From contig NZ_RHLN01000019.1 in the NCBI RefSeq assembly GCF_004121075.1, positions 1-64,000 on the forward strand: DNA of 64,000 nt. Direction: 5' to 3'. This document shows, piece by piece, positions 1 to 64,000 of this stretch; positions within the stretch are counted from its first letter, which is position 1; each line of letters begins with the position of its first letter. This DNA is from Lutibacter sp. HS1-25. GTDB lineage: Bacteria > Bacteroidota > Bacteroidia > Flavobacteriales > Flavobacteriaceae. The notes below the pieces were generated by a model, which had not been told where the DNA came from, searched no databases, and saw only the letters and a program-made list of their open reading frames with translations. The position numbers were made by a program, and so were the translations under genes.

Positions 1-54
1 TTTAACTCAACCTGTTCCTGAACTTTTTGCCAACAAACACCCCGTTAGCGGCTG

Positions 55-87
55 CAAAGATACCACCTTTATTAATTCCTAAACAAA
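55..87 (-). promoter_or_regulatory. Strong outward promoter at the left window edge
   Basis: Read on the minus strand there is a TTTG box (87 to 84), 21 nt of spacer and TATCTTTG (62 to 55), an exact match to the Bacteroidota -33 TTTG / -7 TAnnTTTG promoter. Transcription would start near position 48 and leave the window. The following bases include a GC-richer stretch (43-54) unlike the surrounding AT-rich spacer. The gene served is not visible; a stable RNA or other highly expressed unit is my guess only. Confidence 0.6.
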
Positions 88-315
88 CTTTTTGCAATGT
101 TTTTTTATTTAATTTTTTGTTTTATTTATACAAACCTTAAAACGTGGTATTTACACCTAAATTATTTTTTGAAAGTCTACTTACTTAACACTTCCTTTTT
201 TGAACCAAACTGCAATTGCAATCTATACATGTTAATATGGTATAAACAATCTACTACTAAAACGATCCTATTGCGCTTAGTTTTTAACAATATAATAGTA
301 TTATCCCACGATTTT

Positions 316-424
316 TGATTGATTCAATCGCGTTAAGGATAGCAGCGGCATCCTTTTTTGTAATGAAGCTTGGCGTAATTACAAAAAAGATATAGCGGAT
401 AGCCTGGCCCCTTTTCGGGGAACG
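316..424 (+). ncRNA. Candidate structured RNA, Flavo-1-like
   Basis: This spacer segment is strikingly structured. It has a GATTG/CAATC hairpin near 319-330, a GGAT...ATCC pairing around 337-353, a perfect 12-bp stem CTTTTTTGTAAT/ATTACAAAAAAG around 353-389, and a CCCC-TTTT-CGGGG hairpin at 408-420. The phrases AGCAGCGGCATCC and GATATAGCGGATAGCC resemble a sequence I recall as recurring between genes in Flavobacteriia, and I connect it tentatively with the Flavo-1 RNA motif. The strand is inferred from that recalled orientation. The surrounding spacer (88-315 and 425-567) shows no convincing gene. The structure is seen directly; the family name is from memory. Confidence 0.5.
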
Positions 425-567
425 CACACTAAATTATTATCAGTAAACTTTATAACAACCACTTTAAACTGCTTGCAGAACCTTATTCAACTACTTTTTT
501 TGTTTAATAAGCACTTATGTTTTACCAATTTACTAAAACTAAAAGCCAAATGCTGGATACTTTTAAT

Positions 568-602
568 GAAAAAGGTTCGCCTTTAATTAAAAAGACGAAC
601 CT
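568..602 (-). terminator. Rho-independent terminator of the lut genes
   Basis: AGGTTCG (573-579) pairs with CGAACCT (596-602), extended by an inner CTTT/AAAG pairing. An A-run at 569-573 becomes the U-tract on the minus strand. It lies about 110 bp beyond the lutC stop codon. Confidence 0.7.
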
Positions 603-711
603 AATTGTATAAATTAAAACACTTTTTATGTTGGTATGGCGTTGGTAATTTAAATTGCATTAACAATTTTAATTTGCCTATTTAACACAACTTATACTAA
701 ATTGTGAGTAT

Positions 712-1296
712 TTAATTAACTATTATTACCGTTAAACTCATTGCTCCCTGAGCTCCAACAACCAAACATTGCTCAATATCTGCAGTTTTTGATGGACCTG
801 AAAGAAACAATCCAAAACTACGTTCTCTATTTGCTATTATTTCAAAAGCTTTGTGCATATTTAAACACAAACTATCTTTTGACAAAACAAGTACCAAATC
901 ATTGGTTATAAAAGGCAAGACTCGAACTGGAAATTGATTTTCAGAAATCCAAACTGAGCCGTTTTCTGCAATTCCTATTTCACCTTTTATAATTGCCAAG
1001 TCAATATTTTCAAGTGAATGTGGTTTTGTTTCTTTTGAAATGGTAATATTTCCTAGGTTTGATTCTGATAACTGAGCTACAATTTTGTTTGCATTTGGAT
1101 ACAGCTTTTGAATTTCTGCATCTAAATTTTCAACATTATTTAATTCAATTAGTTTTCCACCTACCAATTGTACATTTCCTTTAAAGGTGTCTAACAAATC
1201 AATATCTTCAAAAAACAATTGGACATCAATTTTTGGTAACTCCACCAATGCTGGCTTGTTTTGTTGTATCGATTTTAATATGGATTCTCTACTCAT
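712..1296 (-). CDS. lutC: LutC-type LUD-domain lactate utilization protein
   Basis: Third protein of the LutABC iron-sulfur complex, which oxidises L-lactate to pyruvate in the cytoplasm. The protein is about 194 residues and consists of one LUD (YkgG/LutC) domain, with the conserved ENGSVWISEN stretch in the middle and a glycine-rich C-terminal part (VGAQGAMSLTVIIV). I chose the ATG at 1296 because the protein then begins MSRESILKSIQQNKP, the usual start of this family. A start at 1323 is open but would overlap lutB by 35 bases rather than 8. It is the last gene of lutA-lutB-lutC. LutC alone has no known catalytic cofactor. The family is clear; lactate as substrate is inferred from the three-gene set. 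Confidence 0.88.
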   Translation of the reverse strand: MSRESILKSIQQNKPALVELPKIDVQLFFEDIDLLDTFKGNVQLVGGKLIELNNVENLDAEIQKLYPNANKIVAQLSESNLGNITISKETKPHSLENIDLAIIKGEIGIAENGSVWISENQFPVRVLPFITNDLVLVLSKDSLCLNMHKAFEIIANRERSFGLFLSGPSKTADIEQCLVVGAQGAMSLTVIIVN

Positions 1297-2656
1297 TTTT
1301 TTTTCTGTTTTTATACCACTCATTAAAATTCTGCTTACCTACTTCTGGCAATTCACGTTCTTTACCCCAAGCATTTAATTTTGAATACACCATAAATCGA
1401 GGTGCGTGTTTCAACATAAATCTAGCTGAACCTCCCAGTAAATTAAATAATTTAGGTCTTGCCATTAACCAACCAGTAGTTTTTAGTATTACTTTTTTAA
1501 CAAATGGTTGTTTTACATCTTTTACAATTAATTGTCTCCATTTATATAACTGCTCGTGAATGTTGATTTTTACAGGACAAACATTGGAACACGAGCCACA
1601 TAAAGTGGATGCAAAAGGCAATGAACTGTGTTTTGTTAAATCTTTTCCCGGTGAAAGTATAGAACCAATTGGTCCTGGAATGGTAGCATCATAACTATGA
1701 CCTCCACTTCGTCTGTAAATTGGACAAGTATTCATACAAGCACCACAACGAATACAACTTAATGAAGATCTAAAATCCTCACGACTTAACTGCTCTGTTC
1801 TGCCATTATCAACAATTACAATGTGCATTTCTGCTCCAGGTGCTGGCGTATTAAAGTGAGACGAATACGTTGTTATGGGTTGGCCGGTTGCACTACGAGC
1901 AAGTAAACGTAAAAAAATACCTAAATGTGCTTCCTTAGGAATTATTTTTTCTATTCCCATACACGCAATATGCACAGGTGCTAAATGTGCACCCATATCT
2001 GCGTTCCCTTCATTGGTACAAACTACAAAACCACCTGTATCTGCTACTGCAAAATTTACACCTGTAATAGCTGCATCAGCCTGTAAAAACTTATTTCTTA
2101 AATGTTTTCTTGCTTCATTTGTTAAATATTGAGGATCTCCACCACTTGGTTTGGTACCTAAATGTTCTTGAAACAATTCATCAACTTCTTCTTTTGTTTT
2201 ATGAATCGCTGGCAATACAATATGGCTTGGTGGTTCTTGTGCAATTTGAACAATATACTCACCCAAATCGGTATCAACAACTTCTAAACCTTTGCTTTCT
2301 AAAAAAGGGTTTAAATGACACTCTTCAGTAAGCATAGATTTACTTTTTACTATGTTTTTAGCTCCTTTTTCGGCTAAAATTTTATAAATAATCTTATTGT
2401 GTTCTTCTGCACTTGAAGCCCAATGTACTTTTATACCATTTTTTTGAGCATTTGCTTCAAACTCCATAAGGTAATTATCTAAGTTTGAAAGTACATTTGC
2501 TTTAATTCCAGATGCTACATTTCGTAGTTCTTCCCAGCCTTTAATTTTATGAGCTGCGTTATCTCTTTTTTCTCTAACATACCACAAAGCTTTATCGTGC
2601 CAGTTTACTTTAGCTTCATTTTTGTTGAATATTGTTGCTTTTTCAGAATGACTCAT
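1289..2656 (-). CDS. lutB: LutB-type iron-sulfur lactate oxidation protein
   Basis: Central subunit of the LutABC lactate oxidation complex. The 455 residues comprise an N-terminal LUD domain (about 60-290) and a two-cluster ferredoxin-like part. The first [4Fe-4S] set is CIRCGACMNTCP near residue 300 and the second is CGSCSNVCP near residue 350. The length and domain order are those of LutB/YkgF proteins. It starts 2 bp after lutA stops and overlaps the 5' end of lutC, so the three genes are certainly cotranscribed and probably translationally coupled. Nothing is missing from the cluster motifs. The electron acceptor is not shown by the sequence. Confidence 0.93.
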   Translation of the reverse strand: MSHSEKATIFNKNEAKVNWHDKALWYVREKRDNAAHKIKGWEELRNVASGIKANVLSNLDNYLMEFEANAQKNGIKVHWASSAEEHNKIIYKILAEKGAKNIVKSKSMLTEECHLNPFLESKGLEVVDTDLGEYIVQIAQEPPSHIVLPAIHKTKEEVDELFQEHLGTKPSGGDPQYLTNEARKHLRNKFLQADAAITGVNFAVADTGGFVVCTNEGNADMGAHLAPVHIACMGIEKIIPKEAHLGIFLRLLARSATGQPITTYSSHFNTPAPGAEMHIVIVDNGRTEQLSREDFRSSLSCIRCGACMNTCPIYRRSGGHSYDATIPGPIGSILSPGKDLTKHSSLPFASTLCGSCSNVCPVKINIHEQLYKWRQLIVKDVKQPFVKKVILKTTGWLMARPKLFNLLGGSARFMLKHAPRFMVYSKLNAWGKERELPEVGKQNFNEWYKNRKKNE

Positions 2657-2658
2657 AA

Positions 2659-3396
2659 CTATAAACTATTGTTTAAAATTTCAGCAATATGCATTACACG
2701 TATTGGCTGTTTATTTCTATTTAACAATCCTTCTAAATGCATTAAACACGAATGATCTGCACCTGTAATAACTTCTACCCCATTGTCTAAATGATCTTGA
2801 ATACGATCTTTCCCCATTTTTACTGAAATTGCTTCTTCAAAAACAGAAAAAGTACCACCAAAACCACAACATTCATCTTTTCTGTTTAAAGACATTAGTT
2901 CTAATCCTTTTACATTGTTTAGCAAATCTTCTTCAGTGGAATAATGTGCATCCATCCTTTCAGAACAAGAACCTAATTTTAAACCACGCAATCCGTGACA
3001 GCTTTTATGTAAACCAACTTTGTAAGGAAATGATGCGCCAATATCCGTTTTCCCTAAAACTTTCACTATAAACTCACATAATTCATAAGCATTGTTTCTA
3101 ACTCTAATTACTTCAGGTGTTTGCTCTAAAATGTCAAAATGATGTTTTACATGGTAGATACAACTTCCTGATGGGCCTACAATATAATCGTACTCCTTAA
3201 AGTTTTCTACAAATAATTGACAGGCTCCTTTTGAATCATCCTCGTATCCAGAATTCCCCAAAGGTTGTCCACAACAAGTTTGACTTGAAGGATAATAAAC
3301 CTCAACCCCTAATTTTTCTAATAATTCCAACGTAGCAATACCAACTTTTGGATATAATTGATTGATATAGCACGGTATAAATAGACCTACTTTCAT
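2659..3396 (-). CDS. lutA: LutA-type (Fe-S)-binding oxidoreductase subunit
   Basis: First gene of the lut operon. The 245-residue protein carries two CCG domains, the cysteine-rich repeats shared with heterodisulfide reductase and glycolate oxidase subunits: TCCGQP at residues 40-45 and ECCGFGGTF near residue 175. Two further Cys positions (C9 in FIPCY, and SGSCIYH) complete the pattern. This is the standard length and layout of LutA/YkgE. Only 71 bp separate it from the GntR-type regulator upstream and I see no clear -7 box in that gap, so regulator and lut genes may share a transcript. Confidence 0.93.
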   Translation of the reverse strand: MKVGLFIPCYINQLYPKVGIATLELLEKLGVEVYYPSSQTCCGQPLGNSGYEDDSKGACQLFVENFKEYDYIVGPSGSCIYHVKHHFDILEQTPEVIRVRNNAYELCEFIVKVLGKTDIGASFPYKVGLHKSCHGLRGLKLGSCSERMDAHYSTEEDLLNNVKGLELMSLNRKDECCGFGGTFSVFEEAISVKMGKDRIQDHLDNGVEVITGADHSCLMHLEGLLNRNKQPIRVMHIAEILNNSL

Positions 3397-3467
3397 TTTT
3401 TTAGTTATTCATTGTTATTATGAATTATTTTAATTCATTTAATTTTATCTTCACTTTATAAAAAATT

Positions 3468-4475
3468 TTATAAGGATTCTCTTTTTATTAATGATGTTGG
3501 TATATAACATTGCATTTTTTCACCCTCATTTAAATTTATAAATTCGGCAGCTTTCATCCCCATAGCTTTAAAATCTGTTGAAATCACAGAAACACCTTTA
3601 TAAACAAATTTTTTCATAGGAGTTTCATTATAAGACAAATAACCAACATCAACTCCTGGTTCAAATCCTTTCTCTCTACATTGCTCTAAAAATGCTGCTA
3701 AAATTCTATCATTTACACTTACGTATCCAACATTTTTTTCAATGTTTAAATCCTTTACTTTTGTTACTACTTTGTAATTAAAATTGAATTTATCTCCAAA
3801 TTTCTTAAAATAATTAACCGCATCTTTTGGATGCGTTGTATAAGAGGGATAAATAAATTTAATTTTTTTATATTTTCTAAATAAATCCTGCGCTTCTATT
3901 AGGCAATTATAAAATGATTTTCCAAAATCTTGAAAAACAAAATTATTGTCAGGTGAAGCGTGTATATTCCAGTCTAACAATAATAATTTATCTTTATTAA
4001 TTTTTGAAATAACAGCAGGCACCTCTTTATGATCCATATTCATAACAATGTATTTGTAATATTTTCCTTCACTGTTATTTATAACCATTTTAAAATCTTC
4101 GATATTATAATGATGAAACTGTAAATCTATAATCGTATTTTCGGGTAAATTACCGATAAAAGAATCGTACAAGACCTCCTTATAAGCTTTAAAAGTATCT
4201 AACAACAATAAAACTTTTCGAACATTACTAGCAATATGATACCCTTTATTTGGCACAGAAGCTATAACACCATCTTTTTTTAATTTTGTATATCCCTTAA
4301 AAACAGTATCCCTAGATAATCCTTGTGCTTTACTCATACTAGTTACAGATGGTAATAAATTACCTACCAATAACTCCTTTTTTGCAATTGCATTTACAAT
4401 TGCATTTACAAGCTGTTGATATTTAGGAATATCACTATTATCAATAATATTCAGTAAAACTTCATTTTTTCTCAC
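3468..4475 (-). CDS. GntR-family regulator with LacI-like sugar-sensing domain
   Basis: Transcription factor of 335 residues. A GntR winged helix (about 14-82, with GNLLPSVTSMSKAQGLSRDT) is followed by a periplasmic-binding-protein/LacI-like effector domain (about 88-330), the architecture of AraR and of Bacteroidota sugar regulators. The start is GTG at 4475, with an in-frame TAA a few codons upstream and no ATG between. It sits directly before lutABC, with a carbohydrate gene block on its other side. Known relatives respond to sugars or sugar phosphates, so its effector could be a deoxysugar or uronate intermediate; that is inference. It is the only sugar-type regulator in the window and therefore a candidate reader of the shared motif upstream of uxaC, ThuA and GH2. 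Confidence 0.9.
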   Translation of the reverse strand: MRKNEVLLNIIDNSDIPKYQQLVNAIVNAIAKKELLVGNLLPSVTSMSKAQGLSRDTVFKGYTKLKKDGVIASVPNKGYHIASNVRKVLLLLDTFKAYKEVLYDSFIGNLPENTIIDLQFHHYNIEDFKMVINNSEGKYYKYIVMNMDHKEVPAVISKINKDKLLLLDWNIHASPDNNFVFQDFGKSFYNCLIEAQDLFRKYKKIKFIYPSYTTHPKDAVNYFKKFGDKFNFNYKVVTKVKDLNIEKNVGYVSVNDRILAAFLEQCREKGFEPGVDVGYLSYNETPMKKFVYKGVSVISTDFKAMGMKAAEFINLNEGEKMQCYIPTSLIKRESL

Positions 4476-4525
4476 TATAAATAGTTTTGATTAAACCATA
4501 ATAAAAGTAACTTTTGCAAAAAAAA

Positions 4526-4558
4526 TTACTTCCCATTCTCTTTAATTAAAGCCGTTCC
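4526..4558 (-). pseudogene. Possible C-terminal scrap of a KDPG aldolase gene (kdgA)
   Basis: On the minus strand this short stretch reads GTALIKENGK-stop, which looks like the tail of a 2-keto-3-deoxy-6-phosphogluconate aldolase. An in-frame stop lies two codons upstream, so nothing more survives. It follows the kdgK remnant, and kdgK-kdgA is a common gene order. The similarity is only ten residues, so this is a weak call that rests mainly on context. Confidence 0.25.
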
Positions 4559-4583
4559 GTTTTAATGTCTTGCCCTATTTAAT

Positions 4584-4748
4584 TTAACGAGCAACTCTCC
4601 CAGAAGCATCAACGCACTTTAATTAATTTATTTACCTCATCAACCGTTACCAAGTTTGCATCACCTTTAAATCAGCTTGTGAAAATCTTAAAAATCCTTG
4701 TGAAGCCAATCTTAGCATGATTTCTCCAAATGTTACTACTATACCCAT
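4584..4748 (-). pseudogene. kdgK: Internally deleted remnant of 2-dehydro-3-deoxygluconokinase
   Basis: The minus strand from ATG at 4748 reads MGIVVTFGEIMLRLASQGFL, then RFSQAD, the typical N-terminus of a PfkB-family KDG kinase. It then jumps to what looks like the family C-terminus: GDANLVTVDEVNKLIK in a second frame and VDASGRVAR-stop in a third. Almost the whole kinase (normally about 330 residues) is gone and two frame changes remain, so no active enzyme can be made. It begins 21 bp after uxaC stops, where kdgK is expected in uronate operons. The N-terminal match is convincing; the C-terminal one is good but read across frames. Confidence 0.8.
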
Positions 4749-4769
4749 TTAATCTATTTAATACTTTGT

Positions 4770-6182
4770 TTATTTAAAATTGAAATATTCTTTTGCGTTG
4801 TAATAACAAATGTCCTGTATCATTCTTCCAAGAAAATCAAGATCATAAGGTAACAATCCATTATTCACATCGTTTGCAATTAAATTACACAATATTCTTC
4901 TGAAATATTCGTGTCTAGGGAAAGATAAAAAGCTTCTTGAATCGGTTAACATTCCAACAAATCGACTTAATAAACCCATGTTAGACAAGGTATTTAATTG
5001 TTTTTCCATACCATTTTTTTGATCTAAAAACCACCAAGCTGACCCCCACTGCATTTTACCAGGAATACCACTAGAATTAAAATTACCCATCATAGTAGCA
5101 AAAACTTCATTATCGGCTGGATTTAAATTATAGGTAATTGTTTTTGCTAACTTTTTATCTGAATCAAGTATATTAAAAAATTTAGACATTGCTTCTGCTA
5201 TTGAGTAATCGCCAATAGAATCGCAACCTGCATCAGAACCTAACTGTTCTTGTAAACGACAGTTGTTATTTCTAATAGCACCTAAATGATATTGTTGAAC
5301 CCAATCCTTTTCATGATATTTCTTTCCCAAATACAACATCAAACTTGATCTGTATTTCATTATTTCTACAGGTAAAAGTGTTTCACCTTTTAAATTTTTA
5401 TCAAAAATTACTGTAATTTCATCAATAGTAAAATCTTCTTTTGAAATTTCGCCACCAACACCAAAATCGGACAATCGGCATCCATTTTCATGAAAATAAT
5501 CAATACGACTATCTATTGCTTTTAAAAAATCAGCATAGTTATGAATTGGAAAAGCAACAGCTGCAGCTAATTTTTTTAGATAATTTAAAAATTTATTCTG
5601 ACCAATAAAAAATAGTTCATCTGATCTAAATGTTGGGTAAACTTTTGTATAAAAACCAGCTTCAACAATCTTTTTATGACATAGAAGATCATCTGTTGGA
5701 TCGTCTGTAGTGCAGATAATTTCAACATTCATATCTTCTAATAATTGAGCTGGTGTTTTTGTAGCCAAAACTGCATTCGCTTTGGTGTAAATTTCTTCAG
5801 CAGAACTTGATTGCAAAATCTCATCTATATCAAAATAGCGCTTTAACTCCAATTGTGTCCAGTGAAACAAAGGATTTCTTAATGTGTGTGGAACAGTTTC
5901 TGCCCATTTTTGGAATCTCTTTTCTAATGATGCTGAACCTGTAATAAATTCTTCATCAATTCCATTTGCACGCATTCCACGCCATTTGTAATGATCTCCA
6001 GAAAGCCAAGCTTTTGTAATGTTTTCAATAGGCTTATTTTCAGCTATTTGCTTTGCAGAGAGGTGATTATGATAATCAATAATAGGCATATCTTTTGCAT
6101 ACTCATAATACAATATTTCAGCCTCTTTAGAATTTAGTAGAAAATTGTGTTTAATAAATTTTTTCTCTGCAATTTGCCTCAT
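4770..6182 (-). CDS. uxaC: Uronate (glucuronate/galacturonate) isomerase
   Basis: Converts D-glucuronate to D-fructuronate and D-galacturonate to D-tagaturonate, the first cytoplasmic step of uronate catabolism. The 470-residue protein is full length for UxaC, an amidohydrolase-fold enzyme. The metal-binding HxH is in DYHNHLSA (H38, H40) and conserved blocks such as WLSGDHYKWRGMRANG and FRSDELFF are present. It has its own promoter region upstream with the motif shared with two other genes. The next pathway genes are missing: only a wreck of kdgK follows, and no fructuronate or tagaturonate reductase is in the window. If the pathway works, those functions must be elsewhere. Confidence 0.96.
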   Translation of the reverse strand: MRQIAEKKFIKHNFLLNSKEAEILYYEYAKDMPIIDYHNHLSAKQIAENKPIENITKAWLSGDHYKWRGMRANGIDEEFITGSASLEKRFQKWAETVPHTLRNPLFHWTQLELKRYFDIDEILQSSSAEEIYTKANAVLATKTPAQLLEDMNVEIICTTDDPTDDLLCHKKIVEAGFYTKVYPTFRSDELFFIGQNKFLNYLKKLAAAVAFPIHNYADFLKAIDSRIDYFHENGCRLSDFGVGGEISKEDFTIDEITVIFDKNLKGETLLPVEIMKYRSSLMLYLGKKYHEKDWVQQYHLGAIRNNNCRLQEQLGSDAGCDSIGDYSIAEAMSKFFNILDSDKKLAKTITYNLNPADNEVFATMMGNFNSSGIPGKMQWGSAWWFLDQKNGMEKQLNTLSNMGLLSRFVGMLTDSRSFLSFPRHEYFRRILCNLIANDVNNGLLPYDLDFLGRMIQDICYYNAKEYFNFK

Positions 6183-6272
6183 TTATATGATATTTTAAAA
6201 TTCCATAAAATTTTGGTTGATTTTTTGAATAAATTACTCGCTTATTTGTTGAAACTTTGATTATTCAATTAT

Positions 6273-6336
6273 CAAAACTAATATTCAAATCTAAAAATAG
6301 TGTCCTGTACTATCATGATAACAGTTCGTAACAGTC
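6273..6336 (-). promoter_or_regulatory. uxaC promoter with shared 10-bp-phased operator motif
   Basis: The minus strand has an exact -7 box TAGTTTTG (6280 to 6273). Exactly 20 nt upstream of it begins the motif that reads TGTCCTGTACTATCATG on the plus strand from 6301. The motif occupies the place of a -33 box, for which there is no TTTG. Farther upstream CTGTTA occurs twice, 10 bp apart (minus strand, 6336 to 6321). The same arrangement is found before the ThuA-DUF1080 and GH2 genes, which suggests a common activator. Confidence 0.6.
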
Positions 6337-6342
6337 ATTTAT

Positions 6343-8175
6343 TTATTTGTCCAACTTTTTTAAATAAACAACCCAATCCAAATTAACCTCTAAAGGAGCG
6401 CCTTCTAACTTCACAATTGAATTGGCTTTCACTTTTTTTAATTTTCCTTTTTGAAGATCACCACCTTTTCTTGGGTTGAACCACTGAATTGAAAACTCAC
6501 CTTCAACACCTTTTAAATCTAACGTTCCATTTCCATTTTTAAGATAAACAATGTAAAATTCAGTTGGTTTGGCTAAACAATAATCACCTTCTAAAACCAA
6601 CTCATCATGATTGACTGTTTCCCAAAAAGAAATGTTATTTTGTTTAAAAAAGGCTAACACATAACTACATTGATCCCAAAATAAATCACGACTAGCATAA
6701 TCTTGGCAAGTTAAATCTGAATGCGGATGTTGGTATCCAAAATACCATTCTGTACCCCAAGCACCTGCCATAAAAGCACCCCACAAACCATTTTTACGTG
6801 CATTATTATGCAACGGATCTTCATCATCGGTTAATAAAGCATGTTTTGCATCACCAGGCTCATCAACAGCAACAGCCCATTGTTTACCCGCATTTTTAGA
6901 TTCGTTTATCCACTTTAAAGCTTCACTATGAACCCTGTTAAAATCTGCTTTATTGGTTTGTACAGATGCTCCTGTAATTTTACTATCTGCCCCTAAAACA
7001 TCATAAAAAGGTGCCCCATTATGAATTACAATATGATGCTTATAAGCATCCGTTTTATTCAAATAAGCTGCTGCAGCCAAACGTTGATCCGTATTCATTG
7101 GTAAAGTTTCATGTTTTTTAATCCACTCTCCGTTTTCTTCACCAATATTCCAGTTTAAAGCCAAATGATGTCCAAAACGCGCAATAATTTCTCGGTAATA
7201 CAACATTGTATTTGCACCAATCCCACCATTGTCTAACAATCCTTGATTTTCAGATTCAGACAATTTAAAATGAAGGAACATTCCCATTTTATCTGCATAA
7301 TCAAAAATAATTTCCCATTGATCTAATTTTGAAATATCATAACGGTCATAGGTATCATAATTGATAAATGGAAACACATTTTGATCATCACCTTCAATAT
7401 TAAATGTTAGAAACGAAAAAACATTCATTCCTTTTGAAGCCAAGTAATTAATTGCGCCAATCATAGCTTTACCCTTGCCATTTTGCCAAGTTGGATCGCC
7501 ATTGTTCCAATGTTTTAAATGTGCTTCCCAAGTTTTAACTAAATTATCTTTATGACCATCATTTTTAAAATCTCCATCAAAATCGGCGTAAGAAAGAAAA
7601 TTTTCAGGAGCATCGGGTCCCACTTTTAAAAAATACTCACCTGTTTCAGCAAATTTTAAATAACGCTCACCAACATATTGCAATCTTCCTTTTGCTCTAA
7701 AATCCCTTCCACTTTTATCTGTTTTTTCAATAAAAAAAGTACCCGTTTCACCATCCATAAATTCAGCTGAATCACTAGAACTATTGGTATAACTTAAGGC
7801 TGCAAATTTCCCTTTTCTAAAATCAACTTTATAATTCCAATCACCAATTTCATCGGGCGAAAAATGCACTTTCCATTTGTTTCCTTTGGTTGCTGAAGTT
7901 TCACCTGCGTTTCCATCAGCAGCAAAATAACCTGGAATTAAATAGGTTTTTCCTGTTGCATTGTGCGTAAATAAAACATTTAATCTATAATTTAAAAACG
8001 GATTGTAATTTTCGGTTTCTGAAGTTTCAGGACCTTCAAATGTCAAAGTAACTTTATGCCATTTTTTTAATTCTCCTGTAATTTTAGAATTGTTTTTTTC
8101 TTGTGCCACTAAAAAATGAACACTTGTTAAAAAAACTAAAAAAGTGAAGTAAAATGTTTGTTTATATGATTTCAT
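6343..8175 (-). CDS. Secreted DUF5060-domain glycoside hydrolase-like protein
   Basis: Exported protein of 610 residues. A signal peptide (about 1-24, ending LVAQ) is followed by an Ig-like DUF5060 domain (about 32-115, with WHKVTLTFEGPETSE) and a barrel-like region (about 160-510). The C-terminal beta domain (about 525-605) contains IQWFNPRKGG, as in the collagen-binding-like module that ends many of these proteins. Acidic candidates for catalysis are in NWNIGEENGEW and AVDEPGDAKH, but I cannot assign catalytic residues. Such proteins are common in polysaccharide utilisation loci of marine Bacteroidota. It lies 86 bp downstream of the ThuA-DUF1080 gene without a recognisable promoter between, so the two are probably cotranscribed. 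Substrate unknown. Confidence 0.8.
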   Translation of the reverse strand: MKSYKQTFYFTFLVFLTSVHFLVAQEKNNSKITGELKKWHKVTLTFEGPETSETENYNPFLNYRLNVLFTHNATGKTYLIPGYFAADGNAGETSATKGNKWKVHFSPDEIGDWNYKVDFRKGKFAALSYTNSSSDSAEFMDGETGTFFIEKTDKSGRDFRAKGRLQYVGERYLKFAETGEYFLKVGPDAPENFLSYADFDGDFKNDGHKDNLVKTWEAHLKHWNNGDPTWQNGKGKAMIGAINYLASKGMNVFSFLTFNIEGDDQNVFPFINYDTYDRYDISKLDQWEIIFDYADKMGMFLHFKLSESENQGLLDNGGIGANTMLYYREIIARFGHHLALNWNIGEENGEWIKKHETLPMNTDQRLAAAAYLNKTDAYKHHIVIHNGAPFYDVLGADSKITGASVQTNKADFNRVHSEALKWINESKNAGKQWAVAVDEPGDAKHALLTDDEDPLHNNARKNGLWGAFMAGAWGTEWYFGYQHPHSDLTCQDYASRDLFWDQCSYVLAFFKQNNISFWETVNHDELVLEGDYCLAKPTEFYIVYLKNGNGTLDLKGVEGEFSIQWFNPRKGGDLQKGKLKKVKANSIVKLEGAPLEVNLDWVVYLKKLDK

Positions 8176-8261
8176 TTTTGAAAAATTTATTAAAATAATT
8201 TAAATCTTAATTCTGATTTTTTGAAATAACAAATAGTTACCATTTCAAAAAAAGCCAAATA

Positions 8262-9827
8262 TTACTTTAAATACTTGTTGTATTTACCCGGAATTTTATC
8301 AATTGACTTGATTTCAATATTTTTATAAAACACTTCAGCTGCTTCAGACTGAATTTGAATTCTACCTTTTTGAAGTGGCACAATTTCTTTATCCAAATTT
8401 TGAATCTGAGAATTGAATAAAGCCATTACAACTTTGCCATTTACAATATGAAAACTGGTTCCTTCAAAACAAATTAACTCTAAAGTGTTCCATTCACCGT
8501 GCGGATTTTCATTATCAAAACCTTTATTGCAATGGTTTGAAGGGTACTTTGTTAAACTAGAAAACTGATTTAAAGTACCACCTTTTACATAATCAAACTG
8601 TTTTTCTCCTTTTTTCTTTTCTGAAGGAATCTGAATTAATGTAGTTGATAAAGCATAATAATCACCAACATTGCCTTCTTCAACCTGAAATTCTTGAGAT
8701 TGCATCCAAACATTCCAAAATGTAGTATAAGGTCCTGTACAATGGTATAAAATACCACTGTCTCTATTTTTTGTTAAACGTGGCTCCCAAATTTTTTCTC
8801 CCCATTTAAATTGTAATTTTAAATGGTAATTTTCATATTCATTTTTTGAAGTTAATGAACCATAAATTTCTCCTGAAATATGAAGCACTTGCTCACCATC
8901 AATAGTTTGAAAAGTAAAAACATTTTTAGGATCGTTATTTAACCCAAGCGGCGCTGAATTTTTTCCATCACTATTTGGATCTACATTCTCCAAGCCTTGT
9001 ACTGTTTTGTGCGGCGCCCCCATAAAAACATCCCAATTTAAATAAGGATCACCTTCTAATAAATTTGTCCATTTTTTTGACAATCCTGGTGTTTCTTTGA
9101 CTCCTGCAGCCCATAAAACAGCACCTTTAATATGGTTGTAATAGCGATTTTCTTGATAAATTTCATTTGTATGTCCTAAGCCCGTATAAAAAACACGGCC
9201 ACCATTATAAATATGATACCAACTATTTGGATGGTTATCGGTATTCATTTGTTTTCCTTCATACGTATTTTCATCAATAGATGTTAATACATTAACATGT
9301 TTCCCTACTGGTTTTAAAAAATTATACCATTCATCTTTAAAAACTTCTTTTTCATTCCAGCCATCAATAGCCGGATGCTGGCAAGTAGTATTTACATTTA
9401 AAGTAGCTGTTTGCACTTTAGGATGGTCTTTAAATGTTGCTCCAACCATTTCAGTAAACCACTGCCATTCTTTTTCTGTATCAGAAGCGGCGTGGATACC
9501 TACAAAACCTTTTCCTCTGGCAAAATAATTTTTTAAGGCATTTTTATTTTTATCACTAAAAATATTTCCCGATGTATTTAAAAACACAATAACATCAAAT
9601 GTGGCTAGTTTAGCTATGTTAAAAACAGTTGAATCTTCTGAAAATTCCATTTTCCAATGATTTTCAGCACCCATTTTGCTCAAAAAATCTATTCCTGCAG
9701 GTATCGATTTGTGTCGAAATGCATTCGTTTTTGAAAATACAAGTACATTTAAATTTGTTGATTGTGCTTCTAAATTTTGAATAATTAAAAAAGTAAGCAG
9801 TATAATTGCGATTTTTTTTAAAGCCAT
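8262..9827 (-). CDS. Secreted ThuA-like plus DUF1080 fusion protein
   Basis: Exported two-domain protein of 521 residues: signal peptide (1-21, NLEAQS), a ThuA-like glutamine-amidotransferase-fold domain (about 25-245, with GFVGIHAASDTE and WYHIYNGGRVFYTGLGH), and a C-terminal DUF1080 lectin/hydrolase-like beta-sandwich (about 275-515, with DSGILYHCTGP). DUF1080 proteins include 3-keto-glycoside hydrolases, and ThuA-type proteins act in 3-keto-disaccharide metabolism, so oxidised-sugar processing is a reasonable guess. The fusion is frequent in Bacteroidota. It is probably the first gene of a two-gene unit with the DUF5060 protein, and its promoter bears the shared motif. Confidence 0.85.
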   Translation of the reverse strand: MALKKIAIILLTFLIIQNLEAQSTNLNVLVFSKTNAFRHKSIPAGIDFLSKMGAENHWKMEFSEDSTVFNIAKLATFDVIVFLNTSGNIFSDKNKNALKNYFARGKGFVGIHAASDTEKEWQWFTEMVGATFKDHPKVQTATLNVNTTCQHPAIDGWNEKEVFKDEWYNFLKPVGKHVNVLTSIDENTYEGKQMNTDNHPNSWYHIYNGGRVFYTGLGHTNEIYQENRYYNHIKGAVLWAAGVKETPGLSKKWTNLLEGDPYLNWDVFMGAPHKTVQGLENVDPNSDGKNSAPLGLNNDPKNVFTFQTIDGEQVLHISGEIYGSLTSKNEYENYHLKLQFKWGEKIWEPRLTKNRDSGILYHCTGPYTTFWNVWMQSQEFQVEEGNVGDYYALSTTLIQIPSEKKKGEKQFDYVKGGTLNQFSSLTKYPSNHCNKGFDNENPHGEWNTLELICFEGTSFHIVNGKVVMALFNSQIQNLDKEIVPLQKGRIQIQSEAAEVFYKNIEIKSIDKIPGKYNKYLK

Positions 9828-9876
9828 TTAACCTTATATTATTAAATTATGTTAATTATAAATTGATTGAATATAA

Positions 9877-9921
9877 CAATTATAAGTAAACGCTTTTAAA
9901 AACTTGTCCTGTACTGTCCTG
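9877..9921 (-). promoter_or_regulatory. ThuA-DUF1080 promoter with shared operator motif
   Basis: The minus strand has a -7-like TATAATTG (9884 to 9877, one mismatch). Exactly 20 nt upstream begins the best copy of the shared motif, read on the plus strand from 9905 as TGTCCTGTAC followed by TGTCCTGCGA. These are two direct repeats of TGTCCTG exactly 10 bp apart. No -33 TTTG is present. Confidence 0.6.
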
Positions 9922-10013
9922 CGATGAAAACTGAATTTAAATTGCCTCTATTTATTTTAACCATCTCAAAATCTGCTACCAAGAAACACTTTATTTTTCA
10001 TGTTTAAATCAAA

Positions 10014-11006
10014 TCATTTAAACTCGAACATCTCAATAGTATCCAATTCAGGTTTGCCACCTCTGCTTCCACTTCCGGCAGCTATAAAAATCTTTTTTTC
10101 ATAAACAATTGCTTGCGTACCGTGTCTACCCGTTTTTAAAGTGTCTAATGGTCTCCATGTTTCATTTTTTATATTATAAGCATCAACATTGTTATGTGCA
10201 GATTTTTGAGACATACTTTCACCACCAATAACTATTAAATCATTTTCTAAAAATACTGCGGAAGCCCCCGCACGCATAGTAGGTATGTTATTTTTTGAAG
10301 GCAATGTAGTCCAAGTATTTGATTTTAAATTGTAAACATCAACCTCTGCAATTGTTAAGTCGAAGGTTTGGTTGGTAGCAAAAGAAGAATTTCTACCGCC
10401 AGCGCAATAAATTTCATTTCCGTTTATAGCTGCTGCAAAATGATCTCTAGATCTTGGAGCATTGGCTAAAACTGTCCATTTATTTGTTTTAAAATTATAC
10501 GCATCAACCCATGGAACATGCGTACTATTATGCCCATCAACAATACCACTTATAACTATTGCAACATTGCCTTTTACTACAATTCCCGAAGAACCTCTTC
10601 TTCTTGCTTCAGGAATTTCAGCACCTTCTTGCCAAGCATCTAGCTTTGGGTTATACACCAAAATATTTTTCAATGGTGTTTCATAAGGGTATTTTCCGGT
10701 CATTGCTCCAATGACATATATTTTTCCTTTATAAGAAATCCCTTGAAAATGATGAATTTCTATTGGTGGTGCTAAGCCTTCAGACCAAGTTTTTGTTTTT
10801 GGATTAAAGATTGATATTGATTTTATGCCTCTTCCACCTAATAAATAAAACAATCCATCAACCTCCGTAAAACTACATTCGTGTCTTGCAATGGCATTGT
10901 TAGCACATTCCATCGTGTGCCATTCGCCTGTTTTAGTTGTTTCTTGTGCAAAAGAAATTTGAGTTGTTATTAGTAAATAGGTGAAAAAAATCAATAATCG
11001 TTTCAT
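10014..11006 (-). CDS. Secreted Kelch-repeat beta-propeller protein
   Basis: Exported protein of 330 residues: signal peptide (1-20, ISFAQ) followed by about six Kelch blades over residues 35-325. Each blade has the VYNPKLDAWQEG / YNLKSNTWTTLP type of repeat and GG or GA turns (LLGGRG, VIGAMTG, CAGGRNS, VIGGES, AAGSGS). Kelch proteins of this size beside glycoside hydrolases are often called mutarotases or sugar-binding proteins, but no catalytic residue is recognisable. It lies between GH2 and ThuA-DUF1080 in the same orientation. A terminator precedes it, so it has its own promoter, which I could not locate. The shared motif is absent here. Confidence 0.82.
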   Translation of the reverse strand: MKRLLIFFTYLLITTQISFAQETTKTGEWHTMECANNAIARHECSFTEVDGLFYLLGGRGIKSISIFNPKTKTWSEGLAPPIEIHHFQGISYKGKIYVIGAMTGKYPYETPLKNILVYNPKLDAWQEGAEIPEARRRGSSGIVVKGNVAIVISGIVDGHNSTHVPWVDAYNFKTNKWTVLANAPRSRDHFAAAINGNEIYCAGGRNSSFATNQTFDLTIAEVDVYNLKSNTWTTLPSKNNIPTMRAGASAVFLENDLIVIGGESMSQKSAHNNVDAYNIKNETWRPLDTLKTGRHGTQAIVYEKKIFIAAGSGSRGGKPELDTIEMFEFK

Positions 11007-11127
11007 ATTTTGGACTTTATTAGTTTTCTTTCAGTTTAAATAATGGTGGATATTGTAACTTTTCTAAGTGGCTTAAATTTCAATTAATGTACGCACTTTT
11101 CATAAAACTTTTAATATTTAACAAAAA

Positions 11128-11170
11128 AAAAGATTCTATACAATAGTTAAAACTACCTATAGAATCTTTT
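11128..11170 (-). terminator. Terminator after the GH2 gene
   Basis: AAAAGATTCTATA (11128-11140) pairs perfectly with TATAGAATCTTTT (11158-11170). A long A-run at 11123-11131 gives the U-tract for minus-strand transcripts. It lies 20 bp beyond the GH2 stop. Confidence 0.85.
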
Positions 11171-11189
11171 CTTCAAACTTAATTAATTG

Positions 11190-14186
11190 TTATTTTTTCT
11201 TACCAATTACAGTATACATTCTGCATTCTTTTGGAATTTCTCCATCGCTATTTCCAGCCATTACAATACTTTCTCCTGCTTTTGCTGTTCTTTTAAAAAT
11301 AGACATTGTTACACCTCCAATAACAAGATCATCACCTGTATCAACATAATCTTTCAATAAAAACTCAGGTCGTGAAACACGATCATCATGCAACACATAA
11401 ATATCCATATCTGCACCAGCAATAAATTGCAACAGGTCTCTAGCCCAATAACCTTTGTCTGAATCTGGAGTTCTAACATATTCAGCACCTCTTAGATATG
11501 AAGGAATTACCGTATAATTCATATCCAAATCTGTATACGCTTTTTTACCCCAATCCATCGTAGTTCTTAACATTGCTTTCGCGTCACCAGTATAACTAAA
11601 TTTAGAAAACAAGTCACTTCTATTATCATCACCCGGATCGTATGCTTCCATTTTAGGCGTATAAATTGGTAAAGGTTCTTCTACTAAAGCTACATCAAAT
11701 ACTTGAGGAAGTTCCGTTGTCAGCCCATTTTCGATAGCTATTGGCAAAGATGTAATTTCTACACTTGCTGAAGTTAAACCATCTCTTGAAGCTGTAATTT
11801 TAACAGTTCCTGCTTCTAATAAAGAACGTACAGCAACTCTATTGATTCCACATTCAGTATCTAAATATAAATTATTGGTACTTTTTTCTTTACCACTATT
11901 GTAACCACCTCTCCATATTCCAGGACCAGAAATTGTAAAGTCTACGCGATCTTTATCTAACGGACATCTATCTCCATTTTTATCTACAACTTCAAAATCT
12001 ATAAGTACAATATCAGAACCATCAGCTCTCCATCCTTTTGGACCTGTCATTGTTGTTAATTTAATAGCTACTGGTTCTCCAACTGTTTTTTTAGTTTGAG
12101 TAACTAGTAATTTACCATCAACATACCCTTCAACTTTAATTTCACCAGCTTCAAAAGCAACATCTGAAAATTCATATACATAGCCGTTTTTAGCAGCGCT
12201 ATTTGTACCAATTAATTTATTGTTGATGTATAATTTTACTTCAGCACAATTTGATATTACAAACATATCTTTTTTTGTTCCTTCAGCATAATTCCAATGA
12301 CCAATAACATGAACCTGAGGCTCTGGTCTCCACATAGATTTTACTGCATAAAATGCTTCTTTAGGCAATCTTACCGCATCAACTTCACCACTTGCTCTTG
12401 TAACTTCTGTAGGATTACGACCACCATGAGGACCATCAGTAAACACCCAATTTGCACCACCACTATGGTATGATTTTCTACCCATTTTATTCCACCAATG
12501 ATCTGCTTGTCGAACGGCAAATTCTTCAGAACCAATTTGGTATGTATTTTTACTTATATTAGGATGCGTCCAAAAATTATCATCAGGTGTTGATTTATCC
12601 CAGGCACGTCTTGGTGCTTCATCACGCAAATATTCACTTTCAATAATTGGCAAACTTGCAAATTCACGTTGCCAACCTTCAGTACCAACTTCAATGGTAA
12701 CATAATTTTCAGATTCCGTTTTTGTATCTGAACGTCTATTACCCATCAATCTTTTTCCGTTTGGATCAAAAGTATTGATAATATCTAAAATCTCTTCGTA
12801 ATGTTCAGGAGTCTCAGCCCAGTTACCACCTTCCCAAATAAAAATAGATGGGTGATTTCTATAATAAACAATCATATCACGAAAAGCTTCCATACGAATT
12901 TTCCATGTTTCACCTTCATCTTGAGATTCTCCAGCTACACCAGGCATTAAGGTTACAAAACCATATTTATCACCCATTGCAATTTCTGCAGGCGATCCCG
13001 CACAATGTCCCCAACGAATAAAATTTCCTCCTGCTTCATCCATTAATTGGTATGTATAATCACGTAACCAATCTGGTAATGCTGCTCCTAAACCAGCCCA
13101 CGTATTTGTAGGTTTTTGACCCCATCCGTGTAGTTTTGCATATTCTCCGTTGTTATGAAATCCAGTATCTTTATTGAATTCGAAACTTCTAATTCCAAGT
13201 GGTGTTTCATAAGTATCCAATACTGTATTGCCTTCTTTTAAGATTGAGACAACCTTGTACATATACGGATTGCGTGTATACCAAAGATTTGGGTTTAAAA
13301 CACTTGTTGTAGTCTCAAACGTGAATTGTTGTCCTGCTTTAATTGTTTCAGATGCTTTTGCCGTTTGAACAACATTTCCATCTTTATCAACAATTACAGC
13401 TTCAAAAGTTACATTTTTATCTTCGTTATATTCGTTTTTAACTTCAGCCTTTACAGTAACATCTGCACTTTTTTCACTCACATTATCAGCAAAAACATAC
13501 GTTCCAACAGTTTTTAAATTGTCGTATAGTGGCAATGTAATATGCAACGGATCCATAGTGTGTAAAAATACATTTCTGTAAATACCACCGTGTGTTGGAT
13601 GCCAGTGTTCGTGGTTCCAAACAAGTGGATCGTTATCTCTAAAATCATCACTATTACGATCGTTATTAACTTTTACGGCAATAACATTTTCTTTATCTCC
13701 AAAATTTAGATATGGTGTTAAATCATAACCAAAAGGAATAAATCCTGTTTGATTTTGACCTAAATATTTTCCATTTACATAAACATCTGCAATTTGACGA
13801 ACCGACTCGAACTCAATATATACTTTTTTACCAGCATCGGCTGCAGGTAGTTTAAAATGTTTACGATACCAAACAGTACCTCTCCATTGATTTTTTTCTC
13901 CTTTATGACCTCCTAAACTGAAATCGTCAAAAGTATCAACATCGTTAAAAGTATGAGGTGCACTAACCGTACTCCATGAAGTATCATCATAATTAAATAC
14001 TTCTGCATTTTCAGGATTTTCTTGAATAAATTTCCAATCCGGATTAAAATTGTATTTGGTTCTGTTTCCTTGGGTAATTTCTTTTAAAACTTGACTATTT
14101 GATTGACAGGAAATCAACAAGAAACCCGCAAAAACAATCATTAAAAATTTGTTTCCAAATCTTGATAAAGTTCTTTTATTCATCAT
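11190..14186 (-). CDS. Glycoside hydrolase family 2-like lipoprotein, atypical active site
   Basis: Lipoprotein of 998 residues: lipobox LLISC with Cys27, GH2 sugar-binding domain (about 45-215, with DDTSWSTVSAPHTFND and VWYRKHF), GH2 immunoglobulin domain (about 220-330), TIM barrel (about 335-640) and C-terminal DUF4982-like and Ig-like domains. It should sit on the cell surface or in the periplasm. At the acid/base site the usual GNE is WEGGNW (N455, W456), so the expected Glu is Trp. The nucleophile region PIIESEY (E516, E518) is kept. I recall a GH2 subfamily with EGGNQ at the same place, so this may be a subfamily trait and not a defect. Substrate unknown; beta-galactosidase annotations would be unsafe. 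Its promoter carries the shared motif. Confidence 0.88.
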   Translation of the reverse strand: MMNKRTLSRFGNKFLMIVFAGFLLISCQSNSQVLKEITQGNRTKYNFNPDWKFIQENPENAEVFNYDDTSWSTVSAPHTFNDVDTFDDFSLGGHKGEKNQWRGTVWYRKHFKLPAADAGKKVYIEFESVRQIADVYVNGKYLGQNQTGFIPFGYDLTPYLNFGDKENVIAVKVNNDRNSDDFRDNDPLVWNHEHWHPTHGGIYRNVFLHTMDPLHITLPLYDNLKTVGTYVFADNVSEKSADVTVKAEVKNEYNEDKNVTFEAVIVDKDGNVVQTAKASETIKAGQQFTFETTTSVLNPNLWYTRNPYMYKVVSILKEGNTVLDTYETPLGIRSFEFNKDTGFHNNGEYAKLHGWGQKPTNTWAGLGAALPDWLRDYTYQLMDEAGGNFIRWGHCAGSPAEIAMGDKYGFVTLMPGVAGESQDEGETWKIRMEAFRDMIVYYRNHPSIFIWEGGNWAETPEHYEEILDIINTFDPNGKRLMGNRRSDTKTESENYVTIEVGTEGWQREFASLPIIESEYLRDEAPRRAWDKSTPDDNFWTHPNISKNTYQIGSEEFAVRQADHWWNKMGRKSYHSGGANWVFTDGPHGGRNPTEVTRASGEVDAVRLPKEAFYAVKSMWRPEPQVHVIGHWNYAEGTKKDMFVISNCAEVKLYINNKLIGTNSAAKNGYVYEFSDVAFEAGEIKVEGYVDGKLLVTQTKKTVGEPVAIKLTTMTGPKGWRADGSDIVLIDFEVVDKNGDRCPLDKDRVDFTISGPGIWRGGYNSGKEKSTNNLYLDTECGINRVAVRSLLEAGTVKITASRDGLTSASVEITSLPIAIENGLTTELPQVFDVALVEEPLPIYTPKMEAYDPGDDNRSDLFSKFSYTGDAKAMLRTTMDWGKKAYTDLDMNYTVIPSYLRGAEYVRTPDSDKGYWARDLLQFIAGADMDIYVLHDDRVSRPEFLLKDYVDTGDDLVIGGVTMSIFKRTAKAGESIVMAGNSDGEIPKECRMYTVIGKKK

Positions 14187-14262
14187 CTAATTAATTATGT
14201 TTGTTATTTTTATAAGGTTTATTTCTTAAAAATTAATTTTGAAGTATAATTCTTAACAAATG

Positions 14263-14308
14263 CTAATTTAAGTTTTGATTAAAATTATACTATCCTGTAC
14301 CGTACTGC
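14263..14308 (-). promoter_or_regulatory. GH2 promoter with shared operator motif
   Basis: The -7-like box TAAATTAG (minus strand, 14270 to 14263, one mismatch) is followed 20 nt upstream by the motif TATCCTGTAC plus CGTACTGCAA (plus strand from 14291). The spacing is identical to that at uxaC and ThuA-DUF1080. The 480-bp gap 14187-14665 holds this promoter and one terminator; I see no gene in it. Confidence 0.55.
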
Positions 14309-14475
14309 AATTGCAATCAATTCTTACATACTCAACATCTATTTATATTACATAACTTCCTGGATGTTTTGAAATTATTTTAAGGTTTAAACTTAAATAT
14401 TGCTATTTTTATAATACTACTTTAGATTAAACGGTAATTTTTTTTACTAAAATGAAGCGCATTTATATTATAATT

Positions 14476-14519
14476 AAAAAGCCATAAAAAAAGTATTGAT
14501 ACTTTTTTTATGGCTTTTT
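14476..14519 (-). terminator. Long perfect hairpin, likely bidirectional terminator
   Basis: A 20-bp inverted repeat with a 2-nt centre: AAAAGCCATAAAAAAAGTAT (14477-14496) against its exact complement (14499-14518), with A/T runs on both sides. It lies about 150 bp beyond the cytochrome gene stop and upstream of the GH2 promoter, which it may insulate. Confidence 0.75.
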
Positions 14520-14665
14520 AGGTTTAAAAAACTTACTTATTATTTTATTTTTCAGCTTTTTATTAAAAAAATTAAATTGTTTATTTTCACTAACTATGCT
14601 GCCTTTACTCTGCTATAAATTGTAAACATAAATATTAGTCGTAAAATAAAAAAAGAATTATTTTA

Positions 14666-15154
14666 TTATTGTCTGTTATTACCTTTTCCTTGCCCCATTC
14701 CCATTCCATTTGGATGTTGTTGATTAAAATGATCTTCAAACCATACTGGAGCTTCTAATTTATTGCTAAACATGTATTGAGCAATTGCTATAATTTCATC
14801 ACTATTAAACGGCTGTTTAGGCATAACATTAAATTTATCAACAGCTCCCCTCATTAAAGCATTTTCGCTAGTTGGATTTAGCACCCAATTTGAAACCGCT
14901 TCAACAAATGCTTGCTCTGTAGGGTAAGACATTTTATACCTTTTTACAACTGCAACCATTGGGGGTGCTATTATTTCATCATGAGATTTGGAAGTGGTTG
15001 AATGACAAGCATAACATTTTTGCTGTAAAAGATTTAAAATTTCTTTGTTATCATTTGTAATCTCTGCTGCTTTATTTTCTACAATCTTTGTTTTATTTTC
15101 AAAATTACAACTTGTCGCAATAAAAAATAACATAATTAAAACTATATATCTCAT
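14666..15154 (-). CDS. Monohaem c-type cytochrome lipoprotein
   Basis: Small exported electron carrier of 162 residues. A lipoprotein signal ends at ATSC (Cys16). The haem c attachment motif CYACH is at residues 47-51, and the likely axial Met is in FNVMPKQPF, placed as in class I cytochrome c domains. The C-terminus is rich in Gly, Asn and Met (NGMGMGQGKGNNRQ), a low-complexity tail without assigned function. It stands alone between two terminators, so it is probably monocistronic. The partner is unknown. Haem binding is clear; the redox role is inferred. Confidence 0.88.
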   Translation of the reverse strand: MRYIVLIMLFFIATSCNFENKTKIVENKAAEITNDNKEILNLLQQKCYACHSTTSKSHDEIIAPPMVAVVKRYKMSYPTEQAFVEAVSNWVLNPTSENALMRGAVDKFNVMPKQPFNSDEIIAIAQYMFSNKLEAPVWFEDHFNQQHPNGMGMGQGKGNNRQ

Positions 15155-15240
15155 CTTATTAAAAATTAATTTGAAACAAATATCTTATAAAAATTTTAAC
15201 CATATAGTAACTTGAGTAGCACTACTACTTCATATATAAA

Positions 15241-15265
15241 AAAAGCTTCCAAAATGGAAGCTTTT
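15241..15265 (-). terminator. Terminator after typA
   Basis: AAAAGCTTCC (15241-15250), a 5-nt loop and GGAAGCTTTT (15256-15265). The A-run on the left gives a U-tract on the minus strand, 25 bp past the typA stop. Confidence 0.9.
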
Positions 15266-15289
15266 TATTTAAACTATTTGATGTAAAAT

Positions 15290-17059
15290 TTATCTAAAAT
15301 TAATTTTACGCATACGTAAACTTAATGGAGTAACTTCTAAATATTCATCATCTTTAATATATTCCATACATTCTTCTAATGAATAATCTACTTTAGGAGC
15401 AATTTTAACACTGTCATCTGTACCAGACTTACGAACGTTTGTTAATTTTTTCCCTTTAATTAAATTTACCGCCATATCTTCTTGCTTGTTGTTTTCTCCA
15501 ACAATTTGACCTTTGTAAATATCTTGGTTAGGATCAATAAAGAATTTACCTCTATCTTGTAATTTATCTATTGAATAAGCTGTTGCTTTACCTGTTTCTG
15601 CAGAAATAATAGCGCCATTGTTTGACGTAGCAATTTCACCTTTATAAGCATCAAAACCACGTAATCTATGGTTGATAATTGCTTCTCCTTGCGTTGCAGT
15701 TAATATTTTATTTCTTAAACCAATCAATCCACGAGAAGGAATATCAAATTCTAAATGTTGTAAATCACCTTTAGGCTCCATTACTAACAAATCTCCTTTT
15801 CTTAAAGAAACTAAATTAATTGCTTTACTTGCAGACTCTTCAGGAACATTAATTACCAATGTTTCATAAGGCTCACATTTTACACCATCAATTTCTTTGA
15901 TAATTACTTGTGGACGACCAACTTGTAACTCATACCCTTCTCTTCGCATTGTTTCAATTAAAACTGATAAATGAAGAATTCCACGTCCAAAAACATTAAA
16001 TTTATCTTCAGTATCAGTTTCTTCAACTCTTAGAGCTAAGTTTTTCTCAATTTCTTTAAACAATCTATCACGTAAATGACGAGAAGTAACAAATTTACCT
16101 TCTTTACCATAAAATGGTGAGTTGTTAATGGTAAACAACATACTCATAGTAGGTTCATCAACTTTTAATCTTGGCAATGCTTCTGGATTTTCTAAATCAG
16201 AAATTGTATCACCAATATCAAAACCTTCAATACCAGTAATAGCACAAATATCACCACTTCTTACTTTTTCAGTTCTATCTTTACCTAAACCTTCAAAAGT
16301 ATGCAATTCTTTTATTCTTACTTTTTTAAAACTACCATCAGCTTTACAAAGCATATAATCCTTTCCTTCAACCAAATCACCTCTAAACACACGTCCAATA
16401 GCAATACGACCAACAAATGATGTAAAATCTAATGAAGTAATTTGCATTTGAGGAGTCCCTTCCTGATAAGGAGCTTCTGGAATATTTTCTAAAATTGAAT
16501 CTAATAAAGGTACAATATTATCTGTTTCTTCTTTCCAGTCGTAACTCATCCAACCATTTTTTGCAGACCCATAAATTGATGCAAATTCTAATTGTTCTTC
16601 CGTTGCATCTAAAGCAAACATTAAGTCAAATACTTTATCGTGAACTAAATCTGGCGTACAGTTTGGTTTATCTACTTTATTAATAACTACAATTGGTGTT
16701 AACCCTAATTCTAAAGCTTTACCAAGAACAAAACGAGTTTGTGGCATTGGTCCTTCAAAAGCATCGACTAATAATAATACACCATCAGCCATTTTTAATA
16801 CACGTTCTACTTCACCACCAAAATCGGCGTGACCAGGAGTGTCAATAATATTAATTTTTACTCCTTTATAAACGATAGAAACATTTTTAGACAAAATGGT
16901 AATTCCACGTTCACGTTCCAAGTCATTATTATCTAGTAATAAATCGGTACGTACTTTGCGCTCATCTAAAATGTGAGCTTGGTCAATAATTTTATCAACC
17001 AATGTAGTTTTACCGTGGTCAACGTGAGCAATAATTGCTATGTTTCTGATAGATTGCAT
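15290..17059 (-). CDS. typA: Ribosome-associated GTPase TypA/BipA
   Basis: Translational GTPase of the EF-G-like family that assists ribosome assembly and stress adaptation. From MQSIRNIAI the protein has about 589 residues. The P-loop AHVDHGKTT is at residues 10-18, with [16 protein letters not shown] (G3) and NKVDKP (G4) following, then domain II, an EF-G III/V-like part and the TypA-specific C-terminal domain. An in-frame start at 17083 exists, but the promoter -7 box lies at 17081-17088, so the ATG at 17059 must be the real start. It is flanked by terminators and is probably monocistronic. Confidence 0.96.
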
Positions 17060-17080
17060 ATTCTGATTTTTTAGAAGTTG

Positions 17081-17117
17081 CAAAAGTAGTTGTTTTATTT
17101 TATTTTACACTACAAAA
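17081..17117 (-). promoter_or_regulatory. typA promoter
   Basis: TACTTTTG (minus strand, 17088 to 17081) is an exact -7 box. A TTTTG at 17117 to 17113 could serve as -33, with slightly long spacing. The 5' leader would be about 15 nt, which settles the typA start at 17059. Confidence 0.6.
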
Positions 17118-17164
17118 TTAAAAGAATCGAATTAAACTAATTAATTGATTTTCAATAAAATAAA

Positions 17165-17188
17165 AAAGAGTTATAAAAACAACTCTTT
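17165..17188 (-). terminator. Terminator after the proline dehydrogenase gene
   Basis: AAAGAGTT (17165-17172) pairs with AACTCTTT (17181-17188). The A-rich left flank forms the U-tract on the minus strand, 20 bp beyond the stop codon. Confidence 0.8.
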
Positions 17189-17207
17189 CAACTTCTTCTA
17201 TTTTGAA

Positions 17208-18374
17208 TTAAATTTTTCTTCGTTCACGTTCTCGCTTCAACAATTCTAGTTCTCGGTTTGTTTGGCCGGCTACAGAAGTATTTTCTTCGGCACGTCTAAT
17301 TAAATAAGGCATAACATCACGCACAGGACCAAATGGCAAATATTTTGCAACGTTGTAATTTGCTTTTGCTAAATTGTAACTAATATGATCGCTCATACCA
17401 TATAATTGACCAAACCAAATGCGTTTGTCATTTTTTTCTAAACCTGAATTTGCTATTAAACTCATTAATAAATAAGAACTTTCTTCATTATGAGTACCTG
17501 CAAAAATTGCCATATCATCAATGTTTTCAAACATATAAGTTAACACATCATTAAACATTTTATCGGTTGCTGCCTTGTTTTCGCAAATAGGATCTTTATA
17601 GTGTTTTTCTTCGGCACGTTCACGTTCTTTTTCCATATATGCACCACGCACTAACTTCATTCCCACCTTAAAACCTTGTTCTTTTGCGCGTTTATGCAAC
17701 TGTTTTAAATAATCTAGTCTATCCCAACGGTATAATTGCAACGTTCCAAATACAATTACTTTTTTAGTATTGTATTTACGCATCATTTCTTCAATTAAAT
17801 TGTCTGCGGCATCTTGCATCCAACTTTCTTCAGCATCAATTAATAAAGGAACATCTCTTTTAAAAGCAGCTTTACTAACAATATCATAGCGCTCTTTAAT
17901 TCTATGCCATTCCAATTCTTCATGGGCACTAAGTTGTTCGCCCTCAGTAATTTTTCTATAAATTTCTAATTTCCCAAATCCGGTTGGTTTAAAAACAGCA
18001 AACGGAATACTCTTTTTCTCTGTACCAAATTTAATGGTATTCAAGGTTTTTTCAAGAGCCAAATCAAACTGCTCTTCAACTTCTTTTCCTTCAACAGAAT
18101 AATCGAGTACCGAATGTACATTTTTAGTATACATTTTATCAATAACTGGCATACAATCTTTTTCAGTTACTCCGCCACAAAAATGGTCAAAAACAGTGGT
18201 TCTAATTAGTCCTTCAACAGGCAAATGTGTTTTCAATGCAAATTTGGTAACAGCTGTACCAATTTTAACCAAAGGCTCTCGCTTAATCATTTCAAATAAA
18301 TAAAATGCTCTATCTATTTCCGAATTTGTTTTTACAGCAAAAGCGACTTCAGTATTGTCAAATATTTTTTCCAT
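17208..18374 (-). CDS. Proline dehydrogenase (FAD-dependent)
   Basis: Oxidises L-proline to pyrroline-5-carboxylate, passing electrons through FAD to the respiratory chain. The 388-residue stand-alone PRODH TIM barrel contains the family blocks LLIDAEESWMQ, GMKLVRGAYMEKERERA, FAGTHNEES, and the C-terminal FGQLYGMSDHISYNL with the RRAEENTS substrate-binding helix. It is not fused to a P5C dehydrogenase as in PutA, and that gene is not in the window. It is divergent from aroB with an 85-bp shared promoter region. It matches other monofunctional Bacteroidota enzymes in length. Confidence 0.95.
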   Translation of the reverse strand: MEKIFDNTEVAFAVKTNSEIDRAFYLFEMIKREPLVKIGTAVTKFALKTHLPVEGLIRTTVFDHFCGGVTEKDCMPVIDKMYTKNVHSVLDYSVEGKEVEEQFDLALEKTLNTIKFGTEKKSIPFAVFKPTGFGKLEIYRKITEGEQLSAHEELEWHRIKERYDIVSKAAFKRDVPLLIDAEESWMQDAADNLIEEMMRKYNTKKVIVFGTLQLYRWDRLDYLKQLHKRAKEQGFKVGMKLVRGAYMEKERERAEEKHYKDPICENKAATDKMFNDVLTYMFENIDDMAIFAGTHNEESSYLLMSLIANSGLEKNDKRIWFGQLYGMSDHISYNLAKANYNVAKYLPFGPVRDVMPYLIRRAEENTSVAGQTNRELELLKRERERRKI

Positions 18375-18390
18375 TGTGTATGTGTTTAAA

Positions 18391-18398
18391 CAAAGATA
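18391..18398 (-). promoter_or_regulatory. -7 box of the proline dehydrogenase promoter
   Basis: TATCTTTG on the minus strand (18398 to 18391), an exact TAnnTTTG. It lies 16 bp from the start codon, so the leader is very short. A -33 TTTG at normal spacing is not seen. Confidence 0.5.
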
Positions 18399-18433
18399 TT
18401 TACAAACAGTTTATTTTTTCGTTTTTTTACCTT

Positions 18434-18440
18434 TAATTTG
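18434..18440 (+). promoter_or_regulatory. Probable -7 box of the aroB promoter
   Basis: TAATTTG followed by CAC is a one-base-shorter variant of TAnnTTTG. It ends 19 bp before the ATG at 18460 and supports that start. Confidence 0.4.
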
Positions 18441-18459
18441 CACAAAAATATTACCCAAC

Positions 18460-19527
18460 ATGCAACCTATTTTATCCAATAATTACTACGTAAATTTTCA
18501 AGAAGACGCTTATTTAAAATTAAATAAGTACATAGCCGATACAAAGCACTCTAAAATATTTATTTTAGTTGATGAAAATACCAATGAATATTGCTTACCA
18601 CTTTTGCTACAAGCATTGGAAACAACTTTAGAAATTGAAATTATTGAAATTGAAGCAGGTGAAGAAAATAAAAATCTTGAGACCTGTACTGGCGTTTGGC
18701 ATGCTCTAACCGAATTGGGTGCTGACCGTAAAAGTTTGATGATTAATTTAGGTGGTGGTGTAATTACAGATTTAGGTGGTTTTGTTGCTTCATGCTTTAA
18801 ACGTGGTATCACTTTTATCAATATTCCTACAACTTTATTAAGTATGGTTGATGCCTCTGTTGGTGGTAAAACCGGTGTTGATTTAGGTGTGTTAAAAAAT
18901 CAAATTGGTTTATTTTCTGATCCAGAGATGGTATTGATTGATACAACTTATTTAAATACAGTTACAGAGCGTGAAATTAGATCTGGTTTGGCTGAAATTA
19001 TTAAATATGGCTTGACTTACGATGTTAATATTTGGAATGCAATAAATAATTTTGATGAATTGAATTTAGAAAATATTAGTACCCTAATACACCGTTCTAT
19101 TGAAATTAAAAATGAAGTTGTTACTGAAGATCCAAAAGAAGGTGGTTTAAGAAAAATTTTAAACTATGGACATACTTTAGGTCATGCTGTTGAATCTTAC
19201 TTTTTAGAATCGGAAGAAAAAGAAAATTTAACGCACGGTGAAGCCATTGCAATTGGTATGATTACTGAAGCTTTTATTTCTGAAAAATTATTGAATTTTC
19301 CTGCTGAAACTTTAAAAGACATCAAAGAAAAAATTATAGCTATTTACGGAAAGGTTCAAATAAACAAAGCTGATTATGATGGTATTATGGAATTATTAAT
19401 CCACGATAAAAAGAACGTTGGCGGACGCGTAAATTTTGTACTATTAACTAGCTTAGAAAAATTTAAATTAGATTGTAAAGTAGAAAAAGATTTACTTATT
19501 GAAGCTTTAGATTATTACAACGCTTAA
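18460..19527 (+). CDS. aroB: 3-Dehydroquinate synthase
   Basis: Second enzyme of the shikimate pathway; converts DAHP to 3-dehydroquinate with NAD and a divalent metal. The protein from ATG 18460 has 355 residues. It shows the NAD-binding GGGVITDLGGF, the phosphate-binding PTTLLSMVDASVGGKTGVD, and metal ligands in NYGHTLGHAVE and THGEAIAIGM. An upstream in-frame start at 18355 would add 35 residues not typical of AroB and would run over the promoter, so I reject it. It ends convergently with bshA, overlapping by 4 bases at the stop codons. Confidence 0.96.
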   Translation: MQPILSNNYYVNFQEDAYLKLNKYIADTKHSKIFILVDENTNEYCLPLLLQALETTLEIEIIEIEAGEENKNLETCTGVWHALTELGADRKSLMINLGGGVITDLGGFVASCFKRGITFINIPTTLLSMVDASVGGKTGVDLGVLKNQIGLFSDPEMVLIDTTYLNTVTEREIRSGLAEIIKYGLTYDVNIWNAINNFDELNLENISTLIHRSIEIKNEVVTEDPKEGGLRKILNYGHTLGHAVESYFLESEEKENLTHGEAIAIGMITEAFISEKLLNFPAETLKDIKEKIIAIYGKVQINKADYDGIMELLIHDKKNVGGRVNFVLLTSLEKFKLDCKVEKDLLIEALDYYNA

Positions 19528-20657
19528 CAACAATTAGGGCAAACTTTTCTATACAACTTTTTGTATGCAGGTAAAACATTTTGCAAACTAAATTGTTTTG
19601 CCTGCGCTACAGCATTTTGTTTAAACTGCTGTAATCTATCTGTATTTTCTAAAATATAAATTCCGTTTTTAGCCATATCGTCAGTATCACCAACATTGCT
19701 TAAAAACCCAGTAACACCTTGTATGTTTACCTCTGGCAAACCTCCAGCGTTTGTAGAAATCACAGGCGTTCTGGCAGCCATAGCTTCTAAAGCTGCCAAA
19801 CCAAAACTTTCAGTTTGTGATGGTAATAAAAATAAATCGGAATAACACAATAGTTTATTTACTTCGTTGCTATTTCCTAAAAATAAAATCTTATCTAAAA
19901 TACCCAATTCTTTTGCCTGAAACTCTAAATGTTCACGATCAGGACCTTCGCCAACCAATAATAATTTTGAAGGTATTTTTTGCTGAATTTTATTAAATAT
20001 AGCAATTACATCTGCGGCTCTTTTAACAGGACGTAAATTACTTATATGTGTAATTATACGCTCATTGTCGTTTGCAATGGTATTGCGCTGACATTCAGAA
20101 GAGCTTATTTCAGGGTATTTTTCAAAATCTATAAAATTATGAATTACATGAATTTCATTCGTAATATTAAACAAACGTAAAGTATCTTGTTTTAAACTTT
20201 CAGAAACCGTAGTAACTATATCAGAATTGTTGATACTAAATTCAACGGCTGTTTTATAATTTGGATGACTTCCTACCAAAGTAATATCTGTACCATGAAG
20301 TGTTGTAACCACCTTAATATCAATCCCTTTTTCTTTTAACATTTGCTTTGCCATATATGCTGCATAAGCATGTGGAATTGCATAATGAACGTGTAAAATT
20401 TCTAAATTATACATTTGAACAACTTCAACCATTTTACTAGACAATGCCAATTCGTAAGGTTGAAAATGAAATAAAGGATATTCTTCAACAAAAACTTCAT
20501 GAAAATGAATGTTTTTAGAAATAAAATCGAGTCTAACTGGCTGTTTATAAGTTATAAAATGTACATGATGACCTTTATTGGCCAATGCCATTCCTAATTC
20601 AGTTGCTACTACTCCACTTCCTCCAAATGTTGGATAACAAACAATACCTATTTTCAT
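19524..20657 (-). CDS. bshA: BshA, N-acetylglucosaminyl-L-malate synthase (bacillithiol)
   Basis: GT4 glycosyltransferase that joins UDP-GlcNAc and L-malate in the first step of bacillithiol synthesis. It has 377 residues with the BshA-specific N-terminus GIVCYPTFGGSGVVATELG, the HVHYAIPHAYAAY block and the nucleotide-sugar motif SQTESFGLAALEAMAARTPVIST. bshC lies at 36-37.7 kb, and bshB, the deacetylase, is not in the window. It is convergent with aroB and separated from the transketolase gene upstream by a terminator. Confidence 0.94.
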   Translation of the reverse strand: MKIGIVCYPTFGGSGVVATELGMALANKGHHVHFITYKQPVRLDFISKNIHFHEVFVEEYPLFHFQPYELALSSKMVEVVQMYNLEILHVHYAIPHAYAAYMAKQMLKEKGIDIKVVTTLHGTDITLVGSHPNYKTAVEFSINNSDIVTTVSESLKQDTLRLFNITNEIHVIHNFIDFEKYPEISSSECQRNTIANDNERIITHISNLRPVKRAADVIAIFNKIQQKIPSKLLLVGEGPDREHLEFQAKELGILDKILFLGNSNEVNKLLCYSDLFLLPSQTESFGLAALEAMAARTPVISTNAGGLPEVNIQGVTGFLSNVGDTDDMAKNGIYILENTDRLQQFKQNAVAQAKQFSLQNVLPAYKKLYRKVCPNCC

Positions 20658-20821
20658 TTTATATTTTGAATGATTAAAAGATTATAAAATTGAATAATCA
20701 CTATTCAACTTCATTTCATATCACTAATAGTTGTAAATATAACCGTAAACTTACAAAACCAATTAACAATTACTAATTTTCTATTGACAATTTAGAATTG
20801 GTAATTGATAAAACTATAAAT
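20658..20821. other. AT-rich spacer with imperfect AATT-type repeats
   Basis: The gap between bshA and the transketolase terminator contains an ACCAATT...AATTGGT inverted pair near 20758-20802 and several AATTG/CAATT words. No gene or exact promoter was found. It probably contains the bshA leader. Confidence 0.3.
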
Positions 20822-20855
20822 AAAAATAGCTACAACCTAAGTTATAGCTATTTTT
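20822..20855 (-). terminator. Terminator after the transketolase N-terminal gene
   Basis: AAAAATAGCTA (20822-20832) pairs with TAGCTATTTTT (20845-20855), continued by an inner AAC/GTT pairing. It lies 32 bp beyond the stop. Confidence 0.85.
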
Positions 20856-20886
20856 AAATATTATAATTATTTAATTTTATCAAAAA

Positions 20887-21732
20887 TTAATAATCTCCTA
20901 AAGTTTCAGGATTTTGATTTAAAGCACTTTCTAATTGAGCATCGTTTGGTGCTTTACCATGCCAAGCATGTGTGTGCATCATAAAATCAACACCATTACC
21001 CATCATTGTTTTTAATAAAATACAAACTGGTTTTCCGTTACCCGTTAAAGACTTTGCCTTAGCCAATACTGCTTTTATTGCATCAATATCATTTCCTTTT
21101 TCTTCTTCAAGAACAATCCATCCAAAAGCTTCAAATTTAGCTTTTAAATCTCCTAAAGGAAGAACTTGGTCTGTAGAACCATCAATTTGTTGACCATTAT
21201 AATCAACAGTAGCAATTAAATTATCTACATTTTTACCTGCAGCATACATAATTGCTTCCCAGTTTTGACCTTCTTGCAATTCGCCATCACCGTGTAAAGT
21301 GTAAACCAATTTATGATCACCATTTAATTTTTTTGCTTGAGCCGCACCTAATGCAACACTCATACCCTGACCTAAAGAACCTGAAGCCATTCTAATACCT
21401 GGCAAACCTTCGTGTGTTGTTGGATGACCTTGTAAACGCGAATTTAACAATCTAAAAGTTCCTAATTCTTTTACAGGAAAATAACCACTTCTAGCCAAAA
21501 CACTATAAAAAACAGGTGATATATGTCCGTTTGATAAAAAGAACAAATCTTCATTAATGCCATCCATTGTAAAATCTGTTGAATAGCTCATAACATCTTG
21601 ATATAAAACTGTTAAAAACTCATTACATCCTAATGAACCTCCTGGATGACCTGAATTTACAGCGTGCACCATTCTAACAATATCTCTTCTTACTTGTTGT
21701 GCAAAATTTTGCAATTCTTGTGTAGTTGACAT
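20887..21732 (-). CDS. Transketolase, N-terminal (TPP-binding) subunit
   Basis: Half of a split transketolase of the pentose phosphate pathway. Its 281 residues cover only the pyrophosphate-binding domain: GHPGGSLGCNEFLTVLY near the start, and the TPP/Mg motif GDGELQEGQNWEAIMYAAG...DYNGQQIDG in the middle. The C-terminal pyrimidine-binding subunit (about 310 residues), usually the next gene, is absent: a terminator and bshA follow instead, and an unrelated gene precedes. The protein cannot act without that partner, which must be encoded elsewhere. Confidence 0.93.
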   Translation of the reverse strand: MSTTQELQNFAQQVRRDIVRMVHAVNSGHPGGSLGCNEFLTVLYQDVMSYSTDFTMDGINEDLFFLSNGHISPVFYSVLARSGYFPVKELGTFRLLNSRLQGHPTTHEGLPGIRMASGSLGQGMSVALGAAQAKKLNGDHKLVYTLHGDGELQEGQNWEAIMYAAGKNVDNLIATVDYNGQQIDGSTDQVLPLGDLKAKFEAFGWIVLEEEKGNDIDAIKAVLAKAKSLTGNGKPVCILLKTMMGNGVDFMMHTHAWHGKAPNDAQLESALNQNPETLGDY

Positions 21733-21827
21733 TTTTTATATTTTAATTTTGAAGCGGTAAAAGTACTCTTTTTGAAGTTTTTATTCCTAAATATTTAAAT
21801 AAAATTTATTGCTATGTTATTAACAAC

Positions 21828-23144
21828 TTAGGTTTTCTGTTTTTTCTTTTTTGCGGCAGGAAACAATACATTATTTAGTATCAATCGGTAGCCTGGAGAA
21901 TTTGGAAATAAATCCAATTCGGTTTTAGGATCACCTACTCTATGTTGATAATCTTCAGGATCGTGACCACCGTAAAAAGTAAACATCCCTTTTCCTTTTA
22001 CACCATGTATATAACGAGCTTCTTGATTTTTATTTACTTCACCCATTACCAAAACCGTAGATTTTATTGTATTTCGATCAAATGAAGTAGTTTGCCCCAT
22101 AAAACCTTTTACCAATTGTGTATGATTTTGACATAGCATTGTAGGCACTGGATCCCATTTTGCTGAATATTCCTTCAATAAAAAATAATCGGATGTACGT
22201 TGAATACTTTGCCTTTTTGAAGTCATATCTATAGAAGAAAACTCATATTCGTTGGGATTTCTAACCAAAGTATAATCTTTAAATGCAAAAGTTTTATTGA
22301 AATCTATTTTTTGCTGATAGTCTATTTCTGAAGGATCTCCATCAAACATCGTTTCACAAATATCAACACCTTCCGCAGAAAGAGCAATATCAAAACTATC
22401 AGTTGCTGAACACATTGCAAACATAAATCCGCCTCCAATTACAAAATCTCTTATTTTTATTGCTACGGCTAATTTTTCTTGTGATACTTTAGAATAACCA
22501 AGTTCTTTGGCTAAGTTTTCTGAAGCTTTTTTTTGTTCAATATACCAAGGTGCCGATTTATAAGCACCATAAAACTTACCGTATTGACCTGTAAAATCTT
22601 CGTGGTGTAAATGCAGCCATTCATATAAAAGTAGCTTATCATTTAAAACTTCTTCATCATAAATTACATCAAAAGGAATTTCAGCATAGGTTAAAACCAT
22701 AGTTACAGCATCATCCCAAGGCATTTTATCTTTTGGCGAATACACCGCTATTTTTGGTGCTTTTTCTAAATCAACAGCCTCCATATTCAAAGACGGGCTA
22801 CTAATTTCATCTAAAATTTGCGCTACTTGTGTGTCGGAAATTACCTGAAAGGTTACCCCTCTAATTTTACATTCATTTCGGGTTGCTTCATTGTCTTCTA
22901 ATAAAAAAGAACCACCTTCATAATTTAACAACCATTTGGCAGCGTTTCCATTTTCTAAAGACCAATAAGTAATTCCGTAAGCTTTTAAATGATTGGTTTG
23001 TGTAACTGCATCCATTGGAATTAAAATAAAAGATGCAAATAAAGATGGAGATATTAATAACAAGAAAACGGTCAATACAAATTGTACTGCCGTTTTTTTA
23101 GTTTTTGAAAAAAGGATTTTATTAAAACGGAACTTCACCATCAT
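21828..23144 (-). CDS. Conserved exported protein, often mislabelled asparagine synthetase B
   Basis: Protein of 438 residues with an N-terminal hydrophobic export segment (about 20-38, VQFVLTVFLLLISPSLFAS). Homologues in Bacteroidota share the start FILIPMDAVTQTNHLKAYGITYW and are frequently called asparagine synthetase B, but I see no N-terminal Cys glutaminase or PP-loop synthetase motif. Conserved features include the DDAVTMVLTYAEIPFDVIYD block, GGGFMFAMCSATDSFD, which looks like a glutamine-amidotransferase-like or ThuA-like nucleophile elbow, and KGKGMFTFYGGHDPEDYQH. It overlaps the 3' end of dnaB by 23 bases, so the two are cotranscribed. Function unknown. Confidence 0.8.
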   Translation of the reverse strand: MMVKFRFNKILFSKTKKTAVQFVLTVFLLLISPSLFASFILIPMDAVTQTNHLKAYGITYWSLENGNAAKWLLNYEGGSFLLEDNEATRNECKIRGVTFQVISDTQVAQILDEISSPSLNMEAVDLEKAPKIAVYSPKDKMPWDDAVTMVLTYAEIPFDVIYDEEVLNDKLLLYEWLHLHHEDFTGQYGKFYGAYKSAPWYIEQKKASENLAKELGYSKVSQEKLAVAIKIRDFVIGGGFMFAMCSATDSFDIALSAEGVDICETMFDGDPSEIDYQQKIDFNKTFAFKDYTLVRNPNEYEFSSIDMTSKRQSIQRTSDYFLLKEYSAKWDPVPTMLCQNHTQLVKGFMGQTTSFDRNTIKSTVLVMGEVNKNQEARYIHGVKGKGMFTFYGGHDPEDYQHRVGDPKTELDLFPNSPGYRLILNNVLFPAAKKKKQKT

Positions 23145-24642
23145 CTTCTAAATTGTCGTGAATTCCAAAAGCTTCTTCAGCACTAGGTGTCATTCCACTG
23201 GTTGGATTCACATTCATTTTAGACTGAAATTCACTACTTGAACCATCATCTAAATTACTAAATTGTGCCAAATGACCTGTAAATTTAAGTCTGATATTTT
23301 CTAAACCACCATTTCTATGTTTAGCAACAATAAATTCAGCCTGACCTTCACAAGGTGTATGTTCTTCATCATCCCACTCTGTAAGTCCGTAATATTCTGG
23401 TCTAAAAATAAATGAAACAATATCGGCATCTTGCTCAATTGCACCAGATTCACGTAAATCGGATAATAAAGGTCTTTTACTTCCCCCACGCGTTTCAACA
23501 GCACGAGATAATTGAGAAAGTGCAATTACAGGAATGGATAATTCTTTTGCCAATGCTTTTAAATTTCGAGAAATTGTAGAAATTTCCTGTTCTCTGTTTC
23601 CGTTTGAAGCACTTCCGGCTGTCATTAACTGCAAGTAGTCAATTACAATAATTTTAATACCGTGTTGCGATGCTAAACGACGTGCTTTTGCTCGTAAATC
23701 GAAGATAGATAAAGAAGGTGTATCATCAATAAAAATTGGTGCTTTTGCTAAATTTTTCACCTTTACATTTAACTGCTCCCATTCATGTGGTTCTAAATTT
23801 CCTTTTCTTAATTTTCCTGAAGAAATACCAGTTTCACTAGAAATCATACGTGTAATTAACTGAACGGAAGACATCTCTAACGAAAAAATAGCAACAGGAC
23901 TGTCAAAATCTATCGCCATATTTTTAGCCATAGACATTACAAAAGCCGTTTTACCCATACCAGGACGTGCGGCTAAAATTACCAAATCTGATGGTTGCCA
24001 ACCCGATGTTAACTCATCTAAACGTGTAAAACCAGTGGCAACACCACTCATCCCTTTTTTATTAGAAATCTCCTGTATTTTTTTAATCGCTTGATCAACA
24101 AGACCTTGAGCAGATTCTGAACTCTTTTTTAAATTTCCTTGAGTTACTTCAAATAATTTGGTTTCAGCATCATCTAGCAAATCAAATACGTCTACAGTTT
24201 CATCATAGGCTTCTTCAATAATTTCAGAAGAAATGGTGATTAATTTACGTTGAATGTATTTTTGCAATACAATACGAGCGTGAAACTCGATATGTGCAGA
24301 TGAAGATACTTTTTGAGTTAAGCCAACAATATAAAAATCGCCACCAGCAGCTTCCAAGTTACCCGACTTTCTTAATTGGTTAGAGACTGATAATAAATCT
24401 ATTGGCTCTGTATTTTGAAATAAAGTAAAAATAGCATCGTAAATTAATTGATGTGATTCTTTGTAAAAAACCTCTGAATGTAAAATATCAATAACATCAT
24501 CAACACCTTTTTTGTCAATCATCATTGCACCTAAAACGGCTTCTTCTAAATCAATAGCTTGTGGCGGAATTTTTCCTTTTTCAAGACTTATAACATTACT
24601 TTTTTTAAATGTTTTAGATGGGATTGGCTGTAAACTTTTCAC
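23122..24642 (-). CDS. dnaB: Replicative DNA helicase DnaB
   Basis: Hexameric 5'-3' helicase that unwinds the replication fork. It has 506 residues: N-terminal domain (about 22-125, beginning PPQAIDLEEAVLGAMMID), linker helix and RecA-like C-terminal domain (about 190-460). Walker A is AARPGMGKTAF, Walker B is IIVIDYLQLM, and arginine-rich motifs include SRNLKALAKEL and LRESGAIEQDAD. The start is GTG at 24642, directly after an in-frame TAA. There is no intein. The C-terminal tail is acidic and low in complexity. Confidence 0.97.
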   Translation of the reverse strand: MKSLQPIPSKTFKKSNVISLEKGKIPPQAIDLEEAVLGAMMIDKKGVDDVIDILHSEVFYKESHQLIYDAIFTLFQNTEPIDLLSVSNQLRKSGNLEAAGGDFYIVGLTQKVSSSAHIEFHARIVLQKYIQRKLITISSEIIEEAYDETVDVFDLLDDAETKLFEVTQGNLKKSSESAQGLVDQAIKKIQEISNKKGMSGVATGFTRLDELTSGWQPSDLVILAARPGMGKTAFVMSMAKNMAIDFDSPVAIFSLEMSSVQLITRMISSETGISSGKLRKGNLEPHEWEQLNVKVKNLAKAPIFIDDTPSLSIFDLRAKARRLASQHGIKIIVIDYLQLMTAGSASNGNREQEISTISRNLKALAKELSIPVIALSQLSRAVETRGGSKRPLLSDLRESGAIEQDADIVSFIFRPEYYGLTEWDDEEHTPCEGQAEFIVAKHRNGGLENIRLKFTGHLAQFSNLDDGSSSEFQSKMNVNPTSGMTPSAEEAFGIHDNLEDDGEVPF

Positions 24643-24755
24643 TTAGTAAATTTTATAAATATTTAATTATTAATTAGTTGAATACTACTTGTAATTAAAA
24701 GTTCGTATTTCATTTTATAAAAAAATAAAATGTATTTTTCATTTTGTGTGTTTAG

Positions 24756-24763
24756 CAAATGTA
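24756..24763 (-). promoter_or_regulatory. -7 box of the dnaB promoter
   Basis: TACATTTG on the minus strand (24763 to 24756) is an exact TAnnTTTG. It predicts a leader of about 110 nt before the GTG. The 249-bp divergent spacer 24643-24891 otherwise holds only AT-rich sequence. Confidence 0.45.
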
Positions 24764-24879
24764 ATTTTTAAAACACAGTTTTACTGTTAATTTTTGTTTT
24801 TATTTTTACACAATTGTTGTTAACAAGTCTACAATTTGTTAATAACTTATAAATGACATATTACTGAATAATTATTTCC

Positions 24880-24887
24880 TATTTTTG
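24880..24887 (+). promoter_or_regulatory. -7 box 4 nt before the DUF3810 start codon
   Basis: TATTTTTG exactly matches TAnnTTTG and its last base is only 4 nt before the ATG at 24892. Transcription should start at or within the start codon, predicting a leaderless mRNA. Confidence 0.55.
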
Positions 24888-24891
24888 AAAA

Positions 24892-25965
24892 ATGGAAACA
24901 AAAAAGACCTATAAAATTTTAACGCTTATTTTAATTATGCAATGGGCATTGATTCAAATTTTAGCTCAATATCCATTGTTTATTGAAAATTACTATTCAA
25001 ACGGTCTTTACATTTACATTTCAAAATTTTCACGATTTATTTTAAGTTGGATCCCATTTTCTATAGGTGATTTAATGTATGCTTTTTTTATAATATACAT
25101 TGTTAAATCTATTTACAAAGCTATAAAAACAAAACAATTTAACTTAAAAAATACCTTATTTAAAATTGGTGGAATTGCATCTGTTGTCTTTTTTATTTTT
25201 CAATTAAATTGGGGTTTGAATTATTTAAGAGAACCTTTATATTACCGCTTAAATTTCAAAAAAAACACCTATACTGCCAATGAATTATATGGTTTTACTG
25301 AAAAATTAATTACAAAAGTAAATGAAGTTCAGCTATCAATAACCCACAATGATACTGTTGTTGTTGAAAACCCCATTTCAAAAAAAGAAATTAAAAACGA
25401 AGCTTCTTTTGCCTATAATCAACTTCAAAAAAAACACCATCAATTTATATATTCAAATCCAGAAATTAAACATTCTTTATTTAGTTTACCTTTAACTTAT
25501 ATGGGATTTGCTGGTTATTTAAATCCAATTACCAATGAAGCTCAGGTAAATTATTTGATTCCTAAAAATAGCTATCCAGCAACAGTTTGTCATGAAATTG
25601 CACATCAACTAGGCATTGCATCAGAAAAAGAAGCCAATTTTGTTGGGTATTTGGCAGCAACAAATGCTAACAATACTTATTATAATTATTCAGGCTATTT
25701 AATGGCTTTGAAATATTGTTTGTATGAAATTTATCAGAACGAACCTGATAAATTTGACACACTTAAAGCGACTTTAAATAAAGGTGTTTTAAAAGATATG
25801 CAACAACATCAGGATTTTTGGCAATCGTATCAAAACTGGTCAGAGCAATTTTTTAAAATATTTTACGACTCATATTTAAAAGCCAACAAACAAGAAGCTG
25901 GAATTTATGGATATAATAAAGTAATATTACTTTTAATAAATTACCACTTAACCGAAAAATTATAG
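24892..25965 (+). CDS. DUF3810 membrane protein with HEIAH metalloprotease motif
   Basis: Integral membrane protein of 357 residues. Three hydrophobic segments lie in the first 110 residues (about 9-28, 50-70 and 87-108). A soluble domain follows, with the zinc-peptidase motif HEIAH (H234, E235, H238) followed by EKEANFVGYLA, whose Glu is a plausible third ligand. This is the DUF3810 family of Bacteroidota; function unproven, probably a membrane-anchored peptidase. It is divergent from dnaB, and a TrmH-type gene with its own promoter follows 24 bp later. Confidence 0.88.
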   Translation: METKKTYKILTLILIMQWALIQILAQYPLFIENYYSNGLYIYISKFSRFILSWIPFSIGDLMYAFFIIYIVKSIYKAIKTKQFNLKNTLFKIGGIASVVFFIFQLNWGLNYLREPLYYRLNFKKNTYTANELYGFTEKLITKVNEVQLSITHNDTVVVENPISKKEIKNEASFAYNQLQKKHHQFIYSNPEIKHSLFSLPLTYMGFAGYLNPITNEAQVNYLIPKNSYPATVCHEIAHQLGIASEKEANFVGYLAATNANNTYYNYSGYLMALKYCLYEIYQNEPDKFDTLKATLNKGVLKDMQQHQDFWQSYQNWSEQFFKIFYDSYLKANKQEAGIYGYNKVILLLINYHLTEKL

Positions 25966-25977
25966 CTTTTTTAAACT

Positions 25978-25985
25978 TATTTTTG
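25978..25985 (+). promoter_or_regulatory. -7 box 4 nt before the RNA methyltransferase start codon
   Basis: TATTTTTG again exactly 4 nt before ATG (25990), the same geometry as at the previous gene. It predicts a leaderless mRNA although the upstream gene ends only 24 bp away. Confidence 0.55.
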
Positions 25986-25989
25986 CAAA

Positions 25990-26793
25990 ATGCGAAAACA
26001 GATTACAAGTACACAAAACACGTTTATAAAAGAACTTTTTCAATTAAAAGAAAAAGCACGTGCACGAAAAAATACGCAAACTTTTTTAATTGAAGGTTTG
26101 CGTGAAATTACTTTAGCTATTAAAGGCGCTTATGTTATCAAGACTATTTTGGTTGACGTTAATTTAATTTCAGAAAAAGATATTGAAGGTTTATTAAATA
26201 GCAACTCTACGCCTGTTGAAGTGATTGAAATTTCGACCGATGTTTATAAAAAATTGGCATTAAGAGAAACCACTGAAGGTATTTTAGCCGTTGCAAAAAG
26301 TAAAGATTTAGCATTGCAAAACATTGTTTTTAAATCTGAAAATCCACTAATTTTAGTTGCTGAAGCTCCTGAAAAACCTGGAAATATAGGTGCTTTATTA
26401 AGAACTGCTGATGCTGCTGGTATAGATGCTGTGATTATTGCCAATCCGAAAACAGATTTATACAATCCAAATATTATTCGCTCTAGTGTAGGTTGTGTTT
26501 TTACAGTAAATTTAGCAACGGGTTCTACTGCTGAAGTGATTTCGTTTTTAAAAGAAAAAAACATACAATTATATGGTGCTGCTTTAACTGCATCTGTTGC
26601 TTATGAAACTATAGATTACACTAAAGGTAGTGCAATTGTAGTTGGTACTGAAGCCACCGGTTTAAGTAATGAATGGCTGCAAAACACAACAAAAAATATT
26701 ATTATACCTATGAGAGGCGCTATAGACTCTATGAATGTATCTGTAAGTGCCGCAATTATTTTGTTTGAAGCTGTAAGACAACGAAAGTTGTGA
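25990..26793 (+). CDS. TrmH/SpoU-family RNA 2'-O-methyltransferase
   Basis: SAM-dependent RNA ribose methyltransferase with a SPOUT knot, 267 residues. An N-terminal substrate-binding domain (about 5-95, with FLIEGLREI) precedes the SpoU domain (about 110-262). Signature blocks are EKPGNIGALLRTADAAG (motif 1), VVGTEATGLSNEW (motif 2) and IPMRGAIDSMNVSVSAAI (motif 3), which form the knot and SAM pocket. The substrate base, tRNA or 23S rRNA, cannot be told from the sequence. Confidence 0.93.
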   Translation: MRKQITSTQNTFIKELFQLKEKARARKNTQTFLIEGLREITLAIKGAYVIKTILVDVNLISEKDIEGLLNSNSTPVEVIEISTDVYKKLALRETTEGILAVAKSKDLALQNIVFKSENPLILVAEAPEKPGNIGALLRTADAAGIDAVIIANPKTDLYNPNIIRSSVGCVFTVNLATGSTAEVISFLKEKNIQLYGAALTASVAYETIDYTKGSAIVVGTEATGLSNEWLQNTTKNIIIPMRGAIDSMNVSVSAAIILFEAVRQRKL

Positions 26794-26798
26794 TTTTT

Positions 26799-26833
26799 GA
26801 TTTACGATTTAAGATTTTAGATTTAAGATTTAA
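26799..26833 (+). repeat. Five 7-bp tandem repeats (GATTTAA type)
   Basis: GATTTAC, GATTTAA, GATTTTA, GATTTAA, GATTTAA in direct succession immediately after the methyltransferase stop. Slipped-strand expansion is the likely origin. Confidence 0.75.
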
Positions 26834-26850
26834 GAAGTTTGGAATTATTT

Positions 26851-26892
26851 AATACTTGACACCAAATAGTTGATACTAAATACCTGATAAAA
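26851..26892 (+). repeat. Three 14-bp degenerate tandem repeats
   Basis: AATACTTGACACCA, AATAGTTGATACTA, AATACCTGATAAAA: period 14, consensus AATACTTGATACTA. With the 7-bp array it fills most of the gap before the M48 gene, for which no clear promoter is visible. Confidence 0.6.
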
Positions 26893-26936
26893 AAACAATT
26901 ACACCATTAAACCCATAAACCATTCCACAACAACGC

Positions 26937-28169
26937 ATGACTCCACAAATACTTTTCTATATCATTATCGGCATTTTAATTGCAAAATTTTTATTTGATA
27001 CTATTATTGATGCCCTAAATGCAAAACATTTTAACGATGCCATTCCTGAAGAATTACAAGGTGTTTACAATAATGAAGAATATTTAAAATCTCAAGCCTA
27101 CAAAAAAGAAAATTACAGATTTTCATTGTACGTTAGTATTGTTTCAACTTTGGCAACATTGGTGTTTTTTATGCTCGACGGATTTGCTTTTGTTGATGAA
27201 TTAGCAAGAAATTTTTCAGAAAACAACATCATTATCACCTTAATTTTCTTTGGAATTATCATGTTTGCTAGTGATATTTTAACCTTGCCATTATCGTACT
27301 ACAAAACTTTTGTTATTGAAGAAAAATATGGCTTCAACAAAACTTCAAAAAAAACATTTGTACTAGATAAGTTAAAAGGTTGGATGATGACAATAATTAT
27401 TGGAGGTGGAATTTTAGCTTTAATCACTTGGTTTTATCAACTTACAACTACCAATTTTTGGATTTATACTTGGGTTTTGGTAACTGTTTTTAGCCTTTTT
27501 ATGAATTTATTTTATTCAAAATTAATTGTACCATTATTTAATAAACAATCGCCACTTGAAGAAGGTGATTTAAAAAATGCCATAGAAAGTTTTGCTAAAA
27601 AAATAGGATTTAAGTTAGACAATATTTTTGTTATTGACGGATCAAAACGCTCTACCAAAGCAAACGCTTACTTTTCTGGATTTGGCGCTCAAAAAAGAAT
27701 TACGTTGTACGATACACTTATAAACGATTTAGAAACCGACGAAATTGTTGCCGTATTAGCACACGAAGTTGGTCATTATAAAAAAAAGCACATCATCTAC
27801 AACTTACTATTATCCACACTATTAACCGGATTTACTTTTTACATTTTGTCTTTAATGGTAGGTAGTTTAATATTGTCTCAAGCCTTAGGCGTACAAATTA
27901 CTAGTTTTCATATTGGATTAATTGCCTTCGGAATTTTATACAGTCCTATTTCAGAAATAACCAGTTTATTTATGAATATGCTTTCTCGTAAATTTGAATA
28001 CCAGGCCGATGATTATGCTAAATATAATTTTGCTGCTGAACCTTTAATTTCAGCATTAAAAAAACTGTCAAAAAATAGTTTAAGTAATTTAACACCTTCA
28101 AATTTATACGTAAAAATTCATTACTCACACCCTACTTTGTTGAAACGAATTTTAAACTTAAAAAAATAA
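26937..28169 (+). CDS. M48 family (Ste24/CAAX protease-like) membrane metallopeptidase
   Basis: Zinc endopeptidase in the inner membrane, 410 residues. Hydrophobic segments lie near 3-20, 63-85, 95-118, 150-170, 180-200, 290-315 and 325-345. The catalytic motif HEVGH is at residues 276-280, and the distal ligand is in FEYQADDYA. The N-terminal part is that of the CAAX prenyl protease 1/Ste24 branch (M48A). Bacteria lack classical CAAX prenylation, so the role is more likely membrane protein quality control; that is inference. The start ATG gives the expected TM1. Confidence 0.92.
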   Translation: MTPQILFYIIIGILIAKFLFDTIIDALNAKHFNDAIPEELQGVYNNEEYLKSQAYKKENYRFSLYVSIVSTLATLVFFMLDGFAFVDELARNFSENNIIITLIFFGIIMFASDILTLPLSYYKTFVIEEKYGFNKTSKKTFVLDKLKGWMMTIIIGGGILALITWFYQLTTTNFWIYTWVLVTVFSLFMNLFYSKLIVPLFNKQSPLEEGDLKNAIESFAKKIGFKLDNIFVIDGSKRSTKANAYFSGFGAQKRITLYDTLINDLETDEIVAVLAHEVGHYKKKHIIYNLLLSTLLTGFTFYILSLMVGSLILSQALGVQITSFHIGLIAFGILYSPISEITSLFMNMLSRKFEYQADDYAKYNFAAEPLISALKKLSKNSLSNLTPSNLYVKIHYSHPTLLKRILNLKK

Positions 28170-28218
28170 TTGATAACAATTGATTAATTAATTTTAAATA
28201 GTATTTTTAAGCATCGCA

Positions 28219-28226
28219 TATTTTTA
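28219..28226 (+). promoter_or_regulatory. Probable -7 box just before the RelA/SpoT start
   Basis: TATTTTTA differs from TAnnTTTG only in the last base and ends 3 nt before the ATG at 28230, again a leaderless arrangement. Confidence 0.35.
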
Positions 28227-28229
28227 GAA

Positions 28230-30452
28230 ATGACATACAATTTAACAGAAGAAGAAGAAAATAAAGAAATAGCTCGTAGATACAAAGACTTGCTACAAGG
28301 TGCCTATCAAACTTTTACCGAAACTGATAAAACAGAAATTAGGAAGGCTTTTGATGTGGCATTGGAAGCGCATAAAAATCAACGACGAAAAACAGGTGAG
28401 CCATACATTTTTCATCCAATTGCAGTTGCAAAAATTGTTGCTTATGAAATTGGTTTAGATACCACTTCTATTATTGCTGCTCTACTGCATGATGTTGTTG
28501 AAGATACCGATTATACAACTGAAGACATTGAACGTTTATTTGGTGAAAATGTAGCCCGTATTGTAAGTGGTCTTACTAAAATTTCTCATTTAAACAAGGA
28601 TTCAAACGCATCTGTACAAGCTGAAAATTTTAGAAAAATGTTACTCACATTAAATGATGATGTAAGGGTAATATTGATAAAAATTGCAGACCGCTATCAT
28701 AACATGCAAACTATGGATGCCATGCCTTATGATAAGCAACTTAAAATTTCATCTGAAACATTGTACATTTATGCACCACTGGCACACAGACTTGGGCTAT
28801 ACAATATTAAAACCGAACTTGAAAATTTAGGATTAAAATACACTGAGCCAGAAATTTACAACGATATTTTTGACAGGATAACCCAAAGTAAAGAAGAACA
28901 AAATAAATATATTGAAACTTTTTCAAATATTATACGCGAATCTTTAGATGCCGAAAATTTTAAATATATCATTAAAGGAAGGCGAAAATCTATTTATTCT
29001 ATTCGTAAAAAAATGCTTGATCAAGGTGTTACTTACGATGAAATTTACGACAAATTTGCCATTCGTATTATCTACGAATCTACCGTAAAAGAAGAAAAAT
29101 TTGACGCTTGGAAAATATATTCAATAGTCACCGACCATTTTAGACCAAACCCTAGCAGACTTAGAGATTGGATTTCTCAACCAAAATCAACAGGATACGA
29201 ATCACTTCATATTACTGTAATGGGACCACAAGGTAAATGGGTTGAAGTTCAAATTCGTTCAGCAAGAATGGATGAAATTGCTGAAAAAGGATATGCAGCG
29301 CATTACAGATATAAAAACAAAGATGAAGCTGAAACTGGTTTAGATGATTGGTTAAATAAAATTAAAGAATCTTTAGAAAACTCTGAAAACAGTGCTGCAA
29401 TAGATTTTGTTGAAGATTTTAAATTAAATCTATATGCAAAAGAAATTTTTGTATTTACACCAAATGGCGATTTAAAAGCTTTACCAAAAAACGCTACTGC
29501 ACTTGACTTTGCTTTTGCAATTCATACACAAATTGGTATGAATTGTAGGGGTGCAAAAGTAAACGGAAAATTAAAACCTATCAGTCATATTTTAAATAGT
29601 GGCGACCAAGTTGAAATTATCACTGCTAAAAACCAAAAACCAAATATTGGCTGGTTAGATTTTGTTGTAACTGCTCGTGCCAGAACCCGAATTAAAAATG
29701 CACTTAAAGAAGATCAAAAGAAAATTGCTGAAGAAGGAAAAGAAATTTTATCAAGAAAATTGCGCCATTTAAAAATTAATTTCGACGATAAAATTATCAA
29801 TGAGCTGGTTGTGCATTTTAAACTTAAAACAAGTTTAGATTTGTTTTATCGTGTAGGAAATGGATCTATAGACAATGTTTTATTAAAAGAATTTATAAAT
29901 CAACGTACCAACTCATTTGTAAATTTCTTTAAAAACAAAATAAAAAGGACTTCAAAAAATGCACCTTTAATTGACAAAGAAGAAGTTAGTGTAAACTATG
30001 ATTTATTGGTGTTTGGTAAAGAAGATGAACGATTAGATTATAAAATATCACCTTGCTGCAACCCTATTCCTGGCGATAAAGTATTTGGATTTATTACCAT
30101 TAATGATGGTATTAAAGTACATAAAAAAGATTGTCCAAATGCCATTAGCCTTCAGGCAAATTATGCATATCGAATTATAAATGCAAAATGGATTGACTCT
30201 TCAAAACAAGAATTTATGGCCATTTTAAAAGTTTTTGGAGAAGATCACGTAGGCTTAGTAAACGAAATTACTCAAATAATTTCAAAAAACATGAATGTTA
30301 ATATTAAAGGGCTAAACATTTCAGGAAACAACGGTATTTTTGAAGGAAAAATCACAGTAATTATTAAAAATAATTTACAACTCGAAAAATTAAGTGAAAG
30401 TCTTAAAAAAATTAAAGGCGTTGATTCTGTTCAAAGAATTTACAAGCATTAA
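28230..30452 (+). CDS. Bifunctional (p)ppGpp synthetase/hydrolase RelA/SpoT
   Basis: Stringent-response enzyme that makes and degrades (p)ppGpp, 740 residues. The order is HD hydrolase domain (about 30-200, with FHPIAVAKIV and ALLHDVVEDT, metal ligands intact), RelA/SpoT synthetase (about 235-350, with GRRKSIYSIRKKM and EVQIRSARMDEIAEKGYAAH), TGS (about 395-460), a conserved-cysteine region (ISPCCNPIPGD, near 610) and a C-terminal ACT domain (about 665-738). Both active sites look complete, so it is a Rel/SpoT-type bifunctional enzyme. It stands before the Fur-like gene, which has its own promoter. Confidence 0.96.
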   Translation: MTYNLTEEEENKEIARRYKDLLQGAYQTFTETDKTEIRKAFDVALEAHKNQRRKTGEPYIFHPIAVAKIVAYEIGLDTTSIIAALLHDVVEDTDYTTEDIERLFGENVARIVSGLTKISHLNKDSNASVQAENFRKMLLTLNDDVRVILIKIADRYHNMQTMDAMPYDKQLKISSETLYIYAPLAHRLGLYNIKTELENLGLKYTEPEIYNDIFDRITQSKEEQNKYIETFSNIIRESLDAENFKYIIKGRRKSIYSIRKKMLDQGVTYDEIYDKFAIRIIYESTVKEEKFDAWKIYSIVTDHFRPNPSRLRDWISQPKSTGYESLHITVMGPQGKWVEVQIRSARMDEIAEKGYAAHYRYKNKDEAETGLDDWLNKIKESLENSENSAAIDFVEDFKLNLYAKEIFVFTPNGDLKALPKNATALDFAFAIHTQIGMNCRGAKVNGKLKPISHILNSGDQVEIITAKNQKPNIGWLDFVVTARARTRIKNALKEDQKKIAEEGKEILSRKLRHLKINFDDKIINELVVHFKLKTSLDLFYRVGNGSIDNVLLKEFINQRTNSFVNFFKNKIKRTSKNAPLIDKEEVSVNYDLLVFGKEDERLDYKISPCCNPIPGDKVFGFITINDGIKVHKKDCPNAISLQANYAYRIINAKWIDSSKQEFMAILKVFGEDHVGLVNEITQIISKNMNVNIKGLNISGNNGIFEGKITVIIKNNLQLEKLSESLKKIKGVDSVQRIYKH

Positions 30453-30515
30453 TTTATTCACAATAAAAGGTTAATAATTATGCTTAATTCTCATCAAATT
30501 TTAAAAAATAAGAAG

Positions 30516-30553
30516 TAACTTTGCTCTTTAGTTCTTCAACTAAAAAAAGTTGA
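30516..30553 (+). promoter_or_regulatory. Promoter and leader hairpin of the fur-like/purA unit
   Basis: TAACTTTG at 30516-30523 is an exact -7 box. In the short leader, TCAACT pairs with AGTTGA across an A-rich loop (about 30536-30553), ending 3-4 nt before the ATG at 30557. The hairpin could affect translation initiation, but its stem is only 6 bp. Confidence 0.45.
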
Positions 30554-30556
30554 TTT

Positions 30557-31003
30557 ATGAGTAACGATAATCAGAAAATTGTAAAAAGTGTTTTTGTTAA
30601 TTATTTGCAAGCAAATAATCATAGAAAAACACCCGAAAGATTTGCTATTTTACAAGAAATATACGATTTAGACCATCATTTTGATATAGAATCACTGTAT
30701 ATTCAAATGAAAAATAAAAACTATAGGGTTAGTAGAGCAACACTTTACAATACAATTGAACTATTATTAGAATGTGCCTTAGTTAGAAAACACCAATTTG
30801 GTCAAAACCAAGCACACTATGAAAAATGCTACTTCGACAAACAACATGACCATGTTATTTTAACAGATACTGGTGAAGTTATTGAGTTTTGTGACCCACG
30901 AATTCAAATTATTAAAAAAACTATTGAGGACACTTTTAATATAAGTATCCACAATCACTCACTATATTTCTACGGAACAAAAAAAAAAGATAAAATCAAT
31001 TAA
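30557..31003 (+). CDS. Fur-family regulator lacking the usual CxxC zinc motif
   Basis: DNA-binding repressor of 148 residues. A winged helix (about 10-85, recognition helix [15 protein letters not shown]) is followed by the Fur dimerisation domain. The normal HHHxxCxxCG stretch is [16 protein letters not shown] here, so the first CxxC of the structural zinc site is absent. Single Cys residues remain in YEKCYF and EFCDPR. This looks like a constant feature of flavobacterial Fur-like proteins upstream of purA, from memory. The metal or signal is therefore uncertain. It ends 16 bp before purA, so the two form an operon. Confidence 0.88.
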
Positions 31004-31019
31004 TATTATAAAAAAAGCA

Positions 31020-32291
31020 ATGGCTGTAAATTTATTATTAGGACTACAATGGGGAGATGAAGGTAAAGGTAAAATTGTAGATGTTCTTACCTCAAATTAT
31101 GATATAATCGCTCGTTTCCAAGGTGGTCCAAATGCAGGACATACGCTAATTTTTGATGGACACAAACATGTTTTACACACAATACCTTCAGGTATATTTC
31201 ATAAAACTGCTGTAAACGTTGTTGGAAATGGTGTTGTTATTGACCCTGTTATTTTTCAAAAAGAATTAGACAATCTAGCTAAATTTAATTTAGATATTAA
31301 ATCTAAATTGTTAATTTCAAGAAAAGCACATTTAATTTTACCAACGCACCGTTTATTAGATGCTGCTAGTGAAGCTTCAAAAGGAAAAGCTAAAATTGGT
31401 TCTACTTTAAAAGGAATTGGTCCAACTTATATGGATAAAACTGGTAGAAACGGTATGCGTGTTGGCGATTTAGAATTAGAAGATTGGAAAGAAAGATACC
31501 AAGCATTGACAGACAAACATCTAAAAATGATTGACTTTTATGAAGCAGATATTGAATTTAATTTAAAAGAATTAGAAACTACTTTTTTTGCAGCTATTGA
31601 AAAATTAAAAGAATTGACTTTTATTGATAGTGAAGAATATTTAAATAGCGCCATTAAAAATGGTAAATCTATTTTAGCTGAAGGTGCTCAAGGTTCTTTA
31701 TTGGATATCGATTTTGGAACTTACCCATTTGTAACTTCATCTAATACTACTGCTGCTGGAGCTTGTACTGGTTTAGGAATTGCACCAAATAAAATTGGTG
31801 ATGTTTTTGGTATTTTTAAAGCCTACACAACACGTGTTGGTTCTGGCCCTTTCCCAACTGAATTATTTGATGAAGATGGAGCAACTATGTCTAAAGTTGG
31901 AATGGAGTTTGGAGCAACAACTGGTCGTCCTCGTCGTTGTGGATGGTTAGATTTAATTGCTTTAAAATATGCTGTTGAAGTAAACGGAGTAACACAATTA
32001 ATGATGATGAAAGGCGATGTTCTTTCTGGATTTAAAACATTAAAAGTTTGTACTTCATACAATTATAAAGGCACCGAAGTACACCATTTTCCTTACAATG
32101 TTGAAGAACACAATGTTACACCAATTTATACTGAACTAAAAGGTTGGAAACAAGATCTTACTGGAATGACAACTATTGAAGAACTTCCTAAAGAGTTGTT
32201 AGATTACATTAAATTTATTGAAGATTTTGTAGAGGTTCCTGTAAGTATCGTTTCAGTTGGACCTGACAGAAAGCAAACAATACTTAAATAA
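31020..32291 (+). CDS. purA: Adenylosuccinate synthetase
   Basis: GTP-dependent conversion of IMP and aspartate to adenylosuccinate, the first committed step to AMP. The 423-residue protein is full length. It begins with GLQWGDEGKGKIVD (GTP/Asp catalytic loop) and has GGPNAGHT, the IMP-binding GSTLKGIGPTYMDKTGR, EGAQGSLLDIDFGTYPFVTSS and TTGRPRRCGWLD. It is second in the unit with the Fur-like gene, and a terminator follows directly. Confidence 0.98.
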   Translation: MAVNLLLGLQWGDEGKGKIVDVLTSNYDIIARFQGGPNAGHTLIFDGHKHVLHTIPSGIFHKTAVNVVGNGVVIDPVIFQKELDNLAKFNLDIKSKLLISRKAHLILPTHRLLDAASEASKGKAKIGSTLKGIGPTYMDKTGRNGMRVGDLELEDWKERYQALTDKHLKMIDFYEADIEFNLKELETTFFAAIEKLKELTFIDSEEYLNSAIKNGKSILAEGAQGSLLDIDFGTYPFVTSSNTTAAGACTGLGIAPNKIGDVFGIFKAYTTRVGSGPFPTELFDEDGATMSKVGMEFGATTGRPRRCGWLDLIALKYAVEVNGVTQLMMMKGDVLSGFKTLKVCTSYNYKGTEVHHFPYNVEEHNVTPIYTELKGWKQDLTGMTTIEELPKELLDYIKFIEDFVEVPVSIVSVGPDRKQTILK

Positions 32292-32295
32292 TTTT

Positions 32296-32323
32296 AAAAA
32301 GCTTCATTAATTTGAAGCTTTTT
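32296..32323 (+). terminator. Terminator after purA
   Basis: AAAAAGCTTC (32296-32305) pairs with GAAGCTTTTT (32314-32323) and is followed by a T-rich run. It lies 5 bp after the purA stop. Confidence 0.9.
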
Positions 32324-32344
32324 ATTTTTTAACTCGTTTCATAA

Positions 32345-32372
32345 ATTGCAAACTTTTATTTAATTAATTTTG
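32345..32372 (+). promoter_or_regulatory. Promoter of the OstA-like gene
   Basis: TTG at 32345-32347, 17 nt spacer, then TAATTTTG at 32365-32372, an exact -7 box. It overlaps an upstream in-frame TTG at 32370, ruling that codon out as the translation start. Confidence 0.6.
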
Positions 32373-32390
32373 CACAAAATAAATTTACAG

Positions 32391-33887
32391 TTGAAAAAAT
32401 TAATTCTATTTAGTTTCTTATTCATTGGCATTACAGGATTTTCACAAGCAAAAAAAATAAAAATTCTGCAAGCCGACAATACCATGGCAGACCCTCAATA
32501 TCCTGGTGCTACCATTTCATTAGGCAATGTTTTTATTGAGCATGCTGGTGCTACATTACGCTGTGACAAAGCTTATATTTATCAGGAAACAAAAATGATA
32601 AAAGCAATGGGCAACGTAATAATTAATCAAGGAGATACCATTGTGCAATACAGTAAATACACAGATTATGATGGTATAAATCAAATTGCAACTTCTTGGG
32701 GCGATGTTTTTTTAAAAGACCCTACTATGGAATTGCGAACAGATACTTTAAGATTTGACCGCTTAAACCAACATTTATATTACAAAACCGGAGGAACAAT
32801 TAAAGATACTACCAATGTTTTGGTTAGTAAAATTGGAAATTATTATTTAGCCAACAATAAATTTCAAGCTACTACAAACGTTGAAGTTACTAATAAAGAT
32901 AGTAAACTTGTTTCCAATCATTTAGATTACTATACAGATTCTGGTATTGCAGAATTGTATGGGCCTTCAACAATTACAAGTGAAGAAAATTCAATTTATA
33001 CTGAAAACGGACATTATAATTCGACTACAAACATTTCGTATTTTTTAAAAAAATCTATCATTTATTACGAAGATAGAAGTATTGAAGGAGATAGCTTATA
33101 TTACGATAAAGTCAAAAATTTTGCATCAGCAACAGGTAATATAAAAGTTATTGATACAGTTAATAATACAACCATTAAAGGTGGTTATGCTGAATTTTTT
33201 AAATTGAAGGATTCTGTATTTATAACAGACAAAGCTGTAGCGATTTCAAGCATTGAAAGTGACTCAACCTATATTCACGGAAATGTTTTAATGGTAACAG
33301 GACCTACAGATGAAAGATTAATTAGAGCCTTTAATTTTGTGAAATTTTACAAAAGCGATATGCAAGGTAAATGTGATTCGTTGGTTTCAAATGAAAAAAC
33401 TGGTTTAACCCACTTGTTTAACAGACCTGTGGTTTGGGCTGAAGGAAACCAAATAACAGGAGATACAATCCTATTAATTTCAAACGCAAAAACAGAGCAA
33501 TTAGATTCATTAAAAATCTTATCAAATGGCTTTATGATCCAAAAAGATTCTTCGGGATTTAGCCAAATGAAAGGAAAATATATGTTTGGTACTTTTAAAA
33601 ATAACCAATTAACAACTTTAGATATTTTTGGCAATAGCGAAGTTATTTTTTATGGTAGAAATGACGAAAAACAATTGATTGGTATTACCAAAATGAAAGC
33701 CACTAAAAACATTTTTATAACATTTGACAACAAGGAAATAAATACCGTTGAGTTTTTTGTATTGCCAGAAGGAAAAACTTACCCTCCTTCTGAATTACCT
33801 AAAGAAGAACGTTTATTAAAAGGTTTTGTTTGGCGCGAAGATGAACGTCCTGTAGATAAAGACGCCATTTTTATTCGTGATAATTAA
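32391..33887 (+). CDS. OstA/LptA-like exported protein of LPS transport
   Basis: Exported protein of about 498 residues. A signal peptide (MKKLILFSFLFIGITGFSQ with the initiator TTG) precedes an OstA/LptA-type beta-jellyroll region built from repeats such as LRCDKAYIYQETKMIKAMGNVIINQGD, SKYTDYDGINQIATSWGDV and SLYYDKVKNFASATGNI. This fold carries lipopolysaccharide across the periplasm. At this length it resembles the long OstA-like proteins of Bacteroidota rather than small LptA; the exact role is inferred. The start is TTG at 32391, because the earlier in-frame TTG at 32370 lies in the -7 box. Confidence 0.83.
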   Translation: MKKLILFSFLFIGITGFSQAKKIKILQADNTMADPQYPGATISLGNVFIEHAGATLRCDKAYIYQETKMIKAMGNVIINQGDTIVQYSKYTDYDGINQIATSWGDVFLKDPTMELRTDTLRFDRLNQHLYYKTGGTIKDTTNVLVSKIGNYYLANNKFQATTNVEVTNKDSKLVSNHLDYYTDSGIAELYGPSTITSEENSIYTENGHYNSTTNISYFLKKSIIYYEDRSIEGDSLYYDKVKNFASATGNIKVIDTVNNTTIKGGYAEFFKLKDSVFITDKAVAISSIESDSTYIHGNVLMVTGPTDERLIRAFNFVKFYKSDMQGKCDSLVSNEKTGLTHLFNRPVVWAEGNQITGDTILLISNAKTEQLDSLKILSNGFMIQKDSSGFSQMKGKYMFGTFKNNQLTTLDIFGNSEVIFYGRNDEKQLIGITKMKATKNIFITFDNKEINTVEFFVLPEGKTYPPSELPKEERLLKGFVWREDERPVDKDAIFIRDN

Positions 33888-33948
33888 AACATAAAATAAG
33901 TTAAATATTAGAATTAATATAAGCTCCATAAAATAAATTTTTCCAATT

Positions 33949-35136
33949 TTGAAAGCAGCCTTTTTTAAACACCAAGCACAAACATCTCCACATCCTTTAG
34001 CGTTAGAAATTTCTAAAGCTAGTGGTAGTTACGTATTTGACATTAACGGAAAACCACATTTAGATTTTATTGCTGGTGTTTCTGCCAACACCCTAGGACA
34101 CAGTCACCCTAAAGTATCAGAAGCTATTAAAAATCAGGTAGATGCATATACACATGTAATGGTTTATGGTGAATTTATTCAAAAACCACCTGCAGATTTA
34201 TGCAAATTATTGGCTAAAAATTTACCCGAAAATTTAAATACTGTTTACTTAACAAATTCGGGTACAGAAGCTACCGAAGGATCTATAAAATTGGCTAAAA
34301 GATTTACTGGCAGAAGTGAAATTATTTCAGCAAAATGGGGTTATCACGGAAATACACAGGGATCTATGAGTGTGTGTGGTGCTGAGGAACAAAATAGCGC
34401 ATTTAGACCTTTAATTCCCGGTATACAATTTATTGAATTCAACAATTTAATTGATTTAGAAAAAATTACTACAAAAACAGCTGGAGTAATTTTAGAAACC
34501 ATACAAGGTGGTGCTGGTTTTATTGAACCTGAAAATAACTATTTACAAAAAGTAAAATTAGCCTGTGAAAAAGTTGGCGCATTGCTTATTTTAGATGAAA
34601 TACAAACAGGTGTAGGACGTACAGGAAAATTTTATGGCTTTCAAAATTACAATGTAGTACCTGATATTTTTGTTACCGGAAAAGGTTTGGGTGGCGGTAT
34701 GCCAATAGGTGCTTTTATTGCCTCAAACGAACTAATGAGTTGTTTAAAACAACAACCAAAACTAGGCCATATTACAACATTTGGAGGTCATCCTGTAATT
34801 GCTGCAGCTGCATTGGCAACACTTACAGAACTGTTTAACAGTAATTTAATAGAGCAAACCCTTGAAAAAGAAGCTTTAATTAGACAAAAACTAGTTCATC
34901 CTTTAATCAAAGAAATTAGAGGAAAAGGTTTAATGCTTGCTGCGATGGTTGAATCTAGTGAAATTGCTTCTGAAGTAATTTTAAAATGTTTAGACAAAGG
35001 CTTGTTATTATTTTGGTTGCTTTTTGAAGGAAAAGCCATTAGAATAACGCCTCCACTAACAATTTCAAATGATGAAATACTTGAAGGTTGCAATATTATT
35101 TTAGATGTGTTAAATGATATTGCTGCAAAAAAATAA
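33949..35136 (+). CDS. Class III PLP-dependent aminotransferase (aspartate aminotransferase family)
   Basis: PLP enzyme of the acetylornithine/ornithine aminotransferase group, 395 residues, with start TTG at 33949. The N-terminal KHQAQTSPHPLALEISKASG is conserved in relatives, which supports that start. Other features are the GVSANTLGHSHP block, NSGTEATEGSIKLA (phosphate binding), LILDEIQTGVGRTG with the pyridine-ring Asp, and VTGKGLGGGMPIG with Schiff-base Lys245. Substrate specificity cannot be read; there are no arginine or lysine genes nearby. It follows the OstA-like gene in the same direction after 61 bp. Confidence 0.92.
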   Translation: MKAAFFKHQAQTSPHPLALEISKASGSYVFDINGKPHLDFIAGVSANTLGHSHPKVSEAIKNQVDAYTHVMVYGEFIQKPPADLCKLLAKNLPENLNTVYLTNSGTEATEGSIKLAKRFTGRSEIISAKWGYHGNTQGSMSVCGAEEQNSAFRPLIPGIQFIEFNNLIDLEKITTKTAGVILETIQGGAGFIEPENNYLQKVKLACEKVGALLILDEIQTGVGRTGKFYGFQNYNVVPDIFVTGKGLGGGMPIGAFIASNELMSCLKQQPKLGHITTFGGHPVIAAAALATLTELFNSNLIEQTLEKEALIRQKLVHPLIKEIRGKGLMLAAMVESSEIASEVILKCLDKGLLLFWLLFEGKAIRITPPLTISNDEILEGCNIILDVLNDIAAKK

Positions 35137-35184
35137 CTTCTTTTATAATAACCATTTGTATTTTTTTAACCACTATCAAATCAT

Positions 35185-35192
35185 TATATTTG
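35185..35192 (+). promoter_or_regulatory. -7 box of the Cys-rich lipoprotein gene
   Basis: TATATTTG is an exact TAnnTTTG, 18 nt before the ATG at 35211. It covers an upstream in-frame TTG at 35190, which is therefore not the start. TTTG at 35155-35158 is a distant -33 candidate, 26 nt away. Confidence 0.5.
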
Positions 35193-35210
35193 AGTTTTAA
35201 AACTATTTTT

Positions 35211-35636
35211 ATGTATAAATCGCTTTTAATTATTTTCGTTTTACTCATTTCCGTTAGTGCCTGTAAAGAAGAAAAAACAAAAGAAACACAAACTAATAAA
35301 GAGGTTTCGAAAAAAGTGATGCATTATATTTGCAATAATAATTGTGAAAATAGCGGTGGCAATGAAGCAGGAAATTGTCCTGTTTGTAAAAATCCTTATA
35401 CACATAATGTAGCTTATCATTCAGATGATTTGTTAAAAAGCGGGCCTTTAAAAGTACAATCAAATGCAACTCAACCAATAAATAACAAGCCACAACAAAA
35501 CGCTACTCCTGCTCAAAATTCGGCAGGAATTTATCATTACACTTGTAGCAATGGTTGTTACGGAGGTTCAGGCACTGTAACAAACTGTACTACGTGTGGT
35601 AATCCTTTAGAACACAATCAGGCGTATCATAATTAA
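35211..35636 (+). CDS. Lipoprotein with two copies of a Cys-pair ribbon
   Basis: Small exported lipoprotein of 141 residues with lipobox SVSAC (Cys18). Two homologous modules follow. The first has HYICNNNCENSGG, CPVCKNPYTHNVAYH (about 38-70); the second has HYTCSNGCYGGSG, CTTCGNPLEHNQAYH (about 107-141). Each holds two Cys pairs plus a terminal His, a plausible zinc or heavy-metal site that resembles metal-binding HMBD-like ribbons. A Gln/Asn/Thr/Pro-rich linker joins them. The internal duplication is obvious. Function unknown; metal binding is inference from the ligands. Confidence 0.8.
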   Translation: MYKSLLIIFVLLISVSACKEEKTKETQTNKEVSKKVMHYICNNNCENSGGNEAGNCPVCKNPYTHNVAYHSDDLLKSGPLKVQSNATQPINNKPQQNATPAQNSAGIYHYTCSNGCYGGSGTVTNCTTCGNPLEHNQAYHN

Positions 35637-35656
35637 CAATAAATTTTAAATAAACT

Positions 35657-36085
35657 ATGGCATTTTCATTCTCTAAATTATTTCAACCAAAACAAACTGT
35701 AAACTATACTGAAATTTTAAATCAAATAGATTACAAAGAAGGAACCAAATTTGCAGAAAATGAAACCACTAAAATTTATATTGATATTGAAGAATTGGGT
35801 GGTTTTCCTTATTTAAAAACAGTTGTTTTTGGAATTCATGAAATCAACATTAAAAGAACAGGATGTACCATTACTTTTGTTTTTGAAAATGAAGAACTTA
35901 CTTTAAGTTCAGACAATACAACTATAGAGTCTAATCAGATTCAAAAAAGTGGCATTTACGCTACTTTAATAGATTTTGAACTGAATGAAGATGAAGCAAA
36001 AAAAATACAAAATCAAAAAGTTATTGAAGTAAAATACCAGTTTAAAAAAGAATCAATCAGCCTTCAGCCTATTCATATTCAATAA
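35657..36085 (+). CDS. Hypothetical conserved-looking protein, 142 residues
   Basis: I do not recognise a family. There is no signal peptide and no membrane segment. After a polar N-terminus (SFSKLFQPKQTVNYTEIL) the protein has alternating beta-rich stretches (TKIYIDIEELGGFPYLKTVVFGIHEIN, CTITFVFENEELTLSS) and a charged helix (NEDEAKKIQ), suggesting a small cytoplasmic beta-rich fold. It begins 20 bp after the Cys-rich lipoprotein, likely the same transcript. Its 3' end overlaps bshC by 17 bases in convergent orientation. Confidence 0.7.
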   Translation: MAFSFSKLFQPKQTVNYTEILNQIDYKEGTKFAENETTKIYIDIEELGGFPYLKTVVFGIHEINIKRTGCTITFVFENEELTLSSDNTTIESNQIQKSGIYATLIDFELNEDEAKKIQNQKVIEVKYQFKKESISLQPIHIQ

Positions 36086-37661
36086 TTGTAAATTTCATTT
36101 GAAGCGGATCTAATGCTTCCATTAGCATTGGTATTAAACTATCACCTAATTCTAAGTATATTTCAGAAAAATTTCGAGTACGTTCTTCCAAACTTTGCTT
36201 TGGAAACAATTGATCTTGAATAAATTTAATACGTTCAACAGCATCTGCTAATTTTCTTTTTTGAGCTTTTAGTAATCTTTTTTCTAAAACAGCTAATCCG
36301 TTTAATTGCTTTTTCTCCTGGGCATTTACGGCTCCTAAAAAAGAAGCTTCTGTGTTTTTAGCCAATTCTTTTAAAGCTTCAAACTGCTGTTGTAAAAAGA
36401 GTTTTTGTGCTGAAAAATCAATATCAATAGTTGAAATTTCTTTAACCTTTTTATCAATTAAATTAATTTGATTATAAAACAACTCAGGGACGGAAATAGT
36501 TAATTTATCTAATTTAGCAGCTTGCTTTTTAGACATCAACAAAACCGAGTTTCTTAACAATAAAATTGGAAACGGTGTATTAATTGCATTGAAATATGCT
36601 TTTAATTGAAACCAATATGCCAATTCTCCTCCTCCACCAATATAACAGAGATTGGGTAAAATAGTTTCTTGATAAACTGGTCTCATTATCACATTTGGAC
36701 TAAATCTCTTTGGATGATTTTTAAGTTCGTCTAAAATTTCTTCCTCTTCAAATACAATCTCAGTATTGTTTACTTTATAAATATTGTCTTCAAAAATAAT
36801 GCGTTCTCTTAAACCTTCAACCAAATAAAATAAATTTATTTCACGAGGATTTACCTGAATTTTATAACTCTTTTGTAGCAATTCATTGGTCTTAATAACA
36901 TTTTTATAAGAAGTGTTATTTAACAATTCATCTTTAACAATTGGTGCAAATATTGATTTCAATAATTTATCATCACCATCAATAATTACCAAACCATTTT
37001 GTCCAAATAATTCATTTACTAAATACCGAGTAGCATCTGTTAAATTATCATGCGCTAAGTAAGCTTCTTGAAATAATTTCTTAATATTTTTAGCATTGTT
37101 ACTATTGTCTAATAACTTTAAAAATTCATCGTAAACCTGCTTAAAACCAGCTGTTTCCAGTCTTCCAACTGCACCTTTACTTTCAGCACTCCAACTAATT
37201 TTATTTCCTTTAAAATTAAAATAATTAATTTCTTCAAAATCGTGATCTTCTGTCGCCATCCAATAAACAGGCACAAAATTATATGATGGGAATTGGGTCT
37301 TTAACTGTTTTGTTAAATTTATTGTCGAAACAATTTTATACAAAAAATACAAAGGTCCTGTAAAAATATTTAATTGATGACCAGTAGTTATTGTAAAGGT
37401 ATTTTTATCTTCCAACAACTGAATATTGTTTTTTGTCGCTACAGTTATTTGAGTATTTTGATACTGATTTTTTAAAGCTTCAACTAAAACAATTCTGTTT
37501 TTTGAGGGGAATGTTTTCTTTAAATCTATCTGATTTTTAAATCCTTCAATATTTGGAAAATTACCATAAAATTCAGTCAAATTTGGATTTTCATCCAAAT
37601 AATCACAAATTAAATTTGAAAAATAGTTTGTTTCTTTAAAAGGTATTTGATGTATTTTCAT
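36069..37661 (-). CDS. bshC: BshC, bacillithiol biosynthesis cysteine-adding enzyme
   Basis: Performs, or is required for, the last step of bacillithiol synthesis, ligation of cysteine to glucosaminyl-malate. It has 530 residues, the usual BshC length. Conserved parts are TITTGHQLNIFTGPLYFLYKI, PVYWMATEDHDFEEINYF, RPVYQETILPNLCYIGGGGELAYWFQL and a long coiled-coil segment in the C-terminal third (about 400-500, Lys/Leu/Gln-rich). It is 6 bp downstream of a methyltransferase gene, and bshA is at 19.5 kb. Confidence 0.95.
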   Translation of the reverse strand: MKIHQIPFKETNYFSNLICDYLDENPNLTEFYGNFPNIEGFKNQIDLKKTFPSKNRIVLVEALKNQYQNTQITVATKNNIQLLEDKNTFTITTGHQLNIFTGPLYFLYKIVSTINLTKQLKTQFPSYNFVPVYWMATEDHDFEEINYFNFKGNKISWSAESKGAVGRLETAGFKQVYDEFLKLLDNSNNAKNIKKLFQEAYLAHDNLTDATRYLVNELFGQNGLVIIDGDDKLLKSIFAPIVKDELLNNTSYKNVIKTNELLQKSYKIQVNPREINLFYLVEGLRERIIFEDNIYKVNNTEIVFEEEEILDELKNHPKRFSPNVIMRPVYQETILPNLCYIGGGGELAYWFQLKAYFNAINTPFPILLLRNSVLLMSKKQAAKLDKLTISVPELFYNQINLIDKKVKEISTIDIDFSAQKLFLQQQFEALKELAKNTEASFLGAVNAQEKKQLNGLAVLEKRLLKAQKRKLADAVERIKFIQDQLFPKQSLEERTRNFSEIYLELGDSLIPMLMEALDPLQMKFTIIEYE

Positions 37662-37667
37662 GTAGTT

Positions 37668-38333
37668 TTATGCTGTTCTTTGGAATAATGTATAAATATA
37701 TTCTCTTGTGTTTCCTGATGGTTGTGTGTATGTGTAATTGAACGATTGTAACAATTTAAAGTCGTTACCTAAGTTTTCTTGTAACATTTCCTCATTATAA
37801 TTTACAACATCTAAACCACAACATTTTTTTGCTCCTTGTAAATTAAATTCGGCCAAAATAACATATCCTTCAACTTTTACTGCATTTTTTAACAATTTAA
37901 AATAAGCATTTTGTTGCTCTTTAGTGGTAAAAAAATGCAACACGGCTCTATCATTCCATAAATCCACATTTTTTAACTTCAATAAAACTTCAGACGGATT
38001 GGTTAAATCGTCAACAATAAATTGAATCGCTGTATTTTTATTATTACCAATTTGCTGTTTTAAAGCAACCAAAGCACTCGCCGAAATATCGTTTACAATT
38101 AAATTTGAATAATTGGCCGCAATAAGTTCATTTATCAATGTACTTGCACCAATACCAGCATTAAAAATTAAAGCATCTTTGGGTAAATTACATCTTTTAA
38201 TTAACTCCATTGTAGGCTTAGGTTCTGCTTCAAACCAACCTAAACTATTTACAGGTATTTTTCTATAGGTATTGTTCCAATGCGCTTCAAAATCGTAACC
38301 TGATTGACTATTTCTACAAAAAGATTCGTCCAT
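37668..38333 (-). CDS. Class I SAM-dependent methyltransferase
   Basis: Methyltransferase of 221 residues. Motif I is IFNAGIGASTLINELI (about 60-75) with VNDISASALVAL as the acidic loop. The NVDLWNDRAVLHFF block is typical of this family and is followed by AEFNLQGAKKCCGLDVVNYN. The N-terminus WNNTYRKIPVNSLGWFE is also typical. It is upstream of and nearly contiguous with bshC (6 bp), so certainly an operon. The substrate is unknown; a role in thiol chemistry is only suggested by the neighbour. Confidence 0.88.
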   Translation of the reverse strand: MDESFCRNSQSGYDFEAHWNNTYRKIPVNSLGWFEAEPKPTMELIKRCNLPKDALIFNAGIGASTLINELIAANYSNLIVNDISASALVALKQQIGNNKNTAIQFIVDDLTNPSEVLLKLKNVDLWNDRAVLHFFTTKEQQNAYFKLLKNAVKVEGYVILAEFNLQGAKKCCGLDVVNYNEEMLQENLGNDFKLLQSFNYTYTQPSGNTREYIYTLFQRTA

Positions 38334-38673
38334 ATTAAATGCAATTAATTTTTATAAAAGTAAACAAATTTCATTATTTGTCGAAGTTTTAAACAACTAC
38401 TAACAGTTTTTTAACTTAATAATATTTAGACGTTAAATCTAAATACCATAATCATCAATCTAAGTAACTGATCTTATTGAATAAAACGTTTTTTAAAACT
38501 TTCAACCGACTTTAAAGTTAATTACTCAAATCTTTTTTTTGAAATCTATAAGATAATACAATCTATAATGCCCATACAACTATATTATTAAGTTTATTTG
38601 GTTACTTTTGAAATTATATAAAAAAATGGTTATCATAAATTTTTAATAAGTAAAATCATTCTTTAAATGTAAT
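38334..38673. other. Divergent intergenic region with one good promoter
   Basis: On the plus strand TACTTTTG at 38603-38610 is an exact -7 box about 64 bp before the radical SAM gene. Two short inverted repeats occur: ACAAAT/ATTTGT around 38371-38388 and TTTAGA/TCTAAA around 38427-38445. No small peptide gene is convincing. The methyltransferase-bshC promoter should also lie here but has no exact -7 box. Confidence 0.45.
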
Positions 38674-39678
38674 ATGGATTACTACAAGCTACTAAAACTT
38701 AATAATATTATTAAAAATCCTAGAATTAAACTTTTAGGTCTTTATTTTTTACATAAACTCAACAAAAGATACATCTCTGTTTATTTTGACCCCGTAAATG
38801 CTTGTAACTTACGCTGCAAAATGTGCTATTTTACTGATAGTGATTATGTTAAAAAATTAAAAGGCGTTTTTGATGTAAATGAAATTCCTCTTTTTTCAAA
38901 AGCAATTTTAAAAAGAGCCTTAAAACTTCAAATAGGTTGCGGTACAGAACCAACTTTATATAAAAATGTGACTGCAATTATTTTAGAAGCAAAAAAGGAA
39001 GGTGTACCAAATATTTCAATGACAACAAATGCCAATTTATTAGTAAAAAACACAACACAAGAGTGGATTGAAGCTGGTTTAAATGAAATTACAATATCAC
39101 TTCACGGCGTAAACAAAGACTCTTATGAAAATTTTATGGATAAAGGTAATTTTGAAGTTTTTATGAATTCGCTTACATTGTTAACTAAGTTAAAAAAGGA
39201 ATTTCCAAATTTTAAAATAAGGGTAAATTACACTTTTAATGAAGACAATTTTGAAGAATTAAAATATTTCTGGAAAGCATTTAACAATCAAACCATTGAT
39301 ATACTTCAAATTAGACCCATCAATAAAATAGGAAACACTACATATTCAAATTTTAGTTTAGAGAAAGTATTGCCCTATTACCAAGAGATTAAAGAAGGAT
39401 TAGCTATGGAATGCAAAAAAAGAAACACAACTTTTATTGCACCAAACTTAAATCAGTTAACCAATCGTACATCTGAAAACAGTATTTTATCAAAATTTAT
39501 TTATTGTTATATTTCACCTACATCATTTTGGCACAAAGATTTTGAATGGAAAAATGAAACTTACGACCAGTACGCCAAACGCACTAAAATTTCATTAGAT
39601 ATTTTAAAAACAGCAATGTTAAGTAAACATAAAATGAACCTTTTAAAAAATAAAACATTGAATTACGAAATTAATTAA
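38674..39678 (+). CDS. Radical SAM protein of unknown substrate
   Basis: Radical SAM enzyme of 334 residues. The [4Fe-4S]/SAM motif CNLRCKMC is at about residues 43-50 within FDPVNACNLRCKMCYF. It is followed by QIGCGTEPTLYKNV (the usual GGEP-like position is GTEP) and SLHGVNKDSYENF. The C-terminal third has a single Cys (IYCYISP) and no multi-Cys SPASM/Twitch cluster. It stands alone with its own promoter and no peptide precursor nearby. Such proteins act in cofactor, cell-surface or peptide modification; nothing here decides which. Confidence 0.88.
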   Translation: MDYYKLLKLNNIIKNPRIKLLGLYFLHKLNKRYISVYFDPVNACNLRCKMCYFTDSDYVKKLKGVFDVNEIPLFSKAILKRALKLQIGCGTEPTLYKNVTAIILEAKKEGVPNISMTTNANLLVKNTTQEWIEAGLNEITISLHGVNKDSYENFMDKGNFEVFMNSLTLLTKLKKEFPNFKIRVNYTFNEDNFEELKYFWKAFNNQTIDILQIRPINKIGNTTYSNFSLEKVLPYYQEIKEGLAMECKKRNTTFIAPNLNQLTNRTSENSILSKFIYCYISPTSFWHKDFEWKNETYDQYAKRTKISLDILKTAMLSKHKMNLLKNKTLNYEIN

Positions 39679-39729
39679 TATCAATGTTACAGATCTAATA
39701 TTGCTAAATCCAATTTTTTTCAAAAAAGA

Positions 39730-39753
39730 AAGGCTGTCTAAAATGACAGCCTT
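39730..39753 (-). terminator. Terminator between convergent genes
   Basis: AAGGCTGTC (39730-39738) pairs with GACAGCCTT (39745-39753). The A-run at 39722-39727 gives a U-tract for the minus-strand lipoprotein gene. It may also serve the radical SAM gene on the plus strand. Confidence 0.85.
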
Positions 39754-39780
39754 ATAATCTAAATCTTATTTTATTAAATA

Positions 39781-40656
39781 TTATCTACTAACAGTTCCTG
39801 TTGGGAAACTTAAATTCTGCCCCATTGAATATGTTGTATGATCAATAGCTGAAACAGGAATATCTCCTACCAATGGCTTTAATAAAAATGGATTTGGACT
39901 ATTATCTGGAACTGGCTCTATTGAAATTACGGCCTTTCCTCCTGCTAAATCAGTAGGAAATGTTAAACCAGCTGGAGCATTTACTAAATAATCTTCACCT
40001 GGAAAAGGAGGTCCTGCCAAATCACCACTAAAACCATCAAAATCATCTACTCCTGTTAAAGAGGTAAACGTACCTGTAGATACAGGCTTTCCATTAATAA
40101 CTGCCCAACCTTCATATTTCCAACCTGCTGGTAAAGTTGGTAAATTTAAACCTACAGCAGGTCCTGAACCTGTAATTTCTAAAAACCAAATTCCACTATT
40201 TTCATTTGTATCTGAACCATTTGTTGGTGTAGCTAAAATATACTTACCACTTGAAGTTTTATAATCATTACCCAAAGCAGCTGGATGGCTAATACTTAAC
40301 TTACCCGTTTTACCTGAAAAATTACCTGCTAAAATATGCACGTCGCTTGGCGCAGGAACATCACCAACAACTGGCTCAATAGTCAACACAAAAGTTGAAG
40401 CAGCTTCTAAATCATCATAATCCAATTTAAATGAAGTTTTTGAAAGTACTCCATTGTCATTTACTGAAAATTTTCCTGTACTAACCGGAGCACCGTTAAC
40501 AATTATCCAACCTTCATATTCATAATCCGATCCTAAATTTTCTAGTCCTGAAATGTTTAATGATAAATCTTTGGTTGTTGGCTCATCGTCATCTGAGCAA
40601 AATGTAATACTAAATGCTACTGCAAATAGTGCTAAAAATTTTAATAATTTTGTCAT
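39781..40656 (-). CDS. Lipoprotein with two RskA-like (anti-sigma fold) domains
   Basis: Exported lipoprotein of 291 residues; the lipobox ends at Cys20 (ITFC), followed by an acidic SDDDEP. Two similar units each start with YEGWxxVNGxPVSTGxF (about 45-62 and 180-198). Each later contains a TIEP or SIEP segment followed by Pro-rich sequence (FVLTIEPVVGDVPAPS; VISIEPVPDNSPNPF). This pattern resembles the C-terminal domain of RskA-type anti-sigma-K factors, but there is no cytoplasmic sigma-binding part, so anti-sigma activity is unlikely. Function unknown. It follows the Crp-type gene, with a palindrome at its promoter. Confidence 0.78.
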   Translation of the reverse strand: MTKLLKFLALFAVAFSITFCSDDDEPTTKDLSLNISGLENLGSDYEYEGWIIVNGAPVSTGKFSVNDNGVLSKTSFKLDYDDLEAASTFVLTIEPVVGDVPAPSDVHILAGNFSGKTGKLSISHPAALGNDYKTSSGKYILATPTNGSDTNENSGIWFLEITGSGPAVGLNLPTLPAGWKYEGWAVINGKPVSTGTFTSLTGVDDFDGFSGDLAGPPFPGEDYLVNAPAGLTFPTDLAGGKAVISIEPVPDNSPNPFLLKPLVGDIPVSAIDHTTYSMGQNLSFPTGTVSR

Positions 40657-40682
40657 AATTTATTGTTTTTAAGTTTCTATGA

Positions 40683-40729
40683 CAAAACTACTCCAACACT
40701 ATTTCTAAAAATGTTAGCTAGCTAACATT
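40683..40729 (-). promoter_or_regulatory. Promoter with perfect 20-bp palindrome, likely Crp-type site
   Basis: TAGTTTTG on the minus strand (40690 to 40683) is an exact -7 box for the lipoprotein gene. Upstream lies the perfect palindrome AATGTTAGCTAGCTAACATT (40710-40729), which shares its end with the stop codon of the Crp-type gene. If transcription starts 5 nt after the -7 box, the palindrome centre is at -41.5, the classical class II activator position. As an alternative it may act as a weak terminator of the regulator gene. Confidence 0.6.
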
Positions 40730-41405
40730 AAGCAGTTTTTTTTAAAAAAAGTATTTTTTTTCCTTTAAATTCAATTAAACCTTCATCTTTTATTTCATTC
40801 ATAATTAAGTTTAAAGTAGGTCTAGAAGTACCTATTAAATTTGCAATATCTTTTTGAGTATAGGGATGTTCTACCAAAGTTCCTCCTGTTTCTTTACAAA
40901 TAACACCATGTTCTTCACACAATTCATCTAAAAACTCTAACAAACGGGTTTTGGCATCTTTAAACAATAATATTTGTAAACGACGCTCTAACTTACTTAT
41001 TCTGAAGCTAATAAATTTATATATTTTTAGTGTAAATGTTTGATTGTCTTTCATTAAATCATGTAAAGTGTTTACGCCAATTGGGCAAATTGAAGTATTG
41101 CTATCTAAAGATTGCGCAAACTCAGTTCTTTTATCTTCACCTAAAATAGCTTTTTCACCAAACAATTCACCTTTAACCAAAATAGCCTTTACAATTTCTT
41201 TCCCTTCAGAAGTGTAATAACCCAATTTTACTTTTCCTTTATCAATTAAAAATACCTTTGTAGATGCATCCTCTTCAAAATAGATATAATCACTTTTACC
41301 ATATTGTTTAAAATTATGACAACCTTTATATTCAGCATATTTATGCGGACATAAAATTTTAAAAAGATTTACATTTTCTAAATACCATACTTTTTCCATA
41401 GACAT
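40728..41405 (-). CDS. Crp/Fnr-family transcription regulator
   Basis: Regulator of 225 residues. A cyclic-nucleotide-binding-like beta-barrel (about 20-140, with VFLIDKGKVKLGYYTSEGKEIVKAILVKGELFGE) and a dimer helix (about 135-160) are followed by the Crp winged helix (about 165-222, with YTQKDIANLIGTSRPTLNLIMNEIKDEGLI). No N-terminal Cys set for an Fnr iron-sulfur cluster is present. The cAMP-binding Arg/Ser signature is not recognisable, so the ligand is unknown. The gene ends inside the palindrome that precedes the lipoprotein gene, a likely target. A second in-frame ATG at 41399 is an alternative start. Confidence 0.92.
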   Translation of the reverse strand: MSMEKVWYLENVNLFKILCPHKYAEYKGCHNFKQYGKSDYIYFEEDASTKVFLIDKGKVKLGYYTSEGKEIVKAILVKGELFGEKAILGEDKRTEFAQSLDSNTSICPIGVNTLHDLMKDNQTFTLKIYKFISFRISKLERRLQILLFKDAKTRLLEFLDELCEEHGVICKETGGTLVEHPYTQKDIANLIGTSRPTLNLIMNEIKDEGLIEFKGKKILFLKKTA

Positions 41406-41450
41406 AAATTTATAAAAATTTGGTCGAATTTTAAGTCTATACTTACAAAA

Positions 41451-41482
41451 AAAAAGCTTCCTATTTTCATAAGAAGCTTTTT
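41451..41482 (-). terminator. Terminator after the GH31 gene
   Basis: AAAAAGCTTC (41451-41460) pairs with GAAGCTTTTT (41473-41482). The A-run before it forms the U-tract on the minus strand, 18 bp past the GH31 stop. Confidence 0.88.
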
Positions 41483-41500
41483 ATAACATTATAATTTATT

Positions 41501-43897
41501 TTAACTTGTAATATACAATTCTCTAAATTCTTTTTTGATGATGAATGAAATATCACCATTTAACATTTCAACATCAATTTCTTCGTTATCAACTTCAATA
41601 GTCTTAATTTCAAAAGGCAAACCGTGAATATTAATTTTAAACGTTTCGTAAGTTGTTGTGAATTTACCCGATTTAAATTGTTGAATAGTTAACGAATCTT
41701 CTTTTCCAATCAAGTTAAAATTTCTTAAACTATACCTTCCTTTTTTATAGTCGTAACCATCTTGAGCATCTTCAAAGACTTCTGAAACTTCATCACCCTC
41801 TTTAAAATAAATATCCAATTCTAGCTGGTCAATTGTTTTTTCACCAACATATTGCTGTACAGGATATTTTGGAATTATAGCTCCTTCTTTAACAAAAATA
41901 GGCATACTATCTATATCAGCATCAACCCATTTTTCTTCTCCTCCTATTACAATAGTACTATCCCAGAAATTATACCATCTTCCAATAGGAAAATACATTC
42001 TTCTTCCTTTTGCATTTGGTTCTAAAATTGGGCAAACCAATATTTTTTCACCAAAAACAAATTCATCATTTCTGTAATAAGTATGCTTATCATGTTGATC
42101 AAACAATACCAATGATTTTAAAATTGGCGTACCAATTTCTGTATACCTCCAAAAAGCAGTATATAAATAAGGTAACAATTGGTATCTAATTTCAATAAAT
42201 TTTCTAACAATGTCTGTCATTGTTGGTCCAAAAGTCCAAGGCTCTTGATCACCGTGATCACCTGAAGAGTGTACTCTAAAAAATGGGTGAAAAACCCCTA
42301 ATTGAATCCAACGGGTAAATAACTCTCCGTTTGGTTGTTCTGCAAATCCACCAATATCAGATCCTGCAAATGAAAATCCAGACATACACATACGTTGTGC
42401 TTGGTTATTTGCCAAAGCCAAATGATCCCAAGTTGCCACGTTATCACCTGTCCATGTTGAAGTATAACGTTGCGTTCCAGAGTAAGCTGCACGTGTAATT
42501 ACAAATGGTCGTTTAGGATAAGAGAATTTTTTTAAACCATGGTAAGTTGCTCTAGCCATTTGCATTCCATAAATATTGTGCGCTTTTCTATGACTACAAG
42601 GATTACCATCGTAATCATGGCGCACATCATTAGGGAAAGTTTTTCCTGGCACATCCATAACAGCTGGCTCATTCATATCGTTCCACACTCCTTTTACGCC
42701 AATATCTTCAATTAATTCTTTGAATAAATCAGACCACCACTCGCGTACTTCAGGATTTGTAAAATCTGGAAAATAACATTCTCCAGGCCAAACTTTTCCT
42801 TTCATATAAGGTCCATCTGCACGTTTACAAAAATAATCTTTCTCTAAAGCTTCTTTATAAACACTGTATTCGTTGTCAATTTTAATTCCTGGATCAATAA
42901 TAGCCACAGTCTTAAATCCGTCATCAGCCAATTCTTTCACCATTCTTTTTGGATCAGGAAAATATTCTTTATTCCAAGTAAAACATCTAAAACCTTCCAT
43001 GTAATCTATATCCAAATAAATGGCATCACAAGGAATTTTTAATTTTCTAAAAGTACTTGTTACTTCTTTAACTTTAGATTCTGGATAATAACTCCATTTA
43101 CATTGGTGAAAACCTAAAGACCAAAGTGCTGGTATGTGTTGAGGACGCCCTGTTAAATCTGTATAATTTGAAACTACTTCAGACATTTCTGGACCGTAAA
43201 TAAAATAATAATTCATTTCACCACCATGTGCCCAAAAACTAGTTACGTTTCTTTTTTCTTGACAAAAATCAAAAAAAGATCTAAAAGTATTGTCAAAAAA
43301 TATACCGTAAGCTTTTTTGTGATGCAAACCTAAATAAAATGGAATTGCTTTATAAATTGGATCACTTCCTCTGTTATAAGCATACGAATCTGTTACCCAG
43401 TTTTCAAAACGTTTTCCTTTTAAATTAACATCAACTGGTTTGTCTCCCAATCCAAAAAAGCATTCACCTTCTAATGATGTTTTAGACATTTTAACAATAT
43501 CTCCACCAAACTCGTAGCTTTCTTCCCAATGAAAACCTAGCTCATCTTCACAAATAAGTGTATTGTCTTTGGCATCAAAAATAGCACAACGCATGTCTAA
43601 TTTTGAAACGTGGCAAATTAATTTAGACGTAGTTATAATATAATTATGATCGTCTTCGTCAATTTCTAATTTATTATAGCCTTTACTTGCGTATTTGGTA
43701 ATACCGTACGAAAAATCTTTTTCAAATATGGCTGAAGTTGCATATCTAAACCTCAACACACTATCACGCTGCACCGTAACTTGAAGAGCTACTCCGTTCT
43801 CGCTTTTAAAATACAAGGTATCTACATGCTTTTTGTAAAAAATAATTTTTGAAGGAAATAAATTCCCCTTATATTCTAACTCCGTATTTAAAATCAT
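41501..43897 (-). CDS. Glycoside hydrolase family 31 alpha-glucosidase-type enzyme
   Basis: Retaining alpha-glucosidase-like enzyme of 798 residues without a signal peptide, so cytoplasmic. An N-terminal beta domain (about 10-240, with GECFFGLGDKPVDVNLKG) is followed by the catalytic barrel (about 245-580) and C-terminal beta domains. The catalytic nucleophile Asp is in GVWNDMNEPAVM and the acid/base Asp in STWTGDNVATWDHL; the substrate pocket FHPFFRVHS is also intact. It lies downstream of the glycogen cluster but has its own promoter and terminator. A role in trimming glucan oligosaccharides is likely. Confidence 0.94.
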   Translation of the reverse strand: MILNTELEYKGNLFPSKIIFYKKHVDTLYFKSENGVALQVTVQRDSVLRFRYATSAIFEKDFSYGITKYASKGYNKLEIDEDDHNYIITTSKLICHVSKLDMRCAIFDAKDNTLICEDELGFHWEESYEFGGDIVKMSKTSLEGECFFGLGDKPVDVNLKGKRFENWVTDSYAYNRGSDPIYKAIPFYLGLHHKKAYGIFFDNTFRSFFDFCQEKRNVTSFWAHGGEMNYYFIYGPEMSEVVSNYTDLTGRPQHIPALWSLGFHQCKWSYYPESKVKEVTSTFRKLKIPCDAIYLDIDYMEGFRCFTWNKEYFPDPKRMVKELADDGFKTVAIIDPGIKIDNEYSVYKEALEKDYFCKRADGPYMKGKVWPGECYFPDFTNPEVREWWSDLFKELIEDIGVKGVWNDMNEPAVMDVPGKTFPNDVRHDYDGNPCSHRKAHNIYGMQMARATYHGLKKFSYPKRPFVITRAAYSGTQRYTSTWTGDNVATWDHLALANNQAQRMCMSGFSFAGSDIGGFAEQPNGELFTRWIQLGVFHPFFRVHSSGDHGDQEPWTFGPTMTDIVRKFIEIRYQLLPYLYTAFWRYTEIGTPILKSLVLFDQHDKHTYYRNDEFVFGEKILVCPILEPNAKGRRMYFPIGRWYNFWDSTIVIGGEEKWVDADIDSMPIFVKEGAIIPKYPVQQYVGEKTIDQLELDIYFKEGDEVSEVFEDAQDGYDYKKGRYSLRNFNLIGKEDSLTIQQFKSGKFTTTYETFKINIHGLPFEIKTIEVDNEEIDVEMLNGDISFIIKKEFRELYITS

Positions 43898-43919
43898 ATA
43901 ATATATTTTTGGATTGAAG

Positions 43920-43927
43920 CAAACGTA
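43920..43927 (-). promoter_or_regulatory. -7 box of the GH31 promoter
   Basis: TACGTTTG on the minus strand (43927 to 43920), exact TAnnTTTG, 22 bp before the start codon. With the hairpin next to it, this shows GH31 is transcribed separately from glgB. Confidence 0.5.
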
Positions 43928-43966
43928 CTAAAATAAATATTTCTACACGAATACTTTTTATAAAAA

Positions 43967-44009
43967 ATAAGCTTCATATTTTGTAAAAATCACAAAATAT
44001 GAAGCTTAT
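43967..44009 (-). terminator. Terminator of the glycogen operon
   Basis: An 18-bp perfect inverted repeat, ATAAGCTTCATATTTTGT (43967-43984) and its complement (43992-44009), 25 bp after the glgB stop. The U-tract is weak but the stem is long. Confidence 0.75.
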
Positions 44010-44033
44010 AAACAATAAATTTAAATTTATATG

Positions 44034-45941
44034 TTAAATTAACTCAAAAACGACGATTCCTAACGGCGGTAAAATTAAGTCGACAGAATACGATCTTCCA
44101 TTCCATGGTTTCTTTTTACTTATTAAACCTTGTGGATTAGAATTACCTCCACCACCAAATTCTTTAGAGTCACTGTTAAAAATTTCATTCAATTTTAATT
44201 TTGAAGGAATGCCAACTTTATAATTTTCTAATAATGTTGGGGTAAAATTACATACAACTAAAACAGCATTTGTACCTTCTTTTCCTTTTCTAATATATGA
44301 AATAACAGAATTCTCGTGATCATCAAAACTTATCCATTCAAAACCTTCACTTTCAAAGCCTTTTTCAAACAAAGCAGGTGTTTCTCTATAAAACTTATTA
44401 AGTTGCTTGTAATAATTTAAAGTGTTTTTGTGTGGTTCAAATTCTAATAAATTCCAATCTAAACTTTCCTGAAAATCCCATTCGTTGTATTGACCAAATT
44501 CACCTCCCATAAACAATAATTTGGTTCCTGGGTGTGTAAACATATAACCATATAGTAAACGTAAGTTCGCAAAACGTTGCCATTCATCACCTGGCATACG
44601 ACCAACTATTGAATTTTTTCCATAAACAACCTCATCATGTGAAAGTGGCAACATAAAATTTTCTGTAAATGCATACGCCAAACTAAATGTTATTTCATTT
44701 TGGTGGTATTTTCTATAAATAGGATCTTTTGAAAAATAGTCTAAAGTGTCGTGCATCCAACCCATCATCCATTTCATACCAAAACCCAGACCTCCCATAA
44801 ATGTTGGTTTTGAAACCATAGGAAATGCCGTAGATTCTTCAGCAATTGTTTGAACATCTGGAAAAGATAAATAAACTTCTTCGTTTAGTTCTTTTAAAAA
44901 TGAGATGACGGCTAAATTTTCGTTACCACCATAAACATTTGGTTCCCACTCACCATCTTCACGAGAATAATCTAAAAATAACATTGAAGCAACAGCATCT
45001 ACACGTAAACCATCAATATGGTACTGTTCTAACCAAAAAATAGCATTGCTTATTAAAAACGAACGAACTTCATTTCTTTCGTAATTAAATATCAAACTTT
45101 TCCAATCTTGATGATATCCTTTTCTTCTGTCTGGATGTTCATATAAATTTGAACCATCAAAATAACCTAGTCCGTGTGCATCTTCTGGAAAATGCGAAGG
45201 TACCCAATCTAAAATAATACCAATTCCATTTTCGTGAAGTTTATCAACTAAATATTTAAACTCGTCTGGATACCCAAAACGTGATGTTGGTGCAAAATAA
45301 CCTGTGATTTGATATCCCCAAGACGGGTCGTATGGAAACTCCATAATTGGCATCAACTCTACATGCGTAAAATTCATTTCTTTTACATATTTCACCAAAT
45401 CATCAGCCAATTCAAAATACGATAAAAATCGATCTTCCTCTGCATGTCTTTTCCATGAACCTAAATGCACTTCGTAAACAGAATATGGTGCATCTATAGC
45501 GTTGTGTTTTTTACGTGTTTTTAACCAACTTTTATCTTTCCATTGGTAATTATCTTCCCAAACAATAGAAGCTGTTTTTGGTGGATGCTCACATCTACGC
45601 GCATAAGGATCAGCTTTTTCAGAAATATAACCTTGATTATTTGAATGTATTTTATATTTATAAGCCATTCCTTTTCCAACTAAGGGAATAAAACCCTCCC
45701 ATATTCCAGAAGAATCCCATCTTACGTTCAGCTTGTGTTCGCCGTCTTTCCATTGGTTAAAATCACCGATAACTGAAACCTGATTTGCAGTTGGTGCCCA
45801 AACTGCAAAATAAGTACCTTCAATACCGTCAACAACCATAGGATGCGACCCTAATTTATTATAAAGTCTATAATGTTTTCCTGCCTTAAAAAGGTCAATA
45901 TCAAAATCTGTAAATAGACTGTAGGATTGTACTTTTGTCAT
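44034..45941 (-). CDS. glgB: 1,4-alpha-glucan branching enzyme GlgB
   Basis: GH13 enzyme that introduces alpha-1,6 branches into glycogen, 635 residues. CBM48 domain (about 20-120, with YFAVWAPTANQVSVIGDFNQW) precedes the catalytic barrel (about 150-520) and a C-terminal beta domain. The four GH13 regions are visible: DWVPSHF, GLRVDAVASM (nucleophile Asp), IAEEST (acid/base Glu) and LPLSHDEV (transition-state Asp). It is the last gene of the GlgE-type operon, 3 bp after the maltokinase. Confidence 0.96.
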   Translation of the reverse strand: MTKVQSYSLFTDFDIDLFKAGKHYRLYNKLGSHPMVVDGIEGTYFAVWAPTANQVSVIGDFNQWKDGEHKLNVRWDSSGIWEGFIPLVGKGMAYKYKIHSNNQGYISEKADPYARRCEHPPKTASIVWEDNYQWKDKSWLKTRKKHNAIDAPYSVYEVHLGSWKRHAEEDRFLSYFELADDLVKYVKEMNFTHVELMPIMEFPYDPSWGYQITGYFAPTSRFGYPDEFKYLVDKLHENGIGIILDWVPSHFPEDAHGLGYFDGSNLYEHPDRRKGYHQDWKSLIFNYERNEVRSFLISNAIFWLEQYHIDGLRVDAVASMLFLDYSREDGEWEPNVYGGNENLAVISFLKELNEEVYLSFPDVQTIAEESTAFPMVSKPTFMGGLGFGMKWMMGWMHDTLDYFSKDPIYRKYHQNEITFSLAYAFTENFMLPLSHDEVVYGKNSIVGRMPGDEWQRFANLRLLYGYMFTHPGTKLLFMGGEFGQYNEWDFQESLDWNLLEFEPHKNTLNYYKQLNKFYRETPALFEKGFESEGFEWISFDDHENSVISYIRKGKEGTNAVLVVCNFTPTLLENYKVGIPSKLKLNEIFNSDSKEFGGGGNSNPQGLISKKKPWNGRSYSVDLILPPLGIVVFELI

Positions 45942-45944
45942 AAA

Positions 45945-47561
45945 TTAATTATTAATAAGATTTGAAATTCCTTTTAAAGGAATTACTGCCCACGAAGGGC
46001 GTGAATTTAACTCGTAACCTAATTCGTAAACTGCTTTTTCTAACAAGCAATATTCTAAAATAAAGTTACGCTCTTGATTATAGCCAATATTTAAATTTGC
46101 ATTTTGAACTGTTTCTACATATTTTCCTAAAAAAATTCCTGTAAAATACCCATACAATAGTTCTGCAGCTTTAAATAATTGCTCTTGTGACTGTTTATAT
46201 GCATCTTGATTGTTAAAAATAGTTGCATAAATAGCATAATGAAATGATCTAAATAAACCAGCTACATCTTTAATTGGCGGCTGTTTTACTTGTCTATCTC
46301 TAATTGTACTTTCTGGTTCACCTTCAAAATCTAAAATATAAAAATCATCATTTTGAACCAATATTTGTCCTAAATGATAATCGCCATGAACTCTAATACG
46401 CTCTCCTTTTAACTTGGTCCAATCAAAATTTAAAAATTTGCTTCTAATTAAACTTTTTTTGCTTAAAAAATCTTTAGCCAATTCTAAACCATAACCATCT
46501 AATTTATGAAGGTTATTTTCAATAATATTTAACCTATTTTGAAATTGATGAATCATTCGGTTTTTCAACCAAACTGCATAATCTCCATTAAAATGTGTTG
46601 GTGTAAAAGCGGTATCTTCAAATTCTGAACCCAAATTAATATGCATCTCGGCGGTACGCTGCGCCAAAACTTTGATTTTTAAAAACAAACTAAGTCCAAC
46701 CCAATCAATTATTCTATGCGGAATATCATGAATTCGAATGCGTTCATACAACAGTGGTTCTGGCAAATTATCAATATCAATATTTTTAGAATCTAAGGTT
46801 TCAAAAACTTTTCCCAATTCATTGGTAAAATAGTTCCAAGCATCACCTTGATTTTCAATAAGTTCTTGCATTACTGCAATAGTTAACACATGATTTTCAT
46901 CAGAAACATAATTGATACTACCATAATATTTTGGTGTATTTTCAAAATCTTTTTTATCTGTTAAAAACCGATTCATTTCATAATCCGGATTTTTATTTGA
47001 AAATATTCTTCTGAAAAATTTCAAAACATATCTTTCATTAAAAACCAAAGAAGTATTGCTTTGCTCTAAACCCATTAATCTTGAAGATTGATAAACCACG
47101 TCTTCAAAAATTTTACTTTTATGGTATTGAACCCTTGTTTTATCAATCAATGCTGCATTTGCAATTCGTTCAAAAACAACTTTTCTAAACGATTCTAAAT
47201 TAACGGCATCAATAATATAACCTACTTGATTTTTAATGCTAATTGGTAAAATTCGATCATTTTTGGCAAAATTTTCGTCAGATACAAATGCTATTGGTAT
47301 AAAATAATGATGAAAAAAAGCTTCGACAAAATCAACTTCTAAAATCAATCCAAAGTAGACTTCATCATTTTGTTGAATTCTGAAATATTCTGAAAGTTCA
47401 ATGTATTTTATGCTGCTTGCTTTACCTCCATACCAGCGTTGTTTTACGAGGTATTTATTTAAAACATCGGATAAAAAAATTGTTAGAAAATCTTTATTTT
47501 CTAACAATTCTTCCCAAGGAACATCAAAATTATACATTGAAACTTTTAGCTCTTCAGACAT
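45945..47561 (-). CDS. mak: Maltokinase (Mak/Pep2-type)
   Basis: ATP-dependent maltokinase making maltose 1-phosphate for GlgE, 538 residues, an aminoglycoside-phosphotransferase-like kinase fold. It begins with the Mak-specific FLSDVLNKYLVKQRWYGGKA. The catalytic loop is RVHGDYHLGQIL and the metal-binding motif is ILDFEGEPE, as in known maltokinases. It sits between glgE (5 bp) and glgB (3 bp). In many bacteria Mak is fused or linked to trehalose synthase TreS; no treS is in the window, so the maltose source must be elsewhere. Confidence 0.9.
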   Translation of the reverse strand: MSEELKVSMYNFDVPWEELLENKDFLTIFLSDVLNKYLVKQRWYGGKASSIKYIELSEYFRIQQNDEVYFGLILEVDFVEAFFHHYFIPIAFVSDENFAKNDRILPISIKNQVGYIIDAVNLESFRKVVFERIANAALIDKTRVQYHKSKIFEDVVYQSSRLMGLEQSNTSLVFNERYVLKFFRRIFSNKNPDYEMNRFLTDKKDFENTPKYYGSINYVSDENHVLTIAVMQELIENQGDAWNYFTNELGKVFETLDSKNIDIDNLPEPLLYERIRIHDIPHRIIDWVGLSLFLKIKVLAQRTAEMHINLGSEFEDTAFTPTHFNGDYAVWLKNRMIHQFQNRLNIIENNLHKLDGYGLELAKDFLSKKSLIRSKFLNFDWTKLKGERIRVHGDYHLGQILVQNDDFYILDFEGEPESTIRDRQVKQPPIKDVAGLFRSFHYAIYATIFNNQDAYKQSQEQLFKAAELLYGYFTGIFLGKYVETVQNANLNIGYNQERNFILEYCLLEKAVYELGYELNSRPSWAVIPLKGISNLINN

Positions 47562-47566
47562 CTATT

Positions 47567-49504
47567 TTACTTTTTAATATTGAATATATGAAATGGTAAA
47601 GAAGGATGTAATTCAATATAATTCCATTCGCTATACCAATTATAAGTATTATCTGTAATTAAGTCTGTTACACGCACATGATGACCGTTGTTAATTCCTA
47701 AATCACCCATTGGCAACTGAACCATACCTTGTTGTGTATAATGCTCGTCTAAACTAATGATACAAAGCATTTCAGAAGTTTTGGCATCATTCCATTTGTA
47801 AAATGCAATTAAATTGTCATTATTTATGGTACAAAAACGAATGTTATTGGTTTGCTGAAGTGCTTCGTGTTGAAAACGAAGTTGATTTATTTTAGTAATA
47901 ATTCGAATTAACTTATTGTCTTTAAACCAATCATAATTACAAATTTGGAATTTCTCCGAATTTAAATATTCTTCTTTTCCAAGAATTGGTTCACTAATCA
48001 TTTGCTCAAAAACAGGTCCGTAAATTCCAACGCTCGAACTTAACAATGCTGCTAAAGCGTAGCGCTGCATATATTTTGACTCATTAGCACCCTGTAAATG
48101 AAACGGATTGATATCTGGTGTATTTGGCCAAAAATTTGGGCGCATATATTCACGCTGATCAGATTTTGTTAACTCTTCAACATATTCTATTAATTCATGT
48201 TTATTGTTTCTCCAGGTAAAGTATGTGTACGATTGTGTATACCCATGTTTTGCCAATTGTTGCATTACTTTTGGAGCAGTAAAAGCTTCAGCTAAAAACA
48301 ATACATCAGGATGTTTTGCTTTTACTTCAGCAATAACCCAATTCCAAAAATAAAATGGTTTGGTATGTGGATTGTCTACTCTAAATACTTTTATACCACA
48401 ATCAATCCAATAAAACAATATATCCAAACATTCGTCCCATAAACCTTTAAAATCTTCACTTTCCCAATAAATTGGCAAAATATCTTGGTATTTTTTTGGA
48501 GGATTTTCAGCATATTGAACTGTTCCGTCTGGTCTCCATTTAAACCAAGATGGATGTTCTTTAACCCAAGGATGATCTGGTGCGGCTTGCAAAGCATAGT
48601 CCATGGCAATTTCAATATTTAATTCTGAAGCTTTTTTAATTAAAGATTTAAAATCTTTTAAGCTTCCCAATTGAGGGTGAATGGCTTTGTGACCACCGTC
48701 TTTTGAACCAATTCCCCAACAAGAACCAACATCACCATCAAAAGCTTCAGTGGTGTTGTTTTTTCCTTTTCTATTAACTTCACCAATAGGGTGAATTGGA
48801 GGAAAATACAATACATCAAATCCCATATTTGAAACACGTGGCAATAATTTTTCACAATCTTTAAAAGTACCATGAATATTTTCTTGTTGTGAAGCAGAAC
48901 GTGGAAAAAACTCGTACCAAGTACTAAATCTAGCTTTTAACCTATCTACATATACTTTGTATTCTTGTGATGAGTTTGCTAATATTTTTTCTGGCTGATT
49001 GTAAAAAATATGGTGTAATCTACCACTTACAGCTTCATGAATTGCAATTTGATACTGATTACCATCTGCAAAAATATTTGCTAAATGTTCTAAATATTTT
49101 TTATCGTCATTATTTGCAGTTGACTTACAATTATTTACAAAAGCAATTCCTTCTAACAATTCAGAATTTACATGTTGATTATCAGCAATTTTACGTTCTA
49201 TACCGTGTTGCCAATTTAAAGCATAATCTACCCAACCAACAACTTTGTATAAATAACTACCTTGCTTTTCAACAACAAAAGAAGCCTGCCAATGGTTGTT
49301 GTGATGCGGTTGCATACGAACTTCTCTCCATTTTTTTTCCTTTTCGTGTTTATAAAAAACCGCAGCAGCCAATACATCATGACCATCAGCTAAAACAGTA
49401 GCTGTAACTGAAACTATTTCACCAACAACACGTTTTATGTAAAAATCACCATTATTTAATTGAGGATATACATCTTCAATAACAACTCTTTTTTGATTTT
49501 TCAT
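47567..49504 (-). CDS. glgE: Alpha-1,4-glucan:maltose-1-phosphate maltosyltransferase GlgE
   Basis: GH13_3 enzyme that extends alpha-glucan chains with maltosyl units from maltose 1-phosphate. Its 645 residues match the family. The N-terminal domain (about 10-110) starts VVIEDVYPQLNNGDFYIKRVVGE, typical of GlgE. The catalytic barrel follows, with CGIKVFRVDNPHTKP (nucleophile Asp near residue 375), LAEAFTAP (Glu) and FWPNTPDINP (Asp). The NPPKKYQDI segment is also a GlgE marker. It lies between glgC and the maltokinase. Confidence 0.95.
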   Translation of the reverse strand: MKNQKRVVIEDVYPQLNNGDFYIKRVVGEIVSVTATVLADGHDVLAAAVFYKHEKEKKWREVRMQPHHNNHWQASFVVEKQGSYLYKVVGWVDYALNWQHGIERKIADNQHVNSELLEGIAFVNNCKSTANNDDKKYLEHLANIFADGNQYQIAIHEAVSGRLHHIFYNQPEKILANSSQEYKVYVDRLKARFSTWYEFFPRSASQQENIHGTFKDCEKLLPRVSNMGFDVLYFPPIHPIGEVNRKGKNNTTEAFDGDVGSCWGIGSKDGGHKAIHPQLGSLKDFKSLIKKASELNIEIAMDYALQAAPDHPWVKEHPSWFKWRPDGTVQYAENPPKKYQDILPIYWESEDFKGLWDECLDILFYWIDCGIKVFRVDNPHTKPFYFWNWVIAEVKAKHPDVLFLAEAFTAPKVMQQLAKHGYTQSYTYFTWRNNKHELIEYVEELTKSDQREYMRPNFWPNTPDINPFHLQGANESKYMQRYALAALLSSSVGIYGPVFEQMISEPILGKEEYLNSEKFQICNYDWFKDNKLIRIITKINQLRFQHEALQQTNNIRFCTINNDNLIAFYKWNDAKTSEMLCIISLDEHYTQQGMVQLPMGDLGINNGHHVRVTDLITDNTYNWYSEWNYIELHPSLPFHIFNIKK

Positions 49505-49530
49505 TCGATAATATTACTTTAAAATATTTA

Positions 49531-50793
49531 TTAAATTGTAAATCCACTAGGAATTACAGCTCCTTTTTTAACAACAACTATTCCGTCTCTAATAGCATAA
49601 GACTCGTTTTCAAAATCCTCTAAATGTCTTCCTCCAACAATTCTAACATCATTACCAACAAAACAGTTTTTATCTAAAATGGCATTTTTTATAAAACAAC
49701 GAGCGCCTATTCCCATAGAAGGTATGTTTGGATTGATAATATCTTCTAATGCCTGATAATAATCGCTACCCATCATATAAGTATTAATAATTGTAGATTC
49801 TTTATCAATTCTAGAACGAACTCCAATTACTGAATGTTCAATTTTACCAGCGTTGATAATACAACCATCAGCAATGACTGTTTTATCTAACATTGTTCCA
49901 GAAATTTTAGAAGTTGGCAGCATTCTGGCATGAGTGTAAATTCTTCTTTCTGTGCTGTACAAATCAAATTTTGGAAAATCATCTGTCAAGCCTAAATTGG
50001 CTTCAAAAAATGAACCTATATTTCCAATATCTGTCCAATAACCTTCGTATTGATAACTTAAAGTAGGATATTTTTCTATTGATTGTGGTATAATTTCCTT
50101 TCCAAAATCGTTTGTACTAGGATTATTCATCAATTTAACCAATAAATCTCTGTTAAAAACGTAAATACCCATTGAAGCTAAATAATTTCTACCCTCACCT
50201 TTCATTTCATCACTAACCTCTGAAGTCCAATCTGGAAGTAATTCAGCTGCTGGTTTTTCAATAAATGAAGTCACAAAATTCTTGTCATTTGCTTTTAAAA
50301 TTCCGAACTCAGTAGCATCTTTTGCATGAACTGGAATGGTAGCAATTGATATTTTAGCTTTATTTTTAATATGTGCATCAATCATTTCACCAAAATCCAT
50401 TTGATACAATTGGTCTCCTGATAATATTAAAAAATAATCAAAATCGTGACTTAAAAAATGATGCATACTTTGACGCACAGCATCGGCTGTACCTTGAAAC
50501 CATCCTTTATTACCTGGCGTTTGTTCAGCAGCCAATACATCAACAAAAGCAGAACTAAAAAAGCTAAAATGATACGTATTTTTAATATGACGATTTAAAG
50601 AAGCTGAATTAAACTGCGTTAATACAAACATTCTTTTTATAGATGAGTTGATACAATTTGAAATTGGAATATCAACCAATCTGTATTTTCCTGCAATTGG
50701 CACTGCTGGTTTTGATCTTGTTTCTGTTAATGGATGCAATCTAGAACCTTGACCCCCTCCTAGTATAATTGCTAAAACGCTATGTCCTGCCAT
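49531..50793 (-). CDS. glgC: Glucose-1-phosphate adenylyltransferase GlgC
   Basis: Makes ADP-glucose from ATP and glucose 1-phosphate. 420 residues: nucleotidyltransferase domain (about 1-280, with IILGGGQGSRLHPLTETRSKPAVPIAGKYRLVD split over the nucleotide and regulatory site, and LSGDQLYQMDF) and a left-handed beta-helix C-terminus (about 290-415). It lies between the GT4 synthase (41 bp) and glgE (26 bp), consistent with supplying ADP-glucose to that synthase. Confidence 0.96.
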   Translation of the reverse strand: MAGHSVLAIILGGGQGSRLHPLTETRSKPAVPIAGKYRLVDIPISNCINSSIKRMFVLTQFNSASLNRHIKNTYHFSFFSSAFVDVLAAEQTPGNKGWFQGTADAVRQSMHHFLSHDFDYFLILSGDQLYQMDFGEMIDAHIKNKAKISIATIPVHAKDATEFGILKANDKNFVTSFIEKPAAELLPDWTSEVSDEMKGEGRNYLASMGIYVFNRDLLVKLMNNPSTNDFGKEIIPQSIEKYPTLSYQYEGYWTDIGNIGSFFEANLGLTDDFPKFDLYSTERRIYTHARMLPTSKISGTMLDKTVIADGCIINAGKIEHSVIGVRSRIDKESTIINTYMMGSDYYQALEDIINPNIPSMGIGARCFIKNAILDKNCFVGNDVRIVGGRHLEDFENESYAIRDGIVVVKKGAVIPSGFTI

Positions 50794-50834
50794 AATTTTT
50801 TAATTTATATATTTTGTTTTATTTTGTTTATTAT

Positions 50835-52037
50835 TTATAGTAAAGATTTATATAAATCTTCAACCTGCTTAGCAATAGCTGTCCAATCAAAATAATCTTC
50901 TACTCTTTTTCTGCTATTTATTGCCATTTTATCTCTTAACGCTTTGTTGTTGATTAATTGATTGATACCATCTGCCAAATCTCTTGAAAATTTATCAGGA
51001 TTTACAGGCTCAAAAGGTGCTTCGTTTTGCTGCTCCAACGGAATTAACAAACCTGTTTCTCCATGAACAACCACTTCTTTAATACCACCTACTGCACTTG
51101 CAACAACAGCTGTTTTACAAGCCATTGCTTCAATATTTATAATTCCAAACGGTTCGTAAATAGATGGACAACAAAATACATCTGCGTGCGAGTATAATTG
51201 TATGACTTCTTTTTTACTCAACATCTTGTCTATCCAAATAACATTTTTTCTTGTTTTTTTCACTTCGTCAACGCTATCCTTCATTTCTTTTGCTATTTCA
51301 GGAGTATCAGGTGCGCCTGCACAAAGTACAATTTGTGTTTCTGGATCTATATATTTAATGGCATTTACCAAATGAATAATACCTTTTTGCTTGGTAATTC
51401 TTCCTACAAAAAGCACATATGGTTTAGACTTATCTATACCGTATTCTTCAAGTGTTGAAGTTTCATTTGTTACAACATATTCTTGAAGATTTATACCGTT
51501 ATAAATTACTTTAACCTTACTTTCATCAACATCAAAATATTTTAAAACATCTTCTTTTGTTTCTTTAGAAACAGCTATTAATGCATCAGCCATTTCAATA
51601 GCTGTCTTTTCAATCCAAGAAGATGCGTCGTAGCCATTTCCTAATTGTTCTCTTTTCCAAGGTCTTAAAGGCTCTAAAGAATGTGTTGTAATTACCAAAG
51701 GAATACCATAACATAATTTGGCAACTATACCTGCAAAATGAGCGTACCAAGTATGACAATGAACAATGTCTGCGTCAATTTCATCAGCATTCATTTCTAT
51801 ACAAGTACTGAGTGTTTTTAAAACCGCTTTTAATTTATCGTTTGATTTATCAAAAATAGGATTGTCATACGAAAACCCTTTTACCGATAAATTTTTACTA
51901 TTCTCATTTTGATCTCCAAAACATCTTACATCAACCTCCATCAATTTTGCCAATTCGGTTGCTAAATATTCTACATGAACCCCTGCTCCACCATACACAT
52001 AAGGGGGGAATTCTCTTGTATAAAAAAGTGCCTTCAT
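50835..52037 (-). CDS. GT4 glycogen synthase/maltose-1-phosphate synthase (GlgA/GlgM-type)
   Basis: Retaining GT4 glycosyltransferase of 400 residues, like the actinobacterial-type GlgA (now GlgM) and unlike the GT5 enterobacterial GlgA of about 480 residues. The N-terminus is REFPPYVYGGAGVHVEYLA, the donor-site motif is PSIYEPFGIINIEAMACKTAVVAS, and FVGRITKQKGI is in the hinge region. GlgM makes maltose 1-phosphate from ADP-glucose and glucose 1-phosphate. Because glgE follows in the same operon, that activity is the most economical reading; chain elongation is the alternative. First gene of the operon; no exact -7 box found upstream. Confidence 0.88.
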   Translation of the reverse strand: MKALFYTREFPPYVYGGAGVHVEYLATELAKLMEVDVRCFGDQNENSKNLSVKGFSYDNPIFDKSNDKLKAVLKTLSTCIEMNADEIDADIVHCHTWYAHFAGIVAKLCYGIPLVITTHSLEPLRPWKREQLGNGYDASSWIEKTAIEMADALIAVSKETKEDVLKYFDVDESKVKVIYNGINLQEYVVTNETSTLEEYGIDKSKPYVLFVGRITKQKGIIHLVNAIKYIDPETQIVLCAGAPDTPEIAKEMKDSVDEVKKTRKNVIWIDKMLSKKEVIQLYSHADVFCCPSIYEPFGIINIEAMACKTAVVASAVGGIKEVVVHGETGLLIPLEQQNEAPFEPVNPDKFSRDLADGINQLINNKALRDKMAINSRKRVEDYFDWTAIAKQVEDLYKSLL

Positions 52038-52300
52038 AAAATTTTTACTTATTAATATATTGTATTACATTATTTAAAATCCCTAAAATCAAACCTCAAC
52101 TTAACAACCAAAACAATTATTCTATTTATAATGATTTTATTGTGAAGTAAGGTATTTTCATTTATTAATTAAGATGAAAAAGTTACGAAAATTTATGAAA
52201 TTTAGGTAATAAATATCAAAAACGTTGACAAATTAACTTATTTATACTGATTGTTAACTGTTTACCATTAAAAATGAGACTATTTATACTATTTTATAAC
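52038..52300. other. Intergenic region before the glycogen operon
   Basis: AT-rich spacer that should contain the operon promoter. The best match on the minus strand is TTGTTTTG near 52116-52109, one mismatch to TAnnTTTG. I see no gene. Confidence 0.3.
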
Positions 52301-52333
52301 AAAAAAGAGATGTTTTTTGTACATCTCTTTTTT
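52301..52333 (-). terminator. Terminator after acnA
   Basis: AAAAAAGAGATGT (52301-52313) pairs with ACATCTCTTTTTT (52321-52333), 30 bp beyond the aconitase stop. It has A/T runs on both sides. Confidence 0.9.
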
Positions 52334-52362
52334 GCTTAAGAATATATTTTAAAAGTTAATAA

Positions 52363-54636
52363 TTAACTTTTTGCATTTTCTTTTTTAATTAAATTAAGAG
52401 CAGAACCTTCGGTGTACCACTCAATTTGACCTTGATTATAAGTGTGATTTAATTTGATAACATCTTTACTTCCGTCTATATGAACCAATTCAAGTGTTAA
52501 TTGTTTTCCAGGAGCAAATTCATTTAAATCTAAAAAGTTAAATGTATCATCTTCTAAAATTAAATCATAATCTGCTTCATTTGCAAAAGTCAAACCTAAC
52601 ATTCCTTGTTTTTTTAGGTTTGTTTCGTGGATACGTGCAAATGATTTTACAATAACTGCAGCAACTCCTAAATGGCGAGGCTCCATTGCGGCATGTTCAC
52701 GAGATGAACCTTCACCATAATTATGATCACCAACAACAATAGATTTTACACCTGCAGCTTTATAAGCGCGAGCGGTTGCAGGTACTGGTCCATATTCACC
52801 AGTTAATTGATTTTTAACTTTATCTGTACTTTGGTTGAAAGCATTTACAGCACCAATTAAACAGTTATTTGAAATATTGTCTAAATGTCCGCGGAAACGC
52901 AACCAAGGACCGGCCATAGAAATATGATCTGTAGTACATTTCCCAAAAGCTTTAATTAACAATTTAGCATTTTTAATTTCAGTTCCTAAAGGAATAAAAG
53001 GCTCTAATAATTGCAGTCTTTCTGAATTTGGATCAACAACAACTTCAACAGTAGAACCATCAGCAATTGGCGCTTGAAATCCTGCATCTTCAACTGCAAA
53101 TCCGTTTGCTGGCAACTCATCTCCAGTTGGCTCATCAAACATAACTTCTTCACCATTTTTATTGATGATTTTATCTTTTGTTGGATCAAAATCTAAACGA
53201 CCTGCTATTGTAATAGCAGCAACCATTTCAGGCGAAGCTACAAATGCATGTGTATTTGGATTTCCATCGGCACGTTTTGCAAAGTTTCTGTTGAAGGAGT
53301 GAATTATAGAGTTTTTTGGTGCATTTTTAGGATCAGAGTAACGAGCCCACTGACCAATACATGGGCCACAAGCATTTGTAAAAATTTTAGCTCCCAATGC
53401 TTCAAAAGTTCCAAGTAAACCATCTCTATCTGCAGTATAACGTACTTGTTCAGAACCTGGATTGATTCCAAATTCAGCTTTTATTATCATACCTTTTTCA
53501 ATTGCTTGCTTTGCTATTGAAGCCGCTCTTGATAAATCTTCATAAGAAGAATTTGTACAAGAACCAATTAATCCCCATTCTACCATTAAAGGCCAATCAT
53601 TTGCAGTTGCTTTTTTAGTTAAGTCTGCACCTGCTTCAGTAGCGATATCTGGAGAAAAAGGGCCGTTAATATGCGGTTTTAAAGTATCTAAATTAATTTC
53701 AATTACCTGATCAAAATACAGTTCAGGATTTGCATACACCTCATCATCACCTGTTAAATATTCAGCTACAGTATTTGCAGCATCTGCAACATCACCTCGA
53801 TCTGTTGCACGTAAATAACGTTCCATAGAAGCATCGTATCCAAAAGTTGAAGTAGTAGCGCCAATTTCAGCACCCATATTACAAATAGTTCCTTTACCTG
53901 TTGCCGACATAGATTTGGCACCTTCACCAAAATATTCAACAATACAACCAGTACCACCTTTTACAGTTAAAATACCTGCTACTTTTAAAATAACATCTTT
54001 TGGTGCTGTCCAACCCGATAATTTTCCGGTTAATTTTACCCCTATTAACTTTGGAAATTTTAATTCCCAAGCCATCCCTGCCATTACATCTACCGCATCA
54101 GCACCACCAACACCAATTGCTACCATACCTAAACCACCTGCGTTTACCGTATGAGAATCGGTTCCAATCATCATTCCTCCAGGAAATGCATAATTTTCTA
54201 ACACCACCTGATGAATAATACCTGCTCCTGGTTTCCAAAACCCAATTCCATATTTATTAGAAACAGATGATAAGAAATCAAAAACTTCTTTACTTGTTTT
54301 ATTTGCAAACTGTAAATCTGCTGCAGCACCATCTTTAGCCTGAATTAAATGATCACAATGCACTGTTGTAGGAACAGCAACTTTACTTTTACCTGCCTGC
54401 ATAAATTGTAACAAAGCCATTTGAGCAGTTGCATCCTGACAAGCAATACGGTCTGGAGCAAAATCCACATAATCTTTACCTCTTACAAAAGCCTTGGTTG
54501 GTTTACCATCCCAAAGGTGATTGTACAATATTTTTTCAGCTAGGGTTAATGGTTTTCCAACAATACTTCTTGCTGCATCAACTCTTTCTGTCATTTTATT
54601 GTAAACACCTTTAATCATTTCAATATCAAATGCCAT
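52363..54636 (-). CDS. Aconitate hydratase (AcnA/mitochondrial-type)
   Basis: TCA-cycle aconitase of 757 residues, the length of the mitochondrial-type enzymes. The three cluster Cys are in [12 protein letters not shown] and [12 protein letters not shown]. Other conserved parts are [27 protein letters not shown] and [15 protein letters not shown] in the swivelling C-terminal domain. It follows an AcnB-type gene in the same direction but has a terminator upstream and its own -7 box. Having both aconitases adjacent is unusual in layout. AcnA types are often the oxidation-resistant form in other bacteria. Confidence 0.95.
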
Positions 54637-54666
54637 AATCTATAGTTTTACTTAACGGTTATTCTT

Positions 54667-54674
54667 CAAATTTA
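54667..54674 (-). promoter_or_regulatory. -7 box of the acnA-type gene
   Basis: TAAATTTG on the minus strand (54674 to 54667), an exact match, about 30 bp before the start. It supports independent transcription from the upstream aconitase. Confidence 0.5.
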
Positions 54675-54729
54675 ATAAAAAAATAGATATCTAAATGTAA
54701 TTATAACTGTTATAGCATATTAAAAGCAT

Positions 54730-54759
54730 AAAAAAAAACCGTCTCAAGTTATGAGACGG
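54730..54759 (-). terminator. Terminator between the two aconitase genes
   Basis: CCGTCTC (54739-54745) pairs with GAGACGG (54753-54759). The run of A at 54730-54738 gives a strong U-tract on the minus strand. Confidence 0.9.
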
Positions 54760-54787
54760 CTTCATGTATAATTTATAAATTTTATAA

Positions 54788-57565
54788 CTATTTAACCAAC
54801 TGCTTACGCGAAGGTGAAAATTTAGTTAAGTCAATACCATCAACTGCAGCAACATATTCATCCATTGTAGGAGTTCTTCCTAAAATTGTTGAAAGCACTA
54901 CAACTGGTGTTGAAGACAATAAAGATTCTCCCTTTTTTTCATCAGAATCTTTAACAACACGACCTTGGAACAAACGTGTAGATGTAGCCATTACGGTATC
55001 TCCAGCAGCTGCTTTTTCTTGGTTACCCATACATAAGTTACAACCAGGACGCTCTAAATACAACATTTTTTCATATGAAGTACGAGCTGTATTTTTAGGA
55101 TTGTTATCATCAAATTCGAAACCAGAATATTTTTTCAAAACATCCCAATCACCTTCTGCTTTTAACTCGTCTACAATATTATATGTTGGAGGTGCAACAA
55201 CTAATGGCGCTTTAAATTCAACCTTACCTTGTTGTTTTTCAATGTTTTTTAACATTTGAGCTAAAATTTTCATATCACCTTTATGAACCATACAAGAACC
55301 TATAAATCCAAGATCTACTGTTTTTGTTCCACCGTAATAAGAAAGAGGTCTAATAGTATCGTGGGTATAACGTTTAGAAACATCTTCGTTATTTACATCT
55401 GGATCTGCAATCATTGGCTCACCAACAACATCAAGATCAATTTCTACTTCAGCAAAATATTTTGCATTGGCATCTGGTCTTAAAGCTGGTTTTTCACCTG
55501 ATTTAATCTGAGCAATTCTATTGTTAGCAATAGCTATCAAACCTTTTAAAACCTGAAGTTTGTTATCCATTCCTTTATCAATCATAATCTGAATTCTACT
55601 TTTTGCAATCTCTAACGATTCAATTAAAGTAGCATCTTCCGAAATACAGATAGAAGCTTTTGCTTTCATCTCTGCAGTCCAATCTGTAAATGTAAAAGCT
55701 TCATCAGCAGTAAGAGTTCCTAAGTGAACTTCAATAATTCTACCTTGAAATACGTTCTCTCCACCAAAAGTTTTCAACATTTGAGCTTGCGTAGCATGAA
55801 CAATATCACGGAAATCCATGTAACTCTTCATAGCTCCTTTGAAGGTAACCTTTACTGATTGTGGAATTGGCATTGAAGCTTCTCCAGTAGCCAATGCAAG
55901 TGCAACCGTACCAGAATCTGCACCAAAAGCAACACCTTTAGACATTCTTGTATGAGAATCTCCACCAATAATAATTGCCCAATCATCAACCGTAATATCA
56001 TTTAAAACCTTGTGAATAACATCAGTCATTGCAGGATATACTCCTTTAGGATCACGAGCCGTAATTAAGCCAAAATCATTCATAAACTTCATTAATTTAG
56101 GAATGTTTGCCTGCGCTTTTTTATCCCATACAGAAGCTGTATGACACCCCGATTGGTATGCACCATCAACAATTGGAGAAATAATTGTAGCTGCCATAGA
56201 CTCTAATTCCTGAGAAGTCATTAAACCTGTAGTATCTTGAGAACCTACAATATTTACTTCAACACGAACATCAGAACCAGCGTGTAAAACTTTACCTGGA
56301 GTAGTACCAACGGCATTTTTATTAAATATTTTTTCTACAGCCGTTAAACCTTGACCTTCAATAGAAATTTCTTTTGATGGAGCATATACAAGTGGAGCCT
56401 TAATACCTAATACCTTTGCTGCAAAAGTTTGAATTTTTTTACCAAATACAATAGCGTAAGAACCACCAGCTTTGATAAACTCTACTTTTTGCGGAGTTAA
56501 TGAAGCTGAAATATCCATTAATTCCTGATCTCCGTTGTATAATTTTTTCTTTTTAGTATTGATCGTTAAAACAGTACCTGTTTCAACAGAATATACTTGC
56601 TCTAAAACAGGCTCTCCGTTTGCATCTAAAACAATATTTCCTTCAGCATCTGTTTTCTTAACCCAGTTTTTAAGGTCAATTCCAATACCTCCTGTTACAC
56701 CAACAGTAGTTAAAAATATTGGAGAAATGCCATTTGTACCTGCAATAATTGGAGCTATATTGATAAATGGAACATATGGGCTAGCTTGAATACCTGTCCA
56801 TAATGCCACATTATTTACTCCCGACATTCTTGAAGAACCAACTCCCATTGTTCCTTTTTCGGCGATTAACATTACACGTTTGTCTGGATGTGCAGCTTTT
56901 AAAGTAGAAAGCTCTTTTTGCATTTCTTTATTGTGCTCAAATAAACACTGACCATGCAACTCACGGTCTGACCTAGAGTGTGCGTCTCCACCTGGCGAAA
57001 GTAAATCTGTAGAAATATCTCCTACACCAGCTATAAAAGTAACTATTTTAATTTCTTCTTCAACATCTGGAAGTTTCGTAAAAAACTCAGCCTTAGCGTA
57101 ACTTTCTAAAATATCTTTTGCTATTACATTGCCGTTTTTAAAAGCTTCTTCTAAACGGTTTGTGTCTGCATCATATAAAAAAACCTGCGTTTTTAAAACT
57201 TCTGCGGCTTCTTTTGCAATAGATACATCATTTCCTAAAGCTAAATCTAAAAGCACCTCAATAGAAGGTCCACCCTTCATATGTGACAATAATTCAAAAG
57301 CAAAAGCAGGAGTAATTTCTTCAACAACTGATTGACCTAAAATAATTTCCTTTAAAAATTTAGATTTTACACCTGCAGCACTCGTGGTTCCAGGTATAAC
57401 ATTATATATAAAAAAGTTAAGTGAACTTTCTCTATACTCGTTTTCTAAATCTTTAATTTGCTCAATAATTTCACTAAGCAATTCGGCACCATCAATTGGC
57501 AGTGGGTTAAGCCCCTGAGCTTTTCTACCTTCAATTTCCTTGAGGTAATCTTTATAAATATTCAT
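54788..57565 (-). CDS. acnB: Bifunctional aconitase/2-methylisocitrate dehydratase AcnB
   Basis: AcnB-type aconitase, 925 residues, beginning with the AcnB-specific helical domain (about 1-160, EIEGRKAQGLNPLPIDGAELLSEI). The swivelling domain comes next (about 170-380) and the catalytic part after that. Cluster Cys are in IGSCMVHKGD and the CNLCMGNQ pair; the IIGGDSHTRMSKGVAFGADSG block is intact. AcnB interconverts citrate and isocitrate and also acts on 2-methylisocitrate. The N-terminal domain order differs from AcnA. It stands upstream of the other aconitase, separated by a terminator. Confidence 0.96.
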   Translation of the reverse strand: MNIYKDYLKEIEGRKAQGLNPLPIDGAELLSEIIEQIKDLENEYRESSLNFFIYNVIPGTTSAAGVKSKFLKEIILGQSVVEEITPAFAFELLSHMKGGPSIEVLLDLALGNDVSIAKEAAEVLKTQVFLYDADTNRLEEAFKNGNVIAKDILESYAKAEFFTKLPDVEEEIKIVTFIAGVGDISTDLLSPGGDAHSRSDRELHGQCLFEHNKEMQKELSTLKAAHPDKRVMLIAEKGTMGVGSSRMSGVNNVALWTGIQASPYVPFINIAPIIAGTNGISPIFLTTVGVTGGIGIDLKNWVKKTDAEGNIVLDANGEPVLEQVYSVETGTVLTINTKKKKLYNGDQELMDISASLTPQKVEFIKAGGSYAIVFGKKIQTFAAKVLGIKAPLVYAPSKEISIEGQGLTAVEKIFNKNAVGTTPGKVLHAGSDVRVEVNIVGSQDTTGLMTSQELESMAATIISPIVDGAYQSGCHTASVWDKKAQANIPKLMKFMNDFGLITARDPKGVYPAMTDVIHKVLNDITVDDWAIIIGGDSHTRMSKGVAFGADSGTVALALATGEASMPIPQSVKVTFKGAMKSYMDFRDIVHATQAQMLKTFGGENVFQGRIIEVHLGTLTADEAFTFTDWTAEMKAKASICISEDATLIESLEIAKSRIQIMIDKGMDNKLQVLKGLIAIANNRIAQIKSGEKPALRPDANAKYFAEVEIDLDVVGEPMIADPDVNNEDVSKRYTHDTIRPLSYYGGTKTVDLGFIGSCMVHKGDMKILAQMLKNIEKQQGKVEFKAPLVVAPPTYNIVDELKAEGDWDVLKKYSGFEFDDNNPKNTARTSYEKMLYLERPGCNLCMGNQEKAAAGDTVMATSTRLFQGRVVKDSDEKKGESLLSSTPVVVLSTILGRTPTMDEYVAAVDGIDLTKFSPSRKQLVK

Positions 57566-58052
57566 AATACTTCTGGGAATTAAGAGTATAGGCTTTTGAT
57601 TATCACTAAATAAAATGCTATACCCAATATATTTATTAATTATTTTGTTGCGAATTTACAAAAAAGGAAGTTTTTAATTTGATTATTTTACACAAAGGCA
57701 GCTATTTTTACAGATATAAATCACAAAAAGACCTATTTTTTTTAATAATACAAATAACACCAACGAAAACGTTGTAAATATTAGTAATATGACAAAAATC
57801 ATTTACTTTATTTTTTTAAAAGAACTTAAATATACTTATTGATTAACCTTTGTAAACTTTATGTATTTTTAATTTCTATCAAATTTTAGTACACGATATG
57901 ATAAAATTTGTAATTTTAAAATTATTTAATAGGCATTGAGAAAAAGAATAAAGACACTACAAACACAAGACTATAATAACTACTTTTAAAAAAATCATTC
58001 CATAAACAACTTTTGAAAAGGAAAAATTTAAAGCAAAAAGAAATAACACCTT
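57566..58052. other. AT-rich intergenic region upstream of acnB
   Basis: Almost 500 bp without a credible gene on either strand. It must contain the acnB promoter; no exact -7 box was found there. A direct match of interest is absent, and the region is mostly A/T homopolymer runs. Confidence 0.4.
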
Positions 58053-58085
58053 AATTTCAATAAATATAATATTTTTATTGAAATT
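58053..58085 (-). terminator. Probable terminator of RNase P RNA
   Basis: AATTTCAATAAA (58053-58064) pairs with TTTATTGAAATT (58074-58085), just beyond the 3' end of rnpB. The U-tract is weak. Confidence 0.55.
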
Positions 58086-58096
58086 TTGAAAAAATA

Positions 58097-58393
58097 AGTA
58101 GATCTATAAGCCGGATTTTGTACTTTAAAAAAGCTCTTATCATTTATCTAGACTATAAATTACTTTATAGCTCGAGCTGCCTACCCCTTGAAATAAAGCG
58201 AGTCACTTTAAAATTTCAATATACATGGCATTTCACCGCATAGAGTTTACCTGGTTTCACTACAGCCTAACTGTACTTGCTTTCTGTTGCACTTGTCCTC
58301 AACTCACGCTGGACGGATGTTATCCGCTATGCTACTCTATGGTGTCCGGACTTTCCTCTTCAATAAATTGAAGCGATAAGACGATCTACTTAC
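58097..58393 (-). ncRNA. rnpB: RNase P RNA
   Basis: Catalytic RNA that matures tRNA 5' ends. On the minus strand it starts AAGTAGATCGTCTTATCGC and soon has GAGGAAAGTCCGGAC, the universal P4 hallmark. It later has ACAGAAAGCAAGTACAG, GTGAAACCAGGTAAACTC with GGTGAAATGCC, and ends with GGCTTATAGATCTACTT, whose final AGTAGATC complements the 5' end (P1 helix). The size of about 297 nt is short for a bacterial type A RNA, with abbreviated AT-rich arms, but all core elements are seen. Ends are set by the P1 pairing and the promoter. Confidence 0.95.
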
Positions 58394-58398
58394 TTTTG

Positions 58399-58406
58399 CA
58401 AAAGTA
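58399..58406 (-). promoter_or_regulatory. -7 box of rnpB
   Basis: TACTTTTG on the minus strand (58406 to 58399), exact TAnnTTTG, about 6 nt before the predicted 5' end of the RNA. The -33 region lies within the dnaJ terminator next to it. Confidence 0.6.
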
Positions 58407-58422
58407 CGAGATAATTTGGCAT

Positions 58423-58451
58423 AAAAAAACCCACTTAAAAAATTAAGTGGG
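58423..58451 (-). terminator. Terminator after dnaJ
   Basis: CCCACTTAA (58430-58438) pairs with TTAAGTGGG (58443-58451); seven A at 58423-58429 give the U-tract on the minus strand. It lies about 100 bp after the dnaJ stop and overlaps the -33 region of rnpB. Confidence 0.88.
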
Positions 58452-58552
58452 AAAATTGCTATGAAAAAGAAAAAGTGTTATTAGCTTACACTAACAACAC
58501 TTCAAATTTATATTATTTTTATTGAAATGAAAAAAAAAATTAAATGTTTTTT

Positions 58553-59683
58553 TTACGAAAACATATCTTTTACTTTTTCAAAAAAGGACTTATCTAATTT
58601 TGAAGGACTAGGTTCAAAATTTTTGTCATCTTTCATGTTTTCAAAAAATGCTTTTTGTTCTTTTGATAATTCTTGCGGTGTCCAAACATTTATATGAACT
58701 AATAAATCTCCTGTACCATAATGATCTATGCTTGGTAGACCTTTTCCTCTCAAACGTAAAATTTTACCAGACTGCGTACCTGGTTCTATTTTAATTTTAA
58801 CTTTACCAGAAACTGTGTCAATATTTTTACTTTCACCTAAAACAGCTTCAGAAAAATTAATATATAAGTCGTAATGTAAATTCGTTCCTTCACGCTTTAA
58901 AGTATCATGCGCTACTTCTTCAACAACCACAATTAAATCACCATCAACACCATTGTTTCCTGGTGCAGCATTACCTTTACCATTAACTTTTAACTGTACG
59001 CCTTCTGTAACTCCTGCAGGAATTTTAATTGAAACTGTTTCTTCTTTTTGAACCAAACCACTATCATCTGCATTTTTTGGTTTTTTATCTAAAACCTCTC
59101 CTGCTCCGTGACAAGTTGGACAAGTTGAAGCAGACTGCATTCGCCCTAAAATAGTATTGGTAATTCTCATTACCTGACCAGAACCGTTACAATTTGTACA
59201 AGTTTTATAAGTTGCACCTTCGGCCATTACTTTTCTACGCACCTTTACCTTCTTTTCAACGCCATTTGCAATTTCTTCTAAGGTTAATTTTACTCTAATA
59301 CGTAAATTACTTCCTTTTACACGTGCTCTACCTCTGGCTCCTCCGCCAAAGCCGCCAAAGCCACCACCAAAACCGCCACCGCCAAAAATATCACCAAACT
59401 GACTGAATATGTCATCCATATTCATACCGCCACCGCCAAAGCCGCCACCGCCATGACCACCCTCAAAGGCAGCATGTCCATATTGGTCGTAACGTGCTTT
59501 TTTATTTTCGTCGCTTAGAATCTCATATGCTTCAGCTGCTTTTTTAAATTTTTCTTCAGCAGCCTTATCTCCAGGGTTTTTATCAGGATGGTATTTAATT
59601 GCCATTTGACGATACCCTTTTTTTATTTCAGCAGGTGTTGCATTTTTTGAAACACCTAATATTTCGTAAAAATCTTCTTTCAT
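58553..59683 (-). CDS. dnaJ: Chaperone DnaJ, with only two zinc-finger motifs
   Basis: Hsp40 co-chaperone for DnaK, 376 residues. J domain (about 4-68, [10 protein letters not shown] with HPD), a Gly/Phe-rich linker (about 75-120), Cys-rich region and C-terminal substrate domains. Standard DnaJ has four CxxCxGxG repeats; I see two, CTNCNGSG and CPTCHGAG, about 24 residues apart, enough for one zinc site. From memory other flavobacterial DnaJ proteins look similar. It starts 7 bp after grpE, so grpE-dnaJ is an operon; dnaK is not in the window. Confidence 0.96.
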
Positions 59684-59690
59684 TATAAAT

Positions 59691-60218
59691 TTATTGTCCT
59701 ATAACAACTTTTGGGTATCTAATTATTTTATCGCCTAATTTGTAACCTTGCTCAATTACATCAATTATTTTACCTTTTAAATCTTCTGAAGGTGCAGGAA
59801 TTTGCGTAATAGCTTCGTGTTGTTCAGCATCAAAAGGCTCTCCGGCATCAACTTTTATAGGAGTCAATCCTTTTTGAGTTAAAACATTAAGCATCTTATT
59901 ATTAATAAGTGTCATGCCTTTTAAAAGTTCTTTATCTTTTGCTTTTTTGATTTCCGCTAAACCTCTGTCAAAATCGTCTAAAATTGGCAATAAAACTGTC
60001 ATTAAATCTTCATTGGCAGTTCTAAACAATTCTATACGTTCTTTTGAAGTACGCTTTTTATAATTTTCAAATTCAGCAAATAAACGCAAAAATTTATCCT
60101 TTTCTTGCTTAACTTCTTCAGTTAATTGCTCTAAAACAGTAGCTTCATCAGTTTCGTTCTGAATATTTTCTGCACCATTAAAATCTTCTTGTTCTAAATT
60201 TTCTTTATTTTCACTCAT
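59691..60218 (-). CDS. grpE: Nucleotide exchange factor GrpE
   Basis: Releases ADP from DnaK and acts as a thermosensor in the Hsp70 cycle. 175 residues: acidic N-terminus (about 1-35), long coiled-coil helix (about 40-95, with [31 protein letters not shown]), and the four-helix plus beta-wing C-terminus ([14 protein letters not shown] and [18 protein letters not shown]). First gene of grpE-dnaJ. No CIRCE-type inverted repeat is visible upstream. Confidence 0.96.
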
Positions 60219-60256
60219 TATTTTTGCTATAAAAATTAATTCTTGAATTTAGTGAG

Positions 60257-60264
60257 CAAAAGTA
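60257..60264 (-). promoter_or_regulatory. -7 box of the grpE-dnaJ promoter
   Basis: TACTTTTG on the minus strand (60264 to 60257), exact match, 38 bp before the start codon. A -33 TTTG at normal distance is not evident. The rest of the gap to 60641 is AT-rich and holds no gene I can support. Confidence 0.5.
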
Positions 60265-60641
60265 TTGCCATTTTTTTAGATATGCCAATTTGACATTTAT
60301 TTTTTTATTTTTTGCTTTAAACTAAGTTAATTTACACTATCTGTGTTTATTTATTTTGAATTTAAACAAATATTAGCTTAATATACTACTGCCTTTTTTT
60401 TGAAAATAACTTTTTTAATAAATACACTTCAAATAATTTTAATTACATATTTTTCGATTTACTCAAAATGATGGGACAAAAATTAAACATATCGCATAAA
60501 ACACATTATCCACAAAAATTAAAACTTATTTTTTTTAACTTAAAATATTTATAATTAACTTTATAAAATATTTTAAAAAAAATAAACTTGCTTTTAACTT
60601 TTTTAGACTGAAACACTTATACTAATCTAAAACAAATCATT

Positions 60642-61745
60642 ATGAAAAAACTTTACATTTTAACTATTTATTTATTTTTATCAACTGTGTATATTCATGC
60701 GCAAACAACTGACGTAGTTACTGGCGCTTTTGACCCTACAGGTTTATTTTTGTCGGGTAACGAATTATATTATTCTGAAGTAAATAATGAAGCAGATGGC
60801 GCTGGTATTATTTCTAAAATTGATGACATAACCGCAAATACCATAACCACTTCTACTGTTGTTTCTACAGCTGAAGGCTTATTAAGTCAACCTTGGGGAA
60901 TTTTAATTGTAGGAAATGATTTATATATTGCAAATTTTGGAGATGGCATTATCTATAAAAAAGACATCTCTGCACCAAATGATCCAGATAATGGACTTAC
61001 ACCAATTGCTACAGGGCTAGATGGACCTAACGGCTTAGCTATTAAAGGTGATTTACTATACATTTCTGAATTTGGAAATAATATTCCCAACGCTGGTAAA
61101 ATCTCAACATTGGATATTACAACTAATACACATACTCCAGATGTGATTACCGGACTAACTACACCAAGCGGAATGGTTTTTAATGGAGATGACTTATATG
61201 TCTCTAATTTTGATGAAGACTTGATTTATAAAATTGACATAAATGACCCATTAAATTATCAAATTGCAATTTCAGGGTCAAATTTAAGCGAACCAGATGG
61301 TTTATTTTTAGATGGCAACACACTTTATATTGCAAATTATGGTGGGGCAAAAATTTCCAAAACAGATATTTTAACCCCTGTTACAAGTCTTGAGCCAAGT
61401 TTTATAACAACAGGGGACAATCCTGCATTTATGGTAGTGACAAATAACTTTATGTATATTACAGAACAAGCTCCTGATAAGATTACTAAATTTGATTTAT
61501 CAACTGCTAGTGTAAATGATTTCAATACTTCAAAAATTAGTATGTACCCAAATCCTGCAAAAGATTTTATAAATATTTCAGGTTTAACTACTGATCAAAA
61601 ATATCAAATTACCAACGTTTTAGGTAAAACTGTGCAAATGGGTGAAGTTTTACAAGGTAAAAATATAGATATAAACAACTTGCAAAAAGGTGTTTATTTT
61701 GTTAAACTTGACAATGGAATTTCATTAAAATTATTAAAAGACTAA
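60642..61745 (+). CDS. Secreted beta-propeller-like protein with T9SS sorting domain
   Basis: Exported protein of 367 residues. Signal peptide (about 1-21, VYIHAQ), then a repeated beta-propeller-like region (about 25-285) with units of the type GLFLSGNELYYSEVNNEADG, GILIVGNDLYIANFGDG, GLAIKGDLLYISEFGNN, GMVFNGDDLYVSNFDED and GLFLDGNTLYIANYGGA, resembling NHL/SMP-30 blades. The C-terminal type A sorting domain (about 300-367, MYPNPAKDFINI...LQKGVYFVKLDNG) directs secretion through the type IX system. About six blades; ligand unknown. Flanked by a long AT-rich spacer and a strong terminator, so monocistronic. Confidence 0.9.
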   Translation: MKKLYILTIYLFLSTVYIHAQTTDVVTGAFDPTGLFLSGNELYYSEVNNEADGAGIISKIDDITANTITTSTVVSTAEGLLSQPWGILIVGNDLYIANFGDGIIYKKDISAPNDPDNGLTPIATGLDGPNGLAIKGDLLYISEFGNNIPNAGKISTLDITTNTHTPDVITGLTTPSGMVFNGDDLYVSNFDEDLIYKIDINDPLNYQIAISGSNLSEPDGLFLDGNTLYIANYGGAKISKTDILTPVTSLEPSFITTGDNPAFMVVTNNFMYITEQAPDKITKFDLSTASVNDFNTSKISMYPNPAKDFINISGLTTDQKYQITNVLGKTVQMGEVLQGKNIDINNLQKGVYFVKLDNGISLKLLKD

Positions 61746-61766
61746 ATTTTTAAACATTGTTTTTTT

Positions 61767-61807
61767 AAGCACAATAAATACAAAAAGTATTTATTGTGCT
61801 TTTTTTA
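61767..61807 (+). terminator. Terminator after the T9SS protein gene
   Basis: AAGCACAATAAATAC (61767-61781), a 5-nt loop of A, then the complement (61787-61801) and a run of T. Nearly perfect intrinsic terminator. Confidence 0.95.
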
Positions 61808-61920
61808 TACGCTTTAAATTTCAATTTAATTAATTGGTCAAAAAAACTGATATACATATTTTACTGATTTGTAACTAATTAATTTGATTCATTTTAATTT
61901 TAAGAGCTATATAATTTAAT

Positions 61921-61928
61921 TATATTCG
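61921..61928 (+). promoter_or_regulatory. Probable -7 box of the patatin gene
   Basis: TATATTCG, one mismatch to TAnnTTTG, 24 bp before the ATG at 61953. No clear -33 box. Confidence 0.3.
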
Positions 61929-61952
61929 CATTTAAAACAAATTTGAAAAACT

Positions 61953-64000
61953 ATGAGAATTTCAATTTTAAAATCTTTTAAAAAAACGCATATTACGCTT
62001 TTTAAAAACAGCCCTTTTTTAATACCAAATAAACAAATCCCAACCGTTTTAATGGCTATTTTATTATGCATCCCAATAGCTAATTTTGCGCAAGAAAAAA
62101 AACCTAAAGTAGCACTTGTATTAAGTGGTGGTGGTGCAAAAGGTATTGCACATATTCCGCTTTTACAAAAATTAGATTCACTAGGCATTGTACCAGACAT
62201 GGTTTTAGGAACCAGTATGGGATCGTTAGTTGGTGGTTTATACGCAATGGGATATTCTGGTGATAGTATCGCGTCTATTGCTGATACTGCAAATTGGGAC
62301 TTTCTTTTAGGTGGTTCAGTAGCTTTAACCGAGGTAAGTGTTGAAGAAAAAAGTGAATTTAATCGATATTTAATAGATTTAGATTTAAAAAATGGTAAAC
62401 CAAAAGCAAAACCTGAACTTCTAAACGATCAAAATTTAAGAGAATTTTTAGGCAAATTAACTTACCCTGTATACAACGTTACCGATTTTGACAAACTTAG
62501 CATTCCGTTTAGAGCAATGGCTACAGATATTGTTAATGGTAAAGAAATAATTATGGACAAAGGTTCTTTACCCTTGGCAATGCGTGCAAGTATGTCTATT
62601 CCTACTATTTTTAAAGCTGTACCATACAATGGTACTTTGTTAGTTGATGGTGGTATGCTTAATAACTTCCCTACTGATGTTGCTTTGAAATTAGGAGCTG
62701 ATATTATAATTGGTAGCGATGTTAGTGGCGGAATGGCAAATATAGAAGATTTAGAAAAAAGCATGACTGCCATTATGTTTCAGGCAGGTATGTTAAATAG
62801 CAACTTAAAAAATCCTTTACACAAAAAAAATGCTACAATTTTAATAGACCATGTACCAAACTTAACCTATTCTACAGGTGATTTTAATAAAAGTAAAGAA
62901 ATTTACAAACAAGGTAAAACAGCCACTAATCTAAATTTAGATGCGCTGATAGCATTGGCTGAACAATTAAAAAAATATCCTAAAAAAGAGCATAAAATTC
63001 CCGAAATAAGCGAAAAATTTAAATTAGACACTATAAGTTACACAGGTATCAGTAAAGGTAATTTAGATTTAGTTAAAGCAAGAATAAATATCAAAACCAA
63101 CAAAACCTATACCGTAGATGATATTATAGAAGGTATCAATAGAGCTATGGGTACAAACCTTTTTAATCAAATTACAACAAATTATATTTCAACAGATGAT
63201 AAAATTGGTATACAAATAAACGGTTTTGAACATACTAGCAGCCAAGTTAAAGGTGCTTTACATTATGATACCTATAGAGGTGTTGGCATACTTGCAAACT
63301 ATACTGGAAGAAATATTTTAGGAGACGCCTCACGTATTTTAGCAACTGTTGATATCGCTGAACAACCAAGAATTAGAGTAGAATATCAAAAAATATTTAG
63401 CGGAAATAGATCTTGGTGGTGGAATTCTGAAGTATATGGTGAGCATTTACAACAAAAAATTTTTATTGATGGTAATTTGGCTGACGATATGAAATATCGC
63501 TCTTTTCAATTTGACAATCAAATTAACAAAAATTTCAATTCCTTAAAAAGTTATATGGGTTTTGGTATTAACTACCAACATACAAAAGTAAGACCAAAAA
63601 AAGACCCACAGTATAGTGACAATGTATACAAATTAGACTTTTACAAATTTGAAGATATAGAACTAAATGCTCAATATGTTTACAATACTATAAATGAAGC
63701 TTTTTATGCAACAAATGGAACATTTTTTCATGCAACAGTTGCAAGGTCAATATTGCAAAATACAGATTTTGCATATTACCAAGATGAATTTCCAGCTGAA
63801 AAAGGCAATACTAATGGATACACTAAATTGGCTTTAAATTTTGAAACCAGATTCCCTTTTAATCAAAAAACTACAGGAATAGTAAGTGCTACAGGTAGTT
63901 TTATTTTTCAAGATAAACTCAAAGAAAATGACTTGTCTTTTTCAGATTATGGATATGCTGAAAAATATTTTGTTGGAGGAAGCTTGCTAATTCCTAAAAA
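61953..64000 (+). CDS. Patatin-like phospholipase fused to BamA-type barrel (partial)
   Basis: The gene is open from ATG 61953 to the window end, 682 codons seen, so it is cut by the edge and not broken. A hydrophobic export segment (about 30-47, VLMAILLCIPIANFAQ) precedes the patatin domain (about 52-300). The oxyanion loop is SGGGAKGIAH, the nucleophile Ser88 is in GTSMGS and the dyad Asp232 in VDGGMLNNFP; both are intact. A POTRA-like segment follows (about 350-430), then an outer-membrane barrel region beginning near 430. This PlpD-like architecture (type Vd-related) suggests a surface or periplasmic lipid hydrolase anchored in the outer membrane. Confidence 0.9.
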   Translation, partial: MRISILKSFKKTHITLFKNSPFLIPNKQIPTVLMAILLCIPIANFAQEKKPKVALVLSGGGAKGIAHIPLLQKLDSLGIVPDMVLGTSMGSLVGGLYAMGYSGDSIASIADTANWDFLLGGSVALTEVSVEEKSEFNRYLIDLDLKNGKPKAKPELLNDQNLREFLGKLTYPVYNVTDFDKLSIPFRAMATDIVNGKEIIMDKGSLPLAMRASMSIPTIFKAVPYNGTLLVDGGMLNNFPTDVALKLGADIIIGSDVSGGMANIEDLEKSMTAIMFQAGMLNSNLKNPLHKKNATILIDHVPNLTYSTGDFNKSKEIYKQGKTATNLNLDALIALAEQLKKYPKKEHKIPEISEKFKLDTISYTGISKGNLDLVKARINIKTNKTYTVDDIIEGINRAMGTNLFNQITTNYISTDDKIGIQINGFEHTSSQVKGALHYDTYRGVGILANYTGRNILGDASRILATVDIAEQPRIRVEYQKIFSGNRSWWWNSEVYGEHLQQKIFIDGNLADDMKYRSFQFDNQINKNFNSLKSYMGFGINYQHTKVRPKKDPQYSDNVYKLDFYKFEDIELNAQYVYNTINEAFYATNGTFFHATVARSILQNTDFAYYQDEFPAEKGNTNGYTKLALNFETRFPFNQKTTGIVSATGSFIFQDKLKENDLSFSDYGYAEKYFVGGSLLIPK

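Follow-up and report, generated by a model that had tools for sequence, protein, structure and literature searches.

A three-unit direct-repeat motif at a fixed distance from the promoter box marks rhamnose and ulvan genes in Flavobacteriaceae and co-occurs with a GntR-type protein, its predicted regulator

The window analysed here is a stretch of 64,000 nt from Lutibacter sp. HS1-25 (contig NZ_RHLN01000019.1, positions 1 to 64,000), in which genes for a uronate isomerase, a ThuA-DUF1080 protein and a GH2 family glycoside hydrolase each follow a copy of the same motif (Table 1). One domain of the ThuA protein is listed in Pfam as 3keto-disac_hyd, which we take to be the former DUF1080. The DUF5060 gene lies on the same strand as the ThuA-DUF1080 gene after a gap of 86 nt and is perhaps co-transcribed behind it. 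The window also encodes a GntR/PBP-type protein at 3468–4475, whose Peripla_BP_3 domain (PF13377) scored 25.4 bits, i.e., just under the cut-off of 26.5.

Table 1. Genes, predicted regulator sites and -7-like boxes in the window
Feature	Position	Strand	Remarks
GntR/PBP-type paralog	3468..4475	-	31% identical to predicted regulator; heads lutABC-like genes
uxaC, uronate isomerase	4770..6182	-	PF02614 E 5.6e-194; predicted target of site 1
-7-like box TAGTTTTG of site 1	6273..6280	-	spacer 20 nt
Regulator site 1 CATGATAGTACAGGACA (predicted)	6301..6317	-	before uxaC; R1 E 3.4e-7
DUF5060 / collagen-binding-2 protein	6343..8175	-	PF16586, PF12904
ThuA + DUF1080 protein	8262..9827	-	PF06283, PF06439; predicted target of site 2
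-7-like box TATAATTG of site 2	9877..9884	-	spacer 20 nt
Regulator site 2 CAGGACAGTACAGGACA (predicted)	9905..9921	-	before ThuA-DUF1080; R1 E 7.0e-6
GH2 family glycoside hydrolase	11190..14186	-	PF02837, PF00703, PF02836; predicted target of site 3
-7-like box TAAATTAG of site 3	14263..14270	-	spacer 20 nt
Regulator site 3 CAGTACGGTACAGGATA (predicted)	14291..14307	-	before GH2; R1 E 1.3e-4

The original prediction had placed three motif copies before uxaC, ThuA-DUF1080 and GH2, each 20 nt from a -7-like box, and both the coordinates and the spacing were confirmed. Specifically, CANNANRGTACAGGAYA occurs on the minus strand in three exact copies, and all three boxes resemble TAnnTTTG and lie at exactly this distance. 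With at most one mismatch, CANNANRGTACAGGAYA gave four matches in the window versus 0.06 expected from shuffled windows; the fourth match, at 58707, has one mismatch, lies inside an open frame and has no -7-like box. The combined pattern of CANNANRGTACAGGAYA, 20 nt and box, with at most two mismatches, matched three times versus 0.00 in shuffled windows.

Across the whole genome (G000), the motif has 8 exact matches versus 0 for the reversed control, and 20 versus 2 when one mismatch is permitted. Among the pattern matches from this genome and its relatives (L001–L034), 23 of 34 lie outside open frames of at least 100 aa and 11 inside; judged by eye, a box-like sequence stands at 20 nt in 21 of the 23 non-coding matches versus 1 of the 11 coding ones (L027), the two non-coding exceptions being L006, with its box at 19 nt, and L025, with no box. 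The 21 non-coding matches with a box at 20 nt, which come from three genomes, were used to train a 53-position sequence model (R1) and a 17-mer position weight matrix (PWM), with L006, L025 and the 11 coding matches left out. The training sites match both models by construction and, because all of them have the box at 20 nt, R1 favours this spacing by construction as well. An R1 search of G000 returned 21 promoters at E <= 0.0017, all outside open frames of at least 100 aa and all facing a gene, although for the match on contig C27 the next start located is 634 nt away. At E <= 1 there were 32 matches, and of the 26 listed 24 were examined (those on C6, in a 136-aa frame, and on C17 were set aside); 22 of these proved intergenic and 2 lay inside frames (E 0.049 and 0.18). 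What had been described as a local regulon is instead genome-wide, with 21 promoters in G000 at E <= 0.0017, and recurs across Flavobacteriaceae.

The R1 promoters of G000 precede genes for rhamnose, uronate and xylose use and for ulvan degradation, in agreement with the suggestion that a specific regulator site with activator-like geometry marks uronate and deoxysugar (rhamnose) genes. The rhamnose targets include L-rhamnose isomerase, RhaT, lactaldehyde reductase and GH78 rhamnosidases; among the other targets are a sulfatase-GH78 fusion, other sulfatases, GH2, GH3, GH43, uxaC, an SDR-uxuA-kduI operon and an xylR-xylB-xylA operon. The gene clusters around the sites also contain a PL25 ulvan lyase (5uam, E 7.7e-125), an ulvan-lyase trefoil protein (PF24208) and, by Pfam, GH78, GH106 and GH39 proteins, and the matching cluster of G024 contains a rhamnose-glucuronate lyase (7esk, E 8.7e-51). 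These lyases sit within the clusters, not every one of them directly behind a site. The set of genes for ulvan utilisation (lyases, rhamnosidases and sulfatases) is present at the motif clusters. Xylose and iduronate are the remaining sugars of this polymer. It is otherwise described as rich in rhamnose and glucuronate (PMC12858550). Two LacI-type genes and one HTCS-like gene, recognised by eye, lie near sites L018 and L020.

The motif is tracked by a GntR/Peripla_BP_3 protein that G000 encodes on contig C27 (L114:10317–11363), outside the window. A nearby GntR/LacI-type protein had been named as the nearest candidate, and the family was well chosen although the gene was not, the window protein being a paralog of the tracking one. 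Among 37 same-genus genomes, strong motif clusters occur in four (G000, G011, G019 and G024), the best R1 E-value in the other 33 being 0.00149 or worse, and an ortholog of at least 72% identity is present in exactly these four. The G024 regulator has full-length orthologs of 72–83% identity in G000, G011 and G019. In G040, which belongs to another family, a 57% ortholog lies amid four diverged sites that keep the 20-nt spacing. In 298 genomes of the family (a draw of 299 less the genome itself), protein and motif occur together in 53, the protein alone in 10, the motif alone in 2 and neither in 233 (Fisher p 7.6e-46). Four of the protein-only genomes were checked (G060, G138, G179 and G294) and have sites scoring at least 19 beside the gene, which the fast filter had missed; the other six are G079, G096, G166, G273, G275 and G276. 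In the two motif-only genomes, G177 and G304, the match to the motif is borderline (E 7.0e-4 and 5.0e-4, respectively) and an ortholog at E <= 1e-70 is lacking. Among 60 relatives, exact 17-mers occur in six ortholog-less genomes, seven in all, of which six lie inside open frames and the one outside, in G037, has no box at 20 nt.

Since the genes of a pathway co-occur under any regulator, co-occurrence alone names no regulator. In 80 named loci around the regulator gene, from about 26 named genera, a site divergent to this gene lies no more than 1.5 kb upstream in 70 loci (median 289 nt). Besides the regulator, the genes found in at least 70 of the 80 loci are rhaB, rhaD and rhaI, and the 45 gene clusters with the widest distribution over these loci, judged by their first 70 residues, include no other recognised regulator. 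The G024 ortholog (L049:18704–19759) adjoins the rhamnose operon; the G000 gene adjoins xylose, not rhamnose, genes, and the motif is still found at the G000 rhamnose genes. In the L049 ortholog, the N-terminus matches the GntR winged helix over the cut-off (PF00392, E 7.4e-11) and the C-terminus matches Peripla_BP_3 (PF13377) with 38.9 bits against a cut-off of 26.5. The predicted regulator also matches the DNA-binding domain of AraR by sequence (4egy, E 5.6e-7), and the structure model of the G000 protein (pLDDT 88) has CcpA, LacI, TreR and PurR as its best matches, with TM-scores of ~0.5–0.6.

We consider it very improbable that the window's own paralog at 3468–4475 regulates the three window promoters. 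Its gene adjoins uxaC, it belongs to the same family, and it has the helix letters SRDTV in common with the predicted regulator, so that cross-binding of the motif is possible. However, it heads lutABC-like genes, its identity to the tracking protein is 31–33%, and no gene of its kind was found in G011 and G019 at E <= 1e-10 despite the motif clusters there; the other matches to the predicted regulator in these two genomes head xylose operons or sit elsewhere. As the main regulator, this paralog is rejected by its distribution.

In the 80 loci, the 17-mer PWM gave 153 matches at 15.5 or above, overlaps counted, versus 6 for the reversed PWM. After sites with a PWM score below 18, overlapping a better site or too near a locus end were left out, 122 non-overlapping sites remained, spread over 76 of the 80 loci, with the consensus CRGKAYAGTACAGGATAS. 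Two loci have no site (L154, where the upstream sequence is only 933 nt long, and L201) and two have weak sites only (L181 and L186). All but one of the 122 sites lie outside open frames of at least 100 aa, at a median of 60.5 nt from the next start codon, so that in these 80 related loci the sites are not scattered at random relative to start codons, in line with the check that the original prediction had set. The class II aldolase-dehydrogenase fusion of the rhamnose operon lies behind 57 of the sites, RhaT behind 15 and SusC behind 9; these names are best BLAST matches to our own panel of 24 proteins, the fusion being confirmed by Pfam, and 32 of the 122 targets had no panel match. At exactly 20 nt, 116 of the 122 sites show at least four of the five TAnnTTT positions, compared with 41 at the next best spacing. 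This count chose the sites by the 17-mer alone, and the TA..TTTG columns nonetheless appear at 20 nt; without the training-genome loci L150 and L151, the figure is 111 of 117. The TAnnTTTG box of housekeeping sigma promoters of Flavobacteriaceae is thus found at sites picked without regard to it.

The CAGnAYR unit scores 5.27, 5.27 and 5.98 of 6 at offsets 0, 5 and 10 over the 122 sites, which gives a period of 5 bp; the direct repeat originally described holds, and its 10-bp period gives way to three 5-bp units. Among the matches listed, longer repeat arrays were seen in L021, L202 and L218, and a group of Flavobacterium loci, e.g., L211, has AAGGA as the first unit and a box for which spacings of 20 and 21 nt both fit. 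Over the 45 nt that precede the 17-mer, the 122 sites show no second conserved block, only A/T richness and weak adjacent columns.

The motif had also been proposed to stand in place of the -33 TTTG, and the geometry fits this idea, although the TTG count proves nothing by itself. A TTG starting 18–26 nt before the box occurs at 2 of 116 sites; control boxes have 61 in 309 over nine positions, with at most 12 at any one position and no -33 peak. Because the motif fills the -33 space and the control boxes have no -33 peak, this count is uninformative on a lost -33 element. A site over the -33/-35 region at a fixed distance from the -7/-10 box is the layout of class II activators, and a position at -33, with a rigid distance to a housekeeping-type box, is the arrangement expected of an activator in contact with RNA polymerase.

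An activator of the AraC type or of the hybrid two-component (HTCS) type is an alternative: by their position, and as stretches of 17 bp that hold two boxes phased by 10 bp, the sites resemble an AraC monomer site; even so, we give such a protein hardly any probability. The rhamnose regulator of Bacteroides thetaiotaomicron is described as AraC-type (PMC3878776), which speaks in favour of this alternative, also raised in the original prediction. However, the two AraC genes near sites do not bear it out: at E <= 1e-30, L050 is absent from G011, which has a motif cluster, and L041 is present in just one of the four cluster genomes, so that both are ruled out as general regulators by their distribution. 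Nor do the 45 gene clusters with the widest distribution over the 80 loci include a gene recognised as AraC- or HTCS-type. HTCS motifs are reported to consist of two direct-repeat half-sites about 21 bp apart (PMC3878776), and a second half-site at about this distance upstream of the 17-mer is missing from the 122 sites.

Paralogs of the predicted regulator appear to have sites of their own (GalR-, XylR-, lut- and HTCS-type genes were recognised partly by eye). For XylR-type paralogs, a related site, CGGAACAGAACAGTA and variants, lies between the box and the start codon; a pattern match puts it immediately ahead of the start codon in 8 of 12 loci and inspection by eye adds another three, but not G037. 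GalR-type paralogs by galactokinase-like genes have ACCAGTACCTACTAGT and variants in an inverted CAGTA arrangement (five sequences, by eye). As both kinds of site are built from CAGTA-type pentamers, they support CAGNA as the unit that the GntR/PBP paralog family would read. Both XylR-own and regulon-type sites are present in G024 and G019, while in G000 a motif-type site precedes xylR by 634 nt but scores weakly (17.7). XylR-type paralogs were rejected as owners of the motif, no site scoring at least 15 being found upstream of xylR in the ortholog-less genomes G013, G020, G022, G028, G032 and G036; the G028 piece has one 17.8 site, located elsewhere than upstream of xylR and lacking a box.

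The contig C27 protein could also act as a repressor that blocks the -33 region until the sugar releases the block, a reading that we regard as unlikely. GntR-type sugar regulators include repressors, e.g., NanR (PMC8012715), and the alginate-use regulator of Zobellia galactanivorans, another GntR protein, has likewise been called a repressor. The XylR-type paralog sites lie beyond the -7-like box and ahead of the start codon, a classical position for repressors. However, a plain repressor tolerates varied site positions, whereas the distance here is 20 nt in 116 of 122 sites, from loci of about 26 named genera, and three of the six sites without a box at 20 nt belong to tandem arrays.

We think it probable, from the sequence evidence above, that the sites are operators of one rhamnose-responsive GntR-type activator that stands in for the -33 element and governs the use of ulvan. 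The analysis demonstrates the motif, its rigid spacing, the genes it precedes, and its co-occurrence and adjacency with the contig C27 protein, for which we infer binding, activation and effector. This protein would be a single cytoplasmic regulator that joins a winged helix of the GntR type to a sugar-binding domain of the LacI type, and gene content suggests L-rhamnose or an early catabolite as the most likely inducer. The inducer-bound protein would occupy three 5-bp repeats in phase, CAGNA-YAGTA-CAGGA-YA, from about -49 to -33, counted with the box as -12 to -5, its mapped position in Flavobacterium psychrophilum, for which the TAnnTTTG promoter consensus is also reported (PMC9723704). There it would contact RNA polymerase and compensate for the absent -33 element, and the housekeeping sigma factor would then open the promoter at the TAnnTTTG box, which follows after 20 nt. 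A GntR protein that activates is known in FadR, at fabA and fabB (PMC3460868). The regulon so controlled would unite rhamnose transport and catabolism, ulvan-cutting enzymes, and uronate and xylose catabolism. A broader proposal, on which we are evenly divided, is that in many Flavobacteriaceae one GntR/LacI-hybrid monosaccharide sensor activates, through three 5-bp repeats at -33, everything needed for ulvan: lyases, sulfatases, rhamnosidases and SusC pairs as well as the catabolism of rhamnose, uronate and xylose. Its xylose and galactose paralogs would use rearranged CAGNA units, direct or inverted, at repressor positions, so that the arrangement of the units and their location in the promoter would have turned one fold into a repressor or an activator.

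For about 26 named genera, these results provide a candidate regulator of rhamnose and ulvan use together with its predicted operator and promoter geometry, as well as a motif that can serve as a genome-searchable marker for the rhamnose/ulvan regulon. The Flavobacteriaceae have been called the major participant in algal polysaccharide degradation (PMC12323373), and bacteria are said only uncommonly to place polysaccharide use under a monosaccharide sensor (PMC12125979). GntR proteins on direct repeats at an activator-like position would widen the known range of the family. A fixed grammar of site and promoter would aid the building of inducible promoters in Flavobacteriaceae, a group in which tools from other bacteria are reported to work poorly (PMC9723704). 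The regulator architecture and direct-repeat GntR operators are already known. Our literature search covered open-licence PMC papers; among the matches listed, none dealt with a GntR rhamnose/ulvan regulator, its operator or an ulvan-wide regulon in Flavobacteriaceae, and a search of open-licence papers for the letters GTACAGGACA/GTACAGGATA listed no title on such regulation.

Among known systems, AraR, the arabinose repressor of Bacillus subtilis, has the same GntR plus LacI-type two-domain architecture; it is a repressor with palindromic operators, whereas direct repeats at an activator-like position are found here. That GntR sites are usually palindromic, the objection first raised against a GntR protein, is true but not decisive, as FarR, NagQ and NanR are reported to have direct-repeat motifs and GabR, TauR and PdxR are predicted to have them (PMC4494728). 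NanR of Escherichia coli, also a GntR protein, binds three short direct repeats, (GGTATA)3, but it is a repressor with 6-bp units and an operator downstream of the polymerase site (PMC8012715) and belongs to the FadR subfamily (PMC4494728). The alginate regulator of Z. galactanivorans is, like the protein predicted here, a GntR protein for an algal polysaccharide in a marine flavobacterium, and differs in being described as an alginate repressor. In B. thetaiotaomicron, likewise a member of Bacteroidota, FucR and ManR are GntR family regulators of monosaccharide pathways, and extracellular mannosidases and SusC/D are further members of the ManR regulon as predicted (PMC3878776); the sugars are different, and the likeness is one of family and pathway. 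The same source places rhamnose in B. thetaiotaomicron under the AraC-type RhaR, with a reconstructed regulon of a single operon, unlike the wide regulon described here, and gives the palindrome TATGTTnTAnAACATA for the Crp-type sugar regulon of Bacteroides, in contrast to our non-palindromic operator consensus CRGKAYAGTACAGGATA (PMC3878776). RhaR and RhaS of E. coli activate rhamnose genes, but they belong to the AraC family and are unrelated to the GntR-type protein proposed here (PMC12858550).

Paralogs of the predicted rhamnose/ulvan regulator within the GntR/Peripla_BP_3 (GntR/PBP) type were found next to sites of their own (see table). Specifically, the direct repeat upstream of xylR, variants of which precede xylR in three other sequence pieces (L114, L244, and L110), lies downstream of the -7-like box but ahead of the XylR-type paralog's start codon, and this position suggests that these paralogs repress their own expression through CGGAACAGAACAGTA. 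In the galactokinase-adjacent paralogs, an inverted repeat was seen by eye shortly 5′ of the GntR/PBP start codon.

For the regulator's own site, both tandem arrays of CAGGAYA units are followed by a TAGTTTTA box 20 nt past the last unit. Genome G037, in which the regulator is represented only by a 35% paralog, has a perfect CAGAACAGTACAGGATA site, and a search for a -7-like box at 20 nt from this site found none.

Positions of the genes and sites described
Feature	Location	Strand	Remarks
GntR/PBP gene, then lutA-, lutB-, and lutC-like genes (lactate use)	window 712-4475	(−)	
461-aa protein	L163:384-1769	(−)	membrane protein by eye; similar proteins in other L150-L229 loci
Direct repeat CGGAACAGAACAGTA	L230, L232, L234, L235, L245		upstream of xylR (XylR-type GntR/PBP paralogs)
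Inverted repeat, type CAGTA-NN-TACTG	L236-L240		upstream of GntR/PBP gene adjoining galactokinase-like genes
Perfect site CAGAACAGTACAGGATA	L242:16649-16665 (G037 C5:50648)		36 nt upstream of 661-aa gene
Four CAGGAYA units, 10-bp period	L202:13216-13252		
Four CAGGAYA units, 10-bp period	L218:18774-18810		
Serpin gene	L039:1283-2734	(+)	PF00079, E 2.2e-100; within rhamnose/ulvan cluster

Proteins of the 461-aa type, with an N-terminus reading ..GGEFERTPVPxSKLKGWKSF.., occur in 39 of the 80 regulator loci (L150-L229) and downstream of 12 of the 122 sites scored there. A Pfam search with the L163 protein found no family, a search for related solved structures returned none that was convincing, and its NCBIfam match to cytosine permease was weak (E 5.2e-11, far below the family cut-off). 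We regard this type as a candidate for a rhamnose or lactate transporter that is as yet uncharacterised. A lactate-type FMN-dependent dehydrogenase is present in 40 of these loci.

A pair related to the window's GntR/PBP and lut arrangement is found in the congeneric genome G024 (C4, L243). In 14 to 15 of the 80 loci, lut genes of a similar kind are located no more than 10 kb from the predicted rhamnose regulator, which fits with lactate as a product of rhamnose.
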